NCBI GenBank assembly: GCA_021205095.1
Contig: JAJPYE010000051.1
Coordinates: 1 to 45,302, forward strand
DNA length: 45,302 nt
DNA from: Oscillospiraceae bacterium
GTDB taxonomy: Bacteria > Bacillota > Clostridia > Oscillospirales > Oscillospiraceae
Reading direction: 5' to 3'
Below the pieces are notes generated by a model. That model saw only the letters and a program-made list of their open reading frames with translations. It was not told where the DNA came from and did no database searches. This document shows, piece by piece, positions 1-45,302 of the stretch (the first letter of the stretch is position 1; every line of letters begins with the position of its first letter). The position numbers and the translations under genes were made by a program.

Positions 1-89
1 TCTCTGGCCCGCTGCACCGTATCTCTCGCGTCGATGGCCGACATTTTTATAAAATCCTCTCCGGCTGTCGCCCGGATGATCCTGTCCAT
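1..89 (-). CDS. hslO: Hsp33 redox chaperone, N-terminal fragment
   Basis: Hsp33 is a cytosolic holdase activated by oxidation of a C-terminal zinc centre. Only the first 29 codons lie in the window, reading from the ATG at 89 down to the left edge. The visible start, MDRIIRATAGEDF followed by IDARDTVQRAR, matches the usual Hsp33 N-terminus (MDxLVRA..., then a TTxxV-like stretch); the zinc-binding C-terminus is outside the window. An AGAGGTG ribosome binding site precedes the ATG, and a good sigma-A promoter lies upstream at 126-154. Identification rests on a short stretch, so it is likely but not certain. Confidence 0.65.
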   Translation of the reverse strand, partial: MDRIIRATAGEDFIKMSAIDARDTVQRAR

Positions 90-125
90 ACGAAGCACCT
101 CTCACATATAGCTTTTCAACACAAT

Positions 126-154
126 ATTCTATCGCCTGCGTCAGCAGTTGTCAA
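126..154 (-). promoter_or_regulatory. sigma-A promoter for hslO
   Basis: On the minus strand TTGACA (149-154) and TAGAAT (126-131) are separated by exactly 17 bp. Transcription would start about 30 bp upstream of the hslO ATG. Seen directly in the sequence; activity is inferred. Confidence 0.75.
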
Positions 155-201
155 ACCCGATTTCCCCGTGCGGCACCCACATTAAAAAGGAGGCGTCCCT
201 C

Positions 202-393
202 ATGGCCCCGTCTGCCCCATTTTATTATATTACCGACCGCTGCGTCGCCTGCGGCACCTGCACCCGCGTATGCCGGGAGGGCTGCATATCCGGCGGCGCG
301 CCGCCCTTCAAAATCCGTCAGCCCTACTGCACCCGCTGCGGCCTGTGCGCCGCAAAATGCCCGATGAAGGCGATCATCCGGCAGGAGGCATAG
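202..393 (+). CDS. small 2[4Fe-4S] ferredoxin-like protein
   Basis: A 63-aa electron carrier or iron-sulfur protein with two cluster motifs: C14-x2-C17-x2-C20-x3-C24 and C43-x2-C46-x2-C49-x3-C53-P. The second motif has the usual CP ending; the first ends in CREGC, so that site is slightly unusual. The ATG at 202 is chosen because AGGAGG lies 8 bp upstream; an upstream TTG at 148 has no ribosome binding site. It stands alone on the plus strand, divergent from hslO, with no partner oxidoreductase nearby, so its redox partner cannot be told. A hairpin follows the stop codon. Confidence 0.85.
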   Translation: MAPSAPFYYITDRCVACGTCTRVCREGCISGGAPPFKIRQPYCTRCGLCAAKCPMKAIIRQEA

Positions 394-433
394 AGGAAGC
401 GCACCGCAGGCAGGCCCGCGATGCGCTTCCTTT
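394..433 (+). terminator. hairpin after ferredoxin gene
   Basis: AGGAAGCGCA (394-403) pairs perfectly with TGCGCTTCCT (422-431), followed by only a short T run (431-433). It is a plausible terminator for the ferredoxin gene; on the other strand it has no U tract after the J-domain gene. Confidence 0.5.
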
Positions 434-448
434 GTCATGGATCACCGT

Positions 449-982
449 TTAATCCACCTGATAGTACCCGTAGCCCGGCATAACATAGCCGCTGGGCTGT
501 TCGTTCTGATAGTTTACATAATACGAGCCGCCCATGCCGCCGAAAAGCACGCTCAGGATGAAACGCACCAGGAATATCGTCACCATAACGGCCAGAATGA
601 CCGCTATGGGACTGTTCCCCCTGTGGCCGGAGGAACGGCGGCCCGTGAAGAAGAAGTCGAAGGGATCCTCATAACCGCCGTTACCGCTGCCGCCCGCGCC
701 GGAGCCGGAAGATGCGCCCGTATAGCCGCCGCTCTCATAAGCGGCCCGCTGACCGCCGTAGGCCGTTCTGGTATGGGCAGAGCCAGTCTGGGCCGTTCCC
801 CCGTTCGCCCGCTGGTTTTTGATTTCGTCATAGGCGCGGTTAATCTGCCCCATCTTCTCCGCCGCAGCGGCGTTATTGGGGTTCAGGTCGGGATGATATT
901 TTTTCGCCAGACGCTTATACGCCTTGGAGATCTCCTCATCGGAGGCATCCGGCTTCACGCCTAATACATCATATGGATTCAT
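449..982 (-). CDS. membrane-anchored J-domain (DnaJ-like) protein
   Basis: A 177-aa protein with an N-terminal J domain (residues 1-57) carrying the diagnostic HPD at 30-32, which stimulates the ATPase of Hsp70 (DnaK). The J domain is followed by a Gly/Ser/Ala-rich linker (about 58-105), a phenylalanine-rich patch and one transmembrane helix (about 125-147), then a Tyr/Gly-rich tail. It has no zinc-finger or substrate-binding domain of true DnaJ, so it is a specialised co-chaperone that recruits DnaK to the membrane. Its start overlaps the stop of the upstream zinc-ribbon membrane gene by 4 bp (ATGA type), implying translational coupling and a joint role. The client is unknown. Confidence 0.88.
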
Positions 983-1392
983 GTTTTCCTTTCAAACCGG
1001 CGGCCACACTTCCGGCAGGTCATAAGGATTTTTCCCTTCCCCCTTGGCACGCGTAGCAGCGTGTGGCAGGAGGGGCAGCGAAAGAAGCGGTATTCCTTCC
1101 GCTGCTGCCAGCGATCCTTCAGGGATCGGAACCAGCCTGTTACTGCCTTCCTTTTCTTCAGATACCATTCATTTTCCTGCTGACGCTTGTATACGTTCCG
1201 GGACATAATGCGGAACATATCGTAAACCAAAGCGACTATCGCCACAGTATAGAACAGCGTTCCCACATATCCGCCATTAAATATAAGGGCCAGCACAAAC
1301 AGCACAAGGGCCGCAATCATCAGGAACCGGGAAAACTCGTCCTGCCCGTAACGGCCATACATGAACTGTTCCATTCTTTGTCTAAACTTCAT
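979..1392 (-). CDS. two-TM zinc-ribbon membrane protein
   Basis: A 137-aa protein with two predicted membrane helices (about 22-39 and 41-60), a basic, Trp-rich linker and a C-terminal zinc ribbon with C106-x2-C109 and C126-x2-C129. The ribbon should face the cytosol. The gene is preceded by an AAGGTGA ribosome binding site and overlaps the J-domain gene by 4 bp, so the two are probably one transcription unit and may form a membrane chaperone pair. No known family is recognised beyond the zinc ribbon. Confidence 0.8.
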
Positions 1393-1498
1393 GCAATCAC
1401 CTTATACCTTATTTCTTTGGTATAAGCATAAACCACATAAGGTTATTTATGTTGAACAAAGTGTTAATTATTTTCAGAACTTCACCCTTGCTTCATGC
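1393..1498. other. AT-rich upstream region of the 979-1392 gene
   Basis: About 100 bp of AT-rich DNA between the zinc-ribbon gene and the terminator of the next unit. It contains interleaved ACCTTAT/ATAAGGT inverted repeats (around 1400-1445). I see no convincing -35/-10 pair with proper spacing, although a promoter for the 979-1392 gene must lie here or nearby. Confidence 0.4.
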
Positions 1499-1530
1499 AA
1501 AAAACCGCCGCAGACTGTTGTCTGCGGCGG
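1499..1530 (-). terminator. intrinsic terminator of the 1561-3609 gene
   Basis: A perfect 11-bp stem (1505-1515 with 1520-1530, loop TGTT) is followed on the minus strand by six T residues (A run 1499-1504). It lies 31 bp past the stop codon of the secreted protein gene. Confidence 0.9.
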
Positions 1531-1560
1531 CCAAGCTATTGTAAAATAACCCGATTGGAA

Positions 1561-3609
1561 TCAGTTGCCGGAGGCCTCGCCGGAAGCTTCGCCGGAGGCG
1601 GTCTCGGTGGCGTCGTACGCGGAAGCCGCAGCCTCGACGTCCAAGGTGCCGTCGTCGGTCACGCCGCCGCCCACGTTGGTGCCGCCGCCGACAGCCTCGA
1701 TGGTGCCGTAGGTACCGGCCTCGACGACCTCGTCAGAGGCGGTCAGGGTCAGGGTGCCGTCCGCGTTCTCGGTCAGGGTGCCGTAAACGGTAGCGCCTTC
1801 CTCGATGGTCAGGCTGGTCAGCAGGGACTCTTCCTCAACGACCCAAACGCCGTCGGCCTCAACGACCACGGAGGCGGTGGAGGTGCCGTTGTAGTAGACC
1901 TTGTTCATCACATGGCCCTGCAGGAAGTACTCGTTGATGGTGTAGGTCTTGAACTGGATGTAGGCAGCCTCGGACTCGTCTTCGGTCACGTTGCCCTCAG
2001 CGTCCAGCAGGACATAGGTGATGTCGTCGCCATAGTAAGCGATGCCCTCGACGGCCTCCTCGCTGTAAGCGATGCCCTTGATGGTGGAGGTCAGAGCGAT
2101 GTCGCCGGTCAGGGTAGCGCCCTCGCCGATGGTGACGACCAGGTCGTCGCCGGTCTGGGTGTAATAGCCGGTGCCGTTGAAGATGTCGCCAACATAATCG
2201 CCGTTGGTGAAGGTAGCGGTAACGGTATTGCCGCCGGAGGAGGAGGTGTAGTCATAGTTGATGCCGGGGAAACCGTCCTCCGCATTAACATTGGACTCGT
2301 CGTAGAGGGTGTTGAAGCCCTCGGCCATGGAGATCATGCCGATACGGTTGTCGTCGTCGTTGTCCTCCAACTGGATCAGGATGCCGGAAGCGGAGTTCAG
2401 AACGGCCTCGTCGAAGTAGTAGTCGCCGTCAGCGGCCTTGTTCAGAACAACGGCCTCTTCCACGTTGATGACGGTGCCGTCGGTGACATAGATGCCGTCG
2501 GACAGGCTGTTGTGCTGCATGAAGCCGTACACAGCGTTGATGGTGGTCACATTGCCCTCGCCCTCGACGGTCTCGATCAGCTCGCCGTTGGCGTCATACA
2601 GGTCGATGTCGCCGTTGGAGGAGGTGTAAACGCCGGTGGTAGCGCCGGTGATGATGGCGGCATAGGTCACGCCGCTGATGGTGGTGCCATAGTAGTACTG
2701 AGAGGGGTTGCCGATGTAGTAAGCGCCGTAGCCGGAGCCGTAAGCGTCCTCGTCATAGCCGAAGATGCGCCAGCCGGAGTCCATGCCGCCCTCGGATTCG
2801 GAGACGATGGACAGGTCGGAATCGACAACATTGATGACCATGTCAGAGCCAGAGTCGGTGGACAGAAGCGCCCAGCCGCCGGCCACCATGGTGGAGTTCA
2901 GAACGGTCAGGGTGGGGGTAGCGCCAATCATGTTGACCACACGGGCGCCGCCCTGAATGCCCAGGCACCACGGCGGGGAGAGCATGATGTCCTGGTTCGC
3001 GCTGTTGACATATTCGTCATAGGCCTCGGTCAGGGGGTCAGCGCCCATGACGATGAAGGTGGAGTCCTTCACGATAACGCTGGAGTTCTCGGACACGATA
3101 ACGCCGGTGCGCTCAAAGCCCTCGGTGTAGACATAGGCATCCTCGATGGTCAGGGTAGCGCTGTCATAGGCCACAAACGCGGCGCCCTGGCCGGTGAAGT
3201 CGCTGGCGAGCTGGCCGTCGGTGTCGTCGGTGGCGACCTCCACGCCGGTAACGGTGGCGGAGGCATCCTCGCCGTGAACATACACAGCGGTGTAGCCCGC
3301 GCCGGTGACGGTCTCGTCCAGAACGACCTCAGTATCAGCCTCGGTGACATCGGTACCGATATAGATGTTGCCGGTATCGTCACGGCTGGTGTAGTCGGTC
3401 AGCGTGCCGTATTCAGAGGCGGTGAGCTGGGACACGTCCACATTGATGGACGTCTCAGGGATGGTGATGGCAGCGGTCTCCTCGGCGGCAGCTTCCGCAG
3501 AGGCCTCGCCGGATGCCTCGCCGGAGGCTTCGCCGCTGGCGAAAGCACCCACAGAGAGGATCATGCAAAGGGCCAGAATCAGTGCCAACATTTTGCTGAG
3601 CTTCTTCAT
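1561..3609 (-). CDS. large secreted beta-rich surface protein (paralog 1)
   Basis: A 682-aa exported protein. Residues 1-25 form a signal peptide (Lys-rich start, hydrophobic core, AFA-S cleavage region). The mature N-terminus carries SGEASGEASGEAS repeats, and the C-terminus again ends in SGEASGEASGN. The middle is Thr/Val/Gly/Asp-rich with many short beta-strand repeats, as in right-handed beta-helix or adhesin-like proteins; it has no sortase motif or S-layer domain that I can see. The acidic composition suggests an extracellular location. It is clearly paralogous to the 766-aa protein encoded divergently at 3898-6198 but lacks that protein's helical C-terminal extension. Its promoter (3671-3699) and terminator (1499-1530) make it a single-gene unit. 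Function is unknown. Confidence 0.85.
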   Translation of the reverse strand: MKKLSKMLALILALCMILSVGAFASGEASGEASGEASAEAAAEETAAITIPETSINVDVSQLTASEYGTLTDYTSRDDTGNIYIGTDVTEADTEVVLDETVTGAGYTAVYVHGEDASATVTGVEVATDDTDGQLASDFTGQGAAFVAYDSATLTIEDAYVYTEGFERTGVIVSENSSVIVKDSTFIVMGADPLTEAYDEYVNSANQDIMLSPPWCLGIQGGARVVNMIGATPTLTVLNSTMVAGGWALLSTDSGSDMVINVVDSDLSIVSESEGGMDSGWRIFGYDEDAYGSGYGAYYIGNPSQYYYGTTISGVTYAAIITGATTGVYTSSNGDIDLYDANGELIETVEGEGNVTTINAVYGFMQHNSLSDGIYVTDGTVINVEEAVVLNKAADGDYYFDEAVLNSASGILIQLEDNDDDNRIGMISMAEGFNTLYDESNVNAEDGFPGINYDYTSSSGGNTVTATFTNGDYVGDIFNGTGYYTQTGDDLVVTIGEGATLTGDIALTSTIKGIAYSEEAVEGIAYYGDDITYVLLDAEGNVTEDESEAAYIQFKTYTINEYFLQGHVMNKVYYNGTSTASVVVEADGVWVVEEESLLTSLTIEEGATVYGTLTENADGTLTLTASDEVVEAGTYGTIEAVGGGTNVGGGVTDDGTLDVEAAASAYDATETASGEASGEASGN

Positions 3610-3670
3610 AAGTAGGAATTCTTCCTTTCATAAAATATCTTCCTGCGTGCATTACCACGCTGTAGCTTGT

Positions 3671-3699
3671 ATTATAGCCGAAAGCTCCATGATATGCAA
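3671..3699 (-). promoter_or_regulatory. sigma-A promoter of paralog 1
   Basis: On the minus strand TTGCAT (3694-3699) and a perfect TATAAT (3671-3676) are 17 bp apart, about 60 bp upstream of the start codon at 3609. Confidence 0.8.
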
Positions 3700-3824
3700 G
3701 CGTTAAATTAAAAATTTGTTATTATTTTCTTACTTTTTTGTTATTTGTATATCAATTATGTTAGTTACCATTGGAGGTTCGTGAAAAAAATCCAAAAAAA
3801 CATCTCCCAGCGGCAAGATTGTTG

Positions 3825-3853
3825 TTGAAATCTCATTTAAATTAGGTTATTAT
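3825..3853 (+). promoter_or_regulatory. sigma-A promoter of paralog 2
   Basis: TTGAAA (3825-3830) and TATTAT (3848-3853) are separated by 17 bp and lie about 45 bp upstream of the ATG at 3898. Together with the minus-strand promoter it makes the 3610-3897 region a divergent control region; the ~120 bp between the two promoters is very AT-rich. Confidence 0.75.
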
Positions 3854-3897
3854 TGTAACGTCAATACACGACACACTTTTTGGAAGGAGAACAAACC

Positions 3898-6198
3898 ATG
3901 AAGAAACTCAGCAAGATTTTGGCACTGCTCGTGGCTCTTTGCATGATCCTCTCTGTGGGTGCCTTCGCCAGCGGCGAAGCCTCCGGCGAGGCGTCTGCGG
4001 AAGCCGCCCCTGCGGAGACCGCAGAGGCCAGTGCCATCCCCGAAACGGCCATCACTGTGGATGTGTCCCAGTTGACGGCCTCCGACTACGCCTACCTGAC
4101 CAACTACTCCAACCGTGACGACAGTGGCAACATCTATATTGGCACTGACATCACCGAGGCGGATCAGGCTGTGGTGCTGGATGAGACTGTCACCGGCGCT
4201 GGCTACACTGCGGTGTATGTCCACGGCGAGGACGCCTCCGCCACCATCACCGGCGTGGAGGTCGCCATCGATGACACCGACGGTCTGCTGGCCAGCGACT
4301 TCAGCGGCCAAGGCACTGCCGTTGTGGCTTATGACGGCGCTTTCGTCACCATCGAGGGCCTGACCTACTACTCCGAGGGCTTTGAGCGCACCCTGGGCGT
4401 GGTTTCCCAGAACGCCAACATCGTCATCAAGGACAGCGACATCACCGTTATGGGCGCTGACCCCCTGACTGAGGCTTGGGAAGGCTATCACAGCAGCGCT
4501 GACCAGAACGCCATGATCTCTCCCCCCTGGCCTCTGGGCATCACCGGCGGTGGCCGTGTGGTCAACATGATCGGCGAGAACCCCACCCTGACCATCATTG
4601 ATTCCACCCTGGTGGCCGGCGAGACCTGGGGCATCCTGTCCACCGACGCTGGCTCCAACATGATCATCAATGTTGTGGACACCGAGCTGACCTCTCTGTC
4701 TGAGAGCGAAGGCGGCTCCGATTCCGGCTGGCGTATCTTCGGCTATGACGAGGACGCCTATGGCTCCGCTTACGGCGCTTACTACATCGGCAACCCCACC
4801 CAGTATTACTATGGCGCGACCTTCAACGGCGTGACCTATGCCGCTATCATCACCGGCGCCAACGAGGGCCACTATGCTTCCTCCAACGGCACCATCGACC
4901 TGTATGACGCCAACGGCAATCTCATTGAGACCGTCGAAGGCGAGGGCAACGTGACCACCATCAACGGTGTGTTCGGCTTCATGCAGCACAACAGCCTGGT
5001 CGGTCTTTACATTGAGGACGGCACCGTCATCAATGCGGAGGAGGCCGCTATCCTCTACAAGGCTTCCGACGGCGCTTACTACTTCGACGAGGCCGAGCTG
5101 AACGTCACCTCCGGCATCCTGATTCAGATGATGGACAACGACGACGACTCCCGTATCGGCGGCAGCCCCATGTCCGCTGAGACCGGCTTCGATGAAAACT
5201 ACAGCGACAGCAAGATCACCTCTACCGGCGAGGGCTTCCCCGGCCTGGGCTTTGATTACACCTCCACCACCGGCGGCAACACCGTCACCGCTACCTTCAC
5301 CAACGGCGATTACGTTGGCGACATTCTCAACGGCACCGGCTACTATGGCCAGTCCGGCGACAACCTGACCGTCACCATCGGCGAGGGCGCTACCCTGACC
5401 GGCGACATCGCTCTGACTTCCACCATCAAGGGCGTGGCCTACAGTGAAGAGGCCATCGAGGGCATTGAGTATTATGGTGACGACATCGCCTACCTCCTGG
5501 TAGACGCTGAGGGCAACGTGACCGATGACGCGGCTGAGGCTGCTTTCATCCAGATCACTGACTACACCATCAACGAGTACTTCCTGCAGGGCCATGTTCA
5601 GAACATCGTTTACTATAACGGCGCTTCCACCGCTGCTGTGGTTGTTGAGGCCGACGGCGTCTGGACGGTCGCTGAGGAGTCCCTGATCACCAGCCTGAGC
5701 ATTGCCGAGGGCGCTACCGTTTACGGCGCGCTGACCGAGAACGCGGACGGCACCCTGACCCTGACTCCCTCTGAGGAAGCTATCCCCGCCGGTGAGTACG
5801 GCTCCATCGAGGCTGTTGGCGGCGGCACCAATGTCGGCGGCGGCGTGACTGACGACGGCACTCTGGACGTGGGCGCTGCTGCGGACGCTATGGCCGAGCA
5901 GCAGGGCGCGACCGCTTCCGGCGAGGCCTCTGGCGAAGCTACCGCTGAGACCGCTGACGCTGGCGAAGTCACCTGGGCTGACTATCAGGCTTACCTGATC
6001 GAGGCCGCTGGCGGCAACGCCCCCGACCTGGACGAGTTCACCGAGCAGGTCATGGCCATGGAGTCCTGGGACGACATCGACCAGTCCACCAGCCCCTGGG
6101 ATCAGCTCTTCACCACCGTGGGCATCAGCACCTGGGATGACTTCGTAGCTGCCGGCGGCGCTGGCGCTGCCAGCATCGTCGAGGGCGCGATGGGCTGA
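3898..6198 (+). CDS. large secreted beta-rich surface protein (paralog 2)
   Basis: A 766-aa exported protein starting MKKLSKILALLVALCMIL, with the same signal peptide and SGEASGEAS mature end as its divergent paralog, and extended similarity through the beta-rich middle (for example shared GYGAYYIGNP-like and VTATFTNGDYVGDI segments). After a second SGEASGEA stretch it continues into an extra ~75-residue domain rich in Trp, Asp and Glu (TWADYQAYLIEAAGG, STWDDFVAAGG) that is probably helical and is absent from paralog 1. The ATG at 3898 is chosen because AAGGAGA precedes it; six in-frame upstream codons lack a better site. A strong terminator follows at 6238-6267. Likely a cell-surface or adhesin-like protein; exact role unknown. 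Confidence 0.85.
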   Translation: MKKLSKILALLVALCMILSVGAFASGEASGEASAEAAPAETAEASAIPETAITVDVSQLTASDYAYLTNYSNRDDSGNIYIGTDITEADQAVVLDETVTGAGYTAVYVHGEDASATITGVEVAIDDTDGLLASDFSGQGTAVVAYDGAFVTIEGLTYYSEGFERTLGVVSQNANIVIKDSDITVMGADPLTEAWEGYHSSADQNAMISPPWPLGITGGGRVVNMIGENPTLTIIDSTLVAGETWGILSTDAGSNMIINVVDTELTSLSESEGGSDSGWRIFGYDEDAYGSAYGAYYIGNPTQYYYGATFNGVTYAAIITGANEGHYASSNGTIDLYDANGNLIETVEGEGNVTTINGVFGFMQHNSLVGLYIEDGTVINAEEAAILYKASDGAYYFDEAELNVTSGILIQMMDNDDDSRIGGSPMSAETGFDENYSDSKITSTGEGFPGLGFDYTSTTGGNTVTATFTNGDYVGDILNGTGYYGQSGDNLTVTIGEGATLTGDIALTSTIKGVAYSEEAIEGIEYYGDDIAYLLVDAEGNVTDDAAEAAFIQITDYTINEYFLQGHVQNIVYYNGASTAAVVVEADGVWTVAEESLITSLSIAEGATVYGALTENADGTLTLTPSEEAIPAGEYGSIEAVGGGTNVGGGVTDDGTLDVGAAADAMAEQQGATASGEASGEATAETADAGEVTWADYQAYLIEAAGGNAPDLDEFTEQVMAMESWDDIDQSTSPWDQLFTTVGISTWDDFVAAGGAGAASIVEGAMG

Positions 6199-6237
6199 TT
6201 GGCTCCTTACTCTCAAACCACTACAAAACAATAAAAG

Positions 6238-6267
6238 TACCGGGGAGCCTGGCTCCCCGGTATTTTT
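6238..6267 (+). terminator. intrinsic terminator of paralog 2
   Basis: An 11-bp perfect stem (6238-6248 with 6252-6262, loop CTG) followed by TTTTT (6263-6267), 40 bp after the stop codon. Confidence 0.92.
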
Positions 6268-6358
6268 CTGTTCTTCTGCGGCGCAGGCGAGCGGTCGCCT
6301 TTCTTTACCCTGCCATGCACCTGTGGCAGTCTTCTTCTTTTTCCAGCGCTCTCTCCAC

Positions 6359-6376
6359 CCGCCTGAGGCGGTTTTT
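6359..6376 (+). terminator. possible weak second terminator
   Basis: A short CCGCC-TGA-GGCGG hairpin (6359-6371) followed by TTTTT (6372-6376). It may back up the terminator at 6238-6267. The rest of 6268-6428 shows no gene. Confidence 0.35.
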
Positions 6377-6428
6377 CCCTTGCCGGGCATCTCTTATCCC
6401 TGGGAGCAGCGCACCCTCCCCTGCACGC

Positions 6429-6480
6429 AAAACAAAATCAGGGCTGTATCGAACACATCATGGTTCGACACAGCCCTGAT
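6429..6480 (-). terminator. terminator of the ribosomal protein operon
   Basis: A long stem on the minus strand: 6470-6480 pairs with 6437-6447 (11 bp), one mismatch, then 6463-6468 pairs with 6449-6454. It is followed by a T-rich run (complement of 6429-6437). It lies 27 bp past the rplQ stop codon and ends the whole rpsJ-rplQ operon. Confidence 0.92.
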
Positions 6481-6506
6481 ATTTTACGGTGTCCGCCTTG
6501 GGGCGA

Positions 6507-6848
6507 TTACACCAGCTCTATAACGGCCATCTCGGCGGCGTCGCCGCGGCGAGTGCCGACGCGAGTAATGCGGACATAGCCGCCCTCGCGATCCGCGTAT
6601 TTGACGGACAGCTCGTCAAACACCTTCTTGGCTACATCCTCACGGGTCAGGAAGCGCAGCGCCTGCCGGTAATTGGCCAGGCCCTTCTTCTTCCCCAGGG
6701 TTATCATTTTCTCGGCCAGGGGACGAATCTCCTTGGCCCGCGTGACCGTCGTCTCCATGCGCCCTGTATCCAGCAGATCCGTCACCTGCTGGCGCAGCAT
6801 GGCCATACGGGCAGCCGTGGGCTTGCCGAGCTTGCGTGTTCCAGGCAT
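6507..6848 (-). CDS. rplQ: 50S ribosomal protein L17
   Basis: 113 aa, the normal length of bacterial L17, which binds 23S rRNA near the exit-tunnel side of the large subunit. The N-terminus [19 protein letters not shown] and the C-terminal [20 protein letters not shown] are typical. It is the last gene of the operon, 37 bp after rpoA as in most bacteria, and is followed directly by the operon terminator. In many Firmicutes the energy-coupling transporter genes and truA follow here; in this window they do not. Confidence 0.98.
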
Positions 6849-6885
6849 TTTCGTTTACCTCCAAAAAAGAGTGTTCGTTTTGCGG

Positions 6886-7860
6886 TTAGTTGGACTTGCC
6901 GCTGTTGGCGCTGCCTTCCTCCTCGCTGGCCAGGGAAAGACCCATAATCGCCAGCTTTTGGATGACCTCCTCCAGACTCTTCCGGCCCATGTTGCGAACC
7001 TTGATCATTTCGTCCTGCGTCTTGGATACCAAGTCCTCCACCGTATTGATATTCGCGCGTTTCAAGCAGTTGAAGCTGCGCACGGACAGGTCAAGCTCCT
7101 CAATGGTCATTTCCATGATCTTGTCCTTGACCGTCTCGGTCTTTTCCACCACTGTGGAACCCATGTTCATGGCCTGGGACAGGTCAGTGAACAGGGTGAA
7201 ATGGTCGCACAAAATCTTCGCGCCCAGGGACACGGCGTCCCGCGGGGAAATGGTCTTGTCCGTCCAGACCTCCAGCGTCAGCTTGTCATAGTCCGTCTGA
7301 TTGCCAACACGGGTGTTCTCCACCGCGTAGTTCACCTTCAGGACAGGGGTGTAAATGGAATCAATGGGGATAACGCCCGCCACGGTCTGCTGGGGCTTAT
7401 TCTTCTCAGCAGGCACATAGCCGCGGCCATGGGAAATGGTCATTTCCATGGACAGCGTCGCGTCCGGCCCCAGCGTCGCAATGTGCAGTTCGGGATTGAG
7501 GATCTCCACCTCACCGTCAGCCTTGATGTCTCCAGCCGTCACCTCGCAGGGCCCCACTGCCTCTATATAGACGGTTTTAGGGCCTTCCCGATGGAGGCGG
7601 GCGATTAACGTCTTGATGTTCAGGACGATCTCCGTCACATCCTCCTTCACGCCGGGGATTGTGGTGAACTCATGCTGGACGCCGGCAATCTTAATGGTCG
7701 TAACAGCGGTGCCAGGCAGGGAGCTGAGCAGCACCCTGCGCAGGGAATTGCCCAGCGTGGTGCCGTAGCCACGCTCCAACGGCTCAACGATAAACTTGCC
7801 ATAGCTCTCATCGGCCGGGTTTTCCACACACTCGATGCGCGGCTTCTCAATCTCTATCAT
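6886..7860 (-). CDS. rpoA: RNA polymerase alpha subunit
   Basis: 324 aa. The N-terminal domain (roughly residues 1-230) dimerises and scaffolds polymerase assembly; the C-terminal domain (about 245-310, around [15 protein letters not shown]) contacts UP elements and activators. The ATG at 7860 ([10 protein letters not shown]) is chosen because AGGAGGG lies 9 bp upstream; an upstream in-frame start would add 11 non-conserved residues. The extreme C-terminus is Ser/Glu-rich. It lies between rpsD and rplQ, the usual alpha-operon position. Confidence 0.98.
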
Positions 7861-7933
7861 GTGTTCATACCCTCCTTCAAATTTGTACGCCAAAAGGCGT
7901 TGCGCGAGTACAGCCTACCAACTTGTGAGGGTC

Positions 7934-8530
7934 TTACTTGGAGTACAGCTCGACGATGAGGAGTTCGTCCACCTCATAATCAATATCGTCCCGTGCGGGC
8001 ATGGCCGTGACCTTACCCAGAAGGGCGTTTTTATCCCGGTCAAGCCACTTGGGAGTCGCGGTGAAGCTCTCCTCCTCTTTCATGGTCTTGAAGCGGGTGT
8101 TGCTGCTGCTCTTCTCACTGACAGCGATGATGTCGCCCACCTTTACAAGGTAGGAGGGGATGTCCACCCGCTTGCCGTTGACGGTGTAATGACCGTGGCT
8201 GACGAGCTGGCGGGCCTCCCGGCGGGTGGAGGCAAAGCCCAGGCGGAAAACCACGTTGTCCAGGCGGCGTTCCACCAGGGTCAGCAGGTTTTCACCGGTC
8301 TTACCGGGCATTTTGGTAGCCTTTTCGTAGTACATACGGAACTGCTTTTCCAGAATACCATAAATAAATTTGACCTTCTGCTTCTCATTGAGCTGCATGG
8401 CGTACTCGGACTTTTTCGTCCGCTTCTGGGCGCCGGGGTTGCGGTTGGAGGTCTTGGAATAGCCCATGACCGCCGGGGAAATGCCCAGGGTACGGCAGCG
8501 CTTGAGAACAGGCTGCATATTTCTAGCCAT
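7934..8530 (-). CDS. rpsD: 30S ribosomal protein S4 (zinc-free type)
   Basis: 198 aa with the S4 N-terminal domain and an S4 RNA-binding domain (RRLDNVVFRLGFA, then SHGHYTVNGKRVDIPSYLVKVGD-type motif). S4 nucleates 30S assembly at 16S rRNA five-way junction. The N-terminus lacks the four-cysteine zinc motif; only one Cys is present (near residue 12), so this is the C-minus form. In Bacillus rpsD is a separate autoregulated gene, but here, as in many Clostridia, it sits inside the alpha operon between rpsK and rpoA, 21 bp after rpsK. A 73-bp gap separates it from rpoA. Confidence 0.98.
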   Translation of the reverse strand: MARNMQPVLKRCRTLGISPAVMGYSKTSNRNPGAQKRTKKSEYAMQLNEKQKVKFIYGILEKQFRMYYEKATKMPGKTGENLLTLVERRLDNVVFRLGFASTRREARQLVSHGHYTVNGKRVDIPSYLVKVGDIIAVSEKSSSNTRFKTMKEEESFTATPKWLDRDKNALLGKVTAMPARDDIDYEVDELLIVELYSK

Positions 8531-8551
8531 AGTAACCTTTCCTCCTTTCCG

Positions 8552-8953
8552 TCAGACGCGGCGGCGCTTCGGCGGGCGGCATCCATTGTGGGGGATGGGC
8601 GTCACGTCCTTGATCATCGTGACCTCCAGACCCGCGGTCTGCAGGGCGCGGATGGCGGCCTCACGACCGCTGCCGGGTCCCTTCACAAACACTTCAACGG
8701 TCTTCAGGCCATGCTCCATGGCGGCGCGGGCTGCGGTCTCCGCAGCGGTGGACGCGGCAAAGGGGGTGGATTTCCGGCTTCCTCTGAAGCCCATTCCACC
8801 GGCGCTGGCCCAGCTAATCGCGTTGCCCTGGGTGTCCGTGACAGTCACCATGGTGTTATTGAAGGAAGAGCTGATATGCACCTGGCCCTTTTCAATATTT
8901 TTCCGTTCCCGGCGGCGGGTACGAACCTTCTTGCCCTTTTGAGCGGTTGCCAT
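8552..8953 (-). CDS. rpsK: 30S ribosomal protein S11
   Basis: 133 aa. S11 binds the platform of the small subunit near the mRNA exit. The core [19 protein letters not shown] and C-terminal [12 protein letters not shown] are characteristic. It starts with a Lys/Arg-rich tail typical of Firmicutes and lies 16 bp after rpsM. Confidence 0.98.
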
Positions 8954-8969
8954 TTATCTCTTCCCTCCC

Positions 8970-9338
8970 TTACTTTTTCTTGTTGGCGATGGTGCGCTTG
9001 GGGCCCTTGCGGGTGCGGGCGTTCGTCTTGGTCCGCTGGCCGCGAACGGGCAAGCCCTTGCGGTGGCGGGTGCCACGGTAGGAGCCGATCTCCATCAGGC
9101 GCTTAATGTCCAGTGCGTTCTGGCGGCGCAGGTCGCCCTCCACAACGTATTCCTTGTCGATGCACTCGCGGAGCTTAGCCTCTTCCGCTTCGGTGAGATC
9201 CTTCACGCGGGTGTCCGGGTTGATCCCGGTCTCTTCCAATATTTTCTTTGCAGATGTCCTGCCGATGCCGTAGACATAGGTCAGACCTATTTCCACACGC
9301 TTGTCCTTGGGCAGGTCAACGCCGGCGATTCGTGCCAT
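8970..9338 (-). CDS. rpsM: 30S ribosomal protein S13
   Basis: 122 aa. S13 lies in the head of the 30S subunit and contacts tRNA and the 50S subunit. [14 protein letters not shown], the helix-hairpin-helix region and the C-terminal [16 protein letters not shown] are typical. The ATG at 9338 is chosen to match the family; an in-frame TTG three codons upstream is too close to the AAAGGA ribosome binding site. Confidence 0.97.
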
Positions 9339-9372
9339 CTTTCGCAATCAATCCTTTCTTGAAGATAGGCTG

Positions 9373-9486
9373 TCAGCCTTGTCTCTGCTTATGCTTCGGG
9401 TTGGGGCAAATGACCATAACCCGGCCATGGCGCTTAATGACCTTGCATTTCTCGCACATGGGCTTGACACTGGGCCTAACTTTCAT
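9373..9486 (-). CDS. rpmJ: 50S ribosomal protein L36 (zinc type)
   Basis: A 37-aa protein, the normal L36 length, starting [20 protein letters not shown]11, C14, C27 and H32 form the zinc site, so this is the C-plus form. It lies between infA and rpsM, the conserved position. It is short enough to be missed by automatic gene callers. Confidence 0.97.
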
Positions 9487-9526
9487 TTGATAAGCCTCCT
9501 TTTATCTCAGGCAAGTTGTGTTTTGT

Positions 9527-9745
9527 TTACTTGGTGCGCCAGGTGATGCGGCCCCTTGTCAGGTCATAGGGCGACATCTGCACTGTGACCTTATCTCCCG
9601 GAAGGATGCGGATAAAATTCATCCGCAGCTTGCCGGAAATATGGGCCAGGATGATATGGCCTCCGCCGATGTCAACCTGGAACATGGTGTTTGGCAGCGC
9701 CTCCACCACAGTGCCCTCCAGCTCGATAACGTCATCTTTCGCCAA
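9527..9745 (-). CDS. infA: translation initiation factor IF-1
   Basis: 72 aa, one OB-fold (S1-like) domain. IF-1 occupies the A site during initiation. [19 protein letters not shown] and the C-terminal [11 protein letters not shown] are diagnostic. Its start lies inside the coding region of the upstream KOW gene (14-bp overlap), suggesting coupled translation. Confidence 0.98.
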
Positions 9746-10007
9746 GAAGCTCTCCCTCCTTCGCCGCGGTCTGAGCGACCGCCTGTGCTAATGTTGTCCT
9801 GATGTCCTTGTCCGTCTTCGGCGGGATATTGCTCTGCCGAATCAGACGAACGTGCTTGGGGCTTTTTTTCTTTGGCCCGGCCAGAGACCGTCCCTTGCCG
9901 TCGCACAGCAGCAGCCGGTCGGCCTGACAGTCAATGACCATAAACAGCTTTCCCTCATCATGTCCCGCCAGGGACGCCACAATGTCGTAGGGCATGGGCC
10001 GCTTCAT
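9732..10007 (-). CDS. KOW-domain RNA-binding protein (L14e-like)
   Basis: 91 aa. The N-terminal half ([20 protein letters not shown]... [18 protein letters not shown]) is a KOW/SH3-like RNA-binding domain resembling eukaryotic L14e/L27e; such a protein is encoded between map and infA in many Firmicutes. The remaining C-terminal tail is Gln/Ala-rich. It starts immediately after the map stop codon and overlaps infA by 14 bp. A ribosome-associated role is inferred from family and context, not shown. Confidence 0.85.
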
Positions 10008-10769
10008 TCACAAATCCTCCCCATAGGTAAGGATTTCCGGCTCCCCGTCGGTGATGAGGATGGTGTTTTCATAGTGGGCAGACAGCTTGCCGTCCAGAGT
10101 CTTGACCGTCCAGCCGTCCTTCAGAACCTTGACCTCCCAGGTTCCCTGCGTCACCATTGGCTCCACCGCGATGGTCATGTTCCTGACCAGCTTGGGGCCG
10201 TGGCCCGCAGGGCCGTAGTTCGGTACCTCCGGCGCTTCGTGCATTTCGCTTCCTACGCCGTGACCCACATATTCCCGGACGACGCCGAAGCCGTTCTTCT
10301 CAACATATGTCTGAACGGCGTGGGATATGTCGCCCACATGATTGCCCGCGCGGGCCTGGGCGATCCCCTCGAAAAAGCTCTGGCGGGTAACGGCGATGAG
10401 ACGCTTTGCCTCCTCGCTGCCTTCCCCTGCAATATAGGTTCCGGCGCAGTCGCCCACATAGCCCTTCCAGGTGGCCCCCACGTCTACGGAGACGATGTCG
10501 CCTTCCTTCAGACGCCGGTGGCCGGGGATGCCGTGTATCACCTCATCGTTCACAGACAGGCACACGCTGGCGGGAAATCCGCCATACCCCAGAAAGGTGG
10601 GGATCGCGCCGCTCTTTTCAATGAAGTGACGGACTTCTCGGTCGATCTGAGCCGTGGTCACGCCGGGGGCAACCATTTCCCGTGCAACTGTACGGGCAGC
10701 CGCGGTAATTCTCCCGGCCTGACGCATTAGCTCGATCTCCCGCGGGGATTTGATAATGATACTGCTCAT
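10008..10769 (-). CDS. map: methionine aminopeptidase type I
   Basis: 253 aa. It removes the initiator methionine from new proteins. The five metal ligands are placed as in type Ia enzymes: Asp in SVDVGA, Asp in YVGDCAGT, His in GHGVGSEMHE, Glu in IAVEPM and Glu in HYENTI. It has no N-terminal zinc-finger extension. It overlaps adk by 4 bp and abuts the KOW gene, the usual secY-adk-map-infA arrangement. Confidence 0.98.
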   Translation of the reverse strand: MSSIIIKSPREIELMRQAGRITAAARTVAREMVAPGVTTAQIDREVRHFIEKSGAIPTFLGYGGFPASVCLSVNDEVIHGIPGHRRLKEGDIVSVDVGATWKGYVGDCAGTYIAGEGSEEAKRLIAVTRQSFFEGIAQARAGNHVGDISHAVQTYVEKNGFGVVREYVGHGVGSEMHEAPEVPNYGPAGHGPKLVRNMTIAVEPMVTQGTWEVKVLKDGWTVKTLDGKLSAHYENTILITDGEPEILTYGEDL

Positions 10770-11398
10770 ATCCCCAAAGCCTTATATATCTCCGCCGTGG
10801 TAGCCTGGATGGTGGGCTGATTGGCCACGGTTTTGAGCTTGCCGCGCTCCTGATAGAACGCGATGAGAGGCTCCGTCTGCTTGTGATAGGTGTCCAGACG
10901 GTTTTTCACTGTCTCCGGCGCGTCGTCCGCCCGGATGGTCAGCGCAGCGCCGCACTGGTCGCAGACGCCCTCCTGCTTGGGAGGATTATTGACCACATGA
11001 TAGGAGGCGCCGCAGGCCGGGCAGGTGCGCCGACCGCTCATGCGCTCCACGATGGTGTCGTCGTCCACCTCCAGATCGACCGCGAAGTCGATCTCAACGC
11101 CCTGCTCCTCCATAGCCTCCGCCTGGGGGATGGTGCGGGGCACGCCGTCCAGGATATAACCCTTGGCGCACTCCGGCCCCTGAAGGGCCTCCGCAATAAT
11201 GCCGATGATCACATCATCCGGCACCAGCGCCCCCGCATCCATATAGGACTTGGCCTTCAGGCCGATGGGGGTTCCCGCCTTCACGGCGGCCCGCAGGATG
11301 TTTCCGGTGGAAATGGTCGGTACGTCCAGCTTCTTCGCAAGGATCTCCGCCTGGGTACCCTTTCCGGCGCCGGGGGCGCCGAGCATGATAAGCTTCAT
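10766..11398 (-). CDS. adk: adenylate kinase (zinc-containing)
   Basis: 210 aa. It catalyses ATP + AMP to 2 ADP. The P-loop is GAPGAGKGTQ (residues 7-16). The LID domain carries a structural zinc site, C126-x2-C129 and C146-x2-C149, typical of Gram-positive enzymes. It overlaps map by 4 bp and follows secY by 16 bp. Confidence 0.98.
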   Translation of the reverse strand: MKLIMLGAPGAGKGTQAEILAKKLDVPTISTGNILRAAVKAGTPIGLKAKSYMDAGALVPDDVIIGIIAEALQGPECAKGYILDGVPRTIPQAEAMEEQGVEIDFAVDLEVDDDTIVERMSGRRTCPACGASYHVVNNPPKQEGVCDQCGAALTIRADDAPETVKNRLDTYHKQTEPLIAFYQERGKLKTVANQPTIQATTAEIYKALGI

Positions 11399-11414
11399 TG
11401 TATCCAGCCCCTCC

Positions 11415-12710
11415 TTAGTCCAGGAAGCCCTTGTAATGACGCATGAGCATCTGGGATTCCAGGGCCTGAACGGTCTCCAGGGCCACGCCTACCACGATGA
11501 TGATGGAGGTGCCGCCAAGGGAGATGCCGATGTTCTGGGCCACGTCGGAGTAAATGCTGATGACATAGGGCGCCGCCGCGATAATGCACAGATACAGGCT
11601 GCCGAAGAGGGTGATTTTATTCAGCACGCGCTGGATATATTCGCTGGTGGGCTTGCCCGGACGGATGCCAGGGATAAACCCGCCGTTCTTGCGAAGGTTG
11701 TTGCTGATCTCGATGGGGTTGAACTGGATGGTGCTGTAGAAGTATCCGAAGAACACAATCAGCAACGCGTAGCAGATGACGTACAGCCAGGTGTTCGTCT
11801 GGGAGATATAGTAGGCGAAGGTACCTGCCTCCAGGGTGCTGCCCTTTACGAGCTGCACGATCGTGGCCGGAAGGCTCACGATGGACTGGGCGAAGATGAC
11901 GGGCATAACGCCGGACATATTCACCTTCATGGGCAGGTGGGTGCTTTGGCCGCCGTACATCTTCCGGCCAACCACACGCTTGGAATACTGCACCGGGATG
12001 CGCCGCTCCGCGTCGTTCACGAACACGATCAGCACGATCATGGCCAGGAAACAGAGGACAACCAGGAGCAGGGCCCACCAGGTCAGGCTGCCGGAGCTGA
12101 GGTTGGAGAAGCTGGTGATGGCCGCCGAGGGGAACCGGCTGACAATGCTGGCAAACAGGATGATGGAGATACCGTTTCCGATGCCGAATTCGGTAATCTG
12201 CTCACCCAGCCACATAATCAGAGCGGAACCGGCGGTGAAGGTCACGACAATGACGATAGCCGCCCAGACGGTGTCGCCGCCAGCCGTCAGCAGACTGTTG
12301 TTCTTAATGAGCATATAGTAGGCAAAGCCCTGAAGCAGGCCGATGCCCACGGTGACATAACGGGTGATGGAGGCGATCTTCTTGCGGCCCTCCTCGCCCT
12401 GATCCTTGCTCATGCGCTCCAGGGCGGGGATGGCCACGCAAAGGAGCTGCATGATGATGGATGCGTTAATGTAGGGCTGGATGGACAGCGCGAAGATGGT
12501 CGCAGAGGAGAAGGCGCCGCCGCTCATTACGTTGTACAGGCCCAGCACCGTGTTTTCCAGGGAGGTGAAATACTCCTGGAGGTAGCTTACGTTGACGTAA
12601 GGCACCGGGACGGCGTTACCCAGTCTGTACAGCAACACAATGAACAGGGTGAAGAGGATTTTCTTGCGAATCTCCTCTATCTTCCATGCGTTTGCAAATG
12701 TTTTTAACAC
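11415..12710 (-). CDS. secY: preprotein translocase channel SecY
   Basis: 431 aa with ten membrane helices. SecY is the protein-conducting channel that works with SecA (encoded at 25818-28598 in this window). The start is GTG, immediately after the rplO stop codon (TAA-GTG), giving MLKTFANAWKIEEIRKKILFT, the normal SecY N-terminus; the ribosome binding site GAGGTGG lies within the end of rplO. SecE and SecG are not in this window. Confidence 0.97.
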   Translation of the reverse strand: MLKTFANAWKIEEIRKKILFTLFIVLLYRLGNAVPVPYVNVSYLQEYFTSLENTVLGLYNVMSGGAFSSATIFALSIQPYINASIIMQLLCVAIPALERMSKDQGEEGRKKIASITRYVTVGIGLLQGFAYYMLIKNNSLLTAGGDTVWAAIVIVVTFTAGSALIMWLGEQITEFGIGNGISIILFASIVSRFPSAAITSFSNLSSGSLTWWALLLVVLCFLAMIVLIVFVNDAERRIPVQYSKRVVGRKMYGGQSTHLPMKVNMSGVMPVIFAQSIVSLPATIVQLVKGSTLEAGTFAYYISQTNTWLYVICYALLIVFFGYFYSTIQFNPIEISNNLRKNGGFIPGIRPGKPTSEYIQRVLNKITLFGSLYLCIIAAAPYVISIYSDVAQNIGISLGGTSIIIVVGVALETVQALESQMLMRHYKGFLD

Positions 12711-13154
12711 TTACACCACCTCAGCCTTTCCGCCTGCGGCCTCAATCTTTTCTTTGGCAGTCGCGGAAAAGGCCTTGGCACGTACCGTCAGCTTTTTGGT
12801 GATGTCTCCGCTGCCCAAAATCTTCACGCCGTACTGGCATTTGGACAGCACCCCGGTATCCAGCAGAACCTGGGCGTCGATCTCAGCGCCGTCCTCAAAA
12901 CGGTCGTTGAGAACGCCTACGTTCACGCTCTCCAGGGGTTTGGCAAAAATGTTATTGAAGCCCCGCTTCGGGATGCGCCGGGCCAGCGGCATCTGGCCGC
13001 CCTCGAAGCCCACGCGCACGCCGCCGCCACTGCGGGCCTTCTGGCCCTTGTGGCCGCGTCCTGCGGTCTTGCCGTTGCCGGTGGCATAGCCCCGGCCCTT
13101 GCGCCAGGCCTTCTTGCGGCTGCCGGGCGCGGGAGATAGCTCATGAATTTCCAT
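12711..13154 (-). CDS. rplO: 50S ribosomal protein L15
   Basis: 147 aa. An assembly protein of the large subunit. The Gly/Arg-rich N-terminus ([33 protein letters not shown]) is typical. Its stop codon directly abuts the secY GTG start, implying translational coupling. Confidence 0.98.
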
Positions 13155-13168
13155 TGCTGTCCCTCCTC

Positions 13169-13351
13169 TTATTCTTCTGTGACCTTCACAAGATAGCCGA
13201 TCTGGGCGATCTTGCCACGGGTCTGGGGGTTGTCGGGCTGCACGGTGGACTGGCCGATCCGATGCAGGCCCAGGGACGCGGCGGTAGCGATATGCTTGTC
13301 GTTCCGACCGTTCAGGCTCTTAACGAGCTGAATCTTCAGTTTCTTTTCCAT
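13169..13351 (-). CDS. rpmD: 50S ribosomal protein L30
   Basis: 60 aa, normal bacterial L30 length; [20 protein letters not shown] and [20 protein letters not shown] match the family. Lies between rpsE and rplO as in the spc operon. Confidence 0.97.
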
Positions 13352-13363
13352 GTCCGCGCCTCC

Positions 13364-13891
13364 TTAACCCAGTATCTCGCCGGGGGTCTTGCCGCGGACA
13401 GCAGCCACCTGCTCCACATTGCGCAGGCTCTGCAGACCCTGCATGGTAGCGGCCACTACGTTGCCGGGGTTATTGCTGCGCAGGCACTTGGCACGGATGT
13501 CCGTGATGCCGGCGGCCTCCGCCACGGCACGCACCGCGCTGCCGGCGATAATGCCGGTACCGGGGGCGGCGGGCTTGAGAAGCACCCGTCCGGCGCCAAA
13601 GGTGCCGATCACCTCATGGGGAATGGTGCTGCCGGTGATGGTGATGGTGACGATGTTCTTCTTCGCATCCTCCAGGCCCTTGCGGATGGCCTCGGAGACC
13701 TCGTTGGCCTTGCCGGTGCCGAAGCCCACGCGGCCCTTGCCGTCGCCCACGACGCACAGCGCCGCAAACCGGGCGATACGACCGCCCTTGACCGTCTTGG
13801 CCACACGGTTGAGGGAAACTACTTTTTCTATATACTCAGGAGCGTCCTGCTCCTCTTTGCGGCGGGAACGCCGATCGTTCTGATAAGCCAT
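13364..13891 (-). CDS. rpsE: 30S ribosomal protein S5
   Basis: 175 aa. S5 contributes to decoding accuracy and mRNA helicase activity of the ribosome. It has the N-terminal double-stranded RNA-binding domain ([19 protein letters not shown]) and the C-terminal domain ([19 protein letters not shown]). Sixteen bp separate it from rplR. Confidence 0.98.
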
Positions 13892-13907
13892 TTCGTTTCC
13901 TCCTCCC

Positions 13908-14267
13908 TTAGAATTTCAGGCCGCCCTCACGGGCGCCCTCTGCCAGGGCCTGCACACGGCCATGGTATACATATCCGCCGCGGTCGAAGACCACGGTTTC
14001 AACGCCCTTGGCCAGGGCGCGCTCGGCTACCATCTGGCCCACCTTGCGGGCGGCCTCCTGATTGGAGCCGGGGCCTTCAAAGTCCTTCTCGTTGCTGGCC
14101 GCCGCCGCCAGGGTGACGCCAGCCACGTCGTCGATGACCTGGGCATAAATGTGTTTTTCGCTGCGGAACACGCACAGACGGGGACGCTGGGGCGTGCCGC
14201 TGATCTTAAACCGCAGACGATAATGGCGTCTGTCGCGCTTTCCTTTCGTATCGGGTCTTGAAACCAT
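13908..14267 (-). CDS. rplR: 50S ribosomal protein L18
   Basis: 119 aa. L18 binds 5S rRNA with L5 and L25. The basic N-terminus ([20 protein letters not shown]) and [20 protein letters not shown] are typical. Spc-operon position. Confidence 0.98.
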
Positions 14268-14280
14268 TTAGCACACCTCC

Positions 14281-14823
14281 TTATTTCGCGCCAGTCTTGC
14301 CTTCCTTGTGGATGAGAACCTCGTCGACGTACTTAATGCCCTTGCCCTTATAGGGTTCCGGCGGACGCTTGGCGCGAACCTCAGCCGCAAACTGGCCGAC
14401 CTTCTGTTTATCAATGCCCTTGACGATGACCTGGTTGGGGTTGGGAACCTCGGTGGTGATGTCGTCCGTATCGGGGACAGTCACCTGATGGCTGTAGCCC
14501 AGGTTCATGACCAGGTTCTTGCCTTCCTTCGCGGCGCGGTAGCCCACGCCGTTGATCTCCAGGGTCTTGGAGAAGCCCTCGGTCACGCCGATCACCATGT
14601 TGTTGATCAGGCTGCGGGTCAGGCCGTGGAGAGAGCGGTTCAGCGCTTCGTCATTGGGGCGGGACACGGTGACGACACCGCCGTCCACCTTGACCTCCAT
14701 CAGCGGAGAGACCGTCTGGGTCAGCTCCCCCTTGGGGCCTTTTACATGAATTTCATTGCCGCTGCCAACCGTCACCGTAACACCGGCGGGGATGGCGATG
14801 GGCGCTCTGCCAATTCTCGACAT
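14281..14823 (-). CDS. rplF: 50S ribosomal protein L6
   Basis: 180 aa with two homologous L6 domains. MSRIGRAPIAIPAGV and the C-terminal signature region RPPEPYKGKGIKYVDE are characteristic. L6 lies near the factor-binding centre of the 50S subunit. It follows rpsH by 15 bp. Confidence 0.98.
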   Translation of the reverse strand: MSRIGRAPIAIPAGVTVTVGSGNEIHVKGPKGELTQTVSPLMEVKVDGGVVTVSRPNDEALNRSLHGLTRSLINNMVIGVTEGFSKTLEINGVGYRAAKEGKNLVMNLGYSHQVTVPDTDDITTEVPNPNQVIVKGIDKQKVGQFAAEVRAKRPPEPYKGKGIKYVDEVLIHKEGKTGAK

Positions 14824-14838
14824 ATCCTTACCTCCTTC

Positions 14839-15237
14839 TTACCATACGAACGCAAGGACCTCACCGCCGACATGAAGCTTGCGGGCTTCCTTGTCGGTCA
14901 TAACGCCCTTGGAGGTGGATATGATGGCGATGCCCAGGCCGCGAAGGACGCGGGGCAGCTCGTCGGCCCCGGCGTAAACCCGGAGGCCAGGCTTGGAAAC
15001 CCGGCGCAGGCCGGTGATGGCCTTTTCCTTGCCGGGGAGGTATTTCAGGGTGATGCGAATAATGCCCTGAGTTCCGTCGTCCACCAGTTGAAAGCCTTTG
15101 ATATACCCCTCACGGAGCAAAATCTCGGCGATGGACTTCTTCATTTTGGACGCGGGGACGTCCACGGTTTCATGCTTGGCCGTTCCGGCGTTGCGGATAC
15201 GGGTAAGCATATCTGCGATGGGATCTGTGATCTGCAT
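14839..15237 (-). CDS. rpsH: 30S ribosomal protein S8
   Basis: 132 aa. S8 binds the central domain of 16S rRNA; in E. coli it also represses the spc operon. [18 protein letters not shown] and the C-terminal [14 protein letters not shown] match the family. It is separated from rpsZ by an unusual 281-bp gap (see 15238-15518). Confidence 0.98.
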
Positions 15238-15518
15238 GGAGTTCCTCCTTCATTCAGAGTTACCGCTTGCGCGGTGTGCCCATGAGGTTCCGAGTCAATA
15301 CGCGATTGTCCACGGCCTTTCATGGGAAAATCACATTCAATAATTCATTCTTCGGCTCTCCCGTCCCCAATCCCCTGTAAGGGCTGGGACGAGGAGCCGA
15401 CGCCTGGCGGCGAGCTACCAAGAAGCTCGCTTCGCAGGGAAATCGTTGTCAGGCTAAGCCGCGGAGCCGACGCTGTGCTGAAGCACTGCGAGGCGACAAG
15501 GCAATGGCTGGCGGCGAT
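15238..15518. repeat. insertion-like gap between rpsZ and rpsH with imperfect repeats
   Basis: No gene is visible in this 281-bp interruption of an otherwise tightly packed operon. It holds a palindromic segment (15440-15520; left arm AAATCGTTGTCAGG pairs with right arm GCTGGCGGCGATTT) around a small central hairpin (GTGCT-GA-AGCAC, 15475-15486). A second, shortened copy of the same right-hand sequence lies at about 15390-15430, including a near-copy of the rpsZ 3' end (TACCAAGAAGC) inside a GCGAGCT...AGCTCGC hairpin. The right arm overlaps the rpsZ stop codon. It probably marks insertion and partial duplication of a small repeat element. Confidence 0.65.
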
Positions 15519-15704
15519 TTACCAAGAAGCCTTGCGCACGCCGGGGATCTGGCCCTTATAAGCCAGGTTGCGGAAGCAGATACGGCAGATGCCGTAGTCC
15601 CGCAGATAGGCGTGGGGACGGCCACAAATCTTGCAGCGGTTGTACTTCCGGGTGGAATACTTGGCCGGAGCCTGCTGCTTGAGCTTCATAGAAAGTTTTG
15701 CCAT
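15519..15704 (-). CDS. rpsZ: 30S ribosomal protein S14 type Z
   Basis: 61 aa, the short zinc-binding form of S14 with C24-x2-C27 and C40-x2-C43 (around [12 protein letters not shown] and YGICRICFR). It lies in the normal place between rplE and rpsH. The last codons and stop codon overlap the right arm of a palindromic repeat element that fills the following gap. Confidence 0.98.
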
Positions 15705-15723
15705 AACGAACAGTCTCCTTTCA

Positions 15724-16263
15724 TCAGCCGGCGAAGGGAGCGCCCATGAGCCGCAAAAACTCTCTGGCCTCCTCGTCGGTCTTGGCAGTGGTGCAGATGG
15801 CGATGTTCATGCCACGCAGCTTTTCAATCTTATCATAGTCGATTTCCGGGAAGATGATCTGCTCCTTCAGGCCCAGGGAATAGTTGCCGCGACCGTCGAA
15901 GGCGTCCGGGCTGATGCCACGGAAGTCACGGACACGGGGCAGGGCCACGTTGAACAGACGGTCGAGAAACTCCCACATTCTGTCCTGGCGCAGCGTCACC
16001 TTCACGCCTACCTTCTGGCCCTCGCGGAGCTTGAAGTTGGCGATGGACTTCCGGGCCGTGGTAGCCACGGCCTTCTGGCCGGTCAGGGCGCTGATCTCCT
16101 TGATGACGTTATCAAGGGCCTTGGCGTTATCCTTGCAGTCGCCGCAGCCGACGGACACCACGATCTTGTCCAGGCAGGGGATCTGCATGGGGGATTTATA
16201 CTGGAATTTCTCCATCAGGGCAGGAGCGACCTCTTTGGTGTACATTTCTTTCAGTCTGGCCAT
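15724..16263 (-). CDS. rplE: 50S ribosomal protein L5
   Basis: 179 aa. L5 binds 5S rRNA and contacts the P-site t[17 protein letters not shown], the [15 protein letters not shown] region and the [13 protein letters not shown] region are typical. Fourteen bp after rplX. Confidence 0.98.
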
Positions 16264-16277
16264 TGCTTCCTACCTCC

Positions 16278-16586
16278 TTACACAGCCGCGCCGCATTTTT
16301 TGCAGACGCGGGAACGCTTGCCGTCCGCCTGCACGGCATGGCCCACACGGGTGGCCTTGCCGCACTTGGGGCAGACAAGCTGCACTTTGCTCACATAGAT
16401 GGGCGTCTCGATTTTGATGATGCCGCCCTCTTCACGCTGGTTGCGGGGCTTCTGGTGACGGCTGGCGACGTTCACGCCGGCCACAATGACCTTTCTGCCC
16501 TTGGGGTCAGCGCTCAGGACCTTGCCCTGCTTGCCCTTGTCCTTGCCGGACAGGACGACAACAGTATCGTCTTTGCGAATTTCCAT
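16278..16586 (-). CDS. rplX: 50S ribosomal protein L24
   Basis: 102 aa. An assembly initiator of the 50S subunit with an N-terminal KOW motif (DDTVVVLSGKDKGKQGKVL). The C-terminal half contains a CPKCG...CKKCG pair (near residues 75-99), a potential zinc ribbon seen in many L24 proteins of this group. Confidence 0.98.
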   Translation of the reverse strand: MEIRKDDTVVVLSGKDKGKQGKVLSADPKGRKVIVAGVNVASRHQKPRNQREEGGIIKIETPIYVSKVQLVCPKCGKATRVGHAVQADGKRSRVCKKCGAAV

Positions 16587-16599
16587 GCTGACCGCCTCC

Positions 16600-16968
16600 T
16601 TATATTACTTCCGGAGCCAGGGACAGGATCTTCATGTAATCCTTGTCGCGCAGCTCGCGGGCCACCGGCCCAAAGATACGGGTGCCGGTGGGGTTGCCGT
16701 CCTCACGGATCAGGACGGCGGCGTTCTCGTCGAAGCGGACGTAGGTGCCGTCGGCACGACGCACGCCTCTGGCGGAGCGGACGATAACGGCCTTGACCAC
16801 GTCGCCCTTCTTCACCGTGCCGCCGGGAGCCGCCTTCCGCACGGAAGCGACGACCACGTCGCCGATGTTGCCGTATTTACGCTTGGAACCGCCCAGCACA
16901 CGGATGGTTTTGATCTCCTTGGCGCCGGTGTTGTCGGCTACCTTGAGATAGGATTCTGCCTGGATCAT
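16600..16968 (-). CDS. rplN: 50S ribosomal protein L14
   Basis: 122 aa, exactly the standard length. [19 protein letters not shown] and [20 protein letters not shown] are diagnostic. L14 forms an intersubunit bridge. Twelve bp after rpsQ. Confidence 0.99.
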
Positions 16969-16980
16969 ATCGACGCCTCC

Positions 16981-17244
16981 TTACTTTGCTTTCTCGATGA
17001 TCTCGACCACGCGCCAGCGCTTGTCCTTGGACAGGGGGCGGGTCTCCATCACGCGCACGCGATCGCCTATGCCGCACTCGTTGTTCTCGTCATGGGCCTT
17101 GAGCCGATAGGTGCGGCCAATAATCTTTTTATAACGCTTATGAGCCACCCGGTCTTCCACGATGACGACCACGGTCTTGTCCATCTTGTCGGACACGACC
17201 TTACCCACGCGGGTCTTGCGGGTGGTAGTTCTAACCTCACTCAT
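16981..17244 (-). CDS. rpsQ: 30S ribosomal protein S17
   Basis: 87 aa, OB-fold protein of the 30S body. The motifs [17 protein letters not shown] and [20 protein letters not shown] are typical. Three bp after rpmC. Confidence 0.98.
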
Positions 17245-17247
17245 CTA

Positions 17248-17439
17248 TTAAGCCTCCTTCTTCTCGCGGATGACGGTCTTCACCCTGGCGATGTCCCGCC
17301 GCACGGCGGGGATCTTCTGGGGGTTGTCAAGATGGTTGGTGGCGTGCTGCATACGGAGCATGAAAAGGTCTTTTTTCAGCTCGGTCAGCTTCCCCTCCAG
17401 CTCATCCACGGAAAGGGAGCGAATTTCTTCAGCCTTCAT
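17248..17439 (-). CDS. rpmC: 50S ribosomal protein L29
   Basis: 63 aa. L29 lies at the peptide exit and helps dock SRP and trigger factor. The true start is the ATG at 17439 ([18 protein letters not shown]) with GGAGGCG upstream inside rplP; a longer in-frame opening to 17568 is only the shadow of rplP. It overlaps rplP by 11 bp. Confidence 0.97.
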
Positions 17440-17878
17440 CTGCTTCGCCTCCAATTTCCTCTGCTCCGGCGTCCTCACGGGCAATAAATTTTGTCTTGCA
17501 GGGCAGCTTGTGGCTGGCAAGACGCACAGCCTCGCGGGCCGTAGCCTCGTCCACACCGGCAATTTCAAACAGAACCCGGCCCGGCTTTACCACGGCCACC
17601 CAGAACTCCGGGGAGCCTTTGCCGGAACCCATACGGGTCTCAGCCGGCTTTTTGGTAACGGGCTTGTCGGGGAAAATTTTAATCCAAACCTTACCGCCAC
17701 GCTTCATGTAACGGTTCATGGCCACACGGGCGGCCTCGATCTGGTTCGCGGTGATCCAGCAGGGCTCTGTGGCGACCATGCCGTAATCCCCATAGGCCAG
17801 GAAATTGCCGCGGGTGGCCTTGCCGCGCATACGACCGCGCTGGACGCGGCGGTATTTAACACGCTTGGGCATTAGCAT
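17429..17878 (-). CDS. rplP: 50S ribosomal protein L16
   Basis: 149 aa. L16 lies near the peptidyl-transferase centre and A-site t[22 protein letters not shown] and the region [20 protein letters not shown] are diagnostic. Two ATGs are possible (17878 and 17872); the first is preferred because GGAGG lies 9 bp upstream and it overlaps the rpsC stop (TAATG). The Glu/Gly-rich C-terminal end is slightly longer than usual. Confidence 0.97.
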
Positions 17879-18813
17879 TATGCGTCGCCTCCTTCCTTGG
17901 GTGCGGGGGCGGGAGCCGCCTGGCGGGGAGCCGCAGGCCGGTTGTCCCGGTTGTCTCTGTTATAGCCGCCCTGGCGGTTATCACGGTTGTAGCCGCCGCC
18001 CTGGCGATTGTCGCGGTTATAGCCGCCCTGGCCGCCGCGATTGTCGCGGTTGTAGCCGCCCTGACGGTTATCGCGGTTGTAGCCGCCGCGTCCGCCGCGT
18101 CCGCCCCGGTTATCCCGGCGGTCGCGCCGACGGTTGTCGTCCCGGCGGGACATATCCATCACGCGGGGGCTGGTGCGCAGAGTGGTGGTCAGGATCTCAC
18201 CCTTGTAGATCCAGACCTTCACGCCCACGCGGCCATAGGTGGTGGCGGCTTCGGCGAAGCCATAGTCGATGTCGGCACGGATGGTCTGCAGGGGGATGGT
18301 ACCCTCATGATAGCTCTCCGTGCGGGCGATCTCAGCGCCGCCCAGACGACCGCTGCACATGATCTTGATGCCCTTGGCGCCCATACGCATGGCGCGGCCA
18401 ATGGCGTTTTTCATGGCCCGGCGGAAGCCGATACGCTTTTCAAGCTGGGCGGCGATGTTCTCCGCCACGAGCTGGGCGTTGGTGTCCGGGGTGCGAACCT
18501 CCACGATGGAGAGCGCCACGGGCTTGCCGATCATCTTTTCCACTTCCTGACGGATGCGTTCAATCTCAGCGCCGCCCTTGCCGATGACCACGCCCGGACG
18601 GGCGCAGTGAATGAAGATGCGAACCTTGGCGCTGTCACGCTCGATCTCGATGGTGGGGATGCCGGCGGAATAGAGAATCTTCTTCAGGTAGGTGCGGATC
18701 TTGTAGTCCTCCACCACCAGGTCGCCCACCTTATCAGGCCGGGCATACCAGCGGGAGTCCCAGTCTTTGATTACGCCCACGCGCATGCCGTGGGGATGAA
18801 CCTTCTGTCCCAT
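17878..18813 (-). CDS. rpsC: 30S ribosomal protein S3 with long RGG/YNRDN tail
   Basis: 311 aa; a normal S3 is about 210-230 aa. Residues 1 to about 220 are ordinary S3, with the KH-2 domain ([14 protein letters not shown]) and the S3 C-terminal domain, which form part of the mRNA entry site. Residues 221-311 are an added low-complexity tail of Arg, Asn, Asp and Gly with five GGYNRDNR repeats and RGGRGG runs, ending in an Ala/Pro/Lys/Glu segment. The tail is in frame, without stop codons, and retains good codon use, so it appears translated. It should be disordered and RNA-binding and would project near the mRNA entry channel. The gene overlaps rplP by 1 bp. Confidence 0.97.
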
Positions 18814-18832
18814 ATTCTGTCTGCCTCCTCCC

Positions 18833-19168
18833 TTATTCCTTCTCAGCCACGGTCAGCGTGATGTGGCTGGTGCGCTTGTTGATACGGTACATACGGCCAT
18901 GAGCGCGGGGCTGGCCCCGCTTCAGGATGGGGCCGGCGGTGGCGATGCACTCGGTAATCACCAGGTTGTCGGGATCCATCTCGAAATTGTTCTCCGCATT
19001 GGCGCAGGCGCTCTTGAGCAGCTTCAGCAGCGGCTCGCTGGCGGCCTTCGGCGTGTTGCGCAGGATGGCCTCGGCATAGTGAGTGTCCTTGCCCTTAATC
19101 AGCTCGCAGACGATCTGCACCTTGCGGGGAGATATGCGGATATATTTTGCTTTCGCTGTCGCTTCCAT
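18833..19168 (-). CDS. rplV: 50S ribosomal protein L22
   Basis: 111 aa. Its beta-hairpin lines the peptide exit tunnel. [20 protein letters not shown] and the C-terminal [17 protein letters not shown] are typical. Nineteen bp before rpsC. Confidence 0.98.
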
Positions 19169-19180
19169 TGTTCCTCCCCC

Positions 19181-19450
19181 TTACTTGGTCTTGCTGCCCG
19201 CGTGGCCCCGGAAGGTACGCGTGGGAGCAAACTCGCCCAGCTTGTGGCCTACCATATCCTCAGTGATATACACGGGAACGTGGCGGCGACCGTCGTGGAC
19301 GGCGATGGTGTGTCCGACGAAGGAGGGGAAAATGGTGGAAGCGCGGCTCCAGGTCTTCAGCACTTTCTTTTCGCCCGCCTTGTTCAGCTCGTCCACCCGC
19401 TTCAGCAGCTCAGGTGCGGCATACGGGCCTTTCTTAATGCTTCTGCTCAT
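19181..19450 (-). CDS. rpsS: 30S ribosomal protein S19
   Basis: 89 aa. S19 in the 30S head pairs with S13. [19 protein letters not shown], the [20 protein letters not shown] region and [16 protein letters not shown] are diagnostic. Confidence 0.99.
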
Positions 19451-19462
19451 GTTCTTCCCTCC

Positions 19463-20299
19463 TTATTTGGCGTTGCGGCGCTTGACGATGAACTTATCAG
19501 ACTGGTTCTTCTTCTTGCGCGTCTTATAGCCCAGGGTCGGCTTGCCCCAGGGAGTCACAGGGCCGGGACGACCGACGGGAGCCTTGCCCTCGCCGCCGCC
19601 GTGGGGGTGATCCACAGGGTTCATAACGGAGCCGCGGACGGTGGGCCGCCAGCCCATGTGACGGCGGCGTCCAGCCTTACCGATGGAAACGTTGGCGTGG
19701 TCGGCGTTGCCCACAGAGCCGATGGTGGCCTTGCACTCCAGGCGGATCTTGCGCATCTCGCCGGAGGGGAGGCGGATGGTACCCATGGTACCCTCCTTGG
19801 CCATAAGCTGGGCGGCGTTACCGGCGCTGCGGACAAGCTGCGCGCCCTTGCCGGGATACATCTCGATGTTGTGGATAACGGTACCCACGGGGATGTTCGC
19901 CAGGGGCAGGCAGTTGCCGGGCTTGATGTCCGCATTGGGGCCGGACTCCACGGTATCCCCGGCCTTCAGACCGGCGGGAGCCAGGATATAGGTCTTCTGC
20001 CCGTCGGCGTACTGGGTCAGGGCGATGAAAGCGGAACGGTTGGGGTCGTACTCCAGACGCAGAACAGTGGCGGGCTCGCCCTCGCGATTGCGCTTCCAGT
20101 CGATGACGCGGTATTTCTGCTTGTTGCCGCCGCCGTGGTGGCGGACGGTGATCCGGCCATAGGAGTTGCGACCGGCGTTCTTCTTCAGGGCTTCCGTAAG
20201 GCTCCGCTCAGGGCGGGCGTGTTTGTCCACGCCCTCAAAGCCGGACACGGTCATGTGACGGCGAGACGGGGTTACGGGCTTATAGGTTTTGATAGCCAT
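19463..20299 (-). CDS. rplB: 50S ribosomal protein L2
   Basis: 278 aa. L2 is essential for subunit association and peptidyl-transferase assembly. The [19 protein letters not shown] region contains the conserved histidine near the active centre. Normal length, 17 bp after rplW. Confidence 0.99.
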
Positions 20300-20316
20300 A
20301 TCTCTTCTCTCCTCCC

Positions 20317-20613
20317 TTACGCCATGCCTTCGAAGATCTCGATGTTCTTCGAGTCGGCAGAGAGCTTTACGACGGCCTTTTTCCAGTTGGCGCCGCGGCC
20401 TTCGGGATAGCGGCCCTGGCGGCGCTTTTTGCCACGCATATGGGTGGTTGTGACCTTGATGACGGTCACGCCGAAGATTTCCTCCACAGCCTTCTTAATC
20501 TCGATCTTGTTGGCGTCCATCGCCACGCGGAAGGCGTATTTCTTGATGTCCAGGTCTTCCATGGACTGCTCGGTGATCACCGGGCTGATGATGATGTCAT
20601 ACGCGGTTCTCAT
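20317..20613 (-). CDS. rplW: 50S ribosomal protein L23
   Basis: 98 aa. L23 is the docking site for trigger factor and SRP at the exit tunnel. [10 protein letters not shown] and [20 protein letters not shown] are typical. Start and rplD stop overlap by one base (TGATG type). Confidence 0.98.
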
Positions 20614-21236
20614 CAGGCGAACACCTCCTCAATTTTCTCAACGGCTGCTTTGTCCACCACAAGGGTGCCGCCGCACAGAATAGCATAGGGGGACAGGATG
20701 GTGGCGGTGGTGACGGACACACCCTTGATGTTCCTGGCGGATTTCAGAACCGTCTCATCCACGTCCTTTGTGATCACCAGGGCCTTGCCGGTGATACCGG
20801 CGGTCTCCAGGAAGCTCACAAAGCTCTTGGTTTTGATTTCGTCCAGGTGCAGACCGTCCACCACGACGATGGCACTGTCGGCAGCCTTGCTGGACAGAGC
20901 GCTCTTGAGCGCAAGACGCTTGGTCTTCTTGTTCAGGCGATAGCTGTAATCCCTGGGCTTGGGGGCGAAGGCTACGCCGCCGTGACGCCACTCAGGCGCT
21001 CCGGCATAGCCCGCGCGGGCGCGGCCAGTGCCCTTCTGACGCCAGGGCTTTTTGGTGGTATAGGACACCTCGCCCTTGGTGAGGGTGCTTTGGGTACCCT
21101 GCCGCTGGTTGGCAAGATAATTGACAACGCTGTCATGCAGCACAGGGCCGTTCGGCTCGATGCCGAACACGGCCTCGGAGAGTTCGTACTCGCCGATCTG
21201 CTGGCCGGCCATATTGACCAATTTCGCTTTTGGCAT
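20613..21236 (-). CDS. rplD: 50S ribosomal protein L4
   Basis: 207 aa. L4 lines the exit tunnel; in E. coli it also represses the S10 operon. QRQGTQSTLTKGEVSYTTKK and WRQKGTGRARAGYAGAPEWR are diagnostic. Eighteen bp after rplC. Confidence 0.98.
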   Translation of the reverse strand: MPKAKLVNMAGQQIGEYELSEAVFGIEPNGPVLHDSVVNYLANQRQGTQSTLTKGEVSYTTKKPWRQKGTGRARAGYAGAPEWRHGGVAFAPKPRDYSYRLNKKTKRLALKSALSSKAADSAIVVVDGLHLDEIKTKSFVSFLETAGITGKALVITKDVDETVLKSARNIKGVSVTTATILSPYAILCGGTLVVDKAAVEKIEEVFA

Positions 21237-21254
21237 ATCGATCTCTCCTTTCTA

Positions 21255-21977
21255 TTAGTGGCTGCGGGCGGAAGCCTTCTGGGGATTGCGCCCGGAAGCC
21301 TTCTGCGGGTTGACGCTGACGGCGGTAGCCGCATGCTTCTCCGCGATGGTCTTGACGGTGGACTTGATATAGACGATGCCGCCCTTGGGGCCGGGCACCG
21401 CGCCGCGGAGCACGATCATGTTCAGCTCCGGGTCTACCTTCACCACGTCCAGGTTCTGGACTGTCACCTGCTCAACGCCCATGTGACCGGCGCCGATCTT
21501 GCCCTTGAAGATACGGGAGGGATCGGTGGACGAGCCCATGGAACCGGCGTGACGGTGAACAGGGCCGCCGCCGTGGCTGGTGGGGGTGCGCTGGGCGCCC
21601 CAGCGCTTGATGACGCCGGCGTAGCCCTTGCCTTTGCTGATGCCGGTGACGTCCACATGGTCGCCCTCAGCGAAGGTGTCCGCTGTGATCACGTCGCCCA
21701 CGTTCATGGAAGCGGCGTCGTCCAGACGGAACTCGTGCAGGTGTTTCTTCGGCTCAACGCCAGCCTTGGACAGGTGGCCCTGCTCCGGCTTGGTGAGCTT
21801 TTTCTCGGCAACGTCCTCGAAGCCGAGCTGGACGGCGTCATAGCCCTCCTTGTCGGCGGTCTTCTTCTGGGCCACCACGCAGGGGCCCGCCTCGATGACC
21901 GTGACAGGAACGACTTTGCCCGTCTCGTCAAAGATCTGCGTCATGCCGACCTTTTTGCCGATAATGGCTTTCTTCAT
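21255..21977 (-). CDS. rplC: 50S ribosomal protein L3
   Basis: 240 aa, longer than the usual ~210. L3 reaches the peptidyl-transferase centre. [20 protein letters not shown] and the [14 protein letters not shown] region are diagnostic. The extra C-terminus contains a small internal duplication (NPQKASGR then NPQKASAR). It lies 141 bp after rpsJ, an unusually wide gap that has three small hairpins. Confidence 0.98.
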
Positions 21978-22118
21978 TGCTATTGCTTTCCTCCTTCGGT
22001 TATTGGTTGGGCGGACGGTAACGGCGTCCGCGCAACATGACCCGCCTGCCTGAAGATTGCAGGCTGTGGCTGAAATCCCCTTCCGGGGAATGGGACTAAC
22101 TTAATTATAATGTGTCGA
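21978..22118 (-). other. rpsJ-rplC spacer with three small hairpins
   Basis: A 141-bp gap inside the operon. Hairpins: GCGGACG/CGTCCGC (22011-22031), GCCTG/CAGGC (22048-22064) and TCCCC/GGGGA (22076-22089). A TATAAT lies on the minus strand near 22107, but no matching -35 is at proper distance. It could be an RNA control site or only spacer. Confidence 0.35.
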
Positions 22119-22430
22119 TCAGAGCTTGATCTCGATCTCCACGCCTGCGGGCAGCTCCAGACTCATCAGAGCCTCCACCGTCTTCTGGGTGGGGTTGAGG
22201 ATGTCGATCAGCCGCTTATGGGTGCGGCGTTCGAACTGCTCACGGCTGTCCTTATACTTGTGGACAGCGCGCAGGATTGTCACCACCTCTTTCTTGGTAG
22301 GCAGAGGGATGGGGCCGGAGACGGTCGCGTCAGTGCGCTTGGCTGTCTCCACGATGGTCTCTGCGGCCTTGTCGATGAGCTGATGGTCATAGGCCTTGAG
22401 ACGGATGCGGATCATCTTGTTTGATGCCAT
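22119..22430 (-). CDS. rpsJ: 30S ribosomal protein S10
   Basis: 103 aa, first gene of the operon. S10 is part of the 30S head and, with NusB, of antitermination complexes. [19 protein letters not shown] and [16 protein letters not shown] are diagnostic. The ATG at 22430 follows ATGGAGGAAAAGCA; upstream in-frame codons belong to the leader and are not conserved. No fus or tuf gene precedes it in this window. Confidence 0.98.
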
Positions 22431-22695
22431 TGCTTTTCCTCCATTTGTACGAGTTTTACGTGATTCCCGCACGGTCACTGGTTTTTCTGTACACCGTTCC
22501 GTGCGTATCAGACCCTGCTCCAAAAAACAGACCGGCTGCGCCGGTGTTTTGCAGACGATATACGCGGTGACGGAAAAGCCGGTTCCGTCCGATTCCAGGG
22601 CGTTTCCGCCCCCGGACTGCTCCCCGGAAGTTACCGCCCGTCGGCGCAATCTCCCGGTTCAACGCATGGCGCAATTCTCCCGTCGAAGACGCGCC
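22431..22695 (-). promoter_or_regulatory. long leader of the S10 operon with possible attenuator
   Basis: About 265 nt separate the proximal promoter from rpsJ. In the leader, ACCGGC-GCA-GCCGGT (22531-22545) forms a hairpin followed on the minus strand by six T residues (22522-22527), an intrinsic-terminator shape. Upstream, a GACGGAA...TTCCGTC hairpin (about 22570-22590) exposes ACCGGCT in its loop, which could pair instead with AGCCGGT of the terminator arm, an antiterminator-like alternative. Control by attenuation is inferred. Confidence 0.5.
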
Positions 22696-22701
22696 TTGAA
22701 T

Positions 22702-22730
22702 AAGATAGCAAAAATCCCCCCTTCTGTCAA
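22702..22730 (-). promoter_or_regulatory. proximal S10-operon promoter
   Basis: On the minus strand TTGACA (22725-22730) and TATCTT (22702-22707) with 17-bp spacing; a near-consensus sigma-A promoter. Confidence 0.88.
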
Positions 22731-22736
22731 GGGGAG

Positions 22737-22765
22737 ATTTTAAGAAATCTAAAATATTTTTCCAA
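22737..22765 (-). promoter_or_regulatory. distal S10-operon promoter
   Basis: On the minus strand TTGGAA (22760-22765) and TAAAAT (22737-22742) with 17-bp spacing, 35 bp upstream of the proximal promoter. Tandem promoters fit a highly expressed operon. Confidence 0.65.
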
Positions 22766-22828
22766 TTCTGTCCACGGTTCCGTGTGTTCCGCGTTTTTCT
22801 CGTTATAGAACACAAAGGCCTCGCAGAG

Positions 22829-22973
22829 TTTGCGCCCGCAGGCGCAAATAAAGTTGAATCATTTTTTGCCGCGGCGTGTACGTGGCAAAAAATTCCTATC
22901 GGCCTGTAAGTGTGCGAGCGAAGCGAGTGCGCGCACAGGCCGCAGCCCCCTCATCCGCGACGGTGTCGCGGAT
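22829..22973. repeat. array of four consecutive hairpins between cdd and the S10 promoters
   Basis: Four inverted repeats in ~145 bp: TTTGCGCC/GGCGCAAA (22829-22848), TTTTTTGCCGCG/CGTGGCAAAAAA (22862-22892, one G-T pair), GGCCTGT/ACAGGCC (22901-22941) and CATCCGCGAC/GTCGCGGATG (22951-22973). The last lies just past the cdd stop codon, but none is followed by a U tract on the cdd strand. Probably a composite dispersed element that may also act as an mRNA 3' end. No gene is present. Confidence 0.55.
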
Positions 22974-22979
22974 GATTTC

Positions 22980-23366
22980 TTACATCTCAAACGGATAGGG
23001 CATCAGCTTACTCAGCTTATAGCTGACGTAGCGACCCCCGGAGCGGGTGCAGAGGATCTCCATGTCGTCCTCCCCGGCAAATTCCTGCATGACCTGGCGG
23101 CAGGCCCCGCAGGGCATACAGTAGTTCTCCCCCTCGCCATAAATAGCTATGCGGACAAAATGGCGGTAGCCCTCGCTGACCGCCTTGACGATGGCGGTGC
23201 GCTCCGCGCAGATGGTGGAGCCAAGGGCGCTGTTTTCCACGTTGCAGCCGGTAAAGACCGTGCCATCGGCACATTCCAGCGCCGCCCCCACCGGGAAGCG
23301 GGAATAGGGTACATAGGCGTTCTTCGCCGCCTCCCGCGCCATATTGAGAAGGTCTCGGTCTGTCAT
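22980..23366 (-). CDS. cdd: cytidine deaminase
   Basis: 128 aa, normal for the tetrameric bacterial enzyme of pyrimidine salvage (cytidine/deoxycytidine to uridine/deoxyuridine). Zinc ligands C53, C86 and C89 and catalytic E55 are in TICAERTA and MPCGACRQ. The ATG at 23366 is preferred: AAGGGGG lies 8 bp upstream; an ATG three codons earlier is too close. Last gene of the secA-pgeF-lipoprotein-cdd cluster, 24 bp after the lipoprotein. Confidence 0.96.
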   Translation of the reverse strand: MTDRDLLNMAREAAKNAYVPYSRFPVGAALECADGTVFTGCNVENSALGSTICAERTAIVKAVSEGYRHFVRIAIYGEGENYCMPCGACRQVMQEFAGEDDMEILCTRSGGRYVSYKLSKLMPYPFEM

Positions 23367-23390
23367 TTCTCTCATCCCCCTTATTCTTGA

Positions 23391-25019
23391 TTATTGTTCC
23401 TCAACGGTTTCCTCTGTGTCGTCCGTTCCCAGGTCGATCGTCCAGTCCTGGATATTATAAAACACGTTGTCCTGGGTTGGATTCAGGCCGGAAATCACGC
23501 CCCGGTGATACAGCACCTCGCTCTTTTCGAAGCACACCACGGTGATGGGCGCGGTCTGGGCCAGATATTGATAATACGCGGAGGCGGCCTGGTCTATCGT
23601 GTCCTCATCCGCGCCCAGAAAGCCCGTCAGGTATCCGGCCAGAAAGGAGTCCGAAACGCCGCCGTAGTTGAGGGAGGCTCCGCTGTCCACCAGGACGCTG
23701 ATGTCCCAGTCGTTGCAAAGCTTCACCTCTCCATAGTACAGGTCGAAATTCCCTGCCGACAGATTGGACACGAAATCCTCATCGTTCAGCTCCCGCAGGT
23801 TCACCGTGAAGCCCACGGCCCGGAGCTGCTCCGCGATCAGGCGGGCGGCGGAGACCTTGGCGGCGCTGTCCGAGCAGACGATGAAGTTGAGGGTGACGTC
23901 CTGGCCGTTTATCTCCAGCGCTCCGTCCGCGTCCACATCCGTGGCCCCGGCGTTTTCCAGGGCGGTGCGGAAGCCATCCTCCGAAAAGGCCAGGTCGTCC
24001 GCAACGTCCGTTTGATACAGAGAGCTGTTGGGGTGGACGGGCAGGGTCGCCGCCACCGCCGCCCCCTGCATACAACTGGACACGATGGTGGCCCGATCCA
24101 CCGCGTAGGTCATGGCCACCCGGAATCCGATCTGGCTGAAGACCTCACTGGACATATTATAGCCCAGATAGTGCATATTGGAGGTGTCCACATACTTGGT
24201 GATGTTGGTGCTGGAATAGCCAAGGCTGGCCATGCCGGTGGGGTTATTGATGACCAGGTCGATATAGGAATCCTCAAAGGCCTGGAGAATATCCTCCGCC
24301 GCCGTGTATTCCTTTAAATATATGGTATCCACCGGCATTTCGTCCGCCAGGGGATGATCCGCAAACAGCTCCAAACGGCTCCCGTCCTCGCTGAACATAT
24401 ACGGCCCGGTGCCGGGAGGCAGCTCGTCATAGGCGGAGCCGTATTCGATGCAGGGGATGTTCAGCAGCTCATAAAATCGGTAGTTCGCCTCGTTCAGCGT
24501 CACCGTGAAGGTCTGGGAATCCGACGCGCCCACGCCGGTCACATGGGTGAAGCGTCTGGCGTACCGGCTGCCGTAGGCCATGGCCTGATTGATGGAGTAT
24601 ACCGCGTCATAGGCCGTCATCTCTCCCCCGTCGTGGAATGTGCGGGTGGTGTCCACGGTGAACGTCCAGGTAAGGCCGTCCTCCGTTGACCAGGCGGTGA
24701 TCAGGTTGGGGGAGGCGTTGAAATTCTCATCGGTGGAAACCAGGGTCTCATACACCAACATCGCCACCACCTGGTTCCAGGCGCTGGTGGTCTCATAGGG
24801 GTTGAAGGAGGCGTCGGAGACGCTGTTCAGGGAGAACACGTCGTCCGCCGCATAGGTCGTCACCAGGGCCTGACCGCCGCTGGAGCCGACGATGACCTCC
24901 GCTTCGTCCTCCGCGATCTCCGCCTGCTCCTCCTCCGTCAGGGTGAACACCCCGCAGCCCCCCAGGCACAGCAGCAGCGCCATGGTCAGGGATAAAATTT
25001 TCAGCGTTTTCTTTTTCAT
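23391..25019 (-). CDS. ABC transporter peptide-binding lipoprotein (SBP family 5)
   Basis: 542 aa. A signal peptide with lipobox LGGC (C22) predicts a lipoprotein tethered outside the membrane. The body resembles family-5 solute-binding proteins (oligopeptide, nickel or similar): LVYETLVSTDENFNASPNLI, LTWTFTVDTTRTFHDGGEM-type segment and GTGPYMF are typical. No permease or ATPase gene is nearby, so it is an orphan receptor, or may have another role. It lies 6 bp downstream of pgeF and is probably co-transcribed with secA and pgeF. Substrate unknown. Confidence 0.88.
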   Translation of the reverse strand: MKKKTLKILSLTMALLLCLGGCGVFTLTEEEQAEIAEDEAEVIVGSSGGQALVTTYAADDVFSLNSVSDASFNPYETTSAWNQVVAMLVYETLVSTDENFNASPNLITAWSTEDGLTWTFTVDTTRTFHDGGEMTAYDAVYSINQAMAYGSRYARRFTHVTGVGASDSQTFTVTLNEANYRFYELLNIPCIEYGSAYDELPPGTGPYMFSEDGSRLELFADHPLADEMPVDTIYLKEYTAAEDILQAFEDSYIDLVINNPTGMASLGYSSTNITKYVDTSNMHYLGYNMSSEVFSQIGFRVAMTYAVDRATIVSSCMQGAAVAATLPVHPNSSLYQTDVADDLAFSEDGFRTALENAGATDVDADGALEINGQDVTLNFIVCSDSAAKVSAARLIAEQLRAVGFTVNLRELNDEDFVSNLSAGNFDLYYGEVKLCNDWDISVLVDSGASLNYGGVSDSFLAGYLTGFLGADEDTIDQAASAYYQYLAQTAPITVVCFEKSEVLYHRGVISGLNPTQDNVFYNIQDWTIDLGTDDTEETVEEQ

Positions 25020-25025
25020 GGTCTC

Positions 25026-25808
25026 CTATAGGGCGATGATATTGGCCTGAGAGCCTCTGGCGTTTCCCATGGAGCGGTGGCTCCAGAAAAGCTCCGGCTG
25101 GCACATGGTACACTGGCCGGTCTGCCCGATATGCTCCGGCGCAAGACCGAGCTGCTCCAGCCGCCGGGCCACCGCGCCGGGCAGATCGACCCGGAATTTC
25201 CCCGGCTCCTGATCCGGGCGGAAAAGACCTTTTGTGTCCCCGCCCAGCATACGGCCCAGGGCCTCCGGCACCTCCGGCCCGGTCTGAAAGCAGCACTGCC
25301 GGATCCCCGGCCCGACGACGGCCCGGATGTTTTCCGGCCTGGCCCCCAGGAGGGTCATCTTCTCCACCACGCTCGCCATCATGTCCGCCGCCGTCCCCCG
25401 CCAGCCGCAGTGGGCCGCGCCCACCACCTTCGCCACCGGGTCGTGGAGCAGCAGCGGGGCGCAGTCGGCGGTGAAGATCACCAGGGGCAGGCCGGGTATA
25501 TCCGTCACATAGCCGTCCACGCCGGGCTTCCAGGGGGCCGGTTCCCGCACGGAATGGGCATCCTCCCGCCGCGCTATGCGAACCTCGCCGCCATGCACCT
25601 GCGGCCCACAGACGAACCGGCTGGTATCCAGCCCCACGGCCCGGCCAAAAATGGCCCAGTTTTTTTCTATGTTTTCCAGGCTCTCACCCCTGCCGGAGCC
25701 AAGGTTCAGGCTCTCAAATATCCCGGTGCTGACGCCGCCGGGGCGGGTGGAAAACCCGTGGGGACAGGCCAGCAGCGGAGAGGTGATGATCTGCACATCC
25801 CTGCTCAT
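25026..25808 (-). CDS. pgeF: PgeF/YlmD-type laccase-domain protein (polyphenol oxidase family)
   Basis: 260 aa. This family (peptidoglycan editing factor, also described as purine nucleoside phosphorylase/adenosine deaminase-like) has conserved Cys/His metal ligands, seen here in QVHGGEV, TADCAPLLLHD and AHCGWRGTAADM. Cytoplasmic. The ATG at 25808 is chosen; a GTG two codons upstream is also possible and neither has a clear ribosome binding site, as it starts only 9 bp after the secA stop and may be coupled. The symbol follows the family name. Confidence 0.85.
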   Translation of the reverse strand: MSRDVQIITSPLLACPHGFSTRPGGVSTGIFESLNLGSGRGESLENIEKNWAIFGRAVGLDTSRFVCGPQVHGGEVRIARREDAHSVREPAPWKPGVDGYVTDIPGLPLVIFTADCAPLLLHDPVAKVVGAAHCGWRGTAADMMASVVEKMTLLGARPENIRAVVGPGIRQCCFQTGPEVPEALGRMLGGDTKGLFRPDQEPGKFRVDLPGAVARRLEQLGLAPEHIGQTGQCTMCQPELFWSHRSMGNARGSQANIIAL

Positions 25809-25817
25809 AGGCACGGC

Positions 25818-28598
25818 TTATTCGTTTCTGCCGCAGCACTCCTTGTATTTCAAGGGGCGGCTGCCGTCGGCCTTCCACTTGCCGCAGGGGCAGGGGTCGT
25901 TCCGGCCAGGCTTTTTGACCTTGCGCACCGGCTTCTTCTTCGCGGAGGCGTCGCCTCCCACGTTATTAGCGCTGGCCTTGGCCACGCCCTTGCGCTCCAC
26001 GCTCTGCTCCTTCCGCACCCGGACGGTGAACAGGCGGCGCACGACCTCATGGCGGATGCCGGAGATCATGGCCTCGAACATCTCGAAGCCCTCCTGCTTA
26101 TAGGCGTCCACGGGCTTGATGTTGCCATAGGCCCGCAGGCCGATGCCACGGCGCAGGTCGTCCATGGCGTCGATGTGATCCATCCAGTATTCGTCCACCA
26201 CACGGAGCATAATGACCCGCTCCAGCTCCCGCATGAGCTTGGTGCCGTCGGGCATGAGGCCGAATTCCTCCTCCCGCCTGGCGTATACCTGGGCGGCGAT
26301 GCCCTGGAGCTTGCCGGTCAGATCCTCCGCCGTCAGGGCGTGAAGCCCCTTTTCAGGGACGATGATCTGGCCCTTGGTCAGGAAGGTCTTGTAAAACGGC
26401 TCCAGAACCTCCTCCAACTGCTCCTCGCTCTCCGGGTGGCCCAGGGCGCCGAAGCCGCTGGACACCTCGGTCTGGATGACCTCGTTGATCATGCCCTGGA
26501 TGTATTCGCTCAGATCCTCGCCATCCAGCACCTTCCGCCGCTCTTCATAGATGATGTTCCGCTGGACGTTCATCACGTCGTCGTATTCCAGGGTGTTCTT
26601 CCGGGCCTGGAAGTTCCGGCTCTCCACGGTTTTCTGGGCCTGCTCGATGGCGTTGGAGACCATTTTGCTGTCGATGGGGGTGTCCTCTGTCACCCCAAGG
26701 GTCTCCATCATGTTCAGCACCCGCTCGGAGCCGAACAGGCGCATGACATCGTCGGTCATGGCCACATAGAACCGGCTCTGGCCGGGGTCGCCCTGGCGGC
26801 CCGAACGACCGCGGAGCTGGTTGTCCACCCGGCGGGCGTCGTGCCGCTCCGTGCCGATGATGAACAGACCCCCGGCCTCGCGCACCTTCTCCGCCTCGGC
26901 GGAGGTCACTTCCTTATGGGCGGCCATGCGCTGGGCGAACAGCTCCCGCGCGGCCAGGATGGTCTCGTCCTCCGTGTCCGCATAGCCGGTGGCCTCGGCG
27001 ATGACGGATTCCTCGTATCCGGCCTTTTTCAGATCCTGCCGGGCCAGGTATTCCGCGTTGCCGCCCAGCATGATGTCCGTGCCGCGTCCGGCCATGTTGG
27101 TGGCGATGGTCACGGCCCCCAGCTTACCGGCCTGGGCCACGATCTCCGCCTCCTTTTCATGGTGCTTGGCGTTCAATACGTTGTGAGGGATGCCCTGCTT
27201 TTTCAGCAGGCCGGAGAGATACTCGCTTTTTTCGATGCTGACCGTACCCACCAGAACAGGCTGGCCCTTGGCGTGGCACTCCACGATCTGCTGGATGATG
27301 GCCCGGTTTTTCCCGGCCTCGTTTTTATACACCACGTCCGGGCTGTCGATGCGGGCCACAGGCTTGTTGGTGGGGATCTCGATGATGTCCAGGTTATAGA
27401 TGGAGGTGAATTCCTCCTCCTCCGTGACGGCGGTGCCGGTCATGCCGGAGAGCTTGTTATACAGGCGGAAGTAATTCTGGAAGGTGATGGTGGCAAGGGT
27501 CTTGTTCTCCCGCTGCACCTCCACGCCCTCCTTGGCCTCGATGGCCTGGTGCAGGCCCTCGGAATACCGGCGGCCCAGCATGAGACGGCCTGTGAACTCG
27601 TCCACGATGATGACCTGGCCGTCCTTCACCACATAGTCGATGTCCCGCTTCATGACGCCGTGGGCCTTGATGGCCTGGTTTATGTGGTGGGACAGGGTGG
27701 TGTTATCCAGATCGGTCAGGTTCTCGATACCGAAATACTGCTCCGCCTTGGCGATGCCCTTGGCGGTCAGGCTGGCCGAGCGGGCCTTCTCGTCCACCAG
27801 GTAATCCGCGTCGGCGTCCGCCTCCTCGAATTCCTCCTTCTCCTCCACGGAGACCACCACGCCCTTCCGCAGACGGCGGACAAACTCGTCCGCCTTGGCG
27901 TAAAGGTCGGTGCTTTCGTCCCCGCGCCCGGAGATGATCAGCGGGGTTCTGGCCTCGTCGATGAGGACGGAGTCCACCTCGTCCACGATGGCATAGAAGT
28001 GACCGCGCTGCACCATGTCCTTTTTATACAGGGCCATGTTGTCCCGCAGATAGTCGAAGCCCATCTCGTTATTGGTGCCATAGGTGATGTCCGCGTTATA
28101 GGCCGCCTGCCGCTCCTCCCGCGTCAGGCCGTGAACCACCAGACCCACGGTCAGGCCCATGAAGCGGTGTACCTTGCCCATCCACTCCGAGTCGCGCCGG
28201 GCCAGATAGTCGTTCACCGTGACGATGTGGACGCCCTGCCCCTCCAGGGCGTTCAGATAGCTGGGAAGCACGGCCACCAGGGTTTTGCCCTCGCCGGTCT
28301 TCATCTCCGCGATGCGGCCCTGGTGCAGCACCACGCCGCCCAGAAGCTGCACCCGGAAGGGGCGCATGCCCAGCACACGATCCGCCGCCTCCCGGACGGC
28401 GGCGAAGGCCTCCGGCAGGATGTCGTCCGTGGTCTCCCCCTGGGCCAGGCGGGCCTTGAACTCGTCCGTCTTGGCCCGGAGCTGCTGGTCTGTCAGGGCC
28501 TTGTATTCATCCTCCAGGGCCTCTATTTGATCCACAATGGGCTGGAGCTTTTTCAGCTCCCGCTCCGAGTGGCTGCCAAAAATCTTATCCAGAAACAT
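25818..28598 (-). CDS. secA: preprotein translocase ATPase SecA
   Basis: 926 aa. The motor that drives proteins through SecYEG. Walker A TGEGKT (101-106), DEVDS Walker B, the helicase-like region [13 protein letters not shown] and RSGRQGDPG are present. The C-terminus ends in the zinc-binding SEC-C motif (CPCG...CC), for SecB or ribosome contact. It has its own promoter (28706-28734) and leads a cluster with pgeF, an SBP lipoprotein and cdd. In many Firmicutes prfB follows and hpf precedes secA; neither is seen here. Confidence 0.99.
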
Positions 28599-28705
28599 GG
28601 AAATCGCCTTTCTCGCGCCGGCAGTCTCTCCGGCTGGTTAAAAAATCGCAAAATATCGCCCCCGCACCGGGGCCGCGCATACTTATCTATAATAATCTAA
28701 TTTAT

Positions 28706-28734
28706 AATATACCACAACGGGGGGCAAAAGTAAA
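28706..28734 (-). promoter_or_regulatory. secA promoter
   Basis: On the minus strand TTTACT (28729-28734) and TATATT (28706-28711) are 17 bp apart, in an AT-rich stretch about 110 bp upstream of the secA start. Confidence 0.7.
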
Positions 28735-28812
28735 GGCAAGTTTATTGCAAATTGCAGCAAAGTTTTATGCTTTTCGCATATTTTACACCGTGGAATATTT
28801 TGCAGAAAACAG

Positions 28813-28841
28813 TTGACAAGCGCCGCTTTTTCCTTCAAAAT
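28813..28841 (+). promoter_or_regulatory. promoter of the zinc-ribbon membrane gene
   Basis: TTGACA (28813-28818) and CAAAAT (28836-28841) with 17-bp spacing, about 40 bp upstream of the ATG at 28881. It diverges from the secA promoter. Confidence 0.65.
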
Positions 28842-28880
28842 GAGATTGTCAGTTCAAAAACATTGAAGGAGGAATCCACC

Positions 28881-29573
28881 ATGGCAAAATACTGCGGAAG
28901 ATGCGGCGCGCCCATGCAGGAGAGCGATCGGTTCTGCCCCTCCTGCGGACAGCCCGCCTCCACAAGCCAGTCCGGCCAGAGCAGCGGCCAGTCACAAAAC
29001 ATATGGAGCCAGCCTCAGAATAGCTGGAGCCAGTCCCAAAGCAGCCAGCCCAGAGACCCCTGGGATCGGCCCAAAAACAGCCAGCCCCGCGATCCCTGGG
29101 ATCAGCCTCCCCAGACCGACTGGGGCGCGCCCCAGACGAATCAGCCCACCATGAAGTGGTTCAAATTCATCATCTGGGTGCAGCTATTTCTCAGCGCCCT
29201 GGGAAATCTGGGTACCGGGCTGTCCCTCGTCACCGGCCTTACGTATGGGGAGTATGCCTCCTCGGTCTATTATTACTTCACCGGCCTGAAAGCCGTGGAT
29301 ATTTTCTGCGGCCTGCTGACCATTGCCCTGGGGATCGTGGCCATTTACGTCCGCTTCCAGCTATCCGGCTTCAGGCGCCGCGGCCCGGATCTCTATCTCT
29401 ATTATCTGGCCGCCAATATCGTGGTCTCGTTCCTCTATATCATTCTGACCAGCGTGGTCATCGGCACCTTTGCAGGCGACACCACCTCCATCGTCAGCCT
29501 GATCGCCAGCGCCGTGCTGATTGCCATCAACAGCATCTATTTCAAAAAGCGGCGGCATCTGTTTGTAAACTGA
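28881..29573 (+). CDS. zinc-ribbon multi-pass membrane protein
   Basis: 230 aa. An N-terminal zinc ribbon has C5-x2-C8 and C19-x2-C22. It is followed by a Gln/Ser/Pro-rich linker (about 25-90) with WSQ and RDPWD repeats, then four hydrophobic helices. This domain plan is common for uncharacterised clostridial membrane proteins. The ATG at 28881 is chosen because AAGGAGGAA lies just upstream; earlier in-frame codons are not preceded by a site. It is a single-gene unit with its own promoter and terminator, divergent from secA. Function unknown. Confidence 0.82.
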   Translation: MAKYCGRCGAPMQESDRFCPSCGQPASTSQSGQSSGQSQNIWSQPQNSWSQSQSSQPRDPWDRPKNSQPRDPWDQPPQTDWGAPQTNQPTMKWFKFIIWVQLFLSALGNLGTGLSLVTGLTYGEYASSVYYYFTGLKAVDIFCGLLTIALGIVAIYVRFQLSGFRRRGPDLYLYYLAANIVVSFLYIILTSVVIGTFAGDTTSIVSLIASAVLIAINSIYFKKRRHLFVN

Positions 29574-29584
29574 ACAGGAAGTAT

Positions 29585-29621
29585 AAAACGGTTCAATTTC
29601 GAAAATTGAACCGTTTTTTTT
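29585..29621 (+). terminator. strong intrinsic terminator
   Basis: A 15-bp stem (29585-29599 with 29603-29617, loop CGA) followed by T residues to 29621. It follows the zinc-ribbon gene stop by 12 bp; the A-run at its left side means it may also act on the other strand. Confidence 0.92.
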
Positions 29622-29689
29622 AATGCATAATGTCTATGCGCGGCGAAAGAGTTTCCCGCCGCCCCACAAGTTAGGCTGTCCGATTATGC

Positions 29690-29790
29690 GCGGCGAGGGA
29701 TTTTGCCTCCTGACGAGGCGCGGCGACGAAGGCGTGCTGATAGCACGGTGAGGAGCCGCAACGAAGCTCAGGGGGCAAAAGACCCGCCGC
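29690..29790. repeat. palindromic repeat element copy (with central CGTGCT/AGCACG hairpin)
   Basis: A ~100-bp imperfect palindrome. The arm TTTTGCCTCCTGA (29701-29713) pairs with TCAGGGGGCAAAA (29768-29780), outer CGGCGAGGGA pairs roughly with GACCCGCCG, and the centre is CGTGCT-GAT-AGCACG (29733-29747). The same layout and flanking motifs (CGACGAAGG before, GAGGAG after the central hairpin) recur at 36456-36555. It lies between the plus-strand terminator and the end of the kinase gene. The stretch 29622-29689 shows no gene, only a small CGGCG/CGCCG hairpin. Confidence 0.75.
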
Positions 29791-29803
29791 CCCCGTTAGA
29801 CGC

Positions 29804-30742
29804 TTAATACTCATATATGCCGCCGCCGGTAAACTCTCTTATCATGGCATCGGGGGCCAGGAGGGCGGGGTCGATGGGGACGAAGCGGGTCAGGCCCTCT
29901 CCGGCGGAGAGCATCTCCTCCCGGCGGGGGATGCCTTCCGGCACATGGGAAAACAGGGGGATGGCCATCTGCCGGAGAACGCAGACCTCATAGGGAAAAG
30001 CGGTGTCGAGCTGCACGTCCGCCTTGTGGCGGAAGGGGTCGATGTTCTGCCGCTCTCCCCGGCGGACGTTGGCCCACATCTGCATGGTCTCCTCCGGGTC
30101 GGTGCCGCGAAACAGGCTGTCCCGCACCACCCGGCGCACCAGGCGCAGCCAGGAGGCCTTGAAGGCGTATTCCCCGTCGTCGTCCACAAAGTTGGAGCTA
30201 GCGCTGACATAGAGCTTGAACGCCTCCGGGTGGACGGTGGTGATGCTGTCGTTCAGGGCGTGGATGCCCTCGAAAATAGCCACCTCGTTTTTCCCCAGCC
30301 GCAGGGAGGCGGAGGGTTCGATGATCCGCATACGGCGGGAAAACTCATACTTGGGAACGAATATCCGCTCCCCCTGGGTCAGGCGGGTGAAATGCTCGTT
30401 GAGCAGTTCCATATCCAGGCACGCCAGGCTTTCCAGATCCGGCTCCCCCTCCGGGGTGCGGGGGACGGTCTCAGGCCGGACGGTGCGGAAATAGTTGTCC
30501 ATGGAGACGCTGTGGCTTTTCACCCCCCGGCGGGACAGGGCGTCCCGCAGCTTCATGGCGGTGGTGGTCTTGCCGCTGCCGGAGGGGCCGGACAGCAGCA
30601 CGATGGGGCTGTTGGATAAATTTTCCAGTATCATATCCCCCACCTGCTCCACTCGCCGGTCATAGTCCTGGTCGCAGGCCAGGAGCAGCCCCTTGGGGTC
30701 GGAGGCCGCCTGGGCGTTTATGTCCTCTATATCAAAGGCCAT
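29804..30742 (-). CDS. uridine kinase-like P-loop nucleoside kinase
   Basis: 312 aa. The P-loop GPSGSGKT (52-59) and the following VSMDNYF and EGIHALND motifs place it in the uridine kinase/phosphoribulokinase family; the arrangement is close to the large clostridial Udk-type proteins that lack the usual N-terminal threonyl-tRNA-synthetase-like domain. Likely role: phosphorylation of a nucleoside (uridine or cytidine) for salvage. It has its own likely promoter (30802-30831) embedded in the terminator of the preceding gene. Substrate is inferred from family. Confidence 0.85.
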   Translation of the reverse strand: MAFDIEDINAQAASDPKGLLLACDQDYDRRVEQVGDMILENLSNSPIVLLSGPSGSGKTTTAMKLRDALSRRGVKSHSVSMDNYFRTVRPETVPRTPEGEPDLESLACLDMELLNEHFTRLTQGERIFVPKYEFSRRMRIIEPSASLRLGKNEVAIFEGIHALNDSITTVHPEAFKLYVSASSNFVDDDGEYAFKASWLRLVRRVVRDSLFRGTDPEETMQMWANVRRGERQNIDPFRHKADVQLDTAFPYEVCVLRQMAIPLFSHVPEGIPRREEMLSAGEGLTRFVPIDPALLAPDAMIREFTGGGIYEY

Positions 30743-30777
30743 GGGCGGTCTCCTTTCTGTCCATTGTGAAACGCTTC

Positions 30778-30823
30778 AAAAAAATCAGCTCCTTTTGCCG
30801 TATTGTACCGCAAAAGGAGCTGA
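30778..30823 (-). terminator. terminator of the ECF sigma-membrane protein operon
   Basis: A 14-bp perfect stem (30785-30798 with 30810-30823, 11-nt loop) followed on the minus strand by seven T residues (30778-30784). It ends the operon 22 bp after the stop codon of the large membrane protein. Confidence 0.92.
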
Positions 30824-30831
30824 CTCGTCAA
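30802..30831 (-). promoter_or_regulatory. kinase promoter inside the terminator hairpin
   Basis: On the minus strand TTGACG (30826-30831) and TACAAT (30802-30807) with 18-bp spacing. The -10 lies in the terminator loop, so a transcript would start past it and contain only half of the hairpin. This would free the kinase gene from the upstream operon. Confidence 0.6.
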
Positions 30832-30844
30832 TATCGGGACAGGG

Positions 30845-33007
30845 TCATTCCTTCGTCACCGATTCCCCCAGGGCGATGAGCTGCTGGGCGTCCAGGGTCT
30901 CGTCAGCGTACCCGTATATCTGCACCAGGGTAAAGATCACGTCCTCCTCCCCGTCGTACCAGGTAAGCTCCCGGCGGGTGCCGTAATCCACGGTGTAGGC
31001 GGCGCTTCCGCCCACGGTCAGGCCGGTGGTGACGGCGTCACCCTCCGTGTCGCAGGCCAGAAGATACTCCTGCATGGCCTGGAAGGCGGCGGCGTTATCT
31101 GTGGCGGTCTTGTCCTCATCCGTCCAGAAGCGGCTGTAAATCAGGGCCAGGCCGTTGTCATACAGGACGCACATCTCGTCATAGGTCTGCTCCTCCGTAC
31201 TCCAAACCAGGTCGCCGCTGGTGTAGCCGTCGTCGGTGGACAGGGCATAGCCCAGAGAGGGTTCGGCGGTCAGGTCGGCTATCACATAGGTATCAAGCTT
31301 TTCCACCGCCGACCGCACCGTGTCGGTAATATACACGCTGGCCGCGCTGTAGAAGCTCTCCGCCTCCGCCATGGACTGGGCCATGGCCAGCAGGGCCTCC
31401 AGGGAGTAATCCGCCGGGTCGTCCCCCTCGTCGTAGTTCATGGTGACGGCAAAGACCAGCTCCCTGTCTGTGTCGGCCCAGCAAAGGGAGACCTGGCGGC
31501 TGAACTCGTCCCAGCGGTAATAGCCCTCATAGCCGCTGACAGTGCAGTCGGTCAGCGCCCCGTCGGCGTACCACTTCTTATACAGGGCGAAGGCGGCATC
31601 CATATCCAGCTTCTGGGTGCCGTCCTGGGTGTAATAAGCGCGCCAGTCCAGGAATACCGTCCGCAGATCCAGGCTCCTGTCGCTGTAGATTCTGGTCATG
31701 CTCGTCACGCAGAAGTCAATCTCATCGGAGTGCATCTGCATTTTGTAATACGACCCGCCGCCGGTAAGACTAAATTCTTCGGGCAGGTCGGTCAGCTCAA
31801 AGCTGCCCATATCCGCCAGGGCGCGCTTGCCGTCCAGGCCGTCGGACACGGTGTCCACGTTGTAAACCCGCACGTCGGCAATGTCCATCACCCGCTGGGC
31901 CTGGGCTTCCGCCGCCGTGTCGTCCCCATTGTCCGTGGTGGTGGCAGTGGCCTGGGCCTCCGTATAGGCGGCCACGCGCTCCCTGGTCTCGGCCCGCGCC
32001 TCCTCTGTGGCAAAGCAGTCGTTCAGGGCAGACAGGTCTATCTCCTCTGCCAGGGCCTCCAGCTCCCCGGCGTCCAGAACCGCATCCACGGTGACGATGA
32101 AGTAGGAGCCTTCCAGCCCCGCCACCATAAAGGAGGAGCTGGGCGTCTGCACCATAATCAGTTCCGTGCCGCCGCTGGTGGTATAGCTCCACTCCTCGTA
32201 CTCCTTCGGCATGGCGCTGTAGATCAGGGCAAAGGAGCCGGTCACGTTGTTGTTGCAGGTTATCCAGGTCTCCGCCCCGTCGATGACAGTGGTACATTCC
32301 AGATGGAAGCTGCCGTCCTCGTAATAGTAGCCCCCCTTGGCCTCCACCCCGTCCGGCAGAAAATCCTCTATGCCCAAAGCGCCGCAAAGCTGGCTTTCCG
32401 TGTAGACAAGCTGTAGGTCAGTGTGCAGGGTCAGGCCGTATTTTTCCGCTATCTCGTCCAGCTTGTCCGCCTGCTCCCGGAAGGAGGCGCTATAATAGGC
32501 GGCGTAGTTATCCGGCGTCTCATGATAGCTGTCGTCCACGCCCAGCTCGGTATAGATGTCCCAGTTCTCCGCGATCCACGCCTCGTTCCAGGCCGTCCAC
32601 TCCTGGTACGCCTGGTATTCGGCGCTGTCGGAAAAGCCGTTCAGAGACAGGGCGCTGGTGGTTTTGGTGGTGAGAACCTGCTCTCCGTCCTCGTTGCGCT
32701 CATAGGTCAGGCTCACCTGGGCCATCTCTGTGTCCCTGAGGCCGTACTGATACACGGCCAGGGCCGTGACGGTCAGGGCCAGGATAATAACGGCGGCGAT
32801 CAGAAGCGTCCGCCCCAGACGGCGCGCCGGGCGCTTTTTTCCGGCCCGAACGGGGACGGGAACGGGCAGGTCACGGTCTGGATTTCTGCCGTTCGCCAGG
32901 GCCAGGATGCGTTCCGCGTCCGTAATGCCGGGGTCTTCCAGCCCGATGGTATCGGCTCCGTAGTCCTGGGCCATGTCGTCTATCAAATCGGATATGTTAA
33001 TTTGCAT
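30845..33007 (-). CDS. large single-pass membrane protein, probable ECF partner
   Basis: 720 aa. A short cytosolic N-terminus (about 1-60, basic at 57-64), one transmembrane helix (about 66-86) and a large acidic, Tyr/Thr-rich extracellular part. The start at 33007 follows AGGGAG by 9 bp; an in-frame codon 7 residues earlier is less suitable. It overlaps the sigma factor stop by 11 bp, the position usual for anti-sigma factors, and topology fits an anti-sigma or sensor, but the sequence does not show a recognisable zinc anti-sigma (HxxxCxxC) motif. Role as regulator is inferred from context. Confidence 0.7.
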   Translation of the reverse strand: MQINISDLIDDMAQDYGADTIGLEDPGITDAERILALANGRNPDRDLPVPVPVRAGKKRPARRLGRTLLIAAVIILALTVTALAVYQYGLRDTEMAQVSLTYERNEDGEQVLTTKTTSALSLNGFSDSAEYQAYQEWTAWNEAWIAENWDIYTELGVDDSYHETPDNYAAYYSASFREQADKLDEIAEKYGLTLHTDLQLVYTESQLCGALGIEDFLPDGVEAKGGYYYEDGSFHLECTTVIDGAETWITCNNNVTGSFALIYSAMPKEYEEWSYTTSGGTELIMVQTPSSSFMVAGLEGSYFIVTVDAVLDAGELEALAEEIDLSALNDCFATEEARAETRERVAAYTEAQATATTTDNGDDTAAEAQAQRVMDIADVRVYNVDTVSDGLDGKRALADMGSFELTDLPEEFSLTGGGSYYKMQMHSDEIDFCVTSMTRIYSDRSLDLRTVFLDWRAYYTQDGTQKLDMDAAFALYKKWYADGALTDCTVSGYEGYYRWDEFSRQVSLCWADTDRELVFAVTMNYDEGDDPADYSLEALLAMAQSMAEAESFYSAASVYITDTVRSAVEKLDTYVIADLTAEPSLGYALSTDDGYTSGDLVWSTEEQTYDEMCVLYDNGLALIYSRFWTDEDKTATDNAAAFQAMQEYLLACDTEGDAVTTGLTVGGSAAYTVDYGTRRELTWYDGEEDVIFTLVQIYGYADETLDAQQLIALGESVTKE

Positions 33008-33557
33008 AGTCCCGCGCTCCCTTCTCAAAATACAGGCGCAGTCCGTCCCGGCCCCGCTTCAGCCGCTGGCGCACGGCGGCGGCGGTCATGTCCATGTCCC
33101 CCGCGATTTCCCTGGAGGACTGGCAGTAGTAATAATGCCGGATGAATATCTCCCGGTCGATGGGGGCCATGTCCTCCAGGGCCCGGCGCAGCGCCAGGCG
33201 CTGCTCCCGCTCCAGCAGAAGCTGCTCCGGCCCGGCTGTCGGCAGCTCGATTTTGTCGTATTCCAGCTCCAGCTCCCGCCCGCTGCTGCGCAGCTTGTTG
33301 ATGGCCCGGCTCCGGGCAATGCTGGCAAGATAGGGCCGCACCTTTCCCGGCTCCGGCTGCTGGCAATACTGCCAGAGGGTGACGAACACGTCCGCCACCA
33401 CCTCCTCCGCGTCCTGGGCCGTCATGTCCCGGCCCAAAATGTTCCAGACGATAGCGCTGACATAGGGCGTATACTGCCGGATGAACCATTCCAGTCCCCG
33501 CCCGTCGCATCGGCGCATCAGGGCCAGGGCCGTTTCTTCGGTCAATATCTGCTCCAC
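32997..33557 (-). CDS. ECF-type RNA polymerase sigma factor
   Basis: 186 aa, normal ECF length. Region 2 (WFIRQYTPYVSAIVWNILGR, then AEEVVADVFVTLW) and region 4 (REIFIRHYYYCQSS, IAGDMDMTAAAVRQRLKRG) are present. The start is taken as the GTG at 33557 because a perfect AAGGAGG lies 6 bp upstream; longer in-frame starts up to 33629 have no such site. It is coupled by an 11-bp overlap to the large membrane protein. Target genes are unknown and no clear promoter is seen in 33558-33766. Confidence 0.9.
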   Translation of the reverse strand: MEQILTEETALALMRRCDGRGLEWFIRQYTPYVSAIVWNILGRDMTAQDAEEVVADVFVTLWQYCQQPEPGKVRPYLASIARSRAINKLRSSGRELELEYDKIELPTAGPEQLLLEREQRLALRRALEDMAPIDREIFIRHYYYCQSSREIAGDMDMTAAAVRQRLKRGRDGLRLYFEKGARDYAN

Positions 33558-33766
33558 AGGCAACCTCCTTTTCTTCCGGTAGGGACGCGCCCCCGCCGGT
33601 TCGGTTTGCTCCATGTCCATGGGCTTCACTTATACAGACACAGAAACGGGGCCGGATGTGACAGGGTTTTGAATCCGATTTTGATGTAAATAAATTGTTT
33701 TATGCATAACGCAGGGCAGCACGAACCCGTCCCCCTTCGGCGGGGGCGGGCCGTATATCCGATTTT
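33558..33766. other. spacer between the orphan gene and the sigma factor
   Basis: About 209 bp without a gene on either strand. A GC-rich hairpin (CCCGTCCCCC/GGGGGCGGG, 33726-33750) lies just past the orphan gene's stop codon but has no U tract on that strand. I see no convincing promoter for the sigma factor. Confidence 0.4.
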
Positions 33767-34174
33767 TTAACCCCGGCGGAAGCGCAGGCTCTTGCGGGCG
33801 TGGGCCAGGGCGATCAGGTTCTCGCCGGTCTCGGAGCGGACAAGCAGGGTCTGCCAGCCCTCCCCGTCCGGCGGGGACAGGGCCAGATCGCACCAGAGGG
33901 CGTCCAGCCCCCGGCCCAGGATCAGGGCAAGCGGCTCCCCTCCGTCCCGGCGGCGGAGAAGGGCCAGGGTCTCCTCCCCTTCGGCGGCGGCGATCCGCTC
34001 CCCCGGCAGAAGAAGCTCCTCCTCCGCCAGGGCCGTCAACGCCCCCAGGGCGTCCCCCAGGGCGTCCCCCTGGGCCGCCTGCACCTGATACCGGCGGCGC
34101 ACCGGCCCCTCCTCCGTCCAGGGGGCGTGGGGAAAATATCGCTTTTGCAGCGCCTGCAGCTCTTCGGTCGTCAT
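33767..34174 (-). CDS. orphan hypothetical protein
   Basis: 135 aa, start MTTEELQALQKRYFPHAPWTE at 34174, preceded by AAGGAAGG. It has a repeated hydrophobic pattern (LALILGRGLDALWCDLALS) and a basic C-terminus (HARKSLRFRRG) but no signal peptide, membrane helix or known motif. It stands alone between the sigma factor and the RNA candidate region; a minus-strand promoter at 34317-34345 could transcribe it. I do not recognise the family. Confidence 0.6.
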   Translation of the reverse strand: MTTEELQALQKRYFPHAPWTEEGPVRRRYQVQAAQGDALGDALGALTALAEEELLLPGERIAAAEGEETLALLRRRDGGEPLALILGRGLDALWCDLALSPPDGEGWQTLLVRSETGENLIALAHARKSLRFRRG

Positions 34175-34297
34175 GGTTTTCCTTCCTTTCCGGCGGAGCC
34201 TCCGAGGCCATACGGCGCTGACGCCGCCGACCGCATCAGAGAATCCCCCTTTTTTCGGAAATTTCCCGTAAATTCCACAAATATTTACGTTTGTTAA

Positions 34298-34326
34298 TTG
34301 ACAAGGATATGTTATTATTGTATCAT
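34298..34326 (+). promoter_or_regulatory. strong plus-strand promoter with no gene downstream
   Basis: TTGACA (34298-34303) and TATCAT (34321-34326) with 17-bp spacing. No convincing coding sequence follows; it would transcribe the structured segment 34333-34714. Confidence 0.7.
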
Positions 34327-34345
34327 ATAGCCATGAATCATTCAA
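34317..34345 (-). promoter_or_regulatory. minus-strand promoter toward the orphan gene
   Basis: On the minus strand TTGAAT (34340-34345) and TACAAT (34317-34322) with 17-bp spacing. It overlaps the plus-strand promoter at 34298-34326, giving two opposed promoters sharing their -10 region. Confidence 0.6.
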
Positions 34346-34648
34346 TGATTCAGGTCGGCGACAGACGGCGTGCATCACCTTTTCCACACTCTTTCTGTCT
34401 ATGTAGGATTCTTCGCGGCCATCCCTTTTTCTCTTTTATCAATTCCTGTTTCGTCAGCCCGTTTTTCTGTTCTGTACTTGGCCGCACCTTCCAACAATTC
34501 CTCTTTTTATCGTTTTCGTAACGCTCCTCCGTGTTGCGAAAACAGTTTCAACTTCCGTGATCTCAACCCACGCCGTCTGTTGTAAAATCGTCCAAAAGGG
34601 GTCTCCTCCGCTTTTGGGCGATTTTATATTATCTCCCCCGGCGCATTG
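34333..34648. ncRNA. candidate structured non-coding RNA, class unknown
   Basis: A gene-free segment with extensive base pairing. ACAGACGGCGTG (34361-34372) pairs perfectly with CACGCCGTCTGT (34569-34580), closing a ~220-nt domain. Inside are GCGGCCA/TGGCCGC (34415-34421 with 34479-34485) and an 11-bp hairpin (34512-34522 with 34533-34543, one G-T pair). Outside, 34583-34625 forms a ~15-bp hairpin. Both hairpin loops contain CTCCTCC on the plus strand (GGAGGAG on the minus strand). The minus strand is purine-rich with A-rich unpaired parts, as in many structured RNAs, and has its own promoter (34655-34682); the plus strand has a promoter (34298) and a canonical terminator (34685-34714). The strand is therefore unresolved. 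No match to tmRNA, RNase P, SRP or 6S signatures that I can recognise. Confidence 0.5.
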
Positions 34649-34654
34649 GAACAA

Positions 34655-34682
34655 ATTGTATCAGACCATGCCGTTTTGTCAA
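34655..34682 (-). promoter_or_regulatory. minus-strand promoter upstream of the RNA candidate
   Basis: On the minus strand TTGACA (34677-34682) and TACAAT (34655-34660) with 16-bp spacing. Transcription would run from about 34648 through the structured segment. Confidence 0.7.
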
Positions 34683-34684
34683 GT

Positions 34685-34714
34685 CCCTCCGCTGAAGGCG
34701 CGGAGGGGCTTTTT
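34685..34714 (+). terminator. plus-strand intrinsic terminator
   Basis: CCCTCCGC (34685-34692) pairs with GCGGAGGG (34700-34707), followed by a run of T (34710-34714). It faces the end of the phage-like block and could end a plus-strand RNA begun at 34333. Confidence 0.8.
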
Positions 34715-34740
34715 GCGCGGTCTTCCCGCGGGGCGGGCCG

Positions 34741-35928
34741 TCACCCGTTCAGGGCGGCGATCAGGGCGGCCCAGGTTTTGGGGCCGCAGACGCCGTCCAC
34801 CGTCAGGTTGTGATCGGCCTGGAAGGCCCGGACGGCGGCGCGGGTGGCGGAGCCGAAGGAGCCGTCCGCCCCCTTGTCCCCGCAGTGATAGCCCAGGGCC
34901 AGAAGATAGGTCTGCATGGTGTACACGTCGCTGCCGCTGCTGCCGGTGGCGATCTGGCTGTGGGCGGCGGCGGAATCCCCGGCGGCGATGGAGGGGGTAT
35001 CGGAAGTCTCGGCGTTCACCGTATCCGTCAGGGTCTGGCCGGTATAAACCCCGCTGACCGCCTCCTGATAGGCCTGATACCAGGTGTTGTACGCCTGGGT
35101 GGAATAGGCCGTTCCCACCGGCAGGCCCAGGGTCTCCGCGATGTCCGCCGTCACATAGCCGTAGGCCTCCCACTTGGTCAGGGCGTTTTCATAGGTCTGC
35201 TGGGCCGCCGACGCCTGGTTCTCATAAGCCTGCTGAGCCGCCGCGGTCTGATTCTCATAAGCCTGCTGGGCGGCGCTCTGGCGGTTTTCATAATTCGTCT
35301 GATAGACCGAGGCGGCGGTGGCGTTGAGCTGGTCGAGAAGCTCCAGCTCGTCCAGGGCCTGGGTGCGCCCGGCCAGGTAATTTTCATAGGCCTGCTGGTA
35401 CAGCTCCGCCTTTTTGTCGGCGGCCTGGGCGGTATAATAGTTCTGGGCCTGCTGGGCCGCCGTCACCGCCGCCGTGGAGGCCACGCCCCCGGTCTGGGCC
35501 GCCGCCGTGCCAAGGCTGTCCGCATAGGCCCGCTGGCCCTCCCGGATGTAGGTCTTGCGGTAGTCCTGCCACAAATCCTCCGCCTCGTCGGTGGAAAAGC
35601 TCCGGCTCAGGGCCTCCAGCAGGCTGCGCTCCTGGGCCTCGTATTCATTGGTATAGCTGCCGCTGTCGGTCAGGTAGTACCCGGAGCCGTCGGCTCCGGC
35701 GGTGTAGCCGCCATAAATGGAGCGGATCTGCTCCGCCCCGGCGTTTGCCAGGGCACGGGCCTCTGCGGTGGAGGCGGCGGCGTAATCCTGCTTATAGGAC
35801 AGCAGGCTCATCCCCGCGTCCGGGTTCGATTGGGCCAGCCGCAGGTCGGCGTCGGAAAAGCTCTCCAGCAGCCCCGCCGCCGTGGCCTTTTTTACAAAAT
35901 CCTCATAGGTGTAGGTATAGGATGCCAT
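34741..35928 (-). CDS. phage-like structural protein with C-terminal peptidoglycan-binding domain
   Basis: 395 aa. The N-terminal ~330 residues are Ala/Tyr/Gln-rich, with a run of short repeats (AQQAYENQTAA-like, about 215-255) that should form a coiled coil. The C-terminal ~60 residues are a PG_binding_1 domain (DGSFGSATRAAVRAFQADHN, DGVCGPKTWAALI). No signal peptide. It is the last gene of the phage-like block. By position and composition it may be a virion tail or injection protein that touches the cell wall; it has no catalytic domain. Confidence 0.65.
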   Translation of the reverse strand: MASYTYTYEDFVKKATAAGLLESFSDADLRLAQSNPDAGMSLLSYKQDYAAASTAEARALANAGAEQIRSIYGGYTAGADGSGYYLTDSGSYTNEYEAQERSLLEALSRSFSTDEAEDLWQDYRKTYIREGQRAYADSLGTAAAQTGGVASTAAVTAAQQAQNYYTAQAADKKAELYQQAYENYLAGRTQALDELELLDQLNATAASVYQTNYENRQSAAQQAYENQTAAAQQAYENQASAAQQTYENALTKWEAYGYVTADIAETLGLPVGTAYSTQAYNTWYQAYQEAVSGVYTGQTLTDTVNAETSDTPSIAAGDSAAAHSQIATGSSGSDVYTMQTYLLALGYHCGDKGADGSFGSATRAAVRAFQADHNLTVDGVCGPKTWAALIAALNG

Positions 35929-35942
35929 AGTTCCTCCTTTGT

Positions 35943-36089
35943 TTATTCCTCTTCGTCCAACTGCTCCAGCAGGTGCAGGATGTAACGGTACTGCTCGCTG
36001 AGCTGGTAGACATAATCGGTCAGCCGGTCAAGCTTCTCCTCCTGGGTTTCGTGGCCGGTGAAGCCGATTTCGGTGGTGATATAGGCCAT
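35943..36089 (-). CDS. small phage-like coiled-coil protein
   Basis: 48 aa: MAYITTEIGFTGHETQEEKL and a helical, Leu/Tyr-rich remainder ending LEEQ-type acidic residues. AAGGAGG precedes the ATG at 36089. It lies 14 bp upstream of the PG-binding protein. Longer in-frame openings upstream are repeat sequence. Family not recognised. Confidence 0.6.
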   Translation of the reverse strand: MAYITTEIGFTGHETQEEKLDRLTDYVYQLSEQYRYILHLLEQLDEEE

Positions 36090-36118
36090 GGTTGGTTCCT
36101 CCTTTTGTGAGTGGTTGC

Positions 36119-36440
36119 GCGCTGGTTTGGGCCTGGCGCGGGACGACCCCTCCGGCGAGCGCCTTTGGCGCCGCCACCTCCCCGCCATGCGGGGAGGTGA
36201 ACCCCTCCACCGCCTGGCGGCGGTCCCCCTCCCCTTTCAGGGGAGGCTTTAGAGAGCGCTTGTTGTACAATTTCTCTTTTTAACATAAGTGTATCTAAAA
36301 ACGTACAACAAACACCGAAGGCGTAGCCGAGGGGTAAGCCTCCCCTGAAAGGGGAGGGGGACCATGCGTTAGCATGGTGGAGGGGTTCCGCCGCCCCGCC
36401 AGGGGCGGCCCAGCAGGGGCCAACGGCCCCGCGCTGGCTA
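36119..36440. repeat. composite inverted-repeat element 1 (CCTCCCCTGAAAGGGGAGG family)
   Basis: Two inverted half-elements face each other. The left half ends in CCCCTCCCCTTTCAGGGGAG (before 36247); the right half starts near 36337 with GCCTCCCCTGAAAGGGGAGG and continues GACCATGCG...GTGGAGGGGTTC. Both halves carry further hairpins (CCTCCCCGC/GCGGGGAGG; CGCCCC/GGGGCG). The ~85 bp between them is AT-rich. Same layout as 38773-39103, 40329-40620 and 43139-43485. Confidence 0.85.
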
Positions 36441-36455
36441 TTATCGGTTTAAGCA

Positions 36456-36555
36456 CCGGCGAGGGATTTTTTCGTCAGGTCGTGATGTGACGACGAAGGC
36501 GTACATAGGTACGTCGAGGAGGCACAGCGCGGCCTGGCGGAAAAAGACCCGCCGG
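36456..36555. repeat. palindromic repeat element copy (with central CGTAC/GTACG hairpin)
   Basis: CCGGCGAGGGATTTTTTCG (36456-36474) pairs, with mismatches, with the stretch 36533-36555 (CCTGGCGGAAAAAGACCCGC then CGG). The centre is CGTAC-ATAG-GTACG (36500-36513), where the copy at 29690-29790 has CGTGCT-GAT-AGCACG: the stem is kept although its bases changed. It abuts the stop codon of the tail protein gene. Confidence 0.75.
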
Positions 36556-36558
36556 CCC

Positions 36559-38367
36559 TCACCTTGTGCTCCCAGCGTAATACTCCCTGCTCATCCCCCA
36601 CAGTTTCCAGGAACCCACGCCTTCCAGCTTCACGCGGAAGCTGTCGCAGCGGCGGGGGATCAGGTGGAGGGTTTTGATGGCGCGGGGGCTTTCGGAGGTG
36701 GTTCCCACAAGCTGCCAGTCGCCGCCGTCGTAGCTGACATACAGGGACAGGGTTCCCCCCACCTGGACGCGAAAATGCAGCCGATTTACGCCTTGCCGCT
36801 CCACTCCGCCGCTATAGAAGTCCGCAAATTCGCAGGAACTCCCCACTTCGTCCTCCGGCGTTCCCTGCTGCTCCCGGACGCGGCCTGTCTGCCAGATGCT
36901 TCCGTCGGCGGCCAGGAGATACAGCTCCCCGGCGCACCAGGCGAAGTCGATGGCCTGGGTATCGTCCTCCCGGTGCCACAGGTCGAGCTGGGTGTCGTAG
37001 ACGTACAGGCTCCAGTCCTCCCCCTGGCGGCAGGTGACATAATATTTCCGCCCGTCCGTTCCGGCCACCGCGTCCTCCCGGCGGGCGGGGCCGAGGGGCT
37101 GGTCGATGAGGGCGGGGACGCTCCCGGCGTAGGCGGCGAACCCGGCGGGGGATTTGTAATACAGGGTCTGGCCCACCACGGCGAAGCTGCGGCTGCTGCC
37201 CGCCTCGCAGCCCAGGGTCTCCGTGTCCAGGAGCTGAAAGGCGGAGGGCTTGGAGCCGTAGACCCGGTAGATGTGGTTTTCCTTGAACAGGAGGGGATAG
37301 CCCCCGTAGGCGCAGGCCCCGGTGAAGGGGCCGCCGCTGCCCACCTCCACGCTCCAGCAGCAGGGGGCGGTGCCGTCGAAGTTGTTCCAGACGCGGGGGT
37401 CGCCCAGGTAGGAGCAGTACACCCCCTGGCCCATGACCCCCCAGAGCCGGTTATCGCACTGGCAGAGGTATTCCAGATCCGGCACGGTGCGGCTGACGGT
37501 GATGGCCCCCTCCTCCTGGTAATCCAGCCAGGTCTCGTTCTGGAAGGAGATGGTCTCCTCCCCGGCGGCCCCGGCCACCACGGTAATAGCGGTCTCCGTG
37601 CCGTCCACCACGGCGACCATGTCCGTGCCGCCCCGGTAATACAGCCTGTCCCCCTGGCTCATCCGGGTGGGGACGGTGAAGGTGTAATACTCCTTCTCCC
37701 AGACCACATTGTAATACCCGGCGGAAAGGCCCGATGCCCCCACCTCGTAATAGAGCTGGGTGTCCAGGGTGAAGCTGTCGTCGTAAAAATAGAGGGTGTC
37801 CCCGTCCACCTCCCGCACCACCAGGGTCAGGTTGTTCTCTTCATGCACCGTGCAGCCCTCGATGGTCAGGCCGTCCCCGGCCCGGAAGAGGGATTCCAGG
37901 TCAAGGCCCGGCAGGGTCAGGCTGTTGGCGGAATCGGATATGCCGCTGGGGGCGGCCAGGGAGCGGAACGACGCCTCTTCCGCGGAGGCGGACGCCTCCA
38001 GGGAGCCGAAGGTGTCGGTGGAGATGTTATAATACAGCTTGTCCGGCCAGATCACCACCCAGGTGTTGAGGTAGCAGAGCCGCTTGTCCCCGGCGGAGAC
38101 GGCTCCTTTATACTCTCCGTTATAATAGAATCCTTCACCGTCCACCCAGCAGAGACAGTCCCCGGCGGCCAGGGCCCTGGGTTCGGTCAGGGTTCCCGCC
38201 AGATACCGCTTTGCGCGGGGGGCCAGCAGGGGGTAGTAGTCGCTGGTCATGTTCTCCATGGCCTGGATCTCTCCGTCTCTGGCGGACAGGTTCTCGTTCA
38301 GGCCCCCGAACACGTTTTGCCAGCTCCGGCCATAGCCGTCGCCGTTTGGAAGCTTCGCAAGTCTCAT
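36559..38367 (-). CDS. phage tail-type structural protein (beta-propeller-like)
   Basis: 602 aa, rich in Tyr/Trp/Gly and repeating beta-strand units (for example LYYKSPAGFAAYAG, LYVYDTQLDLWHRED). Size, composition and position resemble tail-tube or tail-needle-type proteins of short-tailed phages (T7 gp12-like or P22 gp10-like), but this is a pattern-level resemblance. The ATG at 38367 is chosen: GGGGGTG lies 5 bp upstream. It starts 2 bp after the stop of the XhlA-like gene. Confidence 0.6.
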   Translation of the reverse strand: MRLAKLPNGDGYGRSWQNVFGGLNENLSARDGEIQAMENMTSDYYPLLAPRAKRYLAGTLTEPRALAAGDCLCWVDGEGFYYNGEYKGAVSAGDKRLCYLNTWVVIWPDKLYYNISTDTFGSLEASASAEEASFRSLAAPSGISDSANSLTLPGLDLESLFRAGDGLTIEGCTVHEENNLTLVVREVDGDTLYFYDDSFTLDTQLYYEVGASGLSAGYYNVVWEKEYYTFTVPTRMSQGDRLYYRGGTDMVAVVDGTETAITVVAGAAGEETISFQNETWLDYQEEGAITVSRTVPDLEYLCQCDNRLWGVMGQGVYCSYLGDPRVWNNFDGTAPCCWSVEVGSGGPFTGACAYGGYPLLFKENHIYRVYGSKPSAFQLLDTETLGCEAGSSRSFAVVGQTLYYKSPAGFAAYAGSVPALIDQPLGPARREDAVAGTDGRKYYVTCRQGEDWSLYVYDTQLDLWHREDDTQAIDFAWCAGELYLLAADGSIWQTGRVREQQGTPEDEVGSSCEFADFYSGGVERQGVNRLHFRVQVGGTLSLYVSYDGGDWQLVGTTSESPRAIKTLHLIPRRCDSFRVKLEGVGSWKLWGMSREYYAGSTR

Positions 38368-38369
38368 GG

Positions 38370-38558
38370 TCACACCCCCAGAACGATTTTCACCACGGCG
38401 GCGATCACCGCCGTGCCGACGGCCCCCAGCACCCAGAGAATGGCGGTGAGCTTGGCGCTGATCACCGCGTACTGGGTCTCGTGCCGGGCCAGGGTCTTTT
38501 CATGCTGGGCCAGGGTCTGCCGCACCTGGCCCAGCTCCTCCCGCGTCACCTCGGTCAT
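38370..38558 (-). CDS. small XhlA/holin-accessory-like membrane protein
   Basis: 62 aa. The N-terminal half is a charged coiled coil (MTEVTREELGQVRQTLAQHE...), the C-terminal half one hydrophobic helix (ILWVLGAVGTAVIAAVVKIV). This is the layout of XhlA-type lysis-accessory proteins. It overlaps no gene but is packed between the holin-like gene (1 bp before) and the tail gene. Confidence 0.65.
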   Translation of the reverse strand: MTEVTREELGQVRQTLAQHEKTLARHETQYAVISAKLTAILWVLGAVGTAVIAAVVKIVLGV

Positions 38559-38559
38559 A

Positions 38560-38736
38560 TCACTGGCCTCCCAGATTCATAACGGCGGCCAGCCCGGTAG
38601 CCACCGCCACCGCGATGACCGGGGCCAGGGCGGTGTCCGTGTCCGCGAGAGACGCGGCCAGGACGCCCGCGGCGCTTTGGAGGAAGGTGCGCAGGGCGCG
38701 GTAGATGCACTCGTGATTTGTAAACCATGCTTTCAT
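38560..38736 (-). CDS. small holin-like membrane protein
   Basis: 58 aa starting MKAWFTNHECIYRALRTFLQ, with two hydrophobic stretches (about 15-30 and 37-53) and a short charged turn between. AGGAG precedes the ATG at 38736. Two-helix topology, small size and neighbourhood with an XhlA-like gene and an endolysin suggest a phage holin, which would let the endolysin reach the wall. It was found by reading the sequence, as it is below the usual length cutoff. Confidence 0.6.
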   Translation of the reverse strand: MKAWFTNHECIYRALRTFLQSAAGVLAASLADTDTALAPVIAVAVATGLAAVMNLGGQ

Positions 38737-38772
38737 TTTTTATATTCTCCTTCTTGTTTGATGATTTATATC

Positions 38773-39103
38773 AGCCAGCGCGAGGGCTGCGCCCTCTGCT
38801 GGGCCTCCCCTGGCGGGGAGGCGAACCCCTCCACCATGCTTACGCATGGTTCCCCTCCCCTTTCAGGGGAGGCTTCCAGTGTCGTACGCTGGTAGGTTAT
38901 TACACACTGCCAAGCAAACAATCGTCTAAATAAGTGCATACTAGAGGAGAGGATTGTCTGCTTCGCAGTTTGTTGAATGGAACAGACTGCAACGATGGAA
39001 GCCTCCCCTGAAAGGGGAGGGGAACCGCCCGTTAGGGCGGTGGAGGGGTTCCTCCCCCGCGTCGCGGGGGAGCCGCCAGCTCCGCTGGCGGAGGGGGCCA
39101 CCC
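38773..39103. repeat. composite inverted-repeat element 2
   Basis: Left half ends in CCCCTCCCCTTTCAGGGGAG (about 38855-38875); right half starts with GCCTCCCCTGAAAGGGGAGG at about 39001. Both run on into GC-rich hairpins. The inner part (38876-38950) is the reverse complement of the inner part of the element at 43139-43485, including the stretch GTCGTACGCTGG / CCAGCGTACGAC. Confidence 0.85.
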
Positions 39104-39127
39104 CGTCCGTCAGACGCTGCCTGTCCC

Positions 39128-40291
39128 TTACTCCAGCGCCGCCCAGGTCAGGGGGCCTACTATGCCGTCAACCTCCAGGCCCGCCGCCTCCTGATACCCT
39201 TTCACGGCGGCGCAGGTTTTCGCGCCGAATTTGCCGTCGGTCTCCAGGGTGTGGCCGTTTTCCGTGAGAAGCCGCTGGAGATACCGCACCTCCTGGCCGG
39301 TGCTGCCGGTTTTCAGAACGGTGTGGGCGGGGCGGTCAGCGCCCAGGGCTTTGGCCCAGGTATAGCGGTCGGCGATGCCGGTAGGGGTCAGGCCCTGGGC
39401 CGATTGGAGGGCCATGGTGGCGGCCTCCGTGTTGGCCCCGAAGCTGCCGTCTATCCCCACCGGGTCATAGCCCAGGCAGTACAGCAGCCCCTGCCAGAGG
39501 GTCACATCGTCGTTATCGTCCGGCTTCTGCACCCGCTCCGTGGCGTAATAGGTCTCCGGCCCCCAGACCCCGTCCTCGGCGATGGACGCGCCGTAGGCGG
39601 CATTTACATAATGCTGGTGAGCCTTCACGGCGGCGGCCTTGGTTTTGGGGCCGTATATGCCATCGGCGGTGACGCCAAGATACTGCTGGAACTGAGCGAC
39701 GCAGGAATCGTCCCCGTCCGTTTCGTCGTCCGTTCCATCCAGATTCAGGGTGACATAACCATAGATATAGCTGCTGGTCAGGGCATAGCTCCGCTTCCGG
39801 GCCATGTTGCCGGAATTGCCCTCATAGGTATAGACGGTGCTGCCGTCCACGGCGTAGACCAGGCCGGTGTGGGAGCGGCTGGTTCCGTTGTCGGAAAAGA
39901 CGATCACGTCCCCGGCCTTCGGCGTATAGGCGCTGCCGGAGCGGCCCTTGTTGGCGAGCTGCCAGGGGCTGTAGTGGCTGGCGCCGTGGTTCAGGCCCGC
40001 GTCAAAAAGCTGATTGCAGGCGGTACAGGGCCAGACCCCCCACATGGCCTCCCTGGCGGCGGCCTTGTCGCTGCCGCAGGCCTCATACACGGCGGTGGAT
40101 ACCATCATGGCGCACCAGGCCCCAGGGTTCACTCCGCAGAGCTTGCCCATATAGGTATAGTTGGCGCTGCCCTTATTGGCCGCGAAATCTGAGACCTCCC
40201 GGCTGAGATTTTTCGCGCTGGCCTTCTCGTAGTACCCGCCGTTTCCGATGTAGTAGGCAAAGGCGGTGATGACGTCGTTTGGCGTTGGCAT
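39128..40291 (-). CDS. phage endolysin: CHAP amidase with three peptidoglycan-binding repeats
   Basis: 387 aa. Residues ~1-180 are a CHAP domain with catalytic C60 (NPGAWCAMMVS), H141 (SRSHTGLVYAV) and a following Glu/Asn (YEGNSGN). Then three PG_binding_1-like repeats: VTADGIYGPKTKAAAV, VGIDGSFGANTEAATMAL and ETDGKFGAKTCAAVKGYQ, the last ending DGIVGPLTWAALE. It has no signal peptide, so it needs a holin for export. The ATG at 40291 is chosen; the in-frame opening upstream belongs to a repeat element. Role: wall degradation for release of particles, or another lytic function. Confidence 0.85.
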   Translation of the reverse strand: MPTPNDVITAFAYYIGNGGYYEKASAKNLSREVSDFAANKGSANYTYMGKLCGVNPGAWCAMMVSTAVYEACGSDKAAAREAMWGVWPCTACNQLFDAGLNHGASHYSPWQLANKGRSGSAYTPKAGDVIVFSDNGTSRSHTGLVYAVDGSTVYTYEGNSGNMARKRSYALTSSYIYGYVTLNLDGTDDETDGDDSCVAQFQQYLGVTADGIYGPKTKAAAVKAHQHYVNAAYGASIAEDGVWGPETYYATERVQKPDDNDDVTLWQGLLYCLGYDPVGIDGSFGANTEAATMALQSAQGLTPTGIADRYTWAKALGADRPAHTVLKTGSTGQEVRYLQRLLTENGHTLETDGKFGAKTCAAVKGYQEAAGLEVDGIVGPLTWAALE

Positions 40292-40328
40292 TTGTGGTTG
40301 CTCCTTTCTGTTTTTATGAGTAGTTATC

Positions 40329-40620
40329 ATCCAGCGCGGGGGCTGCGCCCCCTGCTGGGCCGCCCCTGGCGGGGCGGCGAACCCCTCCACCATGCTGACG
40401 CATGGTCCCCCTCCCCTTTCAGGGGAGGCGCTGGTGCCAGCATTTCATAAAATTTCACTTTTTCATTTCTGGGATAACTAATTTAGACGATTGTTTGTAT
40501 TGCAGTTTGTTACAAACAACCAGTCTGCAACTATGGAAGCCTCCCCTGAAAGGGGAGGGGGACCGCCCGATAGGGTGGTGGAGGGGTTCCCCCGTCGGCA
40601 CTGCGTCATACAGGCAGCGG
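40329..40620. repeat. composite inverted-repeat element 3
   Basis: Same plan as the elements at 36119, 38773 and 43139. Its inner ~110 bp (about 40409-40520) match the element at 43139-43485 with only a handful of differences in the same orientation, including CATTTCATAAAATTTCACTT and GACGATTGTTTGTATTGCAG. The middle GTTTGTA/TACAAAC forms a hairpin. Confidence 0.85.
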
Positions 40621-40628
40621 AGGGGCCG

Positions 40629-41291
40629 TCAGCCCTCCACGGGCATTTGAATCAGCAGATGCACCAGCGCCGACCCTTCTGTGGAATCCTCCGGGGCTTG
40701 CAGCAGCAGCTTCTCCCCGGCGGGGGGAATGACCAGGCGCTGGATCCGATAACATCTCATGTCGGCGGCGCAGATGTCCGCGCCGTCCAGGAGGAGGGTC
40801 GGCTCTGCCTCGGTTCCCAGGGTGATCGCCCCCTCCCCGTCGAAGGGTTCCGTGATTTCGCACTCCACGGTCAGCACTGCCGCGTTGGGCGGGAGGCGGA
40901 AGCACACGCTCCCCCCGCCGGTCAGGGTGCCGCACAACCGCCAGCGGGCGGAATTGTCCGCCGGGGCGTAGTTCTGGGCGTACCAGGCGGCGAGCTGGTT
41001 TACATAAGAATTAAACTGGGTCAGCTCGTTCTCGTACTGGGTATACTCCCCGTTGGCGTAGTCGATCATGGCCCCCAGCCAGGCGGTGTAGAGGGGCCGC
41101 CATCTGTCCGGCAGAAGGAGGCGCTTGTCTCCGTCATCCGGGAGGGTGTATAGCTCCTCTATTCTCCACTGCAAAAGCACCTGCTCCCACAGGGCGGATT
41201 CCAAGTCCTCGATCCACTCGGTCAGCCGCTCCTGGCTGTAGGCGCTGGGCCGCATTTCCTCCGCCCAGGCGAGAAGGTTGTTCAGTGTCAT
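40629..41291 (-). CDS. phage head-tail connector-like protein
   Basis: 220 aa. The N-terminal ~120 residues are helical (MTLNNLLAWAEEMRPSAYSQ, WRPLYTAWLGAMIDYANGEY) and resemble adaptor/connector proteins that sit beneath the portal; the C-terminal ~100 residues are beta-rich. It overlaps the portal gene by 4 bp (ATGA), strongly suggesting joint translation. The ATG at 41291 follows AAGGAG. Function inferred from position; sequence family not certain. Confidence 0.5.
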   Translation of the reverse strand: MTLNNLLAWAEEMRPSAYSQERLTEWIEDLESALWEQVLLQWRIEELYTLPDDGDKRLLLPDRWRPLYTAWLGAMIDYANGEYTQYENELTQFNSYVNQLAAWYAQNYAPADNSARWRLCGTLTGGGSVCFRLPPNAAVLTVECEITEPFDGEGAITLGTEAEPTLLLDGADICAADMRCYRIQRLVIPPAGEKLLLQAPEDSTEGSALVHLLIQMPVEG

Positions 41292-43105
41292 TGGGTCTGT
41301 ACTCCTTTCATTTCTATGGCCGGGGCCGTCTGCTGGCGGAGAAGGGCCTGCTTGGTCTGGCTGGCGCCGGGATAGTGAAGCTGCTCCATCTTCCGCCAGA
41401 AGAGAAGCCGCGTCTCCGGCAGGGTGGGATCCCCAAAGGCTCCGGCGGTGAAGTATGCCTGGGTCTCCTGCCACATGGCGGTTCTGTCCGCCGCCAGGGC
41501 CTGGGCGCTGTCGCAGGAGAAGAGAAAGCGGTCGTTCCAGCGGTATGCCCCGTCCTCCTCCTGTTCCAGGAAATCCCAGCGGTTCCACTCCTCGTCCACC
41601 GGCTCCCCGTTCTCGTCCCGGCCAATGACGGGCCGCCGCTCGTCGGCATAGGCAAGCTCGAACTTAAACAGGGCCTCGAACAGCCGCGCCCAGCAGGCGT
41701 TTTTCATCACCCGCTTGGATTGGAGCCGCCCGGCAGTCTGGTTCGCGGCAAACTCCTTGGCTACCCCGCTGGTGGCGGTGGCGTCCTTCCGGCCCTGGTA
41801 GGAATCGGTGATGCCCACCAGGTCGCGGGCCTCCTGGTATACATAATCCATATACGCCAGGGGCTGCTCCACGTCGCATTTCAGGTCGTAGACCCCCAGA
41901 TAATTCCGGTCAGCCACGTTTTTCAGCCGGATGGCCTTGGCCACCCCGGTGTCCACTCGGATGGAGGGGTCGGGGGGCAGGGTGATATAGCTGCCGGAGG
42001 CCAGGAGCTGGTCGATGATGCTCTTTTCCAGGCGGTTGATGGTGTTCTGCTGGTCGGCGACTTTATCCACGTCCGACTCCCCCAGGAGCTGGCCGTAGAC
42101 GGAGACGGATTTTTGCAGGAACACGGGGAAGATGTCTGGTTTATAATAAGGTATCAGATTGGGCTGGCCGGTGATGGGGTCGGCCCCTGGGATGACGGAG
42201 CCGTCGGAGCGCCGGACGGGGAGCCACAGCTCCTGGTATTCCTCCAGGACGGTCTCCATCCGGCCCCCGCACATAGGGCAGCGGCAGGCGGGTTCGTCCC
42301 CGTCCTCATCGTCCTCCTCCTGGGGGAGCCTGTCCCCCGGCTGCACCGCCCCGCAGTCCCGGCAGCGGCACAGGATACGGCCCTGGCAGTCCTCCAGATC
42401 CGCCAGGATGGTGTCCTCCACCCAGGAGAACAGGCCGATGCCGCCCTGGTCGTTTTTGTAGTAGGCCGCGTACTGGGTCACAAGCTGGTCGGAGGGGGAT
42501 GCGTCCCCGCCCCGAACATCCGGCTCCTCCTCCCCCGCATCGGGCAGCTCCACGCCGTAGCGGCGGCGGATGAAGCTCTTGGTCTGGGGCAGCTTCAGGA
42601 TGAAATCGTCCATCTCCCAGAGGTCGCCGGTGACGCCGGGCTGGGGGGCGAGCTGCTTGGGGTGTACCACGGACACCACGCTCTGCCCCATGCCGCCGGG
42701 GGCGGGCCGGGCGCTGTCCCATTCCAGGACGAACAGGCCGCCGCCCTGGATGGGTACCGTCCGCTCCATCTGGTCGTTCAAAATCTCCATGGGGAGCTGA
42801 TCCAGCTTGTTGCGGAGCATATCCTCAATGAGGCAGGCCAGATGCTCGTCCTTCCGGCGGAGGGCCGTCACCTTGGGCTGGGGGATGTTGGCGTCCACCT
42901 GGGCCTCGATCAGCTCCGCCGCGATATTCCGCACATGGGGCGTGGAACGCACCACGTCCCCGTCCACAAGCTGGTCGATCCGGCTCCGGCCCCGGTAGAT
43001 CTCCTCCCGCCTGTCCATCTTCTCCACCTCCGGGGCGAAGGCGTTCTCGTAGCTGGTCAGCTTGTCCTGCCAGTATTCCAGTTTTTGTCGTTGGTTGGTT
43101 GTCAT
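41288..43105 (-). CDS. phage portal protein with internal zinc ribbon
   Basis: 605 aa. The sequence resembles large portal proteins of short-tailed phages: RRSRIDQLVDGDVVRSTPHV-like start region and the long helix-rich C-terminal half (ESDVDKVADQQNTINRLEKS, AYMDYVYQEARDLVGI). The portal ring is the door through which DNA is packed. Unusual: residues ~246-280 contain a cysteine cluster, C246, C248, C251 and C274, C276, C279, with CRDCG and CPMCGG knuckles, a zinc ribbon inserted in the wing region. It overlaps the connector-like gene by 4 bp. Confidence 0.8.
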   Translation of the reverse strand: MTTNQRQKLEYWQDKLTSYENAFAPEVEKMDRREEIYRGRSRIDQLVDGDVVRSTPHVRNIAAELIEAQVDANIPQPKVTALRRKDEHLACLIEDMLRNKLDQLPMEILNDQMERTVPIQGGGLFVLEWDSARPAPGGMGQSVVSVVHPKQLAPQPGVTGDLWEMDDFILKLPQTKSFIRRRYGVELPDAGEEEPDVRGGDASPSDQLVTQYAAYYKNDQGGIGLFSWVEDTILADLEDCQGRILCRCRDCGAVQPGDRLPQEEDDEDGDEPACRCPMCGGRMETVLEEYQELWLPVRRSDGSVIPGADPITGQPNLIPYYKPDIFPVFLQKSVSVYGQLLGESDVDKVADQQNTINRLEKSIIDQLLASGSYITLPPDPSIRVDTGVAKAIRLKNVADRNYLGVYDLKCDVEQPLAYMDYVYQEARDLVGITDSYQGRKDATATSGVAKEFAANQTAGRLQSKRVMKNACWARLFEALFKFELAYADERRPVIGRDENGEPVDEEWNRWDFLEQEEDGAYRWNDRFLFSCDSAQALAADRTAMWQETQAYFTAGAFGDPTLPETRLLFWRKMEQLHYPGASQTKQALLRQQTAPAIEMKGVQTQ

Positions 43106-43138
43106 GGTCTCTCCTTTGTGTAGTGTTGTGGGTGTTTA

Positions 43139-43485
43139 ACGGCGCGTTGGTTTGGGTCTGGCGCGGGTCGGCCCCCTCCGGCATCGCCTTTGGCGCTGCC
43201 ACCTCCCCCGCATTGCGGGGGAGGGAACCCCTCCACCGCCCTGTTCGGGCGGTCCCCCTCCCCTTTCAGGGGAGGCTCTGGTGCCAGCATTTCATAAAAT
43301 TTCACTTTTTCGTTTCGGGGATAACTAATTTAGACGATTGTTTGTATTGCAGTTCGTTGCAAACAACCAGCGTACGACACTGGAAGCCTCCCCTGAAAGG
43401 GGAGGGGAACCATGCGATAGCATGGTGGAGGGGTTCTCCCCCGTACCAGCACTAAATAAGAGCCTCCCCTCCGCGCTGGCTGATT
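43139..43485. repeat. composite inverted-repeat element 4
   Basis: Left half 43139-43280, right half from 43383 (GCCTCCCCTGAAAGGGGAGG). The outer left end (GCGCGTTGGTTTGGGTCTGG) matches the left end of the element at 36119. It fills the gap between portal start and capsid stop. Confidence 0.85.
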
Positions 43486-43491
43486 CCCCCG

Positions 43492-44493
43492 TTACAGGGT
43501 CGCGCCTCCATTGAGACCGCCGCCCAGTACGAAGCGCCAGTCTACAAACCCGGCGGACAGTCTGGCATACCCATCCCAAATGTTCTCGTCATTGGCCCCC
43601 AGGCGGCTGGTGATCTCGCAGTCCACCCGGTCGAGCCACACCGCGCCGTCGCACTGGTCGTTATAGGAGCTGTCCATCAGGAACCAGGGGGCGGCGTTGG
43701 TATCGCCGATGTAGTCGTTGAGGTAGGGCCAGACCAGCACACGCATGGAGCCGAAGAGGTAGTTGAAGTCGTTGTTGGCGGTGCCGGGGGCCTCGTAGGA
43801 ACCCAGAACGGCGAACACGTCCCGCTTCAGCGTGGCGATATTGGGGATGATGATGGTGTCCGGCTCCAGGCCCAGGGTCTCCCCGTTGTCGCCCTTATAG
43901 TTCTGCATGGCGGTCATGGCCGCGCCCAGGGCCTCCTCGGAAAAGGCGTCGGCGAACATATTCCCCTGCTCCGCCCCGGAGACCTTGGCCGGGTGGGCGG
44001 TGCTGAAAAGGCACAGGCCGTCGGCGCTGGCGCAGTCGAAGTCGAAGCCGTTGATGGTAACGCTGGTGCTGCCCTGGCTGGCCGTACCCAGCAGGTTCGC
44101 GAAGAACCGCTCGCGGGTGCGGTAGAAGGAGTCGGTGAGCTTGGTGGCTCGCTTGGTCATCTCGCCGATCTTGTTGTCGTCCCGCATTTCGCGGGAGATG
44201 GCGATCTGGCTCTTCCAGACCTGGTTCACGATGGTCTTGGGGTAGCCCTCCTCAAAGCCGTTGGTGGGATGGGCCCCGTTCTCCCCCACCACCTGCCAGT
44301 CGCTGGCGGCGGTGACGCTGGTGAACGCCTCGGCCCAGTTCTCGCTCTTGACCTGGCGGAAGATTTTCGGCCCGATCTCCTTCACCTTCCAGGCCTCCGC
44401 CACGTCCTCGATGCAGCTCGCGATCGGGGCCTGATACTTGCCATACAGCGTATCCAGCCGCCCGGAGCCTTCCGCAATTACAATGTTTGCCAT
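43492..44493 (-). CDS. phage major capsid protein
   Basis: 333 aa. The sequence has features of Mu-gpT/HK97-like capsid proteins: NWAEAFTSVTAASDWQVVGE, WKSQIAISREMRDDNKIGEM and a C-terminal region with FNYLFGSMRVLVWPYLND and WDGYARLSAGFVDWRFV. It lacks an obvious long N-terminal scaffold domain. It follows the head-protein gene at 44554 by 60 bp and would form the shell. Confidence 0.75.
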   Translation of the reverse strand: MANIVIAEGSGRLDTLYGKYQAPIASCIEDVAEAWKVKEIGPKIFRQVKSENWAEAFTSVTAASDWQVVGENGAHPTNGFEEGYPKTIVNQVWKSQIAISREMRDDNKIGEMTKRATKLTDSFYRTRERFFANLLGTASQGSTSVTINGFDFDCASADGLCLFSTAHPAKVSGAEQGNMFADAFSEEALGAAMTAMQNYKGDNGETLGLEPDTIIIPNIATLKRDVFAVLGSYEAPGTANNDFNYLFGSMRVLVWPYLNDYIGDTNAAPWFLMDSSYNDQCDGAVWLDRVDCEITSRLGANDENIWDGYARLSAGFVDWRFVLGGGLNGGATL

Positions 44494-44553
44494 GTTTTGT
44501 TCTCTCCTTTATTTAAATAGTATAGATAGGTGTCCCGCGCCCGCAGGCCGGTC

Positions 44554-44943
44554 TTACTCGCCGATGAAGCGGCAGCGGCACAGGTCTCCGGCCTGCTCGC
44601 CGTCGAAGCCGACGATCTCCAGCATCTCGCCGAGGCCGGGCGTGATGGTCATGCAGTCGTCGGCAATGCCTGCGTGGACGCCGATCTGGAGTCCGGCGCT
44701 GTCGGCGTTCAGGGGGATCTCGTACACCACCCCCTCCGTCAGGCGCATGACCGGGATGACCGTCCCCGCCGCCGGGGCCTCCTCCTCCCGCAGGGAGATG
44801 AAGGTCGGCTCCGTGGACGGCCCAAGCTGACCGTCGGTGACAGCCATGCCCAGGCCCACATACAGATCCTCGCCCCCCGCCACCGGGTAATACTCCCAGG
44901 GGATGGGCTGTCCGTTGTCAAAAGAATAAGGCAGAATCGCCAT
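44554..44943 (-). CDS. phage head-associated protein
   Basis: 129 aa, starting MAILPYSFDNGQPIPWEYYP, beta-rich with Gly/Pro/Glu; the position directly upstream of the capsid gene is that of head decoration proteins. No known motif seen. The 250-bp decamer array lies immediately upstream, so the array would be its promoter or leader region. Confidence 0.55.
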   Translation of the reverse strand: MAILPYSFDNGQPIPWEYYPVAGGEDLYVGLGMAVTDGQLGPSTEPTFISLREEEAPAAGTVIPVMRLTEGVVYEIPLNADSAGLQIGVHAGIADDCMTITPGLGEMLEIVGFDGEQAGDLCRCRFIGE

Positions 44944-44970
44944 GGTTATGTTCCTCCTTTAAAATGGTTG

Positions 44971-45220
44971 AATTTTGTCGTTGTGTGTCGATGGGTGTCG
45001 AACGTTGTCGAAGTGTGTCGAGTGTTGTCAATGGGTGTCGAATGGGGTCGCACACTGTCGAGTGTTGTCGAAGAATGTCGAATGATGTCGCACACTGTCG
45101 AGTGTTGTCGAAGAATGTCGAATGATGTCGCACACTGTCGAGTGTTGTCGATGGGTGTCGAAGCGTGTCGATTAGGGTCGCACGTTGTCGAGTGGTGTCG
45201 AAGAGTGGCGAACGTTGTCG
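44971..45220. repeat. phased 10-bp repeat array (GTCG every 10 bp)
   Basis: From 44971 to 45220, 25 consecutive decamers: 23 end in GTCG (others GTCA and GGCG), exactly in phase with the 10-bp spacing. The other six bases vary but come from a small set (AGTGTT, AAGAAT, AATGAT, CACACT, ATGGGT). A 40-bp unit of four decamers repeats almost perfectly from about 45050 to 45150. It is not a CRISPR array: the repeat is far too short and there are no spacers. Lies ~30 bp upstream of the head gene. Confidence 0.95.
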
Positions 45221-45241
45221 ATGAGATGCGTCTGTTGTAGT

Positions 45242-45302
45242 GCCGGTACGGGGGAACCCCTCCGTCAGCGCCAAGGCGCTGCCACCTCCCCGCCATGCGG
45301 GG
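45242..45302. repeat. composite inverted-repeat element 5, cut by the window edge
   Basis: The sequence TGCCGGTACGGGGGAACCCC and a following CACCTCCCCGCCATGCGGGG match the ends of the other composite elements (compare the ends near 40590-40600 and 43430-43446). It continues outside the window. Confidence 0.65.

Follow-up and report, generated by a model that had tools for sequence, protein, structure and literature searches.

Tandem Spo0A-box-like decamers before the head genes of a predicted Oscillospiraceae prophage

An array of 25 decamers in the register TGTCGAANNN lies near the end of the window (the whole stretch of 45,302 nucleotides analyzed here, contig C56 of a genome of 2.34 Mb that is 97% complete; Table 1). 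On balance, we lean toward reading it as tandem Spo0A (0A) boxes within a prophage late operon, in a host that carries sporulation genes, and the sequence evidence suggests, as the best reading, an array that couples head-gene expression, or host sporulation, to the state of the phage. The units keep strict 10-bp phase with zero indels, and GTCG occupies unit positions 2 to 5 (G 25/25, T 24/25, C 25/25, G 24/25), its two substitutions falling in the units at 45026 and 45206. The first-pass annotation had described GTCG in fixed phase through 25 decamers with two substitutions and no indel, all of which was confirmed; its interval 44971-45220 is the same array, offset by half a unit from 44976-45225. 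The pattern TGTCG-N5-TGTCG-N5-TGTCG matched 13 times in the window, always within the array, and 0 times in 100 shuffles, and in-phase GTCG per 250-bp span reached 23 in the array and at most 3 elsewhere in the window on both strands. Tandem Repeats Finder returned periods of 10, 20, and 40 at the array; the 40-bp higher-order unit, likewise noted in the first pass and recovered here, is a sign of recent tandem growth. The contig ends 77 bp beyond the array.

Table 1. Features of the array and its surroundings (window coordinates)
Feature	Position	Strand	Basis
Decamer array TGTCGAANNN, 0A-box-like, single orientation	44976..45225	+	sequence, shuffles, phase scan
40-bp higher-order tandem unit, 4.4 copies, 87% matches	44986..45162	+	Tandem Repeats Finder
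Leader between array and next gene, Shine-Dalgarno-like AAAGGAGG	44944..44975	-	sequence
129-aa gene, phrog_24113, "decoration-like" from place and size only	44554..44943	-	profile
Major capsid protein gene, phrog_371, PF25209 Phage_capsid_4	43492..44493	-	profile
Portal protein gene, phrog_156	41288..43105	-	profile
REP-like repeat to contig end, boundary approximate	45240..45302		read from sequence

Host genes, including those for S4, SecY, S3, L3, and SecA, occupy 7.9-30.7 kb of the window, and phage lysis and structural genes were recognized from 34.7 kb to the contig end. The array was said earlier to stand upstream of phage head genes, and it does: the phrog_24113 gene comes first and the major capsid gene next, both on the minus strand. 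A second array piece was found at the end of contig C47; it counts nine or ten boxes, whose phase shifts once by 1 bp. On this contig the terminase large subunit gene (terL) is followed by a phrog_35275 gene (labeled “scaffold-like” from its place), then directly by the array piece and then by a REP-like element. C47 and C56 both terminate at a repeat of this kind, and the C47-C56 join that we infer would most likely arrange the region as terL, scaffold-like gene, array piece, repeat element, window array, decoration-like gene, and capsid gene. In a related phage, L013, a single contig shows the same order (scaffold-like gene, boxes, element, array, decoration-like gene, capsid gene), with the REP-like element again inside the array. 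Together with the C47 piece and the repeat element, the array probably fills the gap between the scaffold-like and head genes. A near-copy of the REP-like core (2 mismatches) also lies at window 43176-43208, between the capsid and portal genes, and an exact core at C47:5852; the genome holds just these two matches to the core pattern.

In its natural register the unit reads TGTCGAA-NNN, a 7-base box plus a 3-base spacer. TGTCGAA is the reported core of the Spo0A (0A) box, in which G2, C4, and G5 are contacted by Spo0A (PMC3485338). These contacted bases are present in the window array at G2 25/25, C4 25/25, and G5 24/25, with all three in 24/25 boxes; perfect TGTCGAA 7-mers make up only 9/25, which was counted against the Spo0A reading. 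Tandem 0A boxes are usually spaced at 10 bp, and the array combines the 0A core and its contacted bases with the tandem spacing of such operators. Among distinct window decamers, departures from consensus numbered 4/90 at positions 1-5 versus 27/54 at spacer positions 8-10 (Fisher P = 1.7 × 10−10, a guide only, since repeat copies are non-independent), and the same comparison gave 10/155 versus 60/93 in G004, a genome of the same genus, and 18/170 versus 62/102 in stretch L013b. Across three genomes, the decamers selected from six stretches kept G2 in 151/151 cases (window, 25/25; C47, 7/12; G004, 36/38; three L013 stretches, 41/46, 28/38, and 14/24), a set biased toward conservation because box-less end units were omitted. 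The C47 exclusions were two non-boxes and three boxes 1 bp out of phase, the last of them within the gene end; two of the three L013 stretches have a duplicated part in common, and the four boxes of the relative L012 stand outside the set. The whole genome contains six TGNCGAA-N3-TGNCGAA pairs (reversed control, 0). Five belong to the array pieces of C47 and C56, and the other one coincides with the start of the coding sequence of a gene read as ParB-like. Paired perfect boxes as dimer sites (a pattern of two good boxes and one poor in L013) were also considered and set aside, with permutation P values of 0.08 to 0.33 in five stretches.

The first-pass annotation had also suggested that the array is non-coding, which fits the stops in 3/3 sense frames of the G004 and L013 arrays and in 2/3 of the window array. 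A translated or structured-RNA element is scarcely plausible: one sense and several antisense frames are open across the window array, and its RNA folded better than shuffles (z = −3.2), which was counted against the Spo0A reading, but stops interrupt every sense frame in G004 and L013, z was 0.9 and 0.3 in those arrays, and a 10-bp unit shifts the reading frame from copy to copy. Structured RNA was rejected as a candidate, the window array alone standing out. A consensus scan yielded no clear promoter at the array, which was counted against the Spo0A reading; the sigma-70-like matches there were weak (four, against 0.2 expected), and three of them lie on the head-gene strand with TCGACA of a box as their first hexamer. 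Given conservation confined to the 7-base box with a freer 3-base spacer, together with the sense-frame stops, the best fit is a non-coding array bound cooperatively by protein on one helix face. This part of the earlier interpretation is favored, and the packaging or partition role offered alongside it is disfavored. The match to the Spo0A box, which the first pass had not noted, would sharpen the protein-binding idea into a more specific and more testable reading.

The host genome contains a single Spo0A_C match, a 265-aa gene on contig C18 (E = 7.9 × 10−47). An alignment of 118 residues links the DNA-binding domain of this protein to chain 1LQ1, a DNA complex, and the recognition helix SRVERAIRHAIEVAW is identical. 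SpoIVA was also found in the host genome. Spo0A_C was detected in 7/7 hosts checked (the G004 match spans positions 1-86 of 104), with the array present or absent, and this was counted against the Spo0A reading. A link between array length and sporulation was examined and given no weight: long arrays accompany SpoIVA (G000, G004, G677), and hosts with four units or none lacked a match (G676, G678), but the G676 and G678 genomes are only 64% and 82% complete. In G679, SpoIVA is present and the capsid contig begins inside the capsid gene. The sites might instead be operators of a different transcription factor, from host or phage, that recognizes direct repeats at 10 bp. Several response regulators that bind in tandem are suited to repeats of about one helical turn, and C47 carries an HTH regulator gene. 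This appears improbable, as 0A boxes fit both sequence and geometry without adjustment, and as the boxes run head-to-tail, unlike the palindromes that HTH_3 repressors usually bind.

Judged by the identity of the box, its phase, the retention of the contacted bases, the matching host Spo0A, and the place before the head genes, the array is probably bound by Spo0A. Host Spo0A~P would then sit head-to-tail, one DNA-binding domain per decamer, along one helix face. In the single-copy prophage of a starved host, Spo0A~P could coat tens of boxes before the capsid genes, and the coated stretch would block RNA polymerase from entering them, deferring the lytic cycle by the logic of phi29. On replicated phage DNA, present in many copies, the boxes could instead titrate Spo0A~P and hold off sporulation. 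Assuming that Spo0A binds, roadblock and titration seem about equally likely, and the data do not separate them. A tentative possibility is that the array acts as a DNA sponge, with the replicating, induced prophage soaking up Spo0A~P and barring host sporulation during virion production; array length would be tuned through tandem growth, and the phage would possess an anti-dormancy device consisting of binding sites alone. Should Spo0A bind, prophages of Oscillospiraceae would have phi29-style sporulation sensing on a far larger scale, and phage control of host dormancy by binding-site dosage rather than by a protein would become testable. DNA binding by Spo0A is reported to be weak (PMC4168254), and Spo0A~P binding per box is reported to be best fitted with four molecules, dimers being cited there from earlier work (PMC12090719).

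Array length at this spot ranges from none to about 41 units among closely related phages. In G004, about 35 boxes run from the scaffold-like stop codon and the contig ends before the head genes. In L013 (capsid 93% identical), about 41 decamers precede the decoration-like gene and two further stretches lie upstream, part of them duplicated and with a run of N between, and L012 (capsid 97% identical) has four units left. L014 and L016-L020 (capsid 90-93% identical) showed no array close to the capsid gene; in L014 and L016, which were read directly, there is only a short gap with a ribosome site. L021-L023 are contigs without sequence before the capsid gene and are uninformative on the array. 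More widely, capsid relatives were found in 44/400 genomes of the family (46 matches). Among 39 capsid loci scanned (30 of the 46-match set plus 9 earlier ones, a few on the same contig and some cut by contig ends), the array occurred in L121 (the window), L012, and L013 only, and this absence from most scanned relatives was counted against the Spo0A reading. The gap was ≤54 bp in 28/31 loci (computable at 33/39, with two array carriers omitted in which an ORF inside the array was taken, and with some automatic ORFs rough). A strict three-box pattern found arrays in 2/35 genus genomes and misses L013. Searching collections of phages and plasmids with the array by BLAST gave zero matches. At the same intergenic spot in L012 (840-916), three AACCTG-N4-AGGTT palindromes lie 31 bp apart, perhaps another operator array replacing the nearly lost decamers. 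In G004, GGAGGAAACAAATC stands near the start of both contigs flanking the array (L029:1-77, L011:1-66), and the pair resembles the target duplication that an insertion element would leave on entering between the array and the decoration-like gene.

Two further alternatives were weighed. The array could be a functionless, neutral minisatellite with an incidental 0A match, having expanded through slippage or recombination out of a site with CGACA that follows the scaffold-like gene. A possible CGACA seed is present in L016, where the scaffold-like gene ends in AAACGACAGTAA, and the higher-order units (of 40 bp in the window array and roughly 30 bp in that of L013), the range of lengths among close phages, and the repeat element within the L013 array and at the C47 and C56 ends are all consistent with such growth. 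A neutral array would, however, be expected to vary evenly over its ten positions, whereas in the window, G004, and L013 the core five are kept and the spacer three vary, and we regard this explanation as rather unlikely. Distinctly unlikely is an array for a phage protein, chiefly in packaging (small terminase or pac-type) or head assembly, with ring subunits each taking one box per turn. The probable position between the terL and scaffold-like genes and the capsid gene would suit it, as would short 10-11-bp arrays in gaps of some other viral contigs, near genes taken without profiles to be for lysis or terminase. Against it, the box already matches a known host regulator, and the close relatives L014 and L016-L020, with no array near the capsid gene, argue that phages of this type do not generally package from such a site, which is why the packaging or partition role is disfavored. 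No ParA-, ParR-, or ParB-type gene was found among the profiled neighbors (a subset of ORFs).

Box runs were also sought beyond the capsid relatives. Dominance of 10-bp triplets was expected in viral contigs but was not observed: triple TGTCGAA occurred in 18 contigs at 9 bp, 20 at 10 bp, and 24 at 11 bp (reversed word, 7), or in 14, 16, and 12 groups, respectively, by shared flanks (reversed word, 4). The 10-bp spacing is thus unspecific in viral contigs, which was counted against the Spo0A reading. By a crude measure, triplets fell in stretches that run for 150 codons or more without a stop in 12/18 contigs at 9 bp, 3/20 at 10 bp, and 3/24 at 11 bp. Ten viral contigs forming a group (L080, L082, L086, L088-L090, L093, L094, L100, L102) carry an 11-bp array of GTGTCGAAAGG-like units, and arrays of other sequence at 10-11 bp indicate that such arrays are not always Spo0A boxes. 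Three-box runs were found in 6/348 phylum genomes (reversed control, 0), namely the window's own, four from one genus, and one other. Three of the five non-window runs were read, and all precede genes: two of the four from the one genus stand before an apparent zinc-ribbon gene, and the remaining run precedes genes resembling polysaccharide synthesis (from translations).

Among open-access titles and abstracts, none of the matches listed described a phage 0A-box array or titration of Spo0A by phage DNA. Related strategies have been reported. CtrA sites in phages of Alphaproteobacteria let a host development regulator time the lytic cycle, termed “lytic deferment” (PMC9437464); binding sites of a host development regulator would likewise be kept by the phage here, but those phages involve another regulator and promoter sites and are not known to carry a long tandem array. 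Operators of the abrB type resemble the array in the TGTCGAA core, the Spo0A contact positions, and the grouping of several boxes (PMC3485338), but they belong to host promoters, whereas tens of in-phase boxes lie in a phage here. Gut phages reported to carry truncated spo0A genes (PMC10294663) are alike in possible interference with Spo0A-controlled sporulation (PMC10294663), but they encode a protein (PMC10294663), whereas the present case involves DNA sites only, the lone Spo0A_C match being on C18.

The closest comparison is with phi29 and Nf, in which 0A-like boxes occur in phage DNA and host Spo0A is the reader, as proposed here. Promoter-associated Spo0A sites that suspend the lytic cycle are reported for phi29 (PMC9437464), and suspension of phi29 and Nf by Spo0A is attributed to Meijer 2005 and Castilla-Llorente 2009 (as cited in PMC9437464). 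Unlike phi29, with few boxes at promoters, the present case has 25 (plus about ten on C47), no evident promoter, and a prophage; the phi29 boxes lie in the divergent gap between early and late promoters, and the window array immediately precedes the head genes and probably follows the scaffold-like gene. In the phi29 record, TGTCGAA at 4992 and TGTTGAA at 5002 stand 10 bp apart over the annotated promoter A2c, with further TGTCGAA at 5024 and 5131 in the same gap (boxes read from the record, which may differ from the published Spo0A sites). The second box, TGTTGAA, is imperfect and lacks C4, which was counted against the Spo0A reading. Whole phi29 was not enriched in near-boxes (59 versus a mean of 55 in 20 shuffles), the promoter gap alone being notable. 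Five of the 20 viral contigs with 10-bp triplets (L037, L038, L045, L047, L049), one group by shared flanks, are read as phi29-like. They carry five 0A-like boxes, successively 10, 10, 10, and 11 bp apart and with TGTAGAA as the fourth, in a divergent gap between scaffold and early genes that matches that of phi29. Profiles placed phrog_10439 (scaffolding) and phrog_6243 (SSB) on opposite sides of the boxes in 5/5 of these contigs, and detected the major head phrog_2006 in 2/2 tested and the dsDNA-binding phrog_6370 in 1/1 tested.
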